From Patescibacteria group bacterium (GTDB lineage Bacteria > Patescibacteriota > Minisyncoccia > Moranbacterales > UBA2206): 40,908 nucleotides of DNA. Of the stretch, positions 1 to 40,908 are shown piece by piece. Where the stretch lies: contig JAUPKF010000008.1 in assembly GCA_030837625.1 (NCBI GenBank), positions 1 to 40,908 of the forward strand. Reading direction: 5' to 3'. The translations under genes and the position numbers were made by a program. How positions within the stretch are numbered: position 1 is the stretch's first letter; each line of letters opens with the position of its first letter. Below the pieces are notes generated by a model. The model was not told where the DNA came from, made no database searches, and was given only the letters and a program-made list of their open reading frames with translations.

Positions 1-14
1 TCACATCGACGGAG

Positions 15-74
<60 letters not shown>

Positions 75-120
75 TGGCTGTTCGCCAATTAAAGCGGTAC
101 GCGAGCTGGGTTCAAACCGT

Positions 121-422
121 AGAGAAGTTGAAAGTTTATAAAGTCATAAGGTTTATAAAGTCGACTTTTGTACAGTTTGAACCCGAGGAAAAAGACATCG
201 TACACGGCGGCTTTTGATAGTAATATCGAAAGTGAAACTAACTAATTTCGGTGAAATCCTCTAAGAAAGGACAACACCGAGGGAATTTGTTTTATACAAA
301 GCCCGTAGAGACTAGATGTTAGTCTCCATAAAATTTTTATGGATGAAGATATAGTCCAATGCACTTAGTAATAAGTGAAATCCCAGTTAAATATGTAGGA
401 GATTTAACGGGACAAGAACATG
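121..422 (+). ncRNA. Group I intron in 23S rRNA (site equivalent to L2593)
   Basis: A 302-nt insertion breaks a highly conserved rRNA segment directly after U120 and ends in G422, as expected for a group I intron (5' splice after U, terminal omega-G). Core-like elements are visible: a P-like stretch TTTCGGTGAAAT (244-255) whose GGTG pairs with CACC of ACACCGAGGG (P4), P7 strands GACTA and TAGTC around GATGAAGATATAGTCC, a P8 hairpin CCATAAA/TTTATGG, a P9 hairpin CACTTAG/ATAAGTG and a further 3' hairpin closing CCC/GGG. Exon bases 108-117 pair with 175-184, making an extended P1. There is no homing endonuclease ORF. Counting from the A-loop (U2552) places the insertion after position 2593, the site of the Chlamydomonas chloroplast LSU intron that encodes I-CreI. 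The subgroup was not assigned. Confidence 0.88.
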
Positions 423-614
423 CGTGAGACAGGTTGGTCTCCTATCTGCTGTAGGCGTCATTGCTTGAGGGAAGTCTTTCCTAGTACGAGAGGACCGGAA
501 AGAACGAACCTCTGGTGTACCGGCTGTTCCGCCAGGAGCATCGTCGGGTAGCTACGTTCGGAAGGGATAACCGCTGAAAGCATATAAGCGGGAAGCCTCT
601 CCCAAGATTAGGCA

Positions 615-718
615 ATCCGCCGCACCAATTTTCCGTACAATCATTAAAGAGCAATTGATAAAGTTTTTTTATTATCATTTGCAATATATGAGTTGTATCG
701 AGAATTGGTGTGGCGGCG
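615..718 (+). other. Enlarged helix 98 of 23S rRNA
   Basis: Where E. coli has a short helix 98, this gene has about 100 nt. The outer arms (617-632 and about 700-716, built on CCGCCGC-ACCAATT and AATTGGTGTGGCGG) are complementary. Inner arms CGTACAA/TTGTATCG and GCAATTGATAA/TTATCATTTGC continue the stem into a single long hairpin. Eukaryotic expansion segment 39 sits at the same helix. I see no splice-like signals, so I read it as a retained expansion rather than a second intron. Confidence 0.7.
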
Positions 719-825
719 ATTTCCTGGAAGATGACCAGGTTGATAGGTCTCAGGTGAAAGCGGAGTGATCCGTTGAGCCGAGAGATACTAATAAGTTGAA
801 CATTATCTCTCTTGAAGTCATGCAG

Positions 826-1000
826 CATGAAACACAAAACATGAAACAATTTTTAGGAATGTTTCGTGTTGCGTGCTACGTGTTGCGTGACAAGTTAGCA
901 GTTAGCAGTCTCTAAACTCATGAAACATGAAACATGAAACATGAAGCATTTTTTTAAATATTGCTTTATGTTGTATGTTTCATGTTGCGTGTTTTGTGAT
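826..1000. repeat. Two inverted arrays of CATGAAA-type heptamers
   Basis: Downstream of 23S there are two back-to-back hairpins built from 7-base units. The first has CATGAAACA-like units at 826-847 and GTTTCGTGTTGCGTG-like units at 861-890. The second has CATGAAA units at 919-949 and the inverse at 961-995. Arms within each pair are complementary over roughly 20-30 nt with T-rich loops. They may help process the rRNA precursor or may simply be mobile simple repeats; the same heptamer type recurs inside a glycosyltransferase gene at 11925-11957. Confidence 0.75.
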
Positions 1001-1002
1001 TT

Positions 1003-1110
1003 ATGGGAAAGTACAAAAAGAGTTTTCGTTTTATCCTGACCATTTTTGGAGTTATTATGGTCACGATCGCGATGTTTATGTTTTTTTCTCCTGTTATAAA
1101 CGCATTTTAA
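1003..1110 (+). CDS. 35-residue single-pass membrane mini-protein inside the rRNA operon
   Basis: An ATG-initiated frame of 35 codons ends in TAA between 23S and 5S. The product has a basic N-terminus (MGKYKKSFRF) followed by one long hydrophobic segment of about 22 residues ending near PVINAF. This is a classic small inner-membrane protein layout. No Shine-Dalgarno sequence is apparent. The composition (Lys/Arg then Ile/Val/Phe/Met) is unlikely for random sequence, but no family is recognised, so function is unknown. It would be co-transcribed with the rRNA unless it has its own promoter. Confidence 0.55.
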   Translation: MGKYKKSFRFILTIFGVIMVTIAMFMFFSPVINAF

Positions 1111-1198
1111 ATTCATAATTCTCGGCGCTTCTAGCGACAGAGAAACACCTGATCCCATTTCTTCATCCCCCCACCAATTTTTCCTTTAAATTTAGAAT

Positions 1199-1311
1199 TC
1201 CTGGTGCTACTAACGAAGTGGAAACACCTCTTTCCATTCCGAACAGAGCAGTTAAGCACTTCCGTGCCGATGGTAGCCCTTAATTGAGCGAGAGTAGGTC
1301 AGTGCCAGGTA
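1199..1311 (+). rRNA. rrf: 5S ribosomal RNA (intact inner copy)
   Basis: About 113 nt with all standard 5S landmarks: helix I arms CCTGGTGC and GTGCCAGG (with G-U pairs), GGAAACACC, CCATTCCGAACAGAGCAGTTAAGC and CCGATGGTAG. Its last third (1269-1306) is identical except for one base to the matching part of the split outer 5S (1402-1439), which suggests recent duplication or gene conversion. The flanks TAAATTTA and TGAATTTA add to helix I, and the outer inverted repeat of C/G runs makes a second concentric stem. This is the copy expected to be functional. Confidence 0.92.
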
Positions 1312-1357
1312 TTGTGAATTTAATTAAATTGGTGGGGGGGGACGGGCTCAGCAGTTT

Positions 1358-1385
1358 CCGCCATAGGCGGATCAGCCTTTGGCTG
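1358..1385. repeat. 28-bp double-hairpin palindromic element (copy 1)
   Basis: The layout is CCGCC-3-GGCGG-2-CAGCC-3-GGCTG, that is two adjacent 5-bp hairpins with 3-nt loops separated by 2 nt. It interrupts the 3' half of the split 5S gene between GCAGTT and AAGCC. The same geometry recurs at 32911, 32965, 33049 and 37115. Confidence 0.85.
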
Positions 1386-1469
1386 AAAGCCTGTCAGCGC
1401 TGATGGTAGCCCTTAATTGAGCGAGAGTAAGTCAGTGCCGAGAATTATGAATTTAACTTGAGGTAAAAG

Positions 1470-1493
1470 ATGCCGATTGATGGCATTTTTTTA
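1470..1493 (+). terminator. Intrinsic terminator of the rRNA operon
   Basis: A short hairpin ATGCC/GGCAT is followed by a run of T residues, placed just after the last 5S fragment. It overlaps the promoter of the next gene. Confidence 0.65.
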
Positions 1494-1505
1494 TTGTGCT
1501 AAAAT
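1477..1505 (+). promoter_or_regulatory. Sigma70-type promoter with extended -10
   Basis: TTGATG, a 17-nt spacer and TAAAAT preceded by TGC. The predicted start is near 1512, leaving about a 28-nt leader to the ATG at 1540. The -35 box lies inside the rRNA terminator hairpin. Confidence 0.6.
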
Positions 1506-1539
1506 AAGTATGCGAATGCGCATATACGAATAGTTATTT

Positions 1540-2361
1540 ATGGAAAAGTCTGTACGAAAAAGAATTATAATTGCTGCCGCTTATCTGGCTGTTTTTGCGC
1601 TTGTTGTTTTCGGGATATATTCCCTGCTGAAGCCAGAGGAAACTTGCGTTGACGGAGTCAAGAATCAAAACGAGGAAGACATCGATTGCGGCGGAGTTTG
1701 CAAAAAATGCGAAAAGATGGAGGCGCTCGACTTGAAAATTATCAACTACGGTTTTTTGGAAAGCGGCGCGCCAGGAGAATATGATTTCTGGGCAATGCTG
1801 GAAAATCCAAACGGCACCCTCGGTACGGGAAAGTTTCGTTACGAAGCTATCTTCAAAGATGCCGAAGGCCGCGTTATTTCCCAAAAGACGGGAGAAAGTT
1901 TTATCCTTCCCGGAGAGAAGAAATACATCGTAGAGAATAATATTTTGTCCCCAGACCGTCCCGTGTCGGCTGAAATAAAGCTGAAAGAAGCGGAGTGGGT
2001 GGAGTTTATTGATTTTTTTGAAGAACCAAACCTGAAGGTAATCAACAAAAAGTATGAGCAAATCACTTCGGGAGTCGGTTTTTCCCAGGCCGTCGGTCTT
2101 TTGAAAAATGAAAGTCCATATGACTTTGATTTGATAACCATACGGGTGGTTCTTAGGGATGCGTCCGGAAAAGTGCTAGCTGTCAATTCCACTGAGATGA
2201 GGACAGTGAGGTCGGGAGACGAGAGAGGATTTGAAGTTGATTGGCCAGGCAGTTTTCCGGGTGATGTGAGCGCGGTGGATGTTCAGCCGGAAGTGAATAT
2301 CTTCAGTTCGGAGGCTTTTCTGAAAAGTAATTTTAGGACGCGGGCATTCCAGAGATACTAA
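1540..2361 (+). CDS. Membrane-anchored exported protein with Cys-rich DG motif, function unknown
   Basis: 273 residues. A basic N-terminus is followed by one hydrophobic segment (about residues 9-29), so the rest should lie outside the membrane. Directly after it comes a motif TCVDGVKNQNEEDIDCGG and then VCKKC. This TC-DG-KN-xE-DIDCGG-C-C pattern is a short cysteine-rich segment common in surface proteins of CPR bacteria and archaea. The remaining ~200 residues look like beta-sandwich sequence, possibly two related halves (FWAMLENPNGTLG and VGLLKNESPYDFD). It is the first gene after the rRNA operon, has its own promoter and is followed by rodA. Partner and function are unknown. Confidence 0.85.
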   Translation: MEKSVRKRIIIAAAYLAVFALVVFGIYSLLKPEETCVDGVKNQNEEDIDCGGVCKKCEKMEALDLKIINYGFLESGAPGEYDFWAMLENPNGTLGTGKFRYEAIFKDAEGRVISQKTGESFILPGEKKYIVENNILSPDRPVSAEIKLKEAEWVEFIDFFEEPNLKVINKKYEQITSGVGFSQAVGLLKNESPYDFDLITIRVVLRDASGKVLAVNSTEMRTVRSGDERGFEVDWPGSFPGDVSAVDVQPEVNIFSSEAFLKSNFRTRAFQRY

Positions 2362-2392
2362 AAGTTTATAAAGTTCATAAGGTTTGTAAAAT
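2359..2392. repeat. 9-mer repeat (AAGTTTATA type) shared with the 23S intron
   Basis: Three degenerate 9-base units (AAGTTTATA, AAGTTCATA, AGGTTTGTA) lie between the stop codon at 2361 and rodA. A nearly identical array lies inside the P1 loop of the 23S intron at about 131-160. Confidence 0.75.
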
Positions 2393-2435
2393 TGTAGAGT
2401 AGGGGCTTGGCATTTAGGTGCCTTTTTATATCCAT

Positions 2436-3521
2436 ATGAAAAAATTGTGGCAGCTTGACTGGATAATGAACGTGGCAATTTTTTTGCTTTTAGCTTTGGG
2501 TTTCTTGGCTCTTTACAGCACGTCTTTTGACGGAGCGTCTTTTATTTCCATGAACTTTAGAAAGCAGATGATTTCTTGCGCCATCGGAGTTGCTCTTATG
2601 CTTGGTCTGGCTTTTTACGATTATCGGACCATCGGGGTGTTTTCCACTAAGCTTTATTTTGGGTTGGTAGCCGTGCTTATTTTGGTGATATTTTTTGGGC
2701 GCACTGTCAGGGGTACTACCGGTTGGATAGGAATTAGTTCGTTTAATATCCAACCCGTGGAAATTGCCAAGCTTGTCATGATTATTTTTGTGGCCCGCTT
2801 TTTGAGCAAGAAAAAAACCGAACTAAGCTCCGCTACTCGCGTTATTTCCTCTTTGGCGCTGGTTTCAATCCCGATTCTTCTGATCCTTCAACAACCCGAT
2901 TTCGGTTCGGCGGCGGTCATTGGCGCCGTTTGGGTGGCGATGCTTTTAGCTTCAGAAATAAATAAAAAGAATATCGCCGCGATTATTATCATTGGCGCCG
3001 TGGCTTCGGTATCCGGCTGGTCATTGCTTAAGAATTACCAAAAAGAGAGGATAGTGAATTTTATAAAGCCGGAAAATGACCCTCAGGGGAGCGGCTATAA
3101 TGTTATTCAATCCATAGTGGCAGTGGGATCGGGTAAAATAATGGGGAAAGGTTTGGGACATGGCTCCCAATCACAATTGAATTTTTTGCCGGAAAAGCAT
3201 ACAGATTTTATTTTCGCGGTTATTTCCGAAGAGTTGGGTTTTTTGGGAGCTGGAGCAGTCTTCGTCCTTTTTGGAATATTGTTTTTTCGGATGAAGGAAA
3301 TTGCCAGGACATCGCGGGATAATTTTGGCTATCTTGTGTCAGTGGGGATAATCATTATGGTCGCTTTTCAAATGCTGGTCAATATTGGTATGAATATCGG
3401 GGTGATGCCGGTAGCGGGAGTCCCACTGCCTTATTTGAGCTATGGAGGAAGCTCCTTGGTCGCAATTTTGGCCGCTTCAGGTATTTTGCAAAGTATCTAT
3501 TTGAGAAGAATAAAAACTTGA
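2436..3521 (+). CDS. rodA: RodA/FtsW-family (SEDS) peptidoglycan polymerase, probably RodA
   Basis: A multi-pass membrane protein of about 361 residues (roughly ten hydrophobic segments) with SEDS signatures: GTTGWI, QQPDFGSA, DPQGSGYN, LPEKHTDFIFAV followed by SEELGF, and the C-terminal VPLPYLSYGGSS. SEDS proteins polymerise lipid II into glycan strands; RodA works with MreB in side-wall synthesis and FtsW at the septum. The DW-start (QLDWIMN) and the presence of mreB in the window favour RodA. I chose the ATG at 2436, where MKKLWQLDW starts in typical RodA fashion; a GTG at 2418 would add six residues. Its stop codon overlaps the -35 box of the rplY promoter. Confidence 0.9.
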   Translation: MKKLWQLDWIMNVAIFLLLALGFLALYSTSFDGASFISMNFRKQMISCAIGVALMLGLAFYDYRTIGVFSTKLYFGLVAVLILVIFFGRTVRGTTGWIGISSFNIQPVEIAKLVMIIFVARFLSKKKTELSSATRVISSLALVSIPILLILQQPDFGSAAVIGAVWVAMLLASEINKKNIAAIIIIGAVASVSGWSLLKNYQKERIVNFIKPENDPQGSGYNVIQSIVAVGSGKIMGKGLGHGSQSQLNFLPEKHTDFIFAVISEELGFLGAGAVFVLFGILFFRMKEIARTSRDNFGYLVSVGIIIMVAFQMLVNIGMNIGVMPVAGVPLPYLSYGGSSLVAILAASGILQSIYLRRIKT

Positions 3522-3546
3522 CCTAGCGCGTATTTGTTGCTAAAAT
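3518..3546 (+). promoter_or_regulatory. Strong promoter for the L25 gene
   Basis: TTGACC, a 17-nt spacer and TAAAAT with TGC extension. The predicted start is near 3553, giving about a 35-nt leader to the ATG at 3588. The -35 box overlaps the rodA stop codon. Confidence 0.75.
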
Positions 3547-3587
3547 CGTGGAATACGAGCTTTTAATTTTAATATGGAAATTACATT

Positions 3588-4268
3588 ATGGATAAAGTCA
3601 AATTGGAATCCAAAATCAGGGATGTATTTGGGCGCAAAGTGAAAAAAGGCAGGAAAGAAGGGATGGTCCCCGGGGTGGTCTACGGCAAGGAGACTAAGCC
3701 GGAAAGCATCTGGGTGAATAGCTTGGATTTTTCAAGGTTGGTAAAAAAGTCCGGAGAAAGCACGGTGATTGAGCTTGAAGTGGAGGGAAGCAAAGAAAAG
3801 CATAACGTCCTTATTTATGATATTCAAAACGATCCGGTTAGCGGCAACTATCTTCATGTCGACTTTTTCAAAATCAGGATGGACGAAGAGATTGAAACCG
3901 GAGTGGAATTGGTGTATGTGGGAGAGTCCCCGGCGGTTAAGGAATCGGGCGGAATGCTGGTGAAAAATATGGACGAAATTGAAGTGAAATGTTTGCCTGC
4001 CGATTTGCCTTCGGAAATCAAAGTAGATATTTCCGGCCTTAAAACTTTTGATGATTATATTTATGTCAAGGACTTGAATGTTTCCGGTAAAGTCAAGATT
4101 GATCTTGATCCGGAAACGGTGGTTGCGCTGGTTATGCCTCCTCGCTCTGAGGAAGAATTGGGCAAATTGGAGGAAAAGGTAGAAGCGGACGTGACCAAGG
4201 TGGAAGGCGTGGTGAAGGAAACAGCCCCGGCCGAAGAGGAAGGCAAAAAGGGGGAAAACAAGAAATAG
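3588..4268 (+). CDS. rplY: 50S ribosomal protein L25 (general stress protein Ctc type)
   Basis: 226 residues. The N-terminal L25 domain (about 1-92) has VPGVVYG, VLIYDIQNDPVSG and LHVDFFKI, and is followed by the CTC-type TL5 domain (KCLPADLP, DISGLK, VALVMPP) and a charged Glu/Lys tail. L25 binds 5S rRNA on the 50S central protuberance; long Ctc-type forms are usual outside enterobacteria. It has its own strong promoter and a clear intrinsic terminator, so it is a single-gene unit. The proximity to the 5S locus is suggestive but not evidence of coupling. No Shine-Dalgarno sequence is obvious before the ATG. Confidence 0.95.
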   Translation: MDKVKLESKIRDVFGRKVKKGRKEGMVPGVVYGKETKPESIWVNSLDFSRLVKKSGESTVIELEVEGSKEKHNVLIYDIQNDPVSGNYLHVDFFKIRMDEEIETGVELVYVGESPAVKESGGMLVKNMDEIEVKCLPADLPSEIKVDISGLKTFDDYIYVKDLNVSGKVKIDLDPETVVALVMPPRSEEELGKLEEKVEADVTKVEGVVKETAPAEEEGKKGENKK

Positions 4269-4295
4269 ACCCTGCAATAAATAGTTTCGATGCAA

Positions 4296-4327
4296 AGAAG
4301 CGGCAATAATACTGCCGCTTCTTTTTA
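4296..4327 (+). terminator. Intrinsic terminator after rplY
   Basis: A perfect stem AGAAGCGGCA/TGCCGCTTCT with a 7-nt loop, followed directly by a T-rich tract. Confidence 0.9.
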
Positions 4328-4341
4328 TTTTTTCATTTTTT

Positions 4342-4350
4342 TGCTATGAT
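4342..4350 (+). promoter_or_regulatory. Extended -10 promoter, very short leader
   Basis: TGCTATGAT. A start 7 nt downstream would be at 4357, only 9 nt before the ATG at 4366, too short for a Shine-Dalgarno site. Confidence 0.55.
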
Positions 4351-4365
4351 AGAATCAATCGAAAT

Positions 4366-6078
4366 ATGAGTTCTAAAAACGACACAAAACAAAATAAAGA
4401 CAGCAGGGAGGTCGACCAACTTGTAAAAAACACCCGTTCCTTTTGGGAAAAAGATTTGGTGTTTATCAAAAAGTCTCGCGTAAAAACGTGGAAAGTCGTT
4501 TTTGCTTTGGCTTTTACAGCCGGGGCGATAGCAGCTTTTGCCTGGGTTGTTCATTTGCGTCTTGAAGTTCATTCCAAGGCTAACGTTAGCATAAAATCTC
4601 CTCTTATGTCGGTTATGAAAACCAAGGGCTGCGTGACTGATGGAATTCTGACCGGATCCGGCGGAGACACGGAGGGTCTTATTGACATGATAAATCGGTC
4701 GGAGTGCGTCTATCTTCACCGTTCTGTCGAGACCTGGCTTTCTCCGCCGAATTTTGAGCTGATTTCAAAAAACATTGGCAAAATCGAAAAAAAGAACATG
4801 ATTTATGGCATGTTTTTGGCCGAAGCCATCGACCCCGACGCCGATTATTATTATCCGGACGAGAAGAGAGCATTTGATTTTTCCAAGATGTGCCGCAAGA
4901 AAAGCCAGGGTTTTTGGGGGGAAGGAACTTGCAAGGCTGACATGGGCAGTGAAGAGTACCGGAAGTATCTGAAATATATTTCTGAAAAGGCTATCGACGC
5001 GGGCGTACAAACATTTTTGTTCGGCCAAATTCATTTCCAGGATAAAAGCAATTCTTTGTTTTCCAAGGCGGGGAAAATAGTAGCTGATATGAGAAGCTAC
5101 GCTGCTGAAAAAGGCCGCCCGATTGTTATCGGGGCGCAAACTAACGATATTACCGATTCGGATTACTTGGGCATTTTTGATTATATCGAAGGAGGCGTGG
5201 GCGAAAATTCCGAAGGGCAATTAGAAGACGGTCCGTGCTTTTCCGGCTGGTCAAATAAGGACTATTGCTGGGCGCTTTTGTGGCATTCTAAATTTTCCTC
5301 CCGCGCCAATGATGTCATATTGAATTTTGATTGGAGCGGTTTCAAAAACGATGATATGAGTATCTTTGCCCAAATGGATAGGGCGAAAAGGATTAAGACT
5401 ACGGAAAACTTGTATGACTTTTTTACAACCAAAAATATGGGTTTTATGCTTCCTTATCTTGCGGTTATCAATGATGACGTCGGGTGCAAGGGCCCGGCGA
5501 GCAACTATTACGCGGCTTCAAATAAATATTCCTGCCGCGATGAAGACGCTTTCAACGCCATTTTAAAAAAAGGAGGCTCGGCTTTGGCTGTCGCGGAAAA
5601 GGAAGAGGTCGCGGAGGCTGTTTCCGAAAATGCGGTCGGAACCGCGAAAGATGGAAACGCGCCAGCAGAATTGAGTAGCGGCGTTTCTGGAGAGCCTGGG
5701 GAGAAAAAAGCCGTTGTACCGGTGGCATTGGAGAAAAACAGCCAGGACAATTTTGAGTTTGTCAGTCGAATTGTTCCGGAAGAGATGATAGCCGGCTATC
5801 GTTATCAAGTTTCAATTACTGTAAAAAACAACAGTGATTCCGTTTGGACCAAGGAAGCGGGCTATTATTTAGGAACCAAGGAAGAAGCATGGAATCAAGA
5901 CGTTGAGCTCGGTTCAGGTGAAGCGGTCGCTCCAGGGCAAATCAAAACATTCACATTTGAAGTTTTCGCGCCGAGTGAACCTGGAGAATACGGTTTTTCT
6001 TGGCAAATGGGTCGAAAGGAGGGCGGTTTGTTTGGAAAAGCCGTGGAAAATGTCAAAATGAAGGTTGTTTTGGAATAA
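4366..6078 (+). CDS. Membrane-anchored barrel-like protein with C-terminal NBR1-like Ig domain
   Basis: 570 residues. A charged cytoplasmic tail of about 40 residues precedes one membrane segment (about 43-66). The extracellular part (about 70-400) has alternating strand/helix character with acidic-aromatic stretches (IYGMFLAEA, VQTFLFGQIH, VILNFDWSGF), as in TIM-barrel glycosidase-like proteins, but no family is securely recognised. After an Ala/Glu-rich linker, residues about 460-570 look like the Ig-like FW domain known from NBR1: conserved Trp (SVWTKEAGY), an APG turn (EAVAPGQIKTFTF), then APSEPGEYGFSWQM. Several Cys pairs suggest extracellular disulfides. It has a likely promoter and precedes a lytic transglycosylase, so a role at the cell wall or surface is inferred. 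Confidence 0.8.
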   Translation: MSSKNDTKQNKDSREVDQLVKNTRSFWEKDLVFIKKSRVKTWKVVFALAFTAGAIAAFAWVVHLRLEVHSKANVSIKSPLMSVMKTKGCVTDGILTGSGGDTEGLIDMINRSECVYLHRSVETWLSPPNFELISKNIGKIEKKNMIYGMFLAEAIDPDADYYYPDEKRAFDFSKMCRKKSQGFWGEGTCKADMGSEEYRKYLKYISEKAIDAGVQTFLFGQIHFQDKSNSLFSKAGKIVADMRSYAAEKGRPIVIGAQTNDITDSDYLGIFDYIEGGVGENSEGQLEDGPCFSGWSNKDYCWALLWHSKFSSRANDVILNFDWSGFKNDDMSIFAQMDRAKRIKTTENLYDFFTTKNMGFMLPYLAVINDDVGCKGPASNYYAASNKYSCRDEDAFNAILKKGGSALAVAEKEEVAEAVSENAVGTAKDGNAPAELSSGVSGEPGEKKAVVPVALEKNSQDNFEFVSRIVPEEMIAGYRYQVSITVKNNSDSVWTKEAGYYLGTKEEAWNQDVELGSGEAVAPGQIKTFTFEVFAPSEPGEYGFSWQMGRKEGGLFGKAVENVKMKVVLE

Positions 6079-6106
6079 TGAACCCATGGCCAAAATACGC
6101 AAGTCT

Positions 6107-6115
6107 TGGTATAAT
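6107..6115 (+). promoter_or_regulatory. Consensus extended -10 promoter, near-leaderless
   Basis: TGGTATAAT, a perfect extended -10 box. The predicted start at about 6122 is 6 nt before the ATG at 6128. Confidence 0.65.
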
Positions 6116-6127
6116 GCGGATAGCTGT

Positions 6128-7333
6128 ATGAAAGTTAAAATAATAATTTTATCCATGCTGGTTGCTGTTTTCGCTTTGGCTGACGCGGGATTTTTTGCCG
6201 TTTCTGTCCGGGCGGAGGAAGACGCCCAGGACGTCCAGGAAAAGCTGGAAAAAACCATTGATAAGAAAGAGGAAGTGGAGCAAGAATTGAGCACTGCTCA
6301 AACTATGCTGCAAAAGACCCAAGCGCAAATAGGCACAACGAAAAACCTTCTCAACAAAACCGAGAGCGAGATGAGCCGCAAGGAAAAAGAAATAGAAAAT
6401 CTCGAACAAAGGATTGAGCTGAACAAAAAAATATTGGAAAGTTATGTCCAAGAAATGTATATGGGCGGACAAGATCCGCTCTTGGGATTGGTGGCTGGCG
6501 AGAAAAGTATCAACGACATGTCGGAAAACTTCGACCAGATTCTTTCTATCAAAGAAAAAGTCCTGCTGATCTTGGAGGATATCGATCAAGCAAAGGATGA
6601 GCTTAACGGAGTCAAAGAAGAGCTTGAGGAGAAGAAGGAAGATCATGAGAAACTTTTATCCGTTCAACAAGGCCAGCAATATGAGATAAATTCGGATATA
6701 AAAGAAGCTCAGGCTTCGCTTTCGGAACTGAATGCCAAGATAAACAAGCTCCGCGGAGAGCTTTCCAAGCTCTTGGGAAGCGCGGTAAGTTTCAAGAACG
6801 TAACGGACGCGGCCTCTTTCGCTGCCAAAGTTACCGGTATAAGAAAAGATTATTTGTTGGGAGTTCTGGTGGTGGAATCTAATTTAGGCCGCTATACCGG
6901 CGGATGCAACTATAAAGAATCCAGAATGAGCGGAGCGCGGGCGGAAACTTTCAAGAATATCTGTAAAGAGTTGGATTATAATTACCAAAAGCAAAAAGTA
7001 TCTTGTCCGCCTTCCGGCTACAGCGGCACCGGCGGCGCGATGGGGGTGGCGCAATTTATGCCGGACACTTGGGTGGGGTATAAAAGCTCTATCGCCGCGG
7101 TTACCGGCCACAACCCGCCTGACCCTTGGAATTTGACTGACGGTGTGGTGGCGATGGCGCTGAAACTTGCCAAGGTGGATGGCGTTAAGCAACATAAAAA
7201 GTCGGCTGAGGCCAAGGCTTATTGCATTTATCTGGCCGGTGGAAATTGGGCGGCCTATTGCGACTCGAAAGGCGTCAATTACGGCGAAAAAGTTCTGTAT
7301 TGGGCGGATAATTATGAGAAGATGATGGACTAG
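6128..7333 (+). CDS. Exported coiled-coil lytic transglycosylase (peptidoglycan hydrolase)
   Basis: 401 residues from the ATG at 6128. That start follows a consensus -10 box and yields a proper signal peptide (MKVKIIILSMLV...SVRAEE), unlike the upstream TTG, which overlaps the preceding gene. Residues about 30-235 form long heptad-rich coiled coils as in EnvC/PcsB/CwlO-type wall hydrolase regulators. Residues about 245-400 resemble an MltB/SLT lysozyme-like domain: GVLVVESNLGRYTGG carries the candidate catalytic Glu, and GAMGVAQFMPDTW is the classic transglycosylase motif. The enzyme would cleave glycan strands to anhydro-muropeptides, outside the membrane. Several Cys residues in the catalytic domain may form disulfides. 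It fits the wall-synthesis neighbours (murA, mreB). Confidence 0.85.
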   Translation: MKVKIIILSMLVAVFALADAGFFAVSVRAEEDAQDVQEKLEKTIDKKEEVEQELSTAQTMLQKTQAQIGTTKNLLNKTESEMSRKEKEIENLEQRIELNKKILESYVQEMYMGGQDPLLGLVAGEKSINDMSENFDQILSIKEKVLLILEDIDQAKDELNGVKEELEEKKEDHEKLLSVQQGQQYEINSDIKEAQASLSELNAKINKLRGELSKLLGSAVSFKNVTDAASFAAKVTGIRKDYLLGVLVVESNLGRYTGGCNYKESRMSGARAETFKNICKELDYNYQKQKVSCPPSGYSGTGGAMGVAQFMPDTWVGYKSSIAAVTGHNPPDPWNLTDGVVAMALKLAKVDGVKQHKKSAEAKAYCIYLAGGNWAAYCDSKGVNYGEKVLYWADNYEKMMD

Positions 7334-7425
7334 ACCGATACGAATTTACGAATGTATTCGAATTTACGAATCTGCGAATAATTTGTAGATTCGTGTTCAT
7401 TCGTAGATTCGAATCGGGCTTATTT
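7331..7425. repeat. Inverted array of (T)TACGAAT-type units
   Basis: Left arm units such as ACGAATTT and ACGAATGT (7338-7380) face right arm units such as AGATTCGT and GTAGATTCG (7386-7416), giving a long hairpin between the transglycosylase gene and murA. Confidence 0.75.
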
Positions 7426-7490
7426 GATTTTAAATCCATTTTAAGATATATTAGACACGCTTTGTTTAAAAGATAAAAGCGTATATTTAT

Positions 7491-8747
7491 ATGGAAAATT
7501 TTGAAATCGTCGGCGGAAAAAAGCTAAAGGGAAGTATCGATGTGCGGGGATCAAAGAATGCCACGACACCTATTTTGGCCGCGACGCTTCTTACTCGCGA
7601 GGAGTGTATTATTTCCAATATTCCGCTTATTGAAGACGTTTTTCGTATGCTGGAAATTCTGGAGAGCATGGGTTCCGAAATAAAGTGGCTGGGTGAGAGG
7701 AAGATAAACGTGAAAAATAAGAATATTGACCCGGCGAAAATAAACGCGGAAACCGTCAAGAAGCTTCGGTCATCAGTCTTGCTTCTGGGTTCTCTTAGCG
7801 CCAGATTCGATAAATTCAAATTTTATCGTCCCGGCGGATGCGTGATTGGAGCGCGACCGTTGGGAACGCATTTTGATGCTCTTAGAAAAATGGGGGTGGA
7901 CATTAAGCAGACTGAAAAACATTATTTCGTCAATATTAAGAAAAGGAAAACCGGCAAAATAACTTTGCAAGAAATGTCGGTGACAGCCACGGAAAATGCT
8001 ATGATGCTGGCGGCGTCCCTTCCGGAGAAAACTGTAATTAAGCTTGCTGCATGCGAACCGCACGTGGAAGATTTGGGAATTTTTTTGGTTTCTTTGGGAG
8101 CTAAAATTAAGGGGCTGGGAACTCATACTCTGGAGATTACCGGTTCCAAAGGGTTGAAAGGAACTGAGCATGTTATAATTCCGGATGCCAATGAAGCGGC
8201 CACTTTTCTGATTATGGGTGTGGCCACAGGGAGCGCCATAAAAGTGAAAAACGCGCGCGAGGACCATCTGGATTTGGTTTTGGAAAAACTGCGTGAATTT
8301 GGAGCTGACTTTAAGATTACCAAAGATTGCATCGAGGTTGTTCCGGCTAAAAAACTTTTAGCGGTTTCCAAAATTGACACCCGGACTTATCCAGGAGTTC
8401 CTTCGGATGTTCAGGCGCCGTTTGGGGTCCTAGCGACGCAAGCCGAAGGACAAACGCTTATTCATGATTCTCTTTATGAGAGTCGCTTTAACTATATCAG
8501 CGAGCTTAAAAAGATGGGAGCCAGAGCGAAAGTTTTGGATCCTCATCGGGTTGCCGTAAACGGTCCTACAAAGCTCAAAGGTAAAAACATCACTAGTTTT
8601 GATTTGCGCGCCGGCGCGACGCTTATTATTGCCGCGCTTCTGGCAAAAGGCAAGACGACTATCCGCGAGATCTATCAGGTAGACAGGGGATATGAGAAAA
8701 TTGAAGAGAGATTGCAAAAACTGGGAGCGGAGATAAAAAGAGTATGA
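7491..8747 (+). CDS. murA: UDP-N-acetylglucosamine 1-carboxyvinyltransferase MurA
   Basis: 418 residues, the usual MurA length. MurA transfers enolpyruvate from PEP to UDP-GlcNAc, the first committed cytoplasmic step of peptidoglycan synthesis. Visible signatures are GSKNATTPILAA with the substrate-binding Lys-Asn, RPGGCVIGARPLGTH with the catalytic Cys at about residue 117 (so fosfomycin-sensitive type rather than the Cys-to-Asp form), TATENAMMLAA, GVPSDVQAPF and LRAGATLIIAAL near the C-terminus. The last four bases overlap the next gene (ATGA), so the two are translationally coupled. A possible promoter (TTTGAT, 18 nt, TATATT at 7447-7452) precedes it but is weak. Confidence 0.97.
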   Translation: MENFEIVGGKKLKGSIDVRGSKNATTPILAATLLTREECIISNIPLIEDVFRMLEILESMGSEIKWLGERKINVKNKNIDPAKINAETVKKLRSSVLLLGSLSARFDKFKFYRPGGCVIGARPLGTHFDALRKMGVDIKQTEKHYFVNIKKRKTGKITLQEMSVTATENAMMLAASLPEKTVIKLAACEPHVEDLGIFLVSLGAKIKGLGTHTLEITGSKGLKGTEHVIIPDANEAATFLIMGVATGSAIKVKNAREDHLDLVLEKLREFGADFKITKDCIEVVPAKKLLAVSKIDTRTYPGVPSDVQAPFGVLATQAEGQTLIHDSLYESRFNYISELKKMGARAKVLDPHRVAVNGPTKLKGKNITSFDLRAGATLIIAALLAKGKTTIREIYQVDRGYEKIEERLQKLGAEIKRV

Positions 8748-9067
8748 AAAAATATTACGAAGCGACGGAAAAATTCCATAAGAAGAATAAGATGAAAGGG
8801 ACGAACAACGAAGATATGAACTTTCGTTTGAACTTAATGACGGAAGAATTGGGGGAGCTGGCGCAGGCCGTGACGCGCGGATATTCGCGGGAAGAAATCA
8901 TCGAAGAAAACGTGGATCTGTTCAATCTTATTATCGGCAATCTTATTAGTATGGAGATCTCGCTTTCCGAGTTCGACGCGGCATTTTGGAAAAAACATGA
9001 AAAGATTATGAAAAGAGAAAAGAAATTGGTAAACGGGAAATATAGAGTATCGGACTTTAGAAAATAA
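8744..9067 (+). CDS. MazG-like nucleotide pyrophosphohydrolase
   Basis: 107 residues, all-alpha. The metal-binding pattern of the MazG/all-alpha NTP-PPase fold is visible: EELGEL (about residues 31-36, ExxE type) and EENVDLFNLIIG (about 55-66, ExxD type). Such enzymes hydrolyse NTPs or dNTPs to the monophosphate and pyrophosphate, usually for pool cleaning or stress control. It overlaps the murA stop by 4 nt and precedes mreB by 30 nt, so it is co-transcribed with them. The natural substrate cannot be read from sequence. Confidence 0.8.
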   Translation: MKKYYEATEKFHKKNKMKGTNNEDMNFRLNLMTEELGELAQAVTRGYSREEIIEENVDLFNLIIGNLISMEISLSEFDAAFWKKHEKIMKREKKLVNGKYRVSDFRK

Positions 9068-9097
9068 ACCAGAAGTAATTTTTCAAATTTTCAATGA

Positions 9098-10105
9098 ATG
9101 TTAGTACGAAAAATAGGAATTGATTTGGGCACGGCCAATGTTTTGGTTTTTGTGCCGGGCAAAGGCATTGTTTCCAACGAGCCGAGCGTGGTGGCGATTT
9201 CGATCGCGGAAAACAAGGTTTTGGCTGTGGGAAACGAAGCTAAGGAAATGCTTGGCAGGACGCCGGATACCATTATGGCCAGTCGTCCCATGAAAGACGG
9301 AGTGATTGCCGATTATCGGATAACCGAGGCGATGCTTAAATATTTTATCAACAAAGTTAGCGGGAAATTCCGTTTCGTTCGTCCGGAGGTTTTGGTTTCC
9401 ATCCCGGCCGGGGTTACTTCGACAGAAAGGAGGGCAGTGGTGGACGCGGCAGTACGGGCGGGAGCCAAGGCGGCTTATGTCGTCAAAGAACCGATGCTGG
9501 CGGCGATTGGCGCCGGCATTCCTATTCACACGGCCTCTGGTAACATGATTATCAATATCGGCGGAGGAACGTCGGAGGTGGCGGTGATTTCTTTGGGTGG
9601 AATCGTAGCGGCAACCAGCGCCCGGGTGGGCGGAAACAAAATAGACCAGGCGATCGCCGATTATATTAAAAGAAAATACAGCCTGGCAATTGGCGACCGG
9701 ACGGCTGAAGAAGTCAAGATGAAAATTGGTTCGGCTATCGCGCAAGTTAAGGAAGAATATTTGGATGTTCGCGGGCGCGACCTTACCGGAGGATTGCCGA
9801 AAATCATAAAAATTTCTTCCAATGAAGTGACAGAATCAATCCAAGATGAACTTCGCGAAATAATAAATGCCATAAAAAAAGTTTTGCAGGAAACTCCGCC
9901 GGAACTGGCGGCCGATATTATGGACAAAGGAATGGTTCTTTCTGGCGGCGGCGCGCTTATCCGCAACCTTGATCAGCTTATCACCAAAACTATCGGCGTG
10001 CCGTGTTATGTGGCCGACGAAGCGCTTTTTTGTGTCATCAAGGGAATTGGTATCGCGCTGGATAATTTGGATTTGTACAAGAGAACGATTATGCTTTCGA
10101 AATAA
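9098..10105 (+). CDS. mreB: Rod shape-determining protein MreB
   Basis: 335 residues, standard MreB length. Actin-fold nucleotide motifs are clear: IGIDLGTANVLVFV (phosphate 1), NMIINIGGGTSEVAVISLGG (phosphate 2) and MVLSGGGALIRNLD (adenosine). NEPSVVAI and RPMKDGVIADY are also typical. MreB filaments on the inner membrane direct side-wall synthesis with RodA and PBP2. No mreC or mreD follows, unlike the classic cluster; instead the next genes are glycosyltransferases. It is 30 nt after the MazG-like gene and has no separate promoter that I can see. The start at MLVRKIGIDLG matches the family. Confidence 0.96.
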   Translation: MLVRKIGIDLGTANVLVFVPGKGIVSNEPSVVAISIAENKVLAVGNEAKEMLGRTPDTIMASRPMKDGVIADYRITEAMLKYFINKVSGKFRFVRPEVLVSIPAGVTSTERRAVVDAAVRAGAKAAYVVKEPMLAAIGAGIPIHTASGNMIINIGGGTSEVAVISLGGIVAATSARVGGNKIDQAIADYIKRKYSLAIGDRTAEEVKMKIGSAIAQVKEEYLDVRGRDLTGGLPKIIKISSNEVTESIQDELREIINAIKKVLQETPPELAADIMDKGMVLSGGGALIRNLDQLITKTIGVPCYVADEALFCVIKGIGIALDNLDLYKRTIMLSK

Positions 10106-10220
10106 TTTACTAACTACGAAATAAACGAACTACGAAACGTTATAAAAAACGCTTTCGCGATTTCCAGCCTGGCCGCATGTCTATAGTTTTTCGTAATTCG
10201 CTTATTTCGTAGTTCGTAAA
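10106..10220. repeat. Inverted array of ACTACGAA-type units
   Basis: The left arm (ACTACGAAATAAACGAACTACGAA pattern, 10110-10138) and the right arm (TTTTTCGTAATTCG...TTTCGTAGTTCGTAAATT pattern, 10185-10221) are reverse complements. They frame a short unique centre between mreB and the glycosyltransferase gene. Confidence 0.75.
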
Positions 10221-10222
10221 TT

Positions 10223-11314
10223 ATGAAAATCGGCATTGACGCCTCTCGCGCCTTCGTTTCGCAGCGCACCGGCATCGAAGAGTACTCCTATCAAGTTATA
10301 AAAAACCTGGCGAATGAACTCAACGATCATCAGGTTGTTTTGTATGTTCGTAAAAATCAGAAGGTCGATTTTACCTTGCCTGATAATTGGAAAATAAAAG
10401 TTATTAGATGGTTGTTTCTTTGGACACAGGCAGGACTATCATTGGAATTATTATTTCACCCGGTCGATGCCTTGTTCGTGCCTTCTCACGTAGTGCCGCT
10501 GATTCATCCTAGAAATACTGTCGTAGTTGTTCACGGACTGGAGTTTGAAATAATGCCGGAGGCGTATTCTTTTTGGGGTAGATTGTATATGAGGGCGTCC
10601 ATCAGGAATTCCTGTCGAGCGGCGAAAAAAATAATCGCGGTTTCAAAAAATACCAAGCGGGATTTGATAAATTTATACAAGATTCCAGAAGATAAAATAG
10701 AAGTAATATATGAAGGAGTATCTGAAAAATCCCAAATCCAAAATATCAAATTCCAAATAAATTCAAAATTAAAAATTAAAAATTCAAAATTCTTATTATT
10801 TGTTGGGAGATTGGAAAAGCGTAAGAATGTCGAGGGAATCATTGAGGCGTACAAAATTTTGAGAGACAAGCATAATATACCGCATAGTTTGGTCTTAGCG
10901 GGTAAGCCTGGATATGGCTATGAAGCTGTTAAGTATAAAGTAGAAAGTAGTAAGTATAAAGCTAACATTGTTTTGCCAGGGTTTATTAGTGAAGAAGAAA
11001 AATGGCAGTTGCTGGCCAATGCTGATGTTTTTCTGTTTCCCACATTCTACGAGGGTTTTGGGTTGCCGGTTTTAGAGGCGCAGGCGTTGGGTGTTCCCGT
11101 AGTCACCTCAAACGTTTCTTCCCTTCCGGAAGTGGGAGGCGAGGCGGCGGCTTATTGCGATCCCAGTGAACCGATTTCCATCGCCGATGCTGTTTACTCT
11201 CTGATTGGCGATAAGGATTGGAGGGATGGTATAATAGAGAAAGGGAATGAGAATGTGAAGAGGTTTAGTTGGAAAAGATGCGCCAATTCAATTGCTAAAT
11301 TGTTAAATGGCTAA
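10223..11314 (+). CDS. GT4-family glycosyltransferase
   Basis: 363 residues with the GT-B fold. The N-terminal domain starts KIGIDASRAF and has RTGIEEY; the C-terminal domain has FVGRLEKRKN, NADVFLFPTFYEGFGLPVLEA (the E-x7-E donor-binding motif; EGFGLPVLE) and ALGVPVVTSNVSSLPEVGG. Such enzymes transfer sugars from NDP-sugars to lipid-linked or surface glycans at the cytoplasmic face of the membrane. Oddities: the interdomain linker (about residues 170-190) is coded by an A/T-rich simple repeat, and a second repeat codes part of the C-terminal domain near residues 236-248. The last codons belong to an inverted repeat that also supplies the start of the next gene, which overlaps by 8 bp. Confidence 0.9.
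   Translation: MKIGIDASRAFVSQRTGIEEYSYQVIKNLANELNDHQVVLYVRKNQKVDFTLPDNWKIKVIRWLFLWTQAGLSLELLFHPVDALFVPSHVVPLIHPRNTVVVVHGLEFEIMPEAYSFWGRLYMRASIRNSCRAAKKIIAVSKNTKRDLINLYKIPEDKIEVIYEGVSEKSQIQNIKFQINSKLKIKNSKFLLFVGRLEKRKNVEGIIEAYKILRDKHNIPHSLVLAGKPGYGYEAVKYKVESSKYKANIVLPGFISEEEKWQLLANADVFLFPTFYEGFGLPVLEAQALGVPVVTSNVSSLPEVGGEAAAYCDPSEPISIADAVYSLIGDKDWRDGIIEKGNENVKRFSWKRCANSIAKLLNG
10733..10796. repeat. A/T-rich simple repeat within a glycosyltransferase gene
   Basis: Degenerate units such as CCAAATC, AAATTCC, AAATTC and AAAATTA code a low-complexity Gln/Ile/Asn/Lys/Ser linker just before the conserved FVGRLEKRKN. The same unit type fills the intergenic element at 12545-12620. Confidence 0.7.
10927..10961. 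repeat. AAGTATAAAGTAG-type repeat within the same gene
   Basis: Units AAGTATAA, AGTAGAA, AGTAGTA, AGTATAA replace the usual variable helix between KPGYGYE and IVLPGF, coding a Lys/Tyr/Ser-rich stretch in frame. Confidence 0.65.
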
Positions 11315-11371
11315 ATTGCTAAAAATGCAGAATAATAATAATTTAACAATTAAACAATTTAGCAATTTGCG
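11286..11371. repeat. Inverted repeat fusing the end of one GT4 gene to the start of the next
   Basis: CAATTGCTAAATTGTTAAAT (11289-11308) is the near reverse complement of ATTTAACAATTAAACAATTTAGCAATT (about 11340-11366). The left arm codes the last residues of the first enzyme (SIAKLLNG); the right arm codes the N-terminal extension (LTIKQFSN) of the second. Confidence 0.75.
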
Positions 11372-12521
11372 CGTAGCGCTTGTTCACGATTTTCTCACTG
11401 CTTATGGCGGAGCGGAGCGGGTTTTGGAAGTGTTTGCGGAGATGTTTCCAGAGGCTCCGATTTATACTTTGCTTTATGACAAGGAAAAAATGCGGGGAAA
11501 ATTCGCGAATAAGACCATCCGGACGTCTTTTTTGCAAAAATTTCCAGGTTTCCTCAGAAGAAGGCCAGGATATTTGTTGCCGTTTTTGCCGACGGCGCCG
11601 GAAACTTTCGATTTGCGCGAATACGATTTGATCATTTCGTCTAGCGGCGCTTGGTCGAAAGGAATCATTACTCGGCTCGATACTATCCACATCGCCTACA
11701 TCCATAGTCCGATGCGGTTTGTTTGGGATTATAAAGAGAAATATTTAAAAGAAGACCGGAAAGAAAAAATGAGATTTTTTGGGCGTCCTTTCTTAAGTTA
11801 TCTGCGTATCTGGGACAAAATGGCGGCTGACCGGCCGGATTATCTTATCGCTAACTCAGAATATACCAAAAAGAGGATAAGAAAGTATTATGGGAAAGAG
11901 AGCGGCGTTATATATCCGCCAGTCACGAAACATGAAACACGAAATATGAAACATGGGGATACCTTAAGGCCGCTGCAAATGCAAAGTAATACCAAATACC
12001 AGATACCAGATACTAAATACTTTTTAATTGTTTCCAGGCTGTCGCCGTATAAAAAGATAGATGTAGCCGTCGAAGCTTTCAATAAGTTGGGTTTGCAGTT
12101 GGTCATTGTTGGCGAGGGTAAGCAGGAAAAATATTTGAAATCCATTGCTGGGAAAAATATAAAATTTTTAGATTGGCAAGCAGATGAAAAAATAGGGGAG
12201 ATTTACGAGAATGCCCGGGCATTTGTCTTTTCTGGGGTGGATGATTTCGGAATGGCGCCGGTGGAAGCGATGGCGCGCGGCGTGCCGGTCATTGCCATCC
12301 GGAAAGGCGGGGTGCTGGAAATAGTCGAAGAGGGGAAAACTGGAGAATTCTTTGACGCCGCCACGCCCGAAGTTTTGGCGGACGGAGTGAGACGGTTTGT
12401 GGAAAATGAAAGCGGGTATGATAGGAAATATATTAAAAAAAGCGCTGAGAGGTTTGGGAGGGAAAGGTTTGAGAGGGAGATGAGAGATTTCATAGGTAAG
12501 TTGGGCGAAAAATTCACCTAA
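11307..12521 (+). CDS. GT4-family glycosyltransferase, WbaZ-like mannosyltransferase type
   Basis: 404 residues as called; the conserved domain begins only at LRVALVHDFL (about residue 22), the preceding residues being repeat-derived. A second ATG at 11325 (MQNNNN) is an alternative start. Motifs: TAYGGAERVLE, YIHSPMRFVWDY, DYLIANSEYTKKRI, VSRLSPYKKIDVAVEAF, GVDDFGMAPVEAMARGVPVIA and GGVLEIVEEGKTG, typical of WbaZ-like mannosyl/rhamnosyltransferases. It would extend a surface or lipid-linked glycan at the membrane. The interdomain linker (about residues 207-235) is coded by two heptamer arrays, and the stop codon comes from the CACCTAA repeat that follows. It is coupled to the upstream GT4 by an 8-bp overlap. 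Confidence 0.9.
   Translation: MAKLLKMQNNNNLTIKQFSNLRVALVHDFLTAYGGAERVLEVFAEMFPEAPIYTLLYDKEKMRGKFANKTIRTSFLQKFPGFLRRRPGYLLPFLPTAPETFDLREYDLIISSSGAWSKGIITRLDTIHIAYIHSPMRFVWDYKEKYLKEDRKEKMRFFGRPFLSYLRIWDKMAADRPDYLIANSEYTKKRIRKYYGKESGVIYPPVTKHETRNMKHGDTLRPLQMQSNTKYQIPDTKYFLIVSRLSPYKKIDVAVEAFNKLGLQLVIVGEGKQEKYLKSIAGKNIKFLDWQADEKIGEIYENARAFVFSGVDDFGMAPVEAMARGVPVIAIRKGGVLEIVEEGKTGEFFDAATPEVLADGVRRFVENESGYDRKYIKKSAERFGRERFEREMRDFIGKLGEKFT
11925..12023. repeat. Two heptamer arrays within the second GT4 gene
   Basis: The first array has ACGAAAC/ATGAAAC units (11927-11957), the same unit as downstream of 23S. The second has TACCAAA/TACCAGA/TACTAAA units (11990-12021). Both are read in frame as part of the linker between the two Rossmann domains. 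Confidence 0.75.
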
Positions 12522-12712
12522 TTGTCTAATTACCTAATTCACCTAATAAAAAGCAAAATTACAAATCTCAAATTACAAATTCCAAATAAATTACAATGAC
12601 CAAAATTCAAATGTTCAAAACCGGTTTTGGATTTTGAAAATTGGAATTTTGAAATTATTTGGAATTTGGTGCTTGTAATTTGTGATTTTCAAAGCTAGGT
12701 GAATTAGAAATT
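12513..12712. repeat. Intergenic inverted element with CACCTAATT arms (copy A)
   Basis: The left arm is CACCTAATTGTCTAATTACC and similar units; the right arm ends in AGGTGAATTAGAAATT. The centre is itself an inverted set of AAATTAC/CAAATTCC-like units around CCGGTTTTGG. It fills the space between the GT4 gene and holB. Confidence 0.85.
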
Positions 12713-12715
12713 TTC

Positions 12716-13609
12716 ATGTCTATCATCGGTCATCAAAAAATTACAAAATTCCTTAATAGGTGCATCGAGAAAAATATGATAAGCCACGCTTATCTTTTTG
12801 CCGGTCCCGCTCATTTGGGAAAGTTCAGCGTGGCTTTAGAATTTGCCGGAAAACTTGCCGGCGTTAAAGATGGTAAAATGAGTCCCAATATGGTTGTTGT
12901 TTCACCGGAAGTCGTCGAGAAAAAGGGGGTTACGAAAGAACTGGATATAAAAGTGGAACATATTCGAGAGTTGCAAAGAAGAGTGAATATGACGGCCCAA
13001 GACGGGAAATATAAAGTGGCGATTATCGATGGCGCCGACAAGCTGACAAAAGCGGCCCAGAACGCGCTTTTGAAGACGCTGGAAGAACCTCCGGAAAAAA
13101 CAATTCTGATTTTGATAGTTGAGGACTTGGAAAAAATTCTTCCGACAATTTTGTCGCGCTGTCAGACCAAGAAATTTGGCCTGGTTCCGCTAGGGGAAAT
13201 GGATAAAATGATTTCTGGCGAAGCAAGAAACAAAGAGGAATTGATTTTTTGGTCATTGGGGCGCCCGGGGCTTCTGGTTGGATTTTTAGAAAACGGGGAG
13301 AAACTTGAAAAAGGAAAAGAAACGCTTTCTGAGCTAAACGATTTGCTGTCTTTGGATTTAGGCGGCAAATTCGCGTTGGCGGAAAAGATGTCAAAAAATT
13401 ATATGGAGCTGGTTGAAAAAATGAACATTTGGCAGGTTATCTTTCGGGGAAAACTGAATCGCGGCGCCGGCCGCGCTCTCCTCAAAAACAATATTTCCCG
13501 CGAGAAAGCTTTTTATTTAATAAACGAGATTGAAAAAAGCCTGGCGTTGCTCAAGGGAACCAATGCCAATCCAAGACTGGTTCTGGAAAATTTATTTTTG
13601 AAATTTTGA
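12716..13609 (+). CDS. holB: DNA polymerase III subunit delta prime
   Basis: 297 residues with the AAA+ clamp-loader fold. Signatures: GHQKITKFLNRCIE, HAYLFAGPAHLGKFSVALEFA (a P-loop-like GPAHLGKF lacking the usual Ser/Thr, consistent with the non-ATPase delta prime), AIIDGADKLTKAAQNALLKT and LEEPPEKTILILI, with SRC in LPTILSRCQTKKF (sensor 1 / arginine-finger region). It works with delta and tau to load the beta clamp on DNA. The start follows directly on the right arm of element A. The zinc-binding module is not evident, as in shorter homologues. Confidence 0.9.
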   Translation: MSIIGHQKITKFLNRCIEKNMISHAYLFAGPAHLGKFSVALEFAGKLAGVKDGKMSPNMVVVSPEVVEKKGVTKELDIKVEHIRELQRRVNMTAQDGKYKVAIIDGADKLTKAAQNALLKTLEEPPEKTILILIVEDLEKILPTILSRCQTKKFGLVPLGEMDKMISGEARNKEELIFWSLGRPGLLVGFLENGEKLEKGKETLSELNDLLSLDLGGKFALAEKMSKNYMELVEKMNIWQVIFRGKLNRGAGRALLKNNISREKAFYLINEIEKSLALLKGTNANPRLVLENLFLKF

Positions 13610-13623
13610 ACTTTCAAGAACCG

Positions 13624-13668
13624 CGCGTTTGCTTGCACCTAAACTCAAACGCGTAACTCTTTTTCTCT
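13624..13668 (+). terminator. Probable terminator or attenuator between holB and ftsQ
   Basis: CGCGTTTG pairs with CAAACGCG across a 14-nt loop and is followed by TAACTCTTTTTCTCTTTTT. The T-tract begins 4 nt after the stem, so strength is uncertain. Confidence 0.5.
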
Positions 13669-13672
13669 TTTT

Positions 13673-14587
13673 ATGATTCCAAAAAGAAAAATTCAAGGAA
13701 GAAAAAAAATTTCTCGAAAGAAAATTTCCTGGGGGAAAGTCGTATTTTCTTTGGCGGCGGTTGCTTTTTTCGGCAGTTTGGTTTATACGCTTTTCTTTTC
13801 CGGGTTGCTTGGCATAACCGCGGTCAATCTTTCCGGGACGGTCGATCTTGACAAAAACGCCATTCTGGAAGCGGCCAGCGGCGAAATTTCGGGAAAATAT
13901 TTTAATATTCTTGAAAAAAACAATTTGATTTTTGCCAATGGCGGAAAGATAGCCTCCGCGCTCACGGATAAATTCAAGCGAATTGAAAAAGCGGAGGTTG
14001 AGAAGAAGTTTCCCGGAACGATAAACATAAAAATAATAGAAAGAAAATCAATGCTAGTATTTTGTTCGGCCGGCAATTGTTTTGCAGTGGATGAAAAAGG
14101 CGTCGCTTATGCCCGGGCGGATTTTGAATCGGCGGAGCTGAAGGAAAATAAGCTGGTAATATTGAAGGAAGAAAGCGGCCGGGCAGTTGACATTGGTGAA
14201 CAAGTTTTGGATCGGAAAAATATAGAATTCATTCTTTCTTCAAAAGAAAAAATGAAAAGTGAATTCGACATAGATTTGGCGGGTGATTTTGAAACACCCA
14301 ATCGCGCTTCGATGGATATCCGCGCTTTCGCGCGGGAAGGCTGGAAAATATATTTCGGAAGCGATTTGGGAATCGACAAGGAAATGGAGATGCTCCGGAT
14401 TATTTTGGAAAATAAAATCGAGAAAGAAAAAATGGCCGATCTTGAATACATCGACCTTCGGATAGAGAACAAGGTTTTTTATAAATTTAAAGGAGAAGTG
14501 CAGAATAACACAGAAGTTTTACAAAATGATACAGAAGTTAAAGGCGAGGCGGTCAAGAAGAAAGACGAGAAAAAGAAGAAAAAATAA
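13673..14587 (+). CDS. ftsQ: FtsQ/DivIB-like cell-division protein
   Basis: 304 residues. A strongly basic N-terminal tail (about 1-23) and one membrane segment (about 25-48) are followed by a POTRA-like domain (IKIIERK, VEKKFPGTINI) and a beta domain that ends with the family-type LEYIDLRIENKVFYKFKGE. FtsQ/DivIB joins the divisome with FtsB and FtsL and activates septal synthesis. The tail after about residue 275 is a low-complexity Asn/Thr/Glu/Val then Lys-rich stretch, built from two 21-nt units coding QN(N/D)TEV. Nearby murA, mreB and rodA support a wall/division role, although the usual murC/ddl/ftsA/ftsZ cluster is absent. Confidence 0.8.
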   Translation: MIPKRKIQGRKKISRKKISWGKVVFSLAAVAFFGSLVYTLFFSGLLGITAVNLSGTVDLDKNAILEAASGEISGKYFNILEKNNLIFANGGKIASALTDKFKRIEKAEVEKKFPGTINIKIIERKSMLVFCSAGNCFAVDEKGVAYARADFESAELKENKLVILKEESGRAVDIGEQVLDRKNIEFILSSKEKMKSEFDIDLAGDFETPNRASMDIRAFAREGWKIYFGSDLGIDKEMEMLRIILENKIEKEKMADLEYIDLRIENKVFYKFKGEVQNNTEVLQNDTEVKGEAVKKKDEKKKKK

Positions 14588-14800
14588 AAATTCACCTAAT
14601 TCACCTAATTGTCTAATTTCTAATAAAAGACCAAATAGCCAAATGCCAAATAGGCTATTGTGGTAGAATTGGACATTTCGAATTTTATTAGGTTCACCTC
14701 GTTAAATAACTCTAAATTTATTAAACAACTGTTGGATTATTCGACCTATTCCGTTAGAACTATTTAACGGGGTGAATTAGAAATTAGGTGAATTAGAAAT
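14588..14800. repeat. Intergenic inverted element with CACCTAATT arms (copy B), carrying a nested element
   Basis: CACCTAATT units on the left face AGGTGAATTAGAAATT units on the right. Inside the right arm a second palindrome is inserted: CACCTCGTTAAATA (14696-14709) against TATTTAACGGGGTG (14761-14774). The right end codes the last seven residues of the convergent minus-strand gene. Confidence 0.85.
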
Positions 14801-16726
14801 TCTTTGCGTATCTTCCAAAGTTACGTAATAAATAAATATCGACGTTCCCACTTGCGCCACTGGCTGGATATTTTTCAGCCAACGATAGGAATCCTCGTCT
14901 TTTTTTTGTTTGTCGTAAAGGCTGCCCTGGAGAGAGTTGACCGAAATTGCGTACCAGCCCGGCTCGATTGGCCGCTTGGAATCCCACCAGTCGATGAAGC
15001 GGTCTTTTCCTAAATAATATTTCGGATCAGCCGCGCCGAAATAATTGACACGGATTTTTTCGATAGGTTCTTTGCAAACGGTACGAGTATTATTTAAACC
15101 TAAACTGTGATATTCAATAAAGCATTCCTTGTAGCCAGCTCTTTTGTTTTGCAACTCCACCCACTCTTTCAACCTCCGCATATCCTGTCCCCAATCGGCG
15201 TTGGAGTCGGTAACATACTTATAACCGTTTTTCGGTCCGCCGGCGGTTTGATTGAAGTACGACATATAGTAGGGATAGGCGGCCACCGTTCCGGAAACCA
15301 AAAACAAAATGAGCGCCGCGAAAGCCGTTCCCCAAATCTTTTTCGCCGGGGAGCTTATCCGTCCCAGAAAATCAAAGAGAACTTTGGCGGTCAAGATGTA
15401 AGCGAAAGGCAAGATAGGGAACAGGTGGCGAAAACCGATGTTTAAATTGCCGGTTACGCTGACGTAGGCGTAGAGAAAGACGAAGGCGGACATCGAGAGG
15501 ACAATGATATTATGCCGGATAAAATCTGAAAAAACCTCCATTTTTTTTTCGGCTTGGAAAGAACGGAAAAAACCGCGAAAGTTGTTTCCAAAGGAAAGAA
15601 AGACGGCCAGAAGCATAAAAAACAAAATAGCCAGCGGTTCTTTGATGGCGAAAACAGTCGGGAAATAGGCGGGGAAAGCAGTGGAGGAAACTTCTTGCAT
15701 AAAGTAGGCTCCGTTGCCACCGGCCACCCGGCGGAAAACATAACCGATGCCTTCGCCGAATATCGCCAGCGGGCGGGTTATGGCGTTCTCATTAAGTCCA
15801 TGCAAGACTTTTCGTGTGTAAACTTCCTTGATATTTTGTGTTTGTCCGGGCGGGAAATTGAAATCGATGGCCTTGGCAACCGTTTCTCGGGACATCTTGA
15901 GGGTGTTTAGAAAATACAGCGCCCAAACGACCACCAGTGAAAAAAGAAACACCAGAAAACCCTTGGCGCAATACTGGGCCAGTTTTTTCAGTTTGAATCT
16001 CCAAACACTTTTTTCTTTCGAATCGCGGTTTCTTTTTGTCAGCGGGTAAATGACCGTTGCGAGCGCCAGGATAGGAAGAGCGATCATAAAAGAGAATTTG
16101 GTCAGTTGCAAGAGTCCCAGAAAAAGTCCGGCCAGAGCGACGTTTTTCCAAGACGGTTCTTTGATAAATTTCAGGTAAAAATAAAAGGCGAAAGTGAAAA
16201 AAGCGGCGATGCCCAAATCAGTCGTGACAAAGTGGTTGTGGCCCAAGATGTTGGGATCAAAAGCGTAGAGCGCGAGCGCGAAAAGACCGGCGGAGATTCC
16301 TGCCAGGGCGCGCGTCCAACGGAAGATAAACCAGCCCAGAAGAAGAGAAAGGAGGACGATAGGCATTCGCGACCAAAAGATAATTTTATCCGGATCATTG
16401 CCGGCGCCGTAGAGCAGATGTCTTCCACTTGCCCATTGCCCCTCGTCCCATTTTCCGGGCAGTTCTCCTGTCCAGAAAGGTTGATTGGTATCAAAATTCA
16501 AGTTCAAAAAAAGCAATGGCAATCCGGCCAGGTTTTTGATTAGCGGAGGATGTTCCGGATTGAGGCGGATTTCCTGCTTGGCGACGTAAGAATAGCTGGC
16601 GCCGATGTGGGCGGTTTCGTCAAAAATCGCCGTGTCATTCCAAGCGTTTAACGTCGAAACGACGGCCATAAATAATAAAATTACGGCGGTCAGGATTTTG
16701 TAGTTTTTTTCTAGAAAAGTATTCAT
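14777..16726 (-). CDS. Polytopic GT39/ArnT-like membrane glycosyltransferase
   Basis: 649 residues with about eleven hydrophobic segments and a large C-terminal extracellular part. The first loop has FDETAHIGASY followed by RLNPEHPPLIKNLAG, matching the Asp-Glu acceptor/donor motif of protein O-mannosyltransferase and ArnT families (GT-C fold), which move a sugar from a polyprenyl-phosphate carrier to protein or lipid outside the membrane. The C-terminal domain includes GGPKNGYKYVTDSNADWGQD, often seen in this group. The last residues (ISNSPNF) are coded by the intergenic repeat, so the natural end was probably slightly different. A role in surface glycosylation with the neighbouring GT genes is inferred. 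Confidence 0.85.
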   Translation of the reverse strand: MNTFLEKNYKILTAVILLFMAVVSTLNAWNDTAIFDETAHIGASYSYVAKQEIRLNPEHPPLIKNLAGLPLLFLNLNFDTNQPFWTGELPGKWDEGQWASGRHLLYGAGNDPDKIIFWSRMPIVLLSLLLGWFIFRWTRALAGISAGLFALALYAFDPNILGHNHFVTTDLGIAAFFTFAFYFYLKFIKEPSWKNVALAGLFLGLLQLTKFSFMIALPILALATVIYPLTKRNRDSKEKSVWRFKLKKLAQYCAKGFLVFLFSLVVVWALYFLNTLKMSRETVAKAIDFNFPPGQTQNIKEVYTRKVLHGLNENAITRPLAIFGEGIGYVFRRVAGGNGAYFMQEVSSTAFPAYFPTVFAIKEPLAILFFMLLAVFLSFGNNFRGFFRSFQAEKKMEVFSDFIRHNIIVLSMSAFVFLYAYVSVTGNLNIGFRHLFPILPFAYILTAKVLFDFLGRISSPAKKIWGTAFAALILFLVSGTVAAYPYYMSYFNQTAGGPKNGYKYVTDSNADWGQDMRRLKEWVELQNKRAGYKECFIEYHSLGLNNTRTVCKEPIEKIRVNYFGAADPKYYLGKDRFIDWWDSKRPIEPGWYAISVNSLQGSLYDKQKKDEDSYRWLKNIQPVAQVGTSIFIYYVTLEDTQRISNSPNF

Positions 16727-16732
16727 TGTGAA

Positions 16733-16892
16733 TTCACCTAATTCACCTAATTACCTAATTTCTAATAAAATGCCAAATGCAAAATACCAGATAAAAGGTC
16801 AAATACAAAACTTGAAATTAGAAATTTTATTTGACCTTGGATTATTTTAGAATTTTATTAGGTGAATTAGAAATTAGGTGAATTAGAAATTT
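16733..16892. repeat. Intergenic inverted element with CACCTAATT arms (copy C)
   Basis: The left arm is CACCTAATTCACCTAATTACC and the right arm AGGTGAATTAGAAATTAGGTG. The variable centre has a smaller inverted pair (AAGGTCAAATA / TTTGACCTT). It sits between the two minus-strand membrane glycosyltransferases. Confidence 0.85.
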
Positions 16893-16901
16893 TAAAAAGA
16901 C

Positions 16902-18449
16902 CTATCTTAACACACAAAAACTCAATCCCAGCTCATCTTTTTTCTCTTCTAACTTTAATTCAGAAAACTTGTTTTGCAAAATAGAGATTGCTTCATCGTT
17001 TCTTTCCGTGAGTATGATTTCGAAATCTTCGCCTCGCGGATTTATTTGCGCGGCTTCTTTCGGATAGAAGTAGGAAACGTTAGGCATTTTGGGGTTGAAA
17101 ATCTTGATGGGGATCCTTTGCATTGTTTCGGTGACAATGAATTTTTCCTTTTTGGCGGGAATTGTCCTGATGTAGTCGGAAACATCCAGTAGTGTTTTTT
17201 CAAACGAGCGGGCTGTTTCGATCTTTTTCGCCCAAAAAAGATGGTATTTTACGCCGTTGAATACGCCTATGAAAACCAGCATCAAGATGATGACGGCAGA
17301 AACGACTTTTCTGGAAATAGGATTGTAGTTTTCAGATTTTCGGAAGATATAATTAAGCGCCAGCCCGGAAAAAATAAACACGACCGGCTGGGTGCCGATG
17401 GCGCGGAGAGCGTGCGGCAAACCTTCCGCGGTCATAAACTCGGGCGCCAGCATCAGAAAAAACCAAGCCATAAGGAAAACGTATTTGTCCATAGCCGGAG
17501 AAGGAATCTTTTGAAAGAGGCGCAAGCGCAGAAAGTGTAAGATCTTGATGAGTGAGAAAATAAGTCCGAAAAGAAAAAGTATTCCGCTTAGCGGATCAAG
17601 GATGGGGTAAGGCGGATAATTGTGCCGCCAATTCTGGTCTCCCCAGAAGTTGTATTTTACCAGACTCAGTCCCAGGCTTCGGGTGAGCGTTTCAGTCAGA
17701 TGTCCGCCGTTGACCTTGGGAGAGAGAACGGAAATGTTGTCGGAGCGCGATTCCAGATATTCGGGGTGGACATAGAAAGTGTAAAACATCGGCGCGGCGG
17801 AAAGCAAAGAAAACAGGGTGAAGATAACGATGGCTCTCCAATATTCTTTCAAGAAGTTTTTGCGGGAAATAATGAGCGAGAAAAGCAGGATGAAAAGAAT
17901 GGCGGGAGCGATGCGCCAGGCGATGTAGGTGTGGATGCCGATGCCGAAAATGAAGCCGCCGATGGCAAAATCATACCATTTTTTCGTCCGCAAGCCTTTC
18001 CACAGGAAATAAAAAGAAAAAGCCAGAACGGCCGGCAGCATATTGGCGCGGAAAGAAATGCGGGAAAAGTTGATGGCCCAAAAAGACACGGCCGCGAGCC
18101 AAGCGCTTATGAACCCGGCGCGGCGGCCGAAAAGTTCCTTGGCCAGAAGGTACGTTCCAAGTATGGTGAGCGTGCCGAAAATTATGGAAGGGAATTTTAG
18201 CGCCAGGACTGACGGGCCAAATATTTGGAAACAGAAAGCGATCAAATTCATAAACAAACCTTCGCGGCCCTGATTGGACGGATAGAACCATTGGTATTCT
18301 CCCGTTTCGATTGCCCGCAAAGCGTCTTCGCCGTTGACGGCTTCGTCCGGATACACGCCCGGCGGAGCATGGTTAATATCATAGGCGCGCAGAAACAGTC
18401 CGACGGCGAGGATGAAAATCAAGAGAATTGTTGTTTTTGTTTTTGACAT
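16902..18449 (-). CDS. Polytopic GT39-like membrane glycosyltransferase
   Basis: 515 residues with ten or more hydrophobic segments. The first extracellular loop carries PPGVYPDEAVNGEDA, the acidic motif expected after helix 1 of ArnT/PMT-type GT-C enzymes, then FYPSNQGREGLFMNL. The C-terminal about 100 residues are soluble, ending FSELKLEEKKDELGLSFCV. It would transfer a sugar from a lipid carrier to an acceptor on the outer face of the membrane. The promoter (TATACT with TGG) places the transcription start on the A of the start codon. It lies upstream of the other GT39 gene with repeat element C between, so co-transcription is uncertain. Confidence 0.85.
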   Translation of the reverse strand: MSKTKTTILLIFILAVGLFLRAYDINHAPPGVYPDEAVNGEDALRAIETGEYQWFYPSNQGREGLFMNLIAFCFQIFGPSVLALKFPSIIFGTLTILGTYLLAKELFGRRAGFISAWLAAVSFWAINFSRISFRANMLPAVLAFSFYFLWKGLRTKKWYDFAIGGFIFGIGIHTYIAWRIAPAILFILLFSLIISRKNFLKEYWRAIVIFTLFSLLSAAPMFYTFYVHPEYLESRSDNISVLSPKVNGGHLTETLTRSLGLSLVKYNFWGDQNWRHNYPPYPILDPLSGILFLFGLIFSLIKILHFLRLRLFQKIPSPAMDKYVFLMAWFFLMLAPEFMTAEGLPHALRAIGTQPVVFIFSGLALNYIFRKSENYNPISRKVVSAVIILMLVFIGVFNGVKYHLFWAKKIETARSFEKTLLDVSDYIRTIPAKKEKFIVTETMQRIPIKIFNPKMPNVSYFYPKEAAQINPRGEDFEIILTERNDEAISILQNKFSELKLEEKKDELGLSFCVLR

Positions 18450-18455
18450 GATTCA

Positions 18456-18464
18456 AGTATACCA
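18456..18464 (-). promoter_or_regulatory. Extended -10 promoter giving a leaderless mRNA
   Basis: TGGTATACT read on the minus strand. Seven nucleotides past the hexamer is position 18449, the A of the ATG. Confidence 0.6.
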
Positions 18465-18601
18465 GTCTTGACGTTTTTTGGAAAGTAGGTTAGGCTATAA
18501 AGTCCTCGAAACGGGGGATGTAGTTCTTATTATATGATATTGGTTGCCGGTATTTGTTTTGCCGGCGTGGCGTGAAAACGAGAGAAAAGAAGGAGAAGAT
18601 T

Positions 18602-19213
18602 ATGAAGAGGAAGCTTTTTTCGTTGTTGATTTTGGTGCTGGCGTTGGGGAGTTTCGGGTGCGCCGGAACGAATTACAACGTACCCGGTCCTGGTGGAATG
18701 ATGCAAGGAGGTCGGACGGGTGCCTTTGGCACCGACAACTCGTGGGTGTATATCCCGCCTTCAGCACCGGATGACCAACCGGCAAAAGTGCGTCTGCAAA
18801 AAACGTACTCGAAAACCACGGACAGTTGGGAGCAGAAGTGTCCCGACCCGAAACAGCGCCGGAATTTCAAGCACGAGGAGGTTAAAGAAGATACCTCCGA
18901 GGAAGTGCTGAATCCAGCCGCCCAACCAACCGGTGGGGGCTTCTGGGCTGGAGGCAATCCGTCGACCGGCAACATGTTTTTGCCTGCCGCCGCCCAAGCT
19001 GCCGGTGTAGCCACGTCCGGGTTCGGGTTTGCGCCCAGCAAGACCAGCATCAATGTCGAGCAGGGCCAAGAGCAGGGCCAGGGGCAAAAACAAGGCCAGG
19101 GTCAAAAGCAGGGCCAGAAACAGGGCCAGGGCCAAGGCCAGCAGCAAAAGCAGGATGGTGGCGGCAAGAAACACCACGGTGGTGGCAATCATCACGACGA
19201 CGATGACTGCTGA
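18602..19213 (+). CDS. Lipoprotein with Gln-Gly repeat tail and His/Asp-rich end
   Basis: 203 residues from the ATG at 18602, chosen because it follows a strong Shine-Dalgarno site (AAGGAG, about 8 nt away) and opens a lipoprotein signal peptide with lipobox LGSFGC (Cys20). The mid part is Pro/Gly-rich with no recognised domain. From about residue 158 there are tandem GQ/KQ/EQ dipeptide repeats (GQEQGQGQKQ type), then GGGKKHHGGGNHHDDDDC, a His/Asp cluster with a terminal Cys that could bind metal. It is G/C-richer than its neighbours and has its own terminator, so horizontal acquisition is possible. Function unknown. Confidence 0.8.
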   Translation: MKRKLFSLLILVLALGSFGCAGTNYNVPGPGGMMQGGRTGAFGTDNSWVYIPPSAPDDQPAKVRLQKTYSKTTDSWEQKCPDPKQRRNFKHEEVKEDTSEEVLNPAAQPTGGGFWAGGNPSTGNMFLPAAAQAAGVATSGFGFAPSKTSINVEQGQEQGQGQKQGQGQKQGQKQGQGQGQQQKQDGGGKKHHGGGNHHDDDDC

Positions 19214-19235
19214 CGCTTGACGCCCCGCGTCCCGA

Positions 19236-19294
19236 TCCCGAAGTCTCAAATGAACTTTATCTCTTAGGAGGAAGATAAAGTCGAGACTTCGGGG
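19236..19294 (+). terminator. Large hairpin terminator
   Basis: CCCGAAGTCTC (19236-19246) pairs with GAGACTTCGGG, and ACTTTATCT pairs with AGATAAAGT, around the loop CTTAGGAGG, followed by TTATCATTATTTCTT. The T-tract is imperfect. Confidence 0.6.
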
Positions 19295-19321
19295 TTATCA
19301 TTATTTCTTGAATATTTGATT

Positions 19322-19353
19322 CAAATCTTATCGGAAACTTTTGATAAGATTTG
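19322..19353. promoter_or_regulatory. Perfect 11-bp inverted repeat upstream of the LysM-like gene
   Basis: CAAATCTTATC and GATAAGATTTG are separated by 10 nt, extended by partly paired AATATT flanks. It could be a hairpin in the 5' region or an operator; no T-run follows. Confidence 0.55.
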
Positions 19354-19387
19354 TGAAAATATTTAAGTTATTCTTTAAAAACATATT

Positions 19388-19414
19388 GTCATTCCCGCGC
19401 AGGCGGGAATCCAG
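19388..19414. repeat. REP-like palindrome (ATTCCCGC/GCGGGAAT)
   Basis: GTCATTCCCGC, GCAG, GCGGGAATCCAG. This core is a widely spread small repeat in many bacterial genomes. It occurs once in this window, in the leader region of the next gene. Confidence 0.75.
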
Positions 19415-19462
19415 TCTTTGGGTAAATTTTACGCAATGAACTTTCTATTCAGGAGGAAGGCG

Positions 19463-20170
19463 ATGAAAAAAGTAATGGCAGGTTTCGTTTTTTTGGCAAT
19501 CGCGGCATTGGCCGGCAACGCGCTGGCCGGCGGGAAAAGGTTCTATATAGGCAGAGAAACCTGGAAACAGGAAATCAAAGCTGGAGACAGGAGCGTTTAT
19601 TCGTACAATGGTGCCCGTGTTACCAGTATGACTCCTTGGCCTAAGGAAGGAGACAGGGTCAAGGGAGAAGATGGGAGGATATACCGCTGGATTCCGGATG
19701 AAAGCAGTTCTCCCGTTCGAAATTCTGTCGGTGATTTACAGCCAGCGGAAAAATCGCGACGAGTCGCCGCCGAAAAACCTCGATCCAGCGGAAAGATTGC
19801 CAGTGGGCAAAAACCCGCTCGATCGCTCACAGTACCGTATTTTTTAGAGAAAGGGGATACGGTGAGTGGGGCAGTTTCCCATTATACCGAAAAAACCAGT
19901 GTCAAAAAAGTGTTGGAGGATAATTGGCTGACTGAAGAAGAAGCCAAAAAACTCCAAGTCGGGTTCGGTGTGGCGCTTCCGGCCAAAAACCTCAAGCCGG
20001 AGTATCAGAATCCGCTCAAGCGAATCGACGAGCTTCGGGAGGAGATCGGGGAATACAAATCCAGGATCGCCGCCCTTGAAAAGGAGAACGCCGAGCTCAG
20101 ACAGGCGTTGGAAAAAAAAGTTGACGTGCTTGAAGAAGATCTGAAAAATCTTTCAAGGGCGGCGCCATGA
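19463..20170 (+). CDS. Exported protein with LysM-like segment and C-terminal coiled coil
   Basis: 235 residues from the ATG at 19463, which has a strong Shine-Dalgarno site (AGGAGGAAGG) and begins a signal peptide (MKKVMAGFVFLAIAA..NALAGG). An N-terminal region of about 60 residues has RVTSMTPWPKEGDRV and is followed by a basic Pro/Ser linker. Residues about 128-180 (FLEKGDTVSGAVSHY, then NWLTEEEAKKLQVG and ALPAKNL) resemble a LysM fold, a peptidoglycan-binding module. The C-terminal 55 residues are a Leu/Glu/Lys coiled coil. It probably binds the cell wall and oligomerises. The preceding lipoprotein shares its expression style. Confidence 0.75.
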   Translation: MKKVMAGFVFLAIAALAGNALAGGKRFYIGRETWKQEIKAGDRSVYSYNGARVTSMTPWPKEGDRVKGEDGRIYRWIPDESSSPVRNSVGDLQPAEKSRRVAAEKPRSSGKIASGQKPARSLTVPYFLEKGDTVSGAVSHYTEKTSVKKVLEDNWLTEEEAKKLQVGFGVALPAKNLKPEYQNPLKRIDELREEIGEYKSRIAALEKENAELRQALEKKVDVLEEDLKNLSRAAP

Positions 20171-20215
20171 GTTACAATTCAAATCAAATGCAAACCGCGC
20201 GAGAGGAGCGCGCGA

Positions 20216-20252
20216 ACGCCAGAAACGGCAAAACTGTTTCTGGTGTTTTTTT
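20216..20252 (+). terminator. Intrinsic terminator
   Basis: ACGCCAGAAAC pairs with GTTTCTGGTGT around a 9-nt loop, followed directly by seven T residues. A GC-rich small hairpin (CCGCGCG/CGCGCG) precedes it. Confidence 0.9.
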
Positions 20253-20264
20253 ATTTGCGGACAC

Positions 20265-20273
20265 TTATCCACA
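20265..20273 (+). promoter_or_regulatory. Isolated consensus DnaA-box sequence
   Basis: TTATCCACA, a perfect match to the DnaA-box consensus. It is a single site with no cluster around it, so not evidence for an origin. Confidence 0.35.
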
Positions 20274-20306
20274 ATTTGACGAATAGTGAAAAACGGGGTT
20301 TGGGTG

Positions 20307-20312
20307 TATAAT
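20307..20312 (+). promoter_or_regulatory. -10 box of the 20358-29874 gene run
   Basis: TATAAT preceded by GTG. The predicted start near 20319 leaves a 39-nt leader to the ATG at 20358. It lies downstream of the GTG at 20286, which argues against that earlier start. No convincing -35 box. Confidence 0.5.
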
Positions 20313-20357
20313 TTAGGAAAGATTTCTTGTTTCTTGTTGGAAAAAATATTTAGCCAG

Positions 20358-22052
20358 ATGACAGACATTGACGGAGGGAAAAAAGAAGGGCTGATATTGC
20401 CCGTGGACGAGGAAAAGGATCCGGCGCGAGCGGGCGCTCTTCATACTCTTCACAAGCTGGGAAAAAGCAAAAACAAAACTATTTATGATTTGATCCCTGA
20501 TGAAATATCAAAAGAGGTTGAAGACGGAGAGGGGAGAAAAGTCAAAGCTATCGATTATGATTTGAGCAATCCAAGCGCGGAAAAGAAAAGCAAGATAGAT
20601 GAAATGATGGAAGCAAGATTCGCCGAACTGACCAGAGAACTTTGGGATTTGCTGGTTGTGCATGGTTACGCCGAAGAAAAAGATGACGGCAGTTATGAGA
20701 TGACCAAAGAAGTGTCGGATCTGGATGGCGAATCTTGCCTTCTGCTTTGCAAACTGGCGGGAATCGAAAATGCCAGGATAAAATATGTTCCCCAAGGCGC
20801 AGGTGAAGATGAGGAGGGGCTGGTGATGGATACTTTCAGGAAAGAAGGACTTTCTGGCGTTTTGGCTAAATTTGGCGGAAGGACGGTTGGCATCGACCAT
20901 CACGGAGAAGAATCCGGCCGGGACACTTCCGCTGCCAAACACACTTATGAATTTTTGATAGAAAACGGTCTTTTAAAAAAAACCGATTATCTTGACGACT
21001 ATGTCAAATTTGTCACCCAGGAGGATAACAAAGAATATTCCGAATTGGCCAATACCGCCGAAGAAAGATTTCGAAATTCCGGGCAAACCCTAAGAGGCCT
21101 TCGGCGATATATCGATCCTGAAAAGATTGTTGATTTGTTCAGGGAATCCAGAGAAGCGGGAGGGATATTTGATCCGGACGCGCCCCTGTCTGAAGAATTT
21201 CGGAAAGGCTATGAATATAAAGCCAGAACTGACGATAAATATGATTTGAAAAATGACGGCAAGAATCTTTTACAACTTGGCGAAAAGATTAAGGAAAGAA
21301 TAAAATTTACCGAGGCGGCGATAAAGAATCTCGAGAAGAAGGGATTTGTTTTTGATACCCAGGGCGAGTATGGAAAAATTCTCGTTGATCCGGGGAGATT
21401 AAACAAAGAAGGAAAAAGGGAGAAAACAGTCAAAATGGGTCACGAGGCTGCCGTGGTTTTTGGCTACGAAAACTATCTCAACTGGGATCCGAAAAACAAC
21501 GGTTTTGTTCTTTATACTCAAAAGCCGCTTGATGAAATCAGGTTTTCTCAGGGATTTAATGTGCGGGGGTGTATGTGGATGAAGCCGGATGCCGAACCGT
21601 TGCAAGTTACCTTGGAAGAAATCATTTCAAGGCTTTCCAAAAAAAGAACGAAAGTTCCCAAGGAATTGAAAGACGCTTTAGCAACTATGACATTAGGCAA
21701 TTCGTCGGTTGACGCTCCGAAGGGAGTGGATGTTCTCAAAGATATGATTGAGAAGAAGTCCGGAGTTGATGTCGCAGAGAAAAAAGAAATTAGCCGTGAA
21801 CGGATGGAGATTATTGATTTCGCGATCAAATCTTATGTTGACGGAGGACGAAAATTCAAGAAATTAATTGAAAGTGGAAAAGTCATTACGCTTCAGGGAA
21901 ACACGGAAGAGGAAAAGCAAAGAAATCTTCAGGAAAGAGTGGAAAAGCATGTTCGAGGCGGCTTGGAAAAATATAGCCGGGAATATTTCAAACTCGAGAA
22001 AGATGAAGTTGACCAGATTATTGAAGAAGCTATGAAATCTATTTTTAAATAA
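20358..22052 (+). CDS. DHH-superfamily phosphoesterase-like protein
   Basis: 564 residues from the ATG at 20358; an upstream GTG (20286) would precede the -10 box. Two signatures suggest a DHH-type phosphoesterase: SDLDGESCLLLCKLAG (about 119-134, the D-x-D/LDG motif) and VGIDHHGEESGRDTSAAKH (about 176-194, the DHH motif followed by the usual Thr-Ser-Ala-Ala helix). DHH enzymes use two metals to cleave nanoRNA, cyclic dinucleotides, pyrophosphate or ssDNA. The rest of about 370 residues is acidic/basic, rich in helices, and not recognised; it contains GHEAAVVFGYENYLNWD and FNVRGCMWM. It opens the run that includes the giant repeat protein and the ATPase, 20 nt before the next gene. The substrate is unknown. 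Confidence 0.6.
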   Translation: MTDIDGGKKEGLILPVDEEKDPARAGALHTLHKLGKSKNKTIYDLIPDEISKEVEDGEGRKVKAIDYDLSNPSAEKKSKIDEMMEARFAELTRELWDLLVVHGYAEEKDDGSYEMTKEVSDLDGESCLLLCKLAGIENARIKYVPQGAGEDEEGLVMDTFRKEGLSGVLAKFGGRTVGIDHHGEESGRDTSAAKHTYEFLIENGLLKKTDYLDDYVKFVTQEDNKEYSELANTAEERFRNSGQTLRGLRRYIDPEKIVDLFRESREAGGIFDPDAPLSEEFRKGYEYKARTDDKYDLKNDGKNLLQLGEKIKERIKFTEAAIKNLEKKGFVFDTQGEYGKILVDPGRLNKEGKREKTVKMGHEAAVVFGYENYLNWDPKNNGFVLYTQKPLDEIRFSQGFNVRGCMWMKPDAEPLQVTLEEIISRLSKKRTKVPKELKDALATMTLGNSSVDAPKGVDVLKDMIEKKSGVDVAEKKEISRERMEIIDFAIKSYVDGGRKFKKLIESGKVITLQGNTEEEKQRNLQERVEKHVRGGLEKYSREYFKLEKDEVDQIIEEAMKSIFK

Positions 22053-22072
22053 TCTTTCTTAAAAACAAAATT

Positions 22073-25000
22073 ATGGAGAAACCAAATTTAGGAGGAGGGG
22101 AACCCAAAAAAGCCCCAACCGCGAGAATAGAGGCGATGAAAAGAAGTTCAGAGGAAGGTCTGGAACGTATTTCCGACGTTTCCAACGATGTGGAAAACGT
22201 TGAAACAGAGAAACAACGATTGGAGGCTAAACTAACTCGGGCGAAAAATAAGGAAGAGAAAGAAACGATTTACGCCCAATTAGCAGAATTAGTCAAGAAA
22301 AGAAAAGAAATTGTCAAAAAATCAAAGGGAGCGGGAGGGCTGGATGGAAAAGAGGAGTCTTTGGTCAAGCTTCCTAAAATCAAATCGAGTATGTCTCCAA
22401 AAGAGTTAACGGATCAAATAAACAAACTTTTTCAATCGGGAGGGGCTGGTATCGAAGGCCGTCAGAAAAAGATAGATCTTTTGCGAGAAATCTATGGAGA
22501 TGAATTTGTTAAGGCGAATATTACCGAAACCGGAGCAAAAAGTTTTCAAGAAGATATTGTTAACGATTTGTTGGAACAATCAGTTAGCCATGTTGAGAAA
22601 AGTGATATAGCCCAAAAAAATCTGGAGGAAATTAGCAGGGGCAGAGAATTCATAAGTAGGATTAACGGTTTATTCACTTCGGAAGGATCCGGTATTGAAG
22701 GTCGCCAAAGGAAAATCGATCTCCTGCGAGAAATTTACGGGGACGATTTTGTTAAGGCAAATATTACGGAAACTGGAGCAAGCGGCGCGCAGGAAGACAA
22801 CGTCAATGTATTATTGGAAAAGGCTGTCAAGGAAATTGAGGATAAGCTGAAAGGATTGACTGAAAAAAAAGATACGGGTCGTATGAAGAAAAGCGGTGTC
22901 CTTGAAGAAATGAAGTCGCTCAAAAAAAGAGCCAAAGAGCTGGAAGCTTTGGATGTGGAAAATGAAAATAAGCCGAAGCTGACGGATAAAGACGGTAATG
23001 AAGTTTCTCTTGATGATATCCCGGAAAGAGTGAAGGGATCAGCCGGTGATAATGGTGGAGTTACGCCGGAAGCTGCCGCGGTTGCGGCAGCGGCTGGAGT
23101 CGCGGCGGCGGAAGCGGCAAGGAAACTCGATACGGATTTGGATGAGGCCTCTGAAAGCGAAATGGTTGGTAGATATGGACGTCATGATTCCGAGTTTTCC
23201 GATCAAGTTCTGGATCAAGCTTCAGAAACAGAGGTGGAAGACCGTCTGAAGGTGGATTTGGTGAAAAATCCGGAAAATTATATGAACGGAGAACATCAGG
23301 CAGAGGCTTCTTCGGAACAGGAAGATCCAAAGCTGGTGGAATTGCGCGAGGCGGTGAAGGGCGCTCGGAATGCTTACGCCAGAAAAGACTACGAGACCAC
23401 AAACGCACTATCAAAGCTGAGGAGATTTTTTGGAAGAAGTATGAAAACGGGAACGGAGGATATATCTGATACGCATAGTAATTACGAACCTTATAGAGAA
23501 TCGGTAAATAAGTATCTGGACTACCGTATCGAAATACTAAAAGCGCAAGGTTTATCCCAGGAAGATTTGAAGAGGGAAATGGGAGAGTTGTGGACCGAGT
23601 TGAATTTTCGGGAAAAAATAGACTTGTATGAAGCCAGAACGAATGCCAGAGCAGAGGCCAGAGAAGGACAATTTGGCGAACGAGCTTTGAGAGCGGCTTC
23701 GAATGCCGTCAACTGGTATAGGAAGCTTGATTGGAAATATAAATTGGCTTTTTCCGGCTTACTTATGGCTGGAGGAGTTGGCGCGGTGGCGATGGCCGGC
23801 GCGGGGGCGGCTGGAACCGGTGTTTTAGCTGGAATTGTGGGTACTGGTAAATTTGGCCAAAGAATTATGGGAGGCGCGTCAGCTGGTATGGGTGCTGTTG
23901 CGATGCAAGAATCAGTTCGTAGGAAATTGGATCAGCGTGCATCAAGAAAAGGAGGCGAAAGAATGCTTGGAGATCTTGAACAAATAGAAGATCCGGAAAG
24001 AATGTTTGAAGTATTGAAAAGCCGGATGCAATCAGAGATTGATACTTACAAATCCAGTCTTGAGAGAGAAAAAAGGAAATCAAGAAACAGAAAGCTTATC
24101 GGATTCGGAATCGGCGCGACTATCGGGTCTGGCGCTTTTGCCAGAGTAGCTCAAGCGGGATTTGGCCGGACGTTGGGGTTTTTTGGATATCATTCTCCGT
24201 ATGAAACAACTGGCGCAGAATTTGAGCGGCCAATCGACCCTAATAATCCTTATGAAACTGCCGGAACGGAATTTGATCGCCCCGGCGGAAGCAACTATTA
24301 TCGCGAACCTGTGGCAAAAGTTTCTAATTTGGGAATGGAAAATCAAGGATTAGGCGGAGGAAAAGATGTAATCGGTCGTCCTGGTGGCGGTGTACCAAGT
24401 TCGCCGGAATCATACTCTGGCGCAGAGGCAGATCGCCCCGGAGGAAGCAACTATTATCGCGAACCTGTGGCAAAAGTTTCTAACTTTGAAACAGCGAATC
24501 AGGGAGTTGGCGGAGGAAAGGAGATAGCGGGGGCAGGCAGTCCAGGCGCTCCAAAGTCCCCATATGAAACAACTGGTGCGGAGTTTGATCGCCCCGGCGG
24601 AAGCAACTATTATCGCGAACCTGTGGCAAAAGTTTCAAATTACGATGCAGATAACAAAGGATTTACGCCGCGTTACGAAGATGGTCCGGACGCTGGAAAA
24701 CTATCTGGCGGAGGCTCGGGTCGGGGTGATATGACTCAATTCGAAAAAGATATGCGAGGCGCGGGCGCTAAAGTTTCCGGCGACGACAAACTGACGCAAT
24801 TTGAGCGAGATATGCGGGAAGCTGCCGCTAGGAGGGGAGAATCCGGTTTAGGACAGACGTATACGGAAAATTCTTTGCGTATGCCCAAAGGCGGACAAGG
24901 CATTGGCTTGGAAACAGAAAACTCTTTAAAGATGGACAAGGGCTCAGCTGGTTCTAATTTAGGTCAAACTTATACAGAAAACTCTCTTAAGATTCTCAAA

Positions 25001-25930
25001 GGCGGTCAAGGGATTGGACTGGAAACGGAGAACTCCCTGAAAATGGCAAAAGGCGGACAGGGCATCGGTTCCGCGACGGAAAACTCTTTGAAGATGGATA
25101 TGGAGAAAGATTACGCGCCGGCGATCGATTCCGTGGAAACTGCCCAAAAAGGCGACTCGGTTTGGAAGATGATTGACAGGCAGTTGGAAGAAAGGTACGG
25201 TCACAATTTTACCGACCTTCCCGTTGAACAAAAAACTTATATTATTGATTCCTTCAAAGATGAAGTGGCAAAAAACCCTGAGCAGTTCAGCTTGAAAAAT
25301 ATTGATAAAATCAAGATCGGACAAAAGATAGATTTTGCGGAATTATTTAGCGATGACCAAAGAGTGGCGGGAAAGTTTGATATTGCCAAAAATCTTTCGC
25401 CGGAAGAAATGGAAAATATTGCCAAGAATAACAAAACCATAATCAGATGGCTCAATGCCCATCACGGCGAAGCGCTGACATCGGAAAAAGTGGAGGATAT
25501 CCTGCATGGCTCGAAGGAGACTGTGAAAAGCATCAAGTCTCCCGCGTTCCTTAGTCAATTCAACGCTGACTTCAAAGATTTGTCGGAAATCAGCTCGGAA
25601 ATGAGCGATCCGGCGAGTCAGGCGAACGCGGATGTTTTGCGAGAGCAATACGGAGCATCTTTCAAAAAAGTGTTTTCCGGCATGAGGAGGGAACTGTTTG
25701 AGGGCGATTCGGGCATAAAAAGCGCCGAGGATTTGAAGTCTCTCAACGCCTCGGAATATCTGGAAGACCACAAGCGCTCCAAGGTTTATAAGCTGTACAA
25801 ATACGCGGCTGGCAGGTTTGGCGAGGAAGCCGTGAAACCAAAGGCCGGCGAGGATATGGCCGTTTGGTCCAGAAAACTTATTGGCAAGATTTTTGAAGCC
25901 AAAGGAGTTAAGTTTGAATTTAGTAAATAA
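22073..25930 (+). CDS. Giant repeat-rich membrane protein of unknown function
   Basis: 1285 residues. After an N-terminal coiled coil there are two copies of a ~65-residue repeat (about 110-172 and 193-258), both with GIEGRQ(K/R)KIDLLREIYG and FVKANITETGA. An Ala-rich hydrophobic patch follows near residue 345, then an amphipathic region and two hydrophobic stretches (about 560-605 and 674-700). Residues about 709-865 hold three copies of a unit with EFDRPGGSNYYREPVAKVSN, next two TQFE(K/R)DMR units, then about five TENSLKM-KGGQGIG units (about 930-1010). The C-terminal region has a LysM-like AQKGDSVWKMIDRQLEERYG segment and a helical end. It may form a large envelope scaffold next to the TraG/VirD4-like ATPase. 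No family is recognised. Confidence 0.8.
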   Translation: MEKPNLGGGEPKKAPTARIEAMKRSSEEGLERISDVSNDVENVETEKQRLEAKLTRAKNKEEKETIYAQLAELVKKRKEIVKKSKGAGGLDGKEESLVKLPKIKSSMSPKELTDQINKLFQSGGAGIEGRQKKIDLLREIYGDEFVKANITETGAKSFQEDIVNDLLEQSVSHVEKSDIAQKNLEEISRGREFISRINGLFTSEGSGIEGRQRKIDLLREIYGDDFVKANITETGASGAQEDNVNVLLEKAVKEIEDKLKGLTEKKDTGRMKKSGVLEEMKSLKKRAKELEALDVENENKPKLTDKDGNEVSLDDIPERVKGSAGDNGGVTPEAAAVAAAAGVAAAEAARKLDTDLDEASESEMVGRYGRHDSEFSDQVLDQASETEVEDRLKVDLVKNPENYMNGEHQAEASSEQEDPKLVELREAVKGARNAYARKDYETTNALSKLRRFFGRSMKTGTEDISDTHSNYEPYRESVNKYLDYRIEILKAQGLSQEDLKREMGELWTELNFREKIDLYEARTNARAEAREGQFGERALRAASNAVNWYRKLDWKYKLAFSGLLMAGGVGAVAMAGAGAAGTGVLAGIVGTGKFGQRIMGGASAGMGAVAMQESVRRKLDQRASRKGGERMLGDLEQIEDPERMFEVLKSRMQSEIDTYKSSLEREKRKSRNRKLIGFGIGATIGSGAFARVAQAGFGRTLGFFGYHSPYETTGAEFERPIDPNNPYETAGTEFDRPGGSNYYREPVAKVSNLGMENQGLGGGKDVIGRPGGGVPSSPESYSGAEADRPGGSNYYREPVAKVSNFETANQGVGGGKEIAGAGSPGAPKSPYETTGAEFDRPGGSNYYREPVAKVSNYDADNKGFTPRYEDGPDAGKLSGGGSGRGDMTQFEKDMRGAGAKVSGDDKLTQFERDMREAAARRGESGLGQTYTENSLRMPKGGQGIGLETENSLKMDKGSAGSNLGQTYTENSLKILKGGQGIGLETENSLKMAKGGQGIGSATENSLKMDMEKDYAPAIDSVETAQKGDSVWKMIDRQLEERYGHNFTDLPVEQKTYIIDSFKDEVAKNPEQFSLKNIDKIKIGQKIDFAELFSDDQRVAGKFDIAKNLSPEEMENIAKNNKTIIRWLNAHHGEALTSEKVEDILHGSKETVKSIKSPAFLSQFNADFKDLSEISSEMSDPASQANADVLREQYGASFKKVFSGMRRELFEGDSGIKSAEDLKSLNASEYLEDHKRSKVYKLYKYAAGRFGEEAVKPKAGEDMAVWSRKLIGKIFEAKGVKFEFSK

Positions 25931-25949
25931 TTTTTAAGGAAAAAAGCAA

Positions 25950-26243
25950 ATGGACACTCAAACACAATTGCAAAACACGTTAATTGAAGAACTGGGACTC
26001 GCGAGTCTTCCGCCGGAAAAACAGGAAGAACTTCTGGTTAAGATGACGGAAGTGGTTTTGAAGAGGATTTTTGTCGAGACGATGGAGAAACTCCCTGAAG
26101 CCGACCAGGAAGAATATTCCAAACTGATTGACGCCAATGCCGCGCCGGAAGAAGTGGAAAAGTTTTTGACGGAAAAAATTCCCAATTACGACGAGATGGT
26201 GAAAAAAGTGGTGGAGGATTTTAAAGGTGAGATGCTTAAGTAA
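25950..26243 (+). CDS. Small acidic helical protein, DUF5663-like
   Basis: 97 residues, acidic, all-helical. LIEELGLASLPPEKQEELLVKM and the following helix resemble my recollection of the small CPR family DUF5663; this is recall from pattern, not a search. It has a purine-rich AAGGA about 11 nt before the ATG and lies 19 nt after the giant protein, so it is in the same transcript. The conserved LP-xE-xQ-xEL start suggests a protein-protein module. Function unknown. Confidence 0.7.
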   Translation: MDTQTQLQNTLIEELGLASLPPEKQEELLVKMTEVVLKRIFVETMEKLPEADQEEYSKLIDANAAPEEVEKFLTEKIPNYDEMVKKVVEDFKGEMLK

Positions 26244-26248
26244 TAAAA

Positions 26249-26276
26249 CACATAACACATAATACGTAACACGTAA
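26249..26276. repeat. Heptamer array (CACATAA/CACGTAA)
   Basis: Four degenerate 7-base units (CACATAA, CACATAA, TACGTAA, CACGTAA) directly precede the next start codon. A longer perfect array of the same unit lies at 36416. Confidence 0.8.
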
Positions 26277-26281
26277 CAAAT

Positions 26282-26728
26282 ATGGGTGATGAATTGAAGC
26301 CAAATTTAGAACCGATTGAAGAGTCAGATATGAATCTAAAGGAGAAGTTTTTGGGAGGCGTAGCAAATGAAACGCCGGAGAAAAAAGCGGAAAATATTCC
26401 CGTGCCGGAAGCTGCGCCGGAAAGGAAAGAAGGAAGCGCGGAGAAAGAAGCGGCCTACGCCAAGATTCTCGCCAAAGTTCCGGCTCCGGCGGCGGTTGCT
26501 GTAAATGACGTGGCGTCTGACGCCGACGATATTGCTAATTTGGAAAAAGAAAAGGAGAGCAAAATCGAAAAACTGGTGACCTTGGCTGAAATGAAGGGCA
26601 TTCCTCACGCGGTGAAAGTCGCCCGGCATATGGAAGATAATTACGTTTTGGACGAGTTCCACGACCGGCTTCTCGGCGAAGAACTTCACAATGCGCTGGT
26701 GAAGAAAGGGATGATAAAAGAGCTTTAG
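26282..26728 (+). CDS. Small protein with disordered N-half and helical C-terminal module
   Basis: 148 residues. The first ~95 are rich in Glu, Pro, Ala and Lys with little order expected. The last ~55 (KIEKLVTLAEMKGIPHAVKV, then HMEDNYVLDEFHDRLLGEEL) form a compact helical module that looks conserved. It lies between the DUF5663-like gene and the TraG-like ATPase, separated by repeats on both sides. A role as adaptor or ATPase partner is inferred only from position. Confidence 0.7.
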   Translation: MGDELKPNLEPIEESDMNLKEKFLGGVANETPEKKAENIPVPEAAPERKEGSAEKEAAYAKILAKVPAPAAVAVNDVASDADDIANLEKEKESKIEKLVTLAEMKGIPHAVKVARHMEDNYVLDEFHDRLLGEELHNALVKKGMIKEL

Positions 26729-26732
26729 CAAT

Positions 26733-26875
26733 TCATCTAATTGTCTAATTCCTAATTCATCTAATAAAATGCTAAAGACAAAATAGCAAAATAAAATTTC
26801 AAATGTCAAATAATTTAGCATTAGAAATCTGGAATTTTATTAGGTGAATTAGGTAATTAGGTGAATTAGAAATTT
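26733..26875. repeat. Intergenic inverted element with CACCTAATT-type arms (copy D)
   Basis: The left arm is diverged (CATCTAATTGTCTAATTCC and CATCTAATAAAA); the right arm is TTTTATTAGGTGAATTAGG and AGGTGAATTAGAAATT. The central part has TGCTAAA/TTTAGCA. It directly precedes the GTG start of the ATPase gene. Confidence 0.85.
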
Positions 26876-26882
26876 TAGAATC

Positions 26883-29381
26883 GTGAATCCATTATATTTA
26901 GATAATTTATTACTTTATCTAATTTACTCCTCTGCTTTTGCAGCTATTATATCGGGGGCTTTTTTGGTGGCGCGGAGTTTTTTTGGTTTTCGCGCCCACA
27001 TCAACGAGTCGATGAATTTGGATTTGGAAATAATCCGGGTGTCGAAAACCGAGAGAAAAGACGAGGCGGACGGACGAAAACCCGGCGAAGCCTGGAAAGA
27101 GGAAATCGGCGCGATGGAGCAACTGTTAACTGCTCTTTCGTCCGTCAAAGACACGCGCGGAATGTTGGCTCGGTTTCTTTACGGATCGCCCACGGTGTCG
27201 TTTGAAATCGCCAACAGCGCCAAAAGCGAGGAAATCGTTTTCTTTATGGCGGTTCCCAAGAAATTCCGCGAATCGGTCGAAAAACAAGTGCACAGCTTTT
27301 TCCCCAACGCTGTTTTGGAGCGCGCCAAGGACTATAATATCTTTTTTCCCGGTTCCGTCACTGAAGCTTCGGTCATAAAACTAAAAAACAAATATACCTT
27401 GCCGGTGAGAACTTATGAAAACATGGAAGTCGATCCGTTGAGCGCCATTACTAACTCCATTTCCAAGTTGGAAACCCTTAGTGAGGGCGCCGCTATCCAG
27501 ATAGTTCTCAAAAGATCCGGCAACGCCTGGCGGACCAAAGGCAGGAGCATCGCCCAAAAGATGCAGCAAGGCAAACGTTTGAGCGAAGTGGAAGCTTCCG
27601 TTTGGGTGAAGGCCGGTCGGGGCGCCGGGGGTTTGGTTAGTGAGATGATCGCGCCTTCCAAAAAGGATACAGGCAACGGATTTAATGATCCCAAGCCAGT
27701 GCAGCTTACTCCCGAAGAACAGGAACTGGTCAAATCTATCGAGCAAAAGGCTTCCAAAACGGGATTTCACGCCAATGTCCGCTTGGTCGCTTCGGCGGCG
27801 ACCCAGGAGCGCGCGCAGATGATTTTGGCGCAAATGGAAAACGCTTTCGCCCAATTTGAAAACGGCGACATCAATTGTTTTCAGGTGAAGCGTCTTAAGA
27901 AAAAAGAGATCGCCTATGACTTCATCTTTCGTAATTTCAAAGATGAAGAGGCGATGATTCTCAATAACGAAGAAATTGCTAGCATTTTTCATTTGCCCAT
28001 TTCCACCACTGAAACGCCCAAGATAAAATGGCTGAAATCCAATGCCGCCCCGCCGCCGCTCGACATTTCGGCTGACGGAGAGGGTTCTATCGTTTTGGGA
28101 TTTAATGATTATCGCGGAACCAAAACTCCCATCAGAATTTCGGACAAAGACCGGAGGCGCCATCTTTACACTATCGGACAAACCGGCGTGGGAAAATCCA
28201 ACTTTTTGCAGGAAATGGCCAAGCAGGACGCCAAAGAAGGCCGGGGGTTTTGTTTTATCGATCCGCATGGCGACGCCATTGAAGACATTCTGGCTTCTGT
28301 TCCCAAGGAAAGGGCGGAAGATGTGATCGTTTTTGATCCGGCGGATGTGGAACGGCCGTTCGGCCTCAATATGATGGAATATGATCCGGCGCGTCCCGAG
28401 CAAAAAACTTTCGTCATCAACGAACTGATCGGAATTTTCGACCAGTTGTACGATCTCAAAGCCACTGGCGGGCCGATGTTTGAACAATATATGCGAAACG
28501 CCATGCTTTTGGTTATGGATGATCCCGAGTCGGGCAATACTCTTATGGAAATCCCCAAAGTTTTGGCGGACGAAGAATTTCGCCTGATGAAACTTTCCAA
28601 ATGTCAGAATCCGACCGTGATTGATTTTTGGACCAAAGAAGCGGAGAAGGCCGGCGGGGAAGCGGCCTTGGCCAATATGGTGCCATATATCACCTCCAAA
28701 CTTACTACCTTTATCTCCAACGATTTGATGCGGCCGATTATCGCCCAGCAAAAATCCACCATCAATTTCCGGGAAGTTATGGATAACAAAAAAATTCTTC
28801 TTATTAATCTTTCCAAGGGGAAAATCGGAGAAATCAATTCCCGACTTTTGGGAATGGTGGTAGTGGGGAAAATATTGATGAACGCTTTGGCGCGGACGGA
28901 CACGCCGGAAGACGAAAGAACGGATTTTTATCTGTACCTGGACGAATTTCAAAACGTGACGACCAACTCCATTTCGCAAATCCTTTCCGAGGCGCGCAAA
29001 TATCGTTTGTGCTTGGTTTTGGCGCATCAATTTATCGCCCAGCTCAAAGAAGAAATTTCCAAGGCGGTTTTTGGCAATGTCGGCTCGATGATGATTTTCC
29101 GGGTAGGCGCCGAAGACGCCGAATTTCTGGAGAAGAATTTCGCGCCGGTTTTTTCCAAACAGGATTTGGTCAATGTGGATAACTATTCCGGATTTGCCCG
29201 CATTCTTATCAACAATGTTCTCACTAAGCCTTTCAATATGACGGCCTATCCACCCACGCGCGGCGACCAGGAAATCGCCAACGCGCTCAAGGAACTTTCC
29301 CGTTTGAAATACGGCCGCGACAAAAACATCGTTAGCCGGGAAATTTTGGAACGGACGAAGATGAAAAAGGCCGGTTTTTGA
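26883..29381 (+). CDS. TraG/VirD4-like membrane-anchored ATPase
   Basis: 832 residues, GTG start. An N-terminal membrane segment (about 10-35) is followed by a ~390-residue domain with no motif I know, then a RecA-like ATPase domain: Walker A GQTGVGKSNF (about 431-440), FIDPHGDAIEDIL, FDPADVERPFGLNMMEYD, Walker B FYLYLDEFQN (about 681-690), and AHQFIAQLKEEI. This is the family of type IV secretion coupling proteins and HerA/FtsK-related DNA pumps, which form hexamers that move DNA or protein through the membrane. No relaxase, VirB4 or pilin is nearby, so the role may not be conjugation. It belongs to the run starting at 20358. Confidence 0.85.
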   Translation: MNPLYLDNLLLYLIYSSAFAAIISGAFLVARSFFGFRAHINESMNLDLEIIRVSKTERKDEADGRKPGEAWKEEIGAMEQLLTALSSVKDTRGMLARFLYGSPTVSFEIANSAKSEEIVFFMAVPKKFRESVEKQVHSFFPNAVLERAKDYNIFFPGSVTEASVIKLKNKYTLPVRTYENMEVDPLSAITNSISKLETLSEGAAIQIVLKRSGNAWRTKGRSIAQKMQQGKRLSEVEASVWVKAGRGAGGLVSEMIAPSKKDTGNGFNDPKPVQLTPEEQELVKSIEQKASKTGFHANVRLVASAATQERAQMILAQMENAFAQFENGDINCFQVKRLKKKEIAYDFIFRNFKDEEAMILNNEEIASIFHLPISTTETPKIKWLKSNAAPPPLDISADGEGSIVLGFNDYRGTKTPIRISDKDRRRHLYTIGQTGVGKSNFLQEMAKQDAKEGRGFCFIDPHGDAIEDILASVPKERAEDVIVFDPADVERPFGLNMMEYDPARPEQKTFVINELIGIFDQLYDLKATGGPMFEQYMRNAMLLVMDDPESGNTLMEIPKVLADEEFRLMKLSKCQNPTVIDFWTKEAEKAGGEAALANMVPYITSKLTTFISNDLMRPIIAQQKSTINFREVMDNKKILLINLSKGKIGEINSRLLGMVVVGKILMNALARTDTPEDERTDFYLYLDEFQNVTTNSISQILSEARKYRLCLVLAHQFIAQLKEEISKAVFGNVGSMMIFRVGAEDAEFLEKNFAPVFSKQDLVNVDNYSGFARILINNVLTKPFNMTAYPPTRGDQEIANALKELSRLKYGRDKNIVSREILERTKMKKAGF

Positions 29382-29406
29382 CCGGCTGTTAGAAATAATA
29401 TACAAT
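29378..29406 (+). promoter_or_regulatory. Promoter giving a leaderless mRNA for the coiled-coil gene
   Basis: TTGACC, a 17-nt spacer, TACAAT. The predicted start is 29413, the A of the next ATG. The -35 box overlaps the ATPase stop and the small hairpin GCCGGT/ACCGGC. Confidence 0.65.
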
Positions 29407-29412
29407 GGATTT

Positions 29413-29874
29413 ATGGCGAAGAAGACGAAAAAAATTAACAAAATCAAGCCTAAAAAAATCGGTGATAACTACACCGATGTCTTTTTGGAATCCATGCGCG
29501 ACGAAATAAGGATAATCGCCGAAGGACAGACAGTTTTTCAGCAAGTTATGGAACGCAGGTTTGATGTCATAGAAGACAGGCTTACTAAACACGATGAGCA
29601 GTTTGAGATTATTGGCGAAAGGTTCGAAGCTATTGACGAAAGGTTCGAAGCTATCGACGAAAAGTTTAAAACTGTTTTGGATTATCTTTTTCGCATTGAC
29701 GAAGAACTTTCGGATATCAAATCCAGAATAATGAATCTTGAAAGTTCCGTCGCGAATCTCGAAGATTCAGTTATCAAACGCAAAGAGTTCGAATCCTTGA
29801 AAGATAAAGTGGCTAAACTGGAAGAACAGCTTAAAAAAGCGATTGCGGTCGGAAAACTAAAGGCGGCTTCATAA
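29413..29874 (+). CDS. Coiled-coil protein with heptad repeats
   Basis: 153 residues, ATG predicted to be the first transcribed base. After a basic N-terminus (KKTKKINKIKPKK) nearly everything is long coiled coil with repeats such as ERFEAIDERFEAIDEKF coded by a 21-nt tandem unit, then IKSRIMNLESSVANLEDSV. No membrane segment. Such repeat coiled-coil proteins resemble spacers or oligomerisation rods. It has its own promoter and terminators, so it can be expressed apart from the ATPase. Function unknown. Confidence 0.75.
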   Translation: MAKKTKKINKIKPKKIGDNYTDVFLESMRDEIRIIAEGQTVFQQVMERRFDVIEDRLTKHDEQFEIIGERFEAIDERFEAIDEKFKTVLDYLFRIDEELSDIKSRIMNLESSVANLEDSVIKRKEFESLKDKVAKLEEQLKKAIAVGKLKAAS

Positions 29875-29910
29875 AGATTAGAGGCTTTTATAGAGGCCTC
29901 TAAGATAAAA

Positions 29911-29943
29911 CGAAGCCCTGGGGAACTTCCGCGGGGCTTTTTT
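29911..29943 (+). terminator. Intrinsic terminator after the coiled-coil gene
   Basis: GAAGCCC pairs with GGGGCTTT around a short GC loop, then a T-run. A weaker hairpin AGAGGC/GCCTCT at 29879-29901 precedes it. Confidence 0.85.
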
Positions 29944-29979
29944 GCAAGGCAATGCGATGACAATTAAATTAAAAACGGT

Positions 29980-32268
29980 CTAGTTTATCTCAAAGCTCTT
30001 AACAGAACTTTCCGTCGAGAAATAAACTTTATTATTTTCCTCATCAATCGTAAATTCAATGGAATTTCCGATTTCAGAATTATAATATTGCCAGATGATT
30101 TTTCCTTCGAGATCAAGTTGAACCACTCGGGAATTAATTTTGTCAAGAATGTAAATATTCGAACTTTCTTCCCGGGTGTATACCCAATCAATATTAACGG
30201 GCGTGGCGGTGTTTTCGATTTGAAAAGCCTGTTTTTTCCCCTGGAAAAGTTTGATTATTTCGCCGCCGTTGGAAATATAAACAGTGTCCGAAATCGCCAT
30301 ATTTTTGGCGGCGGACAAGTCGACTTTGTCTTTCAGCCAAGCGCTTCTCTCGCCGAAACCTCCTTCGGCGCGGGGATAGCGGTAAATTTGGCTGCCTTTT
30401 GCGTCTAAAAGGTACATGTAAGTCAGATAGGTTCCGGCGGCGGAGATATCAGAATTTTCCGGCAGGGAGATATTGTTGTCTTGAAATTTCCCCGAAAGCG
30501 GACTGAAAGAAATAATCTTTCCGTCGGTGTCCATCAAAAAGGCCAGTCCAAGGTCGTCCATAGCGCAGACGTTTTCAGTCGTCCCCGAGTTTTCCGGAAG
30601 AGAATATTTTTTTCCGCCGGTGATGTTGGCGATTTCTTTGTCCGAAATGGCCAAAATATTTCCGTTGACATTCAAGATTTCCGCCAAGTCGCTCCCTGCG
30701 TAAGCTTCTTCCAAATTTTCCACTTTCGAAACATTTTTGTCATTTTCCAAAGGAAAAACCGCGCCCATAACTTCCGGCGCGGCGGCTGGTGTCTTGTTAG
30801 TTTCTTTTTCTTCGCTTTTCGCGATAAAGTAGGGGGCGATTATGATAGCAAGGACTATTACGGTCGAGTAAATTTTTTGTCTGGTTGTCAAGGATAGAAA
30901 AATGCTTTTTAGTCGGGACGCGCCGGGGTAGAAATTGGCGAATACGCGGATAATTTTTAATGAAGTATTTTTTATAAATACGAGAACTCCAAAAATAATA
31001 TCTTTTACCGCGGAGGCAAAAGCGAAGTTTTTCGGGGCTTTCCAGGGGAATATATCTTTTGGCAATTTTTCTCTTATGGGCGGGCGGTTAATTTCGATTT
31101 CGTTTTTATTTTGGAACAAGGCTTTGTTTTCAGGTTCAAATTTGCTTTTCCTGGGAGATAATATTTTGGAAATTGCTGAAATAAATCCGGCTGAGATTGC
31201 CGCGGTAATTTTTTTAAAAGTCCTTTTTAAAAGGGACAAAATACCAAAGAAATAGCTTGATCCGGCCGTCCTGGCCTCTTCGAGTCTTTTTTTCCAGAGC
31301 GGCTCATCTTCTTTGAGATAGGAGTTTTCTTTTATATAAATATGTCCGGTTTTTTTGTCGACGAAATCCCCACCGGTTTTTTCAACTTCGTTTTCAATTT
31401 CTTGGATAACATCTTCTTTTTTCAGAGGCTCTTGCACGACTTGATTTTTTTTCTCGGCTATGCTGGGTGAGTCTTCATTTTTCGGGCGGTTTTTGGAAAA
31501 AGCGGATTGGCTGAAAGCGTTAATTGGTTGGCTTTTTCGGGGAGCTTTTTCAATGTCTCTTTCTTCTTGTTTTTCCTTGGCGTCAACCACGAGAACAGCC
31601 GCTTTCTCCAGTTCATTTACCAGGGCGGTTTTGAGGAAGCGTATGAACTCGGAATTGGAAAACTTTAGGGCGCTTTTTTTTATTTCTTCAAGCGAAAATA
31701 TGTTAAAAATGTTTTCCGTGGCCAGAATTAGTTTGTCTTCATTTTCCAACCGGCCACTCAGCACCTCTTCAAAAGTTTTTATCGGATTGGGTTCGGAAAT
31801 TTCCGGTTCGGCTTTCTCTGAAACGTCGGTGATGGTTTTCAGGCGGAGAAGCAAAACCTTGGCTGAGCCTGCGCAAGAAATATGCAAATTATTTTTCTCG
31901 ATTACGACTATGGCGGCGTTTATTTTCCCGATCCAACTGATGCTGCCGTGCTCAGCCAAATTGGAAAGCGCCAAGTTGGCTTTATGCAGAGCGGCTTCGA
32001 AGCTTTCGATCGGACCTCTTTTGACGCGGGAAAAATATTCCTTCTTCACCACCGATATCAAATAGTTGACGATATAGGAAGAGTCTTCAGACTGGTCGTC
32101 TATTTCCAGTATCCCGATGATTTTCCCCAAGTTTTGTTGGGAGATATTTTCCGGTTCCTGGGTGAAAATTTCCAGCAGCGGGCGTTCTTTGGCATTTTTA
32201 CAAACCAAAACATCCGCGAATGTCGGCTCCAGTCGGGTTATTCTTTTATCCGATTTTACTTTGGGCAT
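29980..32268 (-). CDS. PP2C-like domain fused to a membrane segment and an extracellular beta-propeller-like domain
   Basis: 762 residues from the second ATG (32268), which lies 5 nt after the predicted transcription start; the ATG at 32277 would be upstream of it. The N-terminal part (about 1-235) has the strand/helix order of PP2C/SpoIIE phosphatases (SWIGKINAAIVVIE, ISCAGSAKVLLLR, LENEDKLILATENIF), but the canonical metal-binding Asp motifs are not obvious, so it may be a pseudo-phosphatase. A long charged linker is followed by one membrane segment (about 465-485) and about 270 residues of repeated beta strands (AISDKEIANITGG, SRVVQLDLEGKIIWQY) like a propeller. An outside-in sensor is plausible. 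It is convergent to the ATPase run. Confidence 0.65.
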   Translation of the reverse strand: MPKVKSDKRITRLEPTFADVLVCKNAKERPLLEIFTQEPENISQQNLGKIIGILEIDDQSEDSSYIVNYLISVVKKEYFSRVKRGPIESFEAALHKANLALSNLAEHGSISWIGKINAAIVVIEKNNLHISCAGSAKVLLLRLKTITDVSEKAEPEISEPNPIKTFEEVLSGRLENEDKLILATENIFNIFSLEEIKKSALKFSNSEFIRFLKTALVNELEKAAVLVVDAKEKQEERDIEKAPRKSQPINAFSQSAFSKNRPKNEDSPSIAEKKNQVVQEPLKKEDVIQEIENEVEKTGGDFVDKKTGHIYIKENSYLKEDEPLWKKRLEEARTAGSSYFFGILSLLKRTFKKITAAISAGFISAISKILSPRKSKFEPENKALFQNKNEIEINRPPIREKLPKDIFPWKAPKNFAFASAVKDIIFGVLVFIKNTSLKIIRVFANFYPGASRLKSIFLSLTTRQKIYSTVIVLAIIIAPYFIAKSEEKETNKTPAAAPEVMGAVFPLENDKNVSKVENLEEAYAGSDLAEILNVNGNILAISDKEIANITGGKKYSLPENSGTTENVCAMDDLGLAFLMDTDGKIISFSPLSGKFQDNNISLPENSDISAAGTYLTYMYLLDAKGSQIYRYPRAEGGFGERSAWLKDKVDLSAAKNMAISDTVYISNGGEIIKLFQGKKQAFQIENTATPVNIDWVYTREESSNIYILDKINSRVVQLDLEGKIIWQYYNSEIGNSIEFTIDEENNKVYFSTESSVKSFEIN

Positions 32269-32279
32269 ACTTTGCATAC

Positions 32280-32288
32280 ATTATAGCA
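32280..32288 (-). promoter_or_regulatory. Consensus extended -10 promoter, near-leaderless
   Basis: TGCTATAAT on the minus strand. The predicted start is about 32273, 5 nt before the ATG at 32268; this decides that start. Confidence 0.65.
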
Positions 32289-32311
32289 ACAAAACGAGAT
32301 TAGTAAAACCC

Positions 32312-32340
32312 TTGATAAGCGCGAATAAAGCTGGTAACAT
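32312..32340 (+). promoter_or_regulatory. tRNA-Glu promoter
   Basis: TTGATA, a 17-nt spacer and TAACAT with TGG extension. The predicted start is about 32347, six nucleotides before the tRNA. It is divergent from the minus-strand promoter 30 nt away. Confidence 0.65.
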
Positions 32341-32352
32341 TCATACAGCTAT

Positions 32353-32426
32353 GCCGCGTTCGTCTAGTGGCCTAGGACGCTAGGTTCTCATCCTAGAAAT
32401 CACGGGTTCGACTCCCGTACGCGGTA
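32353..32426 (+). tRNA. tRNA-Glu (anticodon CTC)
   Basis: A cloverleaf can be drawn: acceptor GCCGCGT/ACGCGGT (one G-U at the end), D-arm region TCTAGTGGCCTAGGA typical of tRNA-Glu, anticodon stem CTAGG/CCTAG with loop TTCTCAT, and T-arm CGGGTTCGACTCCCG. The 3' CCA is not encoded. The usual essential TTC-anticodon tRNA-Glu must be elsewhere. Confidence 0.9.
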
Positions 32427-32445
32427 CTAAAAAGGTTTTGGTGGG

Positions 32446-32582
32446 GGACGAGTCCAAAAGATTGCGGTTTCTCCGTCTGCCTTGCAATGCTAGTTTGCTT
32501 TTAAATATTGATAGGGTGAGTGAAACTTAATCTAAAATTATAATTAAAAAGCAAGGCATTGCGGGCATGGACTCTCGTTGGC
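32446..32582 (+). ncRNA. Candidate structured RNA downstream of tRNA-Glu
   Basis: A long imperfect hairpin: GACGAGTCCA (32448-32457) faces TGGACTCTCGTT (32568-32579), TGCCTTGCAATGC (32478-32490) faces GCATTGCGGGCA, and TTGCTTTTAA (32494-32503) faces TTAAAAAGCAA. A one-sided bulge and an A/T-rich loop remain. No ORF of note. It could be a 6S-like regulatory RNA, a tRNA-linked processing structure, or a degenerate repeat element; I do not recognise a known family. Confidence 0.35.
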
Positions 32583-32612
32583 AGCGCTTGTTATTTCCCA
32601 TGGAATATTGAA

Positions 32613-32639
32613 TTAGCACTCAAGGGATGAGATTGCTAA
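32613..32639 (+). promoter_or_regulatory. CIRCE operator upstream of dnaJ
   Basis: TTAGCACTC, a 9-nt spacer and GATTGCTAA match the CIRCE consensus (TTAGCACTC-N9-GAGTGCTAA) except for one base. CIRCE is bound by the HrcA repressor, so dnaJ should be heat-inducible. A possible -10 box TATTAT follows at 32659-32664. Confidence 0.85.
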
Positions 32640-32702
32640 TTTTTTGTTTTTATAGTAGTATTATCTGCAGGCGGGACAGTGTTAAAAAAGTGTATTTCAA
32701 TT

Positions 32703-33887
32703 ATGGCTAACGATTATTACAATGCTTTAGGGGTGGGAAAAGGCGCGTCGGATGACGAGATAAAGAAAGCCTATCGTAAATTGGCGCATAAATACCATCC
32801 GGATAAAGCTGGTGGGGATGAGAAAAAGTTCAAAGAAATCAACGAGGCTTATCAAGTCCTTTCCGATAAGGCCAAACGGTCGCAATATGATCAGTTCGGG
32901 CAGACTTTTTCCGCCGGAGGCGGATCCGCCTATGGCGGACAAGGCAGGGGCTTTTCTGACTTCTCCTCCAAAGGCGGACCAGCCTCCGGCTGGGATTTTT
33001 CCGGTTTCGATTTTGGCAACTTTTCGCGGCAAAATAATGGAGGGTTTTCCGCCAAAGGCGGACCAGCCTCTGGCTGGGAGTTCCAATTTGGCGGTGACGA
33101 TCTCGGCGATATTTTCGGAAGTGTTTTCGGCGGCGGACGTTCTCGCGGCGGACGCGCTCGGCGTGGACAGGATATCCAGGTGGACGCGGAAATTGATTTT
33201 TCCGAAATGGTTCATGGCGCCGAGCGGGAAATAAATTTGAGGCGGAGCGTGAAATGTAACCGTTGCGGCGGAACCGGAGCGGAACCGGGAGCGGGGATGA
33301 AAACTTGTCCGACGTGCCAAGGGGCGGGACAGGTGCAAAAAACCGCCCGCGGACTTTTTGGGATGTTTTCTCAAGTCAGCGTTTGTCCCGAATGCGAGGG
33401 CGCCGGGAAGATTCCCGAGAAAAAGTGCTCCCAGTGCGGAGGAGACGGGCGGGTTAAGGAAAATGAGAATATAAAAATCAAGATTCCAGCCGGAATTTCC
33501 AATGGTCAAACAATTTCCCTGGAAGGGAAAGGCGAGGCGGGAGAGAAAGGCGCGCCAGCAGGCAATCTTTATGTCGTGGTTCATGTCAAACCTCATTCGA
33601 AATTCACCCGAAATGGTTTGGATATTTTAAGCGCGGAACACATTTCTTTTTCAATGGCGGCATTAGGGGGAGAAATTGAAATCGAAACGCTTCATGGAAA
33701 ACTGATTCTAAAAATTCCCGCCGGCACGCAATCCGGCGAGACTTTCCGCATCCGCGGCAAAGGTGTGCCGGAATTGAGCGGTCGGGGAGTTGGCGACCAT
33801 CTGGTAAAAATTATTGTCAGAGTCCCTCAACGGCTTACTCGCGAGCAAAAAAGGATTATTGAGGAATTGGGGAAAAATATGCTATAA
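32703..33887 (+). CDS. dnaJ: Chaperone protein DnaJ (type I Hsp40) with palindrome insertions
   Basis: 394 residues from the ATG at 32703 ([12 protein letters not shown]), the family-type start; an upstream TTG-like extension is unlikely. The J domain has YHPDK with HPD at about 32-34. The Gly/Phe-rich linker (about 70-155) contains three in-frame copies of a 28-bp double-hairpin element. Four zinc-binding motifs follow ([32 protein letters not shown]), then the two client-binding beta domains. DnaJ stimulates DnaK ATPase and delivers unfolded proteins. A CIRCE site precedes it, so HrcA control is expected. No grpE or dnaK is adjacent. The 3' end contains the promoter of the next gene. Confidence 0.97.
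32911..33076. repeat. Three 28-bp double-hairpin elements inside dnaJ (copies 2-4)
   Basis: Copies are at 32911-32938, 32965-32992 and 33049-33076, all with 5-3-5-2-5-3-5 geometry (CCGCC/GGCGG or CCTCC/GGCGG then CAGCC/GGCTG; the first has CCGCC/GGCGG twice). All three are read in the same frame; the latter two code K-G-G-P-A-S-G-W. Confidence 0.85.
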
Positions 33888-33888
33888 T
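33859..33888 (+). promoter_or_regulatory. Promoter inside the dnaJ 3' end, leaderless
   Basis: TTGAGG, an 18-nt spacer and TATAAT with TGC extension. The predicted start is 33895, exactly the GTG start codon of the next gene. Confidence 0.65.
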
Positions 33889-33894
33889 TCAGGC

Positions 33895-34419
33895 GTGAAC
33901 AGTTTTGAGATAAAAAAAGCAGAAAGGTTTGAAGGTGATAAATACAAAAACTGTATCTTAAGAAAGATGGAGGAGTTTAAGGTTGCTTTCAAAGATGACG
34001 ATATAAGAAAAAGTGTTGATGATATTATTAAAGAAATCCGGAAATTAGAGCCCCAGCACATCATGAATGAAAGTCATTTTGGCCATATAATCGGACAGCT
34101 AAACATAGAATCCGCGTACGCCGTGAGGTTGGAAAAGCTAAAGGAAAGAGCAAAGATTTCCAAAAGCAAGGAGGATGAATTAAGAGCAAGAGGGTGCGAG
34201 CAATTAGTGCAGGAAGTCAGAGCTTCAATTCTTGAATATATAGAATTATGTCTTGACAATAAGGATTATTTTTATGGCGAGATTGCGGAAGAGGGAGGAT
34301 ATTTTGGAGACAAAAATATTATTATTGATTCGGATAAGAAAATAGAAGGTCTTAATGCTAAGGAATTTGTTTTGGCAAGCAAGGATATTTTTGAGGAAAA
34401 AGCGAATAAAGAAAATTAA
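33895..34419 (+). CDS. Hypothetical acidic helical protein
   Basis: 174 residues from the GTG at 33895, which coincides with the predicted transcription start; a longer frame would run back into dnaJ. Composition is Lys/Glu/Ile-rich and helical throughout, with no signal peptide, membrane segment or Cys pattern. HIMNESHFGHIIGQLNIES and RASILEYIELCLDN are the most conserved-looking stretches. It ends just at a palindromic insertion element. I do not recognise a family. Confidence 0.75.
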   Translation: MNSFEIKKAERFEGDKYKNCILRKMEEFKVAFKDDDIRKSVDDIIKEIRKLEPQHIMNESHFGHIIGQLNIESAYAVRLEKLKERAKISKSKEDELRARGCEQLVQEVRASILEYIELCLDNKDYFYGEIAEEGGYFGDKNIIIDSDKKIEGLNAKEFVLASKDIFEEKANKEN

Positions 34420-34523
34420 CCCCGTTGGAAATTATGATATTTGGTTTTAGTGTGACGGAAAAAGCGAGGCGGGAAACGATTATAAGATAAATTATAAATA
34501 TTAATTTTCCAACGGGGTGAACC
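34419..34523. repeat. MITE-like palindromic element (ACCCCGTT/AACGGGGT ends)
   Basis: AACCCCGTTGGAAATT at the left is the near reverse complement of AATTTTCCAACGGGGTG at the right, about 95 bp apart. Ends resemble the palindrome nested in element B (CACCTCGTT/AACGGGGTGAA). The left end overlaps the preceding stop codon and the right end supplies the next gene's GTG start. Confidence 0.8.
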
Positions 34524-35017
34524 TTGATTCAATCCTTTCCAAAATCGGTCTTTCGACGGCTATGGCGCAGGACGTGACGCTGCTTCTGGTGGTGCTTTTT
34601 GTGAGCTTCGTTTTCGGGATGTTTATCGGGCGCTACAAACTCATTACGATTCTTATCAACACCTATGTTTCTTTCGCTATCTTGAAAACCGTGCCGGAAG
34701 GATATCTCGAAACCTACAATTATGAACTGATTTTTTTCTTTGTCAGTTTCATCACTTTGACCATAGTGAGTAAGCGCCTTTTTGAAATCTATATTTCCGG
34801 CTCCGGCTCGGGGTTCCTGTGGAGGGTTTTTATAATGAGTTTCTTGGAAGTGGTTTTTCTCATTAGCATTACACTTTCCATCCTGCCCAAGAAAATCGCG
34901 TTGGGCTATGTTTCTCCGACGTCGTACGAATATCTGGCTTCCCCCAACGCCCAATTCATTTGGATGATTGTCCCGCTGGCGTTTATGTTTACGATCCACA
35001 AACGGCTGAACCGGTAG
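34517..35017 (+). CDS. Small polytopic membrane protein, function unknown
   Basis: 166 residues with four hydrophobic segments (about 17-35, 38-58, 68-90, 100-125) and a last one near 145-160. The GTG start lies inside the terminal inverted repeat of the palindromic element (AACGGGGTGAACC); the internal ATG at 34562 (residue 16, just before QDVTLLLV) is an alternative. The layout is somewhat like CvpA-type membrane proteins, but no motif confirms this. The tRNA-Lys promoter follows its stop. Confidence 0.7.
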   Translation: MNLDSILSKIGLSTAMAQDVTLLLVVLFVSFVFGMFIGRYKLITILINTYVSFAILKTVPEGYLETYNYELIFFFVSFITLTIVSKRLFEIYISGSGSGFLWRVFIMSFLEVVFLISITLSILPKKIALGYVSPTSYEYLASPNAQFIWMIVPLAFMFTIHKRLNR

Positions 35018-35034
35018 GAAAGTTACGGCTTGTG

Positions 35035-35064
35035 TTGACTAAAGAGATGATTTCGGTATATAAT
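35035..35064 (+). promoter_or_regulatory. tRNA-Lys promoter
   Basis: TTGACT, an 18-nt spacer and TATAAT. The predicted start is near 35071, about 36 nt upstream of the tRNA. Confidence 0.75.
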
Positions 35065-35106
35065 GGCAAAGTTGTTTGTCGATGTTTTTGTACATATCAA
35101 GAATAC

Positions 35107-35183
35107 GCGTCCATAGCTCAGCCTGGTAGAGCAGTTGCCTTTTAAGCAAACGGTCGTAGGTTCGAATCCTACTGGACGCACCA
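35107..35183 (+). tRNA. tRNA-Lys (anticodon TTT)
   Basis: Acceptor GCGTCCA/TGGACGC, D-arm GCTC/GAGC, anticodon loop CTTTTAA, T-arm GTAGGTTCGAATCCTAC, and an encoded CCA tail, unlike the tRNA-Glu in this window. One mismatch ends the anticodon stem. Confidence 0.93.
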
Positions 35184-35240
35184 GAAGTAATTTTGGTGCG
35201 GGGTAAAAATCCTCCACGACCCACCAAACCACATTGATAG

Positions 35241-35270
35241 TTCCGGCATAAGCCGGTTTTTGTTTTTTTT
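35241..35270 (+). terminator. Intrinsic terminator after tRNA-Lys
   Basis: CCGGC, a 4-nt loop and GCCGG, followed by TTTTTGTTTTTTTT. Confidence 0.85.
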
Positions 35271-35277
35271 AAATTTG

Positions 35278-35286
35278 TGGTAATAT
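35278..35286 (+). promoter_or_regulatory. Extended -10 promoter
   Basis: TGGTAATAT directly after the tRNA terminator. The predicted start near 35293 gives an 18-nt leader that contains GGAGG before the ATG at 35311. Confidence 0.55.
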
Positions 35287-35310
35287 GAAGTAAGGTTATG
35301 GAGGTTAAAT

Positions 35311-36414
35311 ATGAATAAGATACCATTTCTATTGTTGGCGACCATAGCGGCACTGGTTTTTTCCGGCTGTTCTTTGGCGCCGGGCGGAGTTCAGAAGGCT
35401 CAGGAAGAAAAGGCGTATACTTTTTCCAAGGTCATTTGGAAATCGGCGGATGGCGGAAAAACTTGGGAAGCTAAGAATAAAATCAACAAAAAGCCGCGCG
35501 TGGCCGATCCGGATATCTTGATTCTGGCGATAAATCCGCAAAATTCCAATCAAATCTACGCGGGTCTCAAGAGCGGTGGAATAATGAAAACGGAAAACGG
35601 CGGAGAGTCGTGGGAGTTTTCGGAAATATTTACGTCCGAAAAAGTGTACGGTTTGGCGCTGGATCCGGTCGAGCCGCGAATTATTTATGCCAGCGCGGTG
35701 TATCAGGGACGGGGAAAGATTTTCAAATCGGAAGATGCAGGCGCAACTTGGCAGGAGATTTATACTTCCGCGGCTGACGGTCCGCTGATAATTTCTCTGA
35801 CGGTTGACAATCAAAACAGGAATGCAATTTATGCCACTGCCAGCGATGGCGCGATGATAAAAAGTTTTGACGGAGGCCAGACCTGGAAGAATATCTTTGA
35901 GAGCAAATCGCCGATTTTGAAAGTGGCCATTGACAGCGACGACAGTAATTTGGCGTATTTCATACTTCAGGGCGGCGGAATTTGGAGAAGCCGGAACGCT
36001 GGGGAAAGTTTTGAAGATATTACCGGTAATATCTCCAAGAAGGAAGAAGGGGAAAGCGCGCGCGAAAACAAATCACTGAACGGACGAAGTTTCGATTTTA
36101 TAAAGGCTGATCCGAAAAATTCTGGCTGGCTGTATCTGGCGGGGAGCGGGGGGATAATCCGTAGCCGCGACGCGGGAGACAACTGGGAAGTTGTTCCGGC
36201 GTTGAACAATCCCCAGTCTTTTCCCGTAAAAGCCTTGGCGATAAATCCTGCCAACTCGAATGGAATGCTTTACGGAGCGTCCCAAGCCGCCTATAAGTCG
36301 GAAGATTCCGGAGAAAGCTGGAGCACGTTTCAATTTGACACTAAGAAAAAGATAAGAATTATGGAATTTGATCCAAGTAATCCGAGTGTGGTTTATTTGG
36401 GTCTTTCCGAATAA
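35311..36414 (+). CDS. Asp-box beta-propeller lipoprotein (BNR/Ycf48-like)
   Basis: 367 residues. A lipoprotein signal peptide ends in the lipobox VFSGC (Cys20). The mature part has about seven repeats containing the Asp-box pattern S-x-D-x-G-x-T-W: SADGGKTWE, TENGGESWEF, SEDAGATWQE, SFDGGQTWKN, SRNAGESFED, SRDAGDNWEV, SEDSGESWST. Such repeats fold into a beta-propeller, as in sialidases, VPS10 and Ycf48; without catalytic residues in view a binding or assembly role is more likely. It is anchored on the outer face of the membrane. It has a promoter with a Shine-Dalgarno site and is followed by a heptamer array. Confidence 0.88.
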   Translation: MNKIPFLLLATIAALVFSGCSLAPGGVQKAQEEKAYTFSKVIWKSADGGKTWEAKNKINKKPRVADPDILILAINPQNSNQIYAGLKSGGIMKTENGGESWEFSEIFTSEKVYGLALDPVEPRIIYASAVYQGRGKIFKSEDAGATWQEIYTSAADGPLIISLTVDNQNRNAIYATASDGAMIKSFDGGQTWKNIFESKSPILKVAIDSDDSNLAYFILQGGGIWRSRNAGESFEDITGNISKKEEGESARENKSLNGRSFDFIKADPKNSGWLYLAGSGGIIRSRDAGDNWEVVPALNNPQSFPVKALAINPANSNGMLYGASQAAYKSEDSGESWSTFQFDTKKKIRIMEFDPSNPSVVYLGLSE

Positions 36415-36415
36415 T

Positions 36416-36464
36416 CACATAACACATAACACATAACACATAACACATAACACATAACACATAA
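36416..36464. repeat. Perfect heptamer array (CACATAA)7
   Basis: Seven exact copies of CACATAA lie between the propeller gene and frr, ending 5 nt before the frr ATG. The perfect identity suggests recent slippage expansion. Confidence 0.95.
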
Positions 36465-36469
36465 CACCT

Positions 36470-37027
36470 ATGATTAATAGCTTGATTGAAAAAAACAAAG
36501 GCGAGTTTGAAAAAGCGTTGGAGCATTTTAAGGGCGAGCTGGGGCAATTCCGGACGGGACGGGCTAGCGCGGCCTTGGTGGAAAATTTATCGGTGGACTA
36601 TTATGGTTCCAAATCGCCGATGAAGCAAATTGCCAGCATTACAGTTCCGGAGCCTAGGACTATCGCGATTTCTCCCTGGAGCAAGGACAGCTTGGTTAGC
36701 ATTGAAAAAGCAATTCGGGAATCCCAGCTCAATCTGAATCCGATGAATGACGGGCAAATGGTTCGTATTAACATTCCGCCGCTGACTGAGGAAAGGCGAA
36801 AAGAGCTGGTAAAAGTTTTGGGTCAGAAAGCCGAAGAGGCCAGGGTTTCCGTCCGCAAAACCCGCGAAAGCGTTTGGGATGAAATTCAGGAATTGGAAAA
36901 AGCCGGCCAAATCGGGGAAGATGACAAGTTCGCCGGAAAAGATAAATTGCAGAAAGTGGTGGACGAATACAATCGTGTTATAGAAGATATGAGGCAAAAT
37001 AAAGAAAAAGAAATTATGACAGTTTAG
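36470..37027 (+). CDS. frr: Ribosome recycling factor
   Basis: 185 residues, the typical length. RRF with EF-G splits post-termination ribosomes. Signatures: FRTGRASAALVENLSVDYYG, ITVPEPRTIAISPW, NPMNDGQMVRINIPPLTEERR and the C-terminal DKLQKVVDEYN. The three-helix bundle and the small beta domain are both complete. The start codon directly follows the heptamer array and no Shine-Dalgarno site is visible. It stands before an RseP-like protease gene, an order seen in many bacteria (frr ... rseP), but uppS, cdsA and dxr are missing between them; element E separates the two. Confidence 0.97.
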   Translation: MINSLIEKNKGEFEKALEHFKGELGQFRTGRASAALVENLSVDYYGSKSPMKQIASITVPEPRTIAISPWSKDSLVSIEKAIRESQLNLNPMNDGQMVRINIPPLTEERRKELVKVLGQKAEEARVSVRKTRESVWDEIQELEKAGQIGEDDKFAGKDKLQKVVDEYNRVIEDMRQNKEKEIMTV

Positions 37028-37206
37028 AATTCACCTAATTGTCTAATTACCTAATTCACCTAATAAAATTTCTAATGCCAAATTCCAAAATTATCATTTA
37101 GCATTTTGCCTTTCCCACCAAAGGCGGGTCAGCCTCGGGCTGATATTTCGCTATTTGAAATTGTTGAATTTTATTAGGTGAATTAGAAATTAGGTGAATT
37201 AGAAAT
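37024..37206. repeat. Intergenic inverted element with CACCTAATT arms (copy E), carrying a 28-bp palindrome
   Basis: The left arm (CACCTAATTGTCTAATTACC and CACCTAATAAAA) and the right arm (TTTTATTAGGTGAATTAG, AGGTGAATTAGAAATT) are inverted. The 28-bp double-hairpin element (37115-37142; CCACC/GGCGG, CAGCC/GGCTG) lies in the centre. Confidence 0.88.
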
Positions 37207-37218
37207 TTTTTTTAAATA

Positions 37219-38361
37219 ATGTTTGCAATAATAGTTTTCATTATAATCCTTGGTCTTCTGATCTTCGTCCACGAACTAGGTCATTTTGTGACGGCCAGGA
37301 GGAACGGTATCAAAGCGGAGGAGTTTGGTTTCGGTTTTCCGCCGAGGCTTTTGGGCGCGGTTAGAAATGAAGAAACGGGAAAATTTCGGATGGTTTGGGG
37401 AAGCAAGAACATCCGGTCAAAGAATACGGTTTATTCCTTGAATTGGATACCTCTCGGGGGATTTGTGAAAATCAAGGGCGAGGACGGGGGAAGCAAAAAG
37501 GATACGGACAGTTTTTCTTCCAAGAGTGCCTGGATAAGAGTAAAGGTCTTAGCGGCGGGGGTGGCGATGAATTTCGTATTGGCTTGGTTTCTGATCTCTT
37601 TAGGCTTGGCAATCGGGGCGCCGGAACCGGTGGATAACGCGGGCGGACAAAATTTAAAGAACACCAAAATCCAAATATCAGAAGCTCTGCCCGAAACGCC
37701 GGCGGCTGCGGCGGGATTGCAAGCCGGGGATGAAATTTTGAAAAACCAAATCGCGGCGGACGGTAGAAAGATAGAATTCAAAAATATCGTTGATTTTCAA
37801 GACTATATCGCTTCCCAAAAGGGGCGGGAGGTAAGCTTGAAAATAGCGCGCGGCGGAAAAGTTTTGGAGATAAAAGCGACGCCCAGGACGGAATATCCCG
37901 AAGGGCAAGGGGCGTTGGGCGTATCATTGGTGGAAACGGCCATTGTCCGCTATCCGTGGTACCAAGCAATTTATAAAGGGCTTATTGCGACGTTTGATTT
38001 GATCGTAGCCATTATTGCGGCTTTTGGAATGATAATAAAGAATTTATTGGTGGGCGCCAAAGTCGGGGCGGATATTTCCGGGCCGGTGGGAATCGCGGTT
38101 CTAACCGGGCAGGTAACCGCGCTCGGGCTGGTCTATGTCTTGCAGTTCGCGGCCATCCTTAGCGTCAATCTTGGCATTATAAACGCTCTGCCGATTCCGG
38201 CGTTGGACGGCGGGCGAATTCTTTTTGTGGTCATTGAAAAAATCAATGGCCGTCCGGTCAGTCAGAAAGTGGAGCAAATGTTTCATACTATTGGTTTTAT
38301 TCTTCTTATAATGCTGATGGTTTTTGTTACCTTTAAAGACGTGGCAAAATTCGTGAAGTAG
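37219..38361 (+). CDS. rseP: RIP-type site-2 metalloprotease (RseP/M50 family)
   Basis: 380 residues. HELGH in the first membrane helix (His18, Glu19, His22) gives the zinc site and PALDGG (Asp about residue 330) the third ligand in a C-terminal helix. A PDZ domain lies between (ETPAAAAGLQAGDEIL). Three or four hydrophobic segments fit. These proteases cut membrane-spanning segments, for example anti-sigma factors or leftover signal peptides. NAxPIPALDGGRI is intact, so it should be active. It is downstream of frr, separated by repeat element E. Confidence 0.94.
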   Translation: MFAIIVFIIILGLLIFVHELGHFVTARRNGIKAEEFGFGFPPRLLGAVRNEETGKFRMVWGSKNIRSKNTVYSLNWIPLGGFVKIKGEDGGSKKDTDSFSSKSAWIRVKVLAAGVAMNFVLAWFLISLGLAIGAPEPVDNAGGQNLKNTKIQISEALPETPAAAAGLQAGDEILKNQIAADGRKIEFKNIVDFQDYIASQKGREVSLKIARGGKVLEIKATPRTEYPEGQGALGVSLVETAIVRYPWYQAIYKGLIATFDLIVAIIAAFGMIIKNLLVGAKVGADISGPVGIAVLTGQVTALGLVYVLQFAAILSVNLGIINALPIPALDGGRILFVVIEKINGRPVSQKVEQMFHTIGFILLIMLMVFVTFKDVAKFVK

Positions 38362-38506
38362 AGCACAAGGTGAATGGTGACAGAAATTGAATAGAAATCT
38401 TAAGCAGTTCCTTGAAAAAACCGCGCGTGATTTGGCGCGAATAGCATATCGGCGGGTTGTTTTTCAGTTTTCGAAATGATTTTTTGGAGAGAAAAAGGAG
38501 AGAGCC

Positions 38507-40348
38507 ATGAAGACGAAAGACTGGTTCGTGTTTGTTGCGGTTATGACTTGTTCTTTGTGTTTTGTTGTTGGGGTGAATGCTGGAGATGTCAGGATTAAAA
38601 GTGAGCAACTAAGATTGGGATCTAGCGCAGGCTGTTATTGGCAAGAGGGGCTTGAATCGATTGATGAAAGTAATTACTACTATGGCACTGTTGTGGGATA
38701 CTATCCTCCTCCATCTCTGTATTACTGTTATTGGCCAACTGACTATAGCTATTTTTATTCCAGTGATCTGGTTATGAGCTGGAGCTTTGCCAACATGGCG
38801 ATGGGCTCCAAAGTCGAAATCGTGTGGCATGCGCCAAGCGGAGAAATTTATTCAGGGGGAATAGTCGACTCTTCTCGTGATGGAGATCAGTGTTGGTGGA
38901 GCTGGTGGCCGTCCGGTCCGCCAAATATCGAGGGCTGGTGGCTGGTGGACTTTACCGTGAATGGAGAAGTTTGGTATACGGACAGTTTTTACGTTTATGC
39001 GTGTGCCTATCTGAACATTACAATCGATCCGGTTGAGGGAGGGAAGGTTGTTGGTTCCGGCATCGATTGCGGAGAGGATTGTTCTGAAGAATTTTGGAAC
39101 GACGAAGAAGTTTCGCTTACGGCTTATCCAAATCCGGGCTGGAAGTTTTTGCACTGGGATGACGGATCGTTATGCTATATAACCAATCCGCTGGTCGTGA
39201 CGATGGACCAAAGCCGGTATCTGACGGCAAAGTTCGCGCCGGCGAGCGATAATGTTTTGCTGACAGCCGTCGATCAAACTTCCCTGGGAAAGAGAATTCC
39301 TTTAATTTTGATTCATGGGAACAATAGCGAAAATGAAAGAGATTTTCGCTGGGGAAACTTTCTCAAAAAGTTTCGAAAGGATGCGGAATTCAGTGAAAAG
39401 TATAAAGTGTATAAATTTCGCTGGGACTCGGAGAAAAGCAATCTGGATAACGGCATAGCCTTGGGCTACGCCATCGACTCCAGCATCGCGCTAGTCAACA
39501 AAAAAGTGACGATTCTGGCTCACAGCCGGGGAGGGCTTGTGGCGCGGTATTTTATGAACCGCTATACGATTAAGTCAGGCAGGTATGCTGGCAAGCTCGG
39601 CGGAGAGAGGGTGAAATATCTTGTTACACTGGCGACTCCGCACCGCGGATCGCCTGGAGCTGATAATCGGTGGGTAGTTTACTCATTGGATTACGGATTC
39701 AAAGAGAAAGTTGCCAAATATCTCTGCGAGGTGTACTTGAATTATGTATGGGACAAGAAAACTCATTCATTCTTGGTTTGGGATGATTGGGACAATGAAT
39801 TGACCGATGGCCAGTTTTGCTGGTATTCCAATTTGTACGAAAAAAGGATCTGTTCCACGATGAGAACTAATCCTGACTTGTTGGAGCTTAACGAAACCGA
39901 AAAATATCTCAGTAAGATTATTGCGTATGGAGGCAACAATTATAAGAAGGATTGGGTTGTTCCCATGGACGCCAAAATTCCAGAAGCAATTGCTCCCCAG
40001 GTGTTCGAACATAGTCAGTTGGATGCCGCTTCGATTCTACTGGCGCGTATGCCGATTTTACCAAGCGGATACTTGAGCGAGGATGACATTGACGATTCTT
40101 ATCGTCCATTTCAAGCCAACGACGGAATGGTTCCTTTGATTTCCGCGCTATTTCTTAAGCCCGGAGCGGGGAGGCTGTTCACGGTTGACAAGAGCGGCAG
40201 GGTTATTTATGACAGAGGTGAAGTGGCTGGCTATGCGCAGGTGAGACAAGGAATTATACTGGGAAATGGGCAAGTGGATCATTTGGATTTTCTTGATGAT
40301 TCAGATATCCTTGAGAAAGTAATTTTGAAAATGAAATCGCTACACTAG
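38507..40348 (+). CDS. Exported alpha/beta-hydrolase (lipase-like) with InlB-type repeat domain
   Basis: 613 residues with a signal peptide (MKTKDWFVFVAVMTCSL..GVNAGD) and a strong Shine-Dalgarno site (AAAAGGAGA). Residues about 20-165 are Trp/Tyr-rich beta sequence. Residues about 166-245 match the divergent InlB B-repeat type (ITIDPVEGGKVVG, GWKFLHWDDGS, RYLTAKFAP), with two Cys pairs. The rest is an alpha/beta-hydrolase: IPLILIHGNN (oxyanion strand), LAHSRGGLVARYF with nucleophile Ser at about 340 (AHSxG), and TLATPHRGSP. It resembles PGAP1/lipase-like esterases acting on lipid or polyester outside the cell; the catalytic Asp and His are not certain. It has its own terminator and differs in expression style from most neighbours. 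Confidence 0.87.
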   Translation: MKTKDWFVFVAVMTCSLCFVVGVNAGDVRIKSEQLRLGSSAGCYWQEGLESIDESNYYYGTVVGYYPPPSLYYCYWPTDYSYFYSSDLVMSWSFANMAMGSKVEIVWHAPSGEIYSGGIVDSSRDGDQCWWSWWPSGPPNIEGWWLVDFTVNGEVWYTDSFYVYACAYLNITIDPVEGGKVVGSGIDCGEDCSEEFWNDEEVSLTAYPNPGWKFLHWDDGSLCYITNPLVVTMDQSRYLTAKFAPASDNVLLTAVDQTSLGKRIPLILIHGNNSENERDFRWGNFLKKFRKDAEFSEKYKVYKFRWDSEKSNLDNGIALGYAIDSSIALVNKKVTILAHSRGGLVARYFMNRYTIKSGRYAGKLGGERVKYLVTLATPHRGSPGADNRWVVYSLDYGFKEKVAKYLCEVYLNYVWDKKTHSFLVWDDWDNELTDGQFCWYSNLYEKRICSTMRTNPDLLELNETEKYLSKIIAYGGNNYKKDWVVPMDAKIPEAIAPQVFEHSQLDAASILLARMPILPSGYLSEDDIDDSYRPFQANDGMVPLISALFLKPGAGRLFTVDKSGRVIYDRGEVAGYAQVRQGIILGNGQVDHLDFLDDSDILEKVILKMKSLH

Positions 40349-40360
40349 GAGGCTATCGCG

Positions 40361-40397
40361 GGGCTGGTTCTCAACATTGAACCAGCCCTTCTTTTTT
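40361..40397 (+). terminator. Intrinsic terminator after the lipase-like gene
   Basis: A perfect 10-bp stem GGGCTGGTTC/GAACCAGCCC with an 8-nt loop, followed by TTCTTTTTT. Confidence 0.95.
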
Positions 40398-40425
40398 GTA
40401 TGTAGCGTGCAAGTTTTTTTATTTG

Positions 40426-40434
40426 TGGTAAAAT
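40426..40434 (+). promoter_or_regulatory. Extended -10 promoter
   Basis: TGGTAAAAT. The predicted start near 40441 gives about a 15-nt leader to the ATG at 40456. Confidence 0.55.
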
Positions 40435-40455
40435 TAATTTGACTACTGAAATAAT

Positions 40456-40716
40456 ATGCAATGGACTGACTTAAATTACAGACAAAAGGGATTGAGAGCG
40501 GGCTTTATGTTATCCGTGGTGTATCTTTTCGGCGCGCCGATCGTATTCGCTTTGGATAAGGGAATTTTAGGATGCTATAACGATTTTTTGTCTTGTTATT
40601 ACGGAAGTTTCTTAATCAACATGATTTTTGGTTTACCGATAATTTTGGGAATTATGGTTTGTTCTGTTATAGTCGGCTACGTTTTGGAAAAAATTAAAAA
40701 GACGCAACAAAAATAG
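40456..40716 (+). CDS. Small two-helix membrane protein
   Basis: 86 residues with two hydrophobic segments (about 15-33 and 50-75), a short loop with two Cys (GCYNDFLSCYYG), and a Lys-rich C-terminus (LEKIKKTQQK). The start is supported by the extended -10 box just upstream. No family recognised. Confidence 0.7.
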   Translation: MQWTDLNYRQKGLRAGFMLSVVYLFGAPIVFALDKGILGCYNDFLSCYYGSFLINMIFGLPIILGIMVCSVIVGYVLEKIKKTQQK

Positions 40717-40742
40717 CTTGTTTTATGCTTCATGATTTGGAG

Positions 40743-40751
40743 TTATCCACA
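40743..40751 (+). promoter_or_regulatory. Isolated consensus DnaA-box sequence
   Basis: TTATCCACA. A second perfect copy in the window (the other is at 20265). Single sites by chance are possible in this composition. Confidence 0.3.
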
Positions 40752-40777
40752 CCCCCCTTCACACCCAACCTAAAAAA

Positions 40778-40786
40778 TGGTAAAAT
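40778..40786 (+). promoter_or_regulatory. Extended -10 promoter
   Basis: TGGTAAAAT, predicted start near 40793, about 30 nt before the ATG at 40823. Confidence 0.55.
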
Positions 40787-40822
40787 ATTCTCGTAGGTGA
40801 GAAGCCCACAAAAAAACAAAAA

Positions 40823-40908
40823 ATGTTCGAAACAAACACCAATAAGCAAAAAATAACTTTAGCGATCATCCTAGTCGTCCTTTTGGCGACTTTTGTTTTT
40901 TTCATCCA
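40823..40908 (+). CDS. Start of a membrane or exported protein, cut by the window end
   Basis: The first 28 codons are visible: a polar start (MFETNTNKQK) then a long hydrophobic segment (ITLAIILVVLLATFVFFI), i.e. a signal anchor or first membrane helix. The rest lies outside the window, so identity cannot be given. An extended -10 promoter precedes it. Confidence 0.55.
   Translation, partial: MFETNTNKQKITLAIILVVLLATFVFFI

Follow-up and report, generated by a model that had tools for sequence, protein, structure and literature searches.

The window analysed here, 40,908 nucleotides from a Patescibacteria group bacterium (assembly GCA_030837625.1, contig JAUPKF010000008.1), opens with the 3′ part of a 23S rRNA gene (1–812), followed by a 5S rRNA region in which one 5S gene lies inside another. 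The locus raises the question of which of the two copies is the working gene, where each of them came from and how one came to lie within the other. The window belongs to a genome of 967 kb that is 98.5% complete (G000); the genome of a sibling species is referred to as G001.

The initial annotation had described two halves of a 5S gene flanking an intact 5S. Rfam matches and alignment with the sibling confirmed that the nesting is real, and refined the positions to 1120–1161 and 1347–1443 for the outer halves and 1200–1310 for the inner gene, all features being on the forward strand. The 5′ half of the outer gene (1120–1161) runs up to CATTTC of loop C; it aligns, together with its flank, with the plain 5S of the sibling and keeps the near-invariant positions except for the junction and one base. 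An insert of ∼185 nt follows CATTTC, in the order TTCATCCCCCCACCAATTTTT, inner unit, AAATTGGTGGGGGGGGACGGG, with palindromic arms CCCCCCACCAATTTTT and AAATTGGTGGGGGG. The left arm (TTCATCCCCCCACCAATTTTT; 1162–1182) is followed by the left flank stem of the inner 5S (1183–1199), which by alignment and folding resembles the outer gene's own flank, such that the inner and outer 5S have flank stems in common. Next come the complete inner 5S rRNA gene (1200–1310), its right flank stem (1311–1323), which pairs with the left one, and the right arm of the insert (1324–1346), which ends in ..AAATTGGTGGGGGGGGACGGG and pairs with the left arm. The outer gene then resumes with the 3′ side of helix III (CTCAGCAGTT; 1347–1356), placed by alignment with the sibling. 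A second insert, a REP-like double hairpin of 30 nt (1357–1386) overlooked by the initial annotation, splits the right half in loop B between GTT and AAGC, and the remaining 3′ part of the outer gene occupies 1387–1443. Direct reading showed that the 3′ stretch of 38 nt common to the inner and outer 5S differs by one base, as had been claimed.

The pairing that had been noticed at this locus was also borne out. The outer ends pair over ∼23 bp when the flanks are counted, and the C/G-rich inverted repeat that frames the inner gene, formed by the insert arms, pairs at −34.6 kcal/mol, with 0 of 200 shuffles as strong. When folded whole, as the initial annotation had proposed, the 356 nt of the locus gave z = −9.1, with the outer ends and the insert arms forming a near-continuous long stem that encloses the inner 5S. 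Reading the junctions by eye revealed no clear target-site duplication. The 5S insert has no endonuclease gene and no intron match in Rfam; group I or group II intron identity was rejected, as Rfam gave no catalytic-core match there. The only intron match in the window lies in the 23S rRNA gene, where a group I intron (RF00028, 72.5 bits) occupies 189–378.

The 967-kb genome contains a single RF00001 match. This is the inner 5S, which is full-length (1200–1310, model positions 1–120) and scores 78.1 bits, above the cut-off of 38 bits; we presume it to be functional. Taken alone, the outer right half scored 13.3 bits against this cut-off, and the outer left half gave no 5S match in Rfam. The loop C motif CCGAAC is kept in the inner 5S and lost from the outer. 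At 52 near-invariant columns, the outer 5S has four departures, three of them at the broken loop C, and its helices are intact. The inner 5S also has four departures at near-invariant columns, located in stems and at hinge positions. The maximum among 31 relatives was three, and the inner 5S is therefore a fairly diverged molecule.

At the syntenic site, the sibling carries a lone plain 5S, which matches the outer copy. Once the inserts are removed, the outer halves align end to end with this gene, flanks included. The resident gene is therefore the outer copy, whose ortholog is the sibling's plain 5S. By identity, the 5′ part of the outer copy is nearest to the sibling lineage (G001, G002 and genus g9) and the 5′ two thirds of the inner copy are nearest to the 5S of other genera (G048; g17), a comparison of nearest neighbours on which the case for a foreign origin is based, since a molecule as short as the 5S does not yield a firm tree. 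In their 3′ parts, the two copies are nearest to each other and far more alike than in their 5′ parts. A mosaic of unlike 5′ parts and alike 3′ ends is the pattern expected if an incoming copy and the resident one underwent gene conversion, and in so short a molecule it is suggestive of such an event. The initial annotation had proposed transposition of a 5S unit into its neighbour followed by gene conversion. The resident outer copy, the dispersed palindromes that supply the arms (described below) and the alike 3′ ends fit this proposal, but the inner 5S does not appear to be a plain duplicate of the neighbouring gene, as its 5′ part is nearest to other genera.

Both inserts in the outer 5S belong to dispersed families. 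The double hairpin segment at 1355–1388 matches ∼20 places in G000, and likewise in G001, so that 1357–1386 is one of many similar double-hairpin copies in the genome, as is typical of REP-like palindromes. A further REP-like copy is present at 33048–33080 of the window (TTTTCCGCCAAAGGCGGACCAGCCTCTGGCTGG). The loop B site between GTT and AAGC is also occupied by a hairpin in the 5S of two other genomes, G120 and G113. The loop C insert has inverted-repeat ends that occur in several genomic copies, in the manner of a MITE. Its arm core, CACCAATT..AATTGGTG, recurs in G000 on contigs C3, C18 and C20 and in the 23S rRNA gene of the window, with AT-rich interiors of 55–76 nt, and variant-arm copies are found additionally on C13, C17 and C20. 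The reversed arm core, used as a control pattern, gave no matches in 25 genomes. The 23S copy, a palindromic element with the same arm core (CACCAATTTT..AATTGGTG) and an AT-rich interior, had likewise been overlooked; it lies on the forward strand at about 616–717, in a hairpin near the 23S rRNA 3′ end (about H98). Two solitary sequences resembling element ends, possibly relics, follow tRNA genes on the same strand: TTTTGGTGGGGGACGAGTC after tRNA-Glu(CTC) (32428–32450) and AATTTTGGTGCGGGGTAAAAATC after tRNA-Lys(TTT) (35186–35210). A scan of viral contigs found no full palindrome. The dispersed copies suggest that the palindromic elements are mobile.

The search of related genomes that the initial annotation had called for found nests in genus g35, which belongs to another family of the order, and in one Kaiserbacteria, one Endomicrobiales and one Nealsonbacteria MAG, the last three through a scan of GTDB contigs. 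Within g35, G113 has a clear nest, whereas the inner 5S is intact and the outer pieces are decayed or half missing in G120, G118, G114 and G119. A single plain 5S with outer-type flanks is found in G121 and G115, and a single 5S with inner-type flanks in G117 and G048. Genus g35 thus displays plain, nested, decayed-outer and inner-type-only states. The genomes with the Kaiserbacteria, Endomicrobiales and Nealsonbacteria nests have one Rfam 5S each, which is the inner copy. In the Kaiserbacteria and the Endomicrobiales nest alike, the inner and outer 5S belong to one type, and the Kaiserbacteria outer copy is decayed. These two nests share with the window the loop C junction CATTC followed by TTCACCC..GGGG. 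The Kaiserbacteria nest has the window's CACCAATTT arms too, with the arm core at its left junction and its insert ending in GGTGCGGGGCGGGC at the same place as the right arm in the window. The Endomicrobiales nest, a label that hinges on the correct binning of a 14.6-kb contig, has another, different double hairpin at the loop B site.

Among 380 genomes sampled from the window's phylum, the exact left junction was found in the window's genome only, and among 341 genomes of the phylum of the Endomicrobiales MAG, that MAG was the only real case. Three two-mismatch matches in the latter phylum were rejected as there is no 5S there, and a match in the viral contigs was rejected as a chance match in protein-coding sequence. 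Four matches of a double-motif scan were off-pattern and were left out of the tally. Also set aside were gammaproteobacterial matches (Colwellia, Marinomonas and Endozoicomonas), which are 5S 3′ pieces downstream of an intact gene and not nests, and chance matches in Abditibacteriaceae and in a Donacia endosymbiont, where the second motif lies in a tRNA. The extra 5S 3′ pieces in Colwellia and Marinomonas (among loci L075–L102) and in Endozoicomonas (L083 and L091) follow a terminator-like hairpin, and Endozoicomonas also has a 5S-like gene with a large loop C insert. At the Kaiserbacteria locus (L084), a repeat GGGCTCGTCCACAAAT..GAACGGGACC is present upstream of the nest and again inside the 3′ part of the outer 5S.

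Nesting is not confined to 5S. Two of the dispersed palindromes contain tRNA-Val genes, each located in the D-loop of another tRNA-Val that is cut in two. The flanks of all tRNAs found in partial scans of four genomes were examined (382 kb of G000, 368 kb of G001, 546 kb of G120 and 400 kb of G825). Across the first three, 14 of the 64 tRNAs lie in or beside a split tRNA: seven of 28 in G000 [Val(GAC), Val(CAC), Val(TAC), Arg(TCG), Arg(GCG), Pro(CGG) and Pro(GGG)], four of 21 in G001 [Thr(TGT), Thr(CGT), Phe(GAA) and Val(CAC)] and three of 15 in G120 [Pro(GGG), Thr(CGT) and Val(CAC)]. No nested tRNA was found among the 12 in the 400 kb of G825, although that genome has a nested 5S. The insertion sites are in or near the D-loop, anticodon loop or T-loop, and some cases retain one outer half only; in G000 Val(CAC), the outer copy is decayed or half missing. 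A REP-like hairpin in the D-loop with an inner gene at the anticodon loop, a two-insert build like that of the window 5S, is seen in G120 Thr(CGT) and G000 Val(TAC).

Anticodons and junctions were read directly, because a null drawn from the flanks of other tRNAs is inflated by motifs that tRNAs share. Where the outer anticodon was readable, the outer and inner genes were the same isoacceptor: Val(GAC), Val(CAC) in G000 and G120, Val(TAC) from its left half only, Pro(GGG) in both families, and Arg(TCG) when read across the insert. In the outer Arg(GCG) gene, the anticodon lies in a decayed arm and is off by a single base (GCT). The other tRNA nests were assigned from their stems and the loop bases next to the cut. 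Identity between inner and outer genes ranged from 0.58 to 0.88, with Arg(TCG) at 0.58. Arm pairing was above all 200 shuffles in eight of the 12 tabulated nests, 5S included [G000 5S, Val(GAC), Val(CAC), Arg(GCG) and Pro(CGG); G001 Phe; G120 Thr(CGT) and Val(CAC)]. It was marginal in Pro(GGG) (six of 200 shuffles as strong) and Thr(TGT) (nine of 200), and non-significant in G000 Arg(TCG) (33 of 200) and G120 Pro(GGG) (62 of 200). Clear arms are thus usual, not universal, among the nests.

The tRNA-Phe gene is nested in G001 and plain in G000, and the plain G000 gene matches the outer G001 gene, not the inner. This mirrors the 5S case, where the outer copy is the counterpart of the sibling's plain gene. 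At the Val(CAC) locus of G001, a left half whose D-loop holds a REP-like hairpin is followed by a GIY-YIG ORF (L142, 1910–2203; PF01541, 1.2e-16), which occurs in this nest only, and then by a complete Val(CAC). In G120, stretches of ∼100 nt that terminate with a directly repeated copy of the tRNA 3′ end follow tRNA-Met, tRNA-Gly(CCC) and tRNA-Lys (L193, 17077–17280; L194, 3270–3490; L222, downstream on the reverse strand near 7448–7523). The Gly and Lys stretches have sequence in common and resemble tiny tRNA-end elements.

The explanation that we favour as a whole, and hold to be rather probable, is that a palindromic element brought a second 5S into the resident gene, which was thereby superseded. 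A small palindromic mobile element with a complete 5S of another type would have split the resident 5S in loop C. The inner 5S would now serve the ribosome, and the outer 5S would be a recently superseded relic, cut further by the REP-like hairpin, with gene conversion having homogenised the 3′ ends of the two copies. Once transcribed, the outer halves would combine with the element arms into a single long stem, and the inner 5S at the tip of this stem would then be cut out. As a wider process, palindromic elements may break structural RNA genes in their loops while the same insertion brings an intact gene with that function; the broken gene would thus be replaced from inside and the outer copy would decay. 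We infer that the replacement gene arrives inside the palindrome rather than being copied in later. The locus would be transcribed and the inner RNA released from the long stem, and the outer copy is probably dead. The rule that the inner and outer genes are the same may be partly a survival effect, because a cell with its sole copy split persists only with an intact one; selection alone does not explain why the intact copy sits inside the insert. A more specific version, which we advance tentatively, is that the insert is a selfish element that enters a loop of an essential structural RNA gene, puts that gene out of action and supplies a functional, often foreign, replacement for it, and so could not be lost once fixed.

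Replacement by an incoming gene has to be weighed against internal duplication, in which loop C already contained a palindrome and a duplicate of the host's own 5S unit was placed at its centre, for example through template switching at a hairpin, with later divergence and gene conversion shaping the two copies and with no foreign cargo. The flank stems and the 38-nt 3′ stretch shared by the two copies would be accounted for, as would the same-type copies in the Kaiserbacteria and Endomicrobiales nests. However, the 5′ part of the inner 5S is nearest to other genera, not to the outer copy. The low identity of the two Arg(TCG) genes and the G001 inner Phe, which is unlike an outer gene that corresponds to the plain Phe of G000, also argue against it, and we regard this origin as unlikely.

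The initial annotation had alternatively suggested a precursor with a split outer 5S. For such an RNA to work, the insert would have to be excised, either in the manner of an intron or through RNase III-type cleavage, leaving an outer 5S that functions, nicked or rejoined, beside the inner one. The intact helices of the window's outer 5S are compatible with this, and those outer copies that are nearly intact [the window 5S, Pro(GGG) and Val(GAC)] could still have a role. A functional outer 5S is nevertheless unsupported and improbable: CCGAAC is gone from its loop C, the insert has no intron match in Rfam, and related outer copies are decaying or half deleted (G120, G118, G114, G119, the Kaiserbacteria nest and G000 Val(CAC)) with the inner gene intact. 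Slightly more doubtful still is that the outer halves are conserved as a processing scaffold whose pairing presents the inner 5S for maturation. The long stem around the inner 5S would suit such a purpose, but the sibling manages without a nest, and relatives retain the inner 5S even where their outer halves are degenerating. Finally, an assembly artefact built from repeated 5S pieces, conceivable in metagenome-derived drafts with short repeats in common, is very improbable because related nests recur in separately assembled genomes, in one instance on a contig of 939 kb.

Essential RNA genes are generally regarded as slow to change and shielded from insertion. In these tiny, mostly uncultured bacteria, the nests suggest replacement of such genes from within by mobile DNA. 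Such a route would allow ribosomal and transfer RNA genes to be exchanged in reduced, single-copy genomes. It would account for decayed half-genes beside tRNAs and 5S, and would open the origin of foreign-type tRNA and rRNA genes to testing. Pipelines that drop internally duplicated 5S sequences or odd tRNAs may be discarding real biology.

The initial annotation knew of no described case of this arrangement. None was found in the open-licence literature, whether tRNA in tRNA, 5S in 5S or any structural RNA gene lying inside a split counterpart of like function; the arrangement is not unique to the locus, however, since it recurs in the 5S of other genomes and in the tRNAs of the same genome. 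The closest 5S precedents are the base-paired expansion segments in loop C and in the loop B/helix III region described by Stepanov and Fox in 2021 (PMC7812874), who also reported 5S pseudogenes with inserts downstream of an intact gene and discarded sequences with internal duplication. Their expansion segments resemble the present inserts in pairing and position, but leave the conserved core intact and hold no second 5S. Here, loop C is broken with loss of CCGAAC, the halves fall below the Rfam cut-off, and the insert holds a complete 5S that alone scores. The pseudogenes are similar in that broken 5S pieces and inserts lie beside an intact 5S, but they are downstream, lack terminal parts and each follow a putative terminator, whereas here both halves frame the intact gene.

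In the kind of insert, the nearest relatives are REP elements, palindromic MITEs and Rickettsia palindromic elements, all of which are short dispersed palindromes, the last also entering genes. The present elements differ in occupying the loops of 5S, tRNA and 23S genes and in that many hold an intact gene with the function of the one they split. The Rickettsia elements receive a passing mention in PMC5799277. Two further systems involve insertion into an essential gene together with supply of a working copy. These are integrative elements of tRNA genes and engineered cleave-and-rescue drives. The present elements differ from the former in having no integrase, the tabulated nests being too short for one (most lack the room), and in that a whole copy of the gene lies inside the insert; they differ from the latter in that an endonuclease gene accompanies one nest only, the G001 tRNA-Val. 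Should the tentative insert-and-rescue reading be true, the GIY-YIG form of that nest would be a natural counterpart of the engineered cleave-and-rescue drives.
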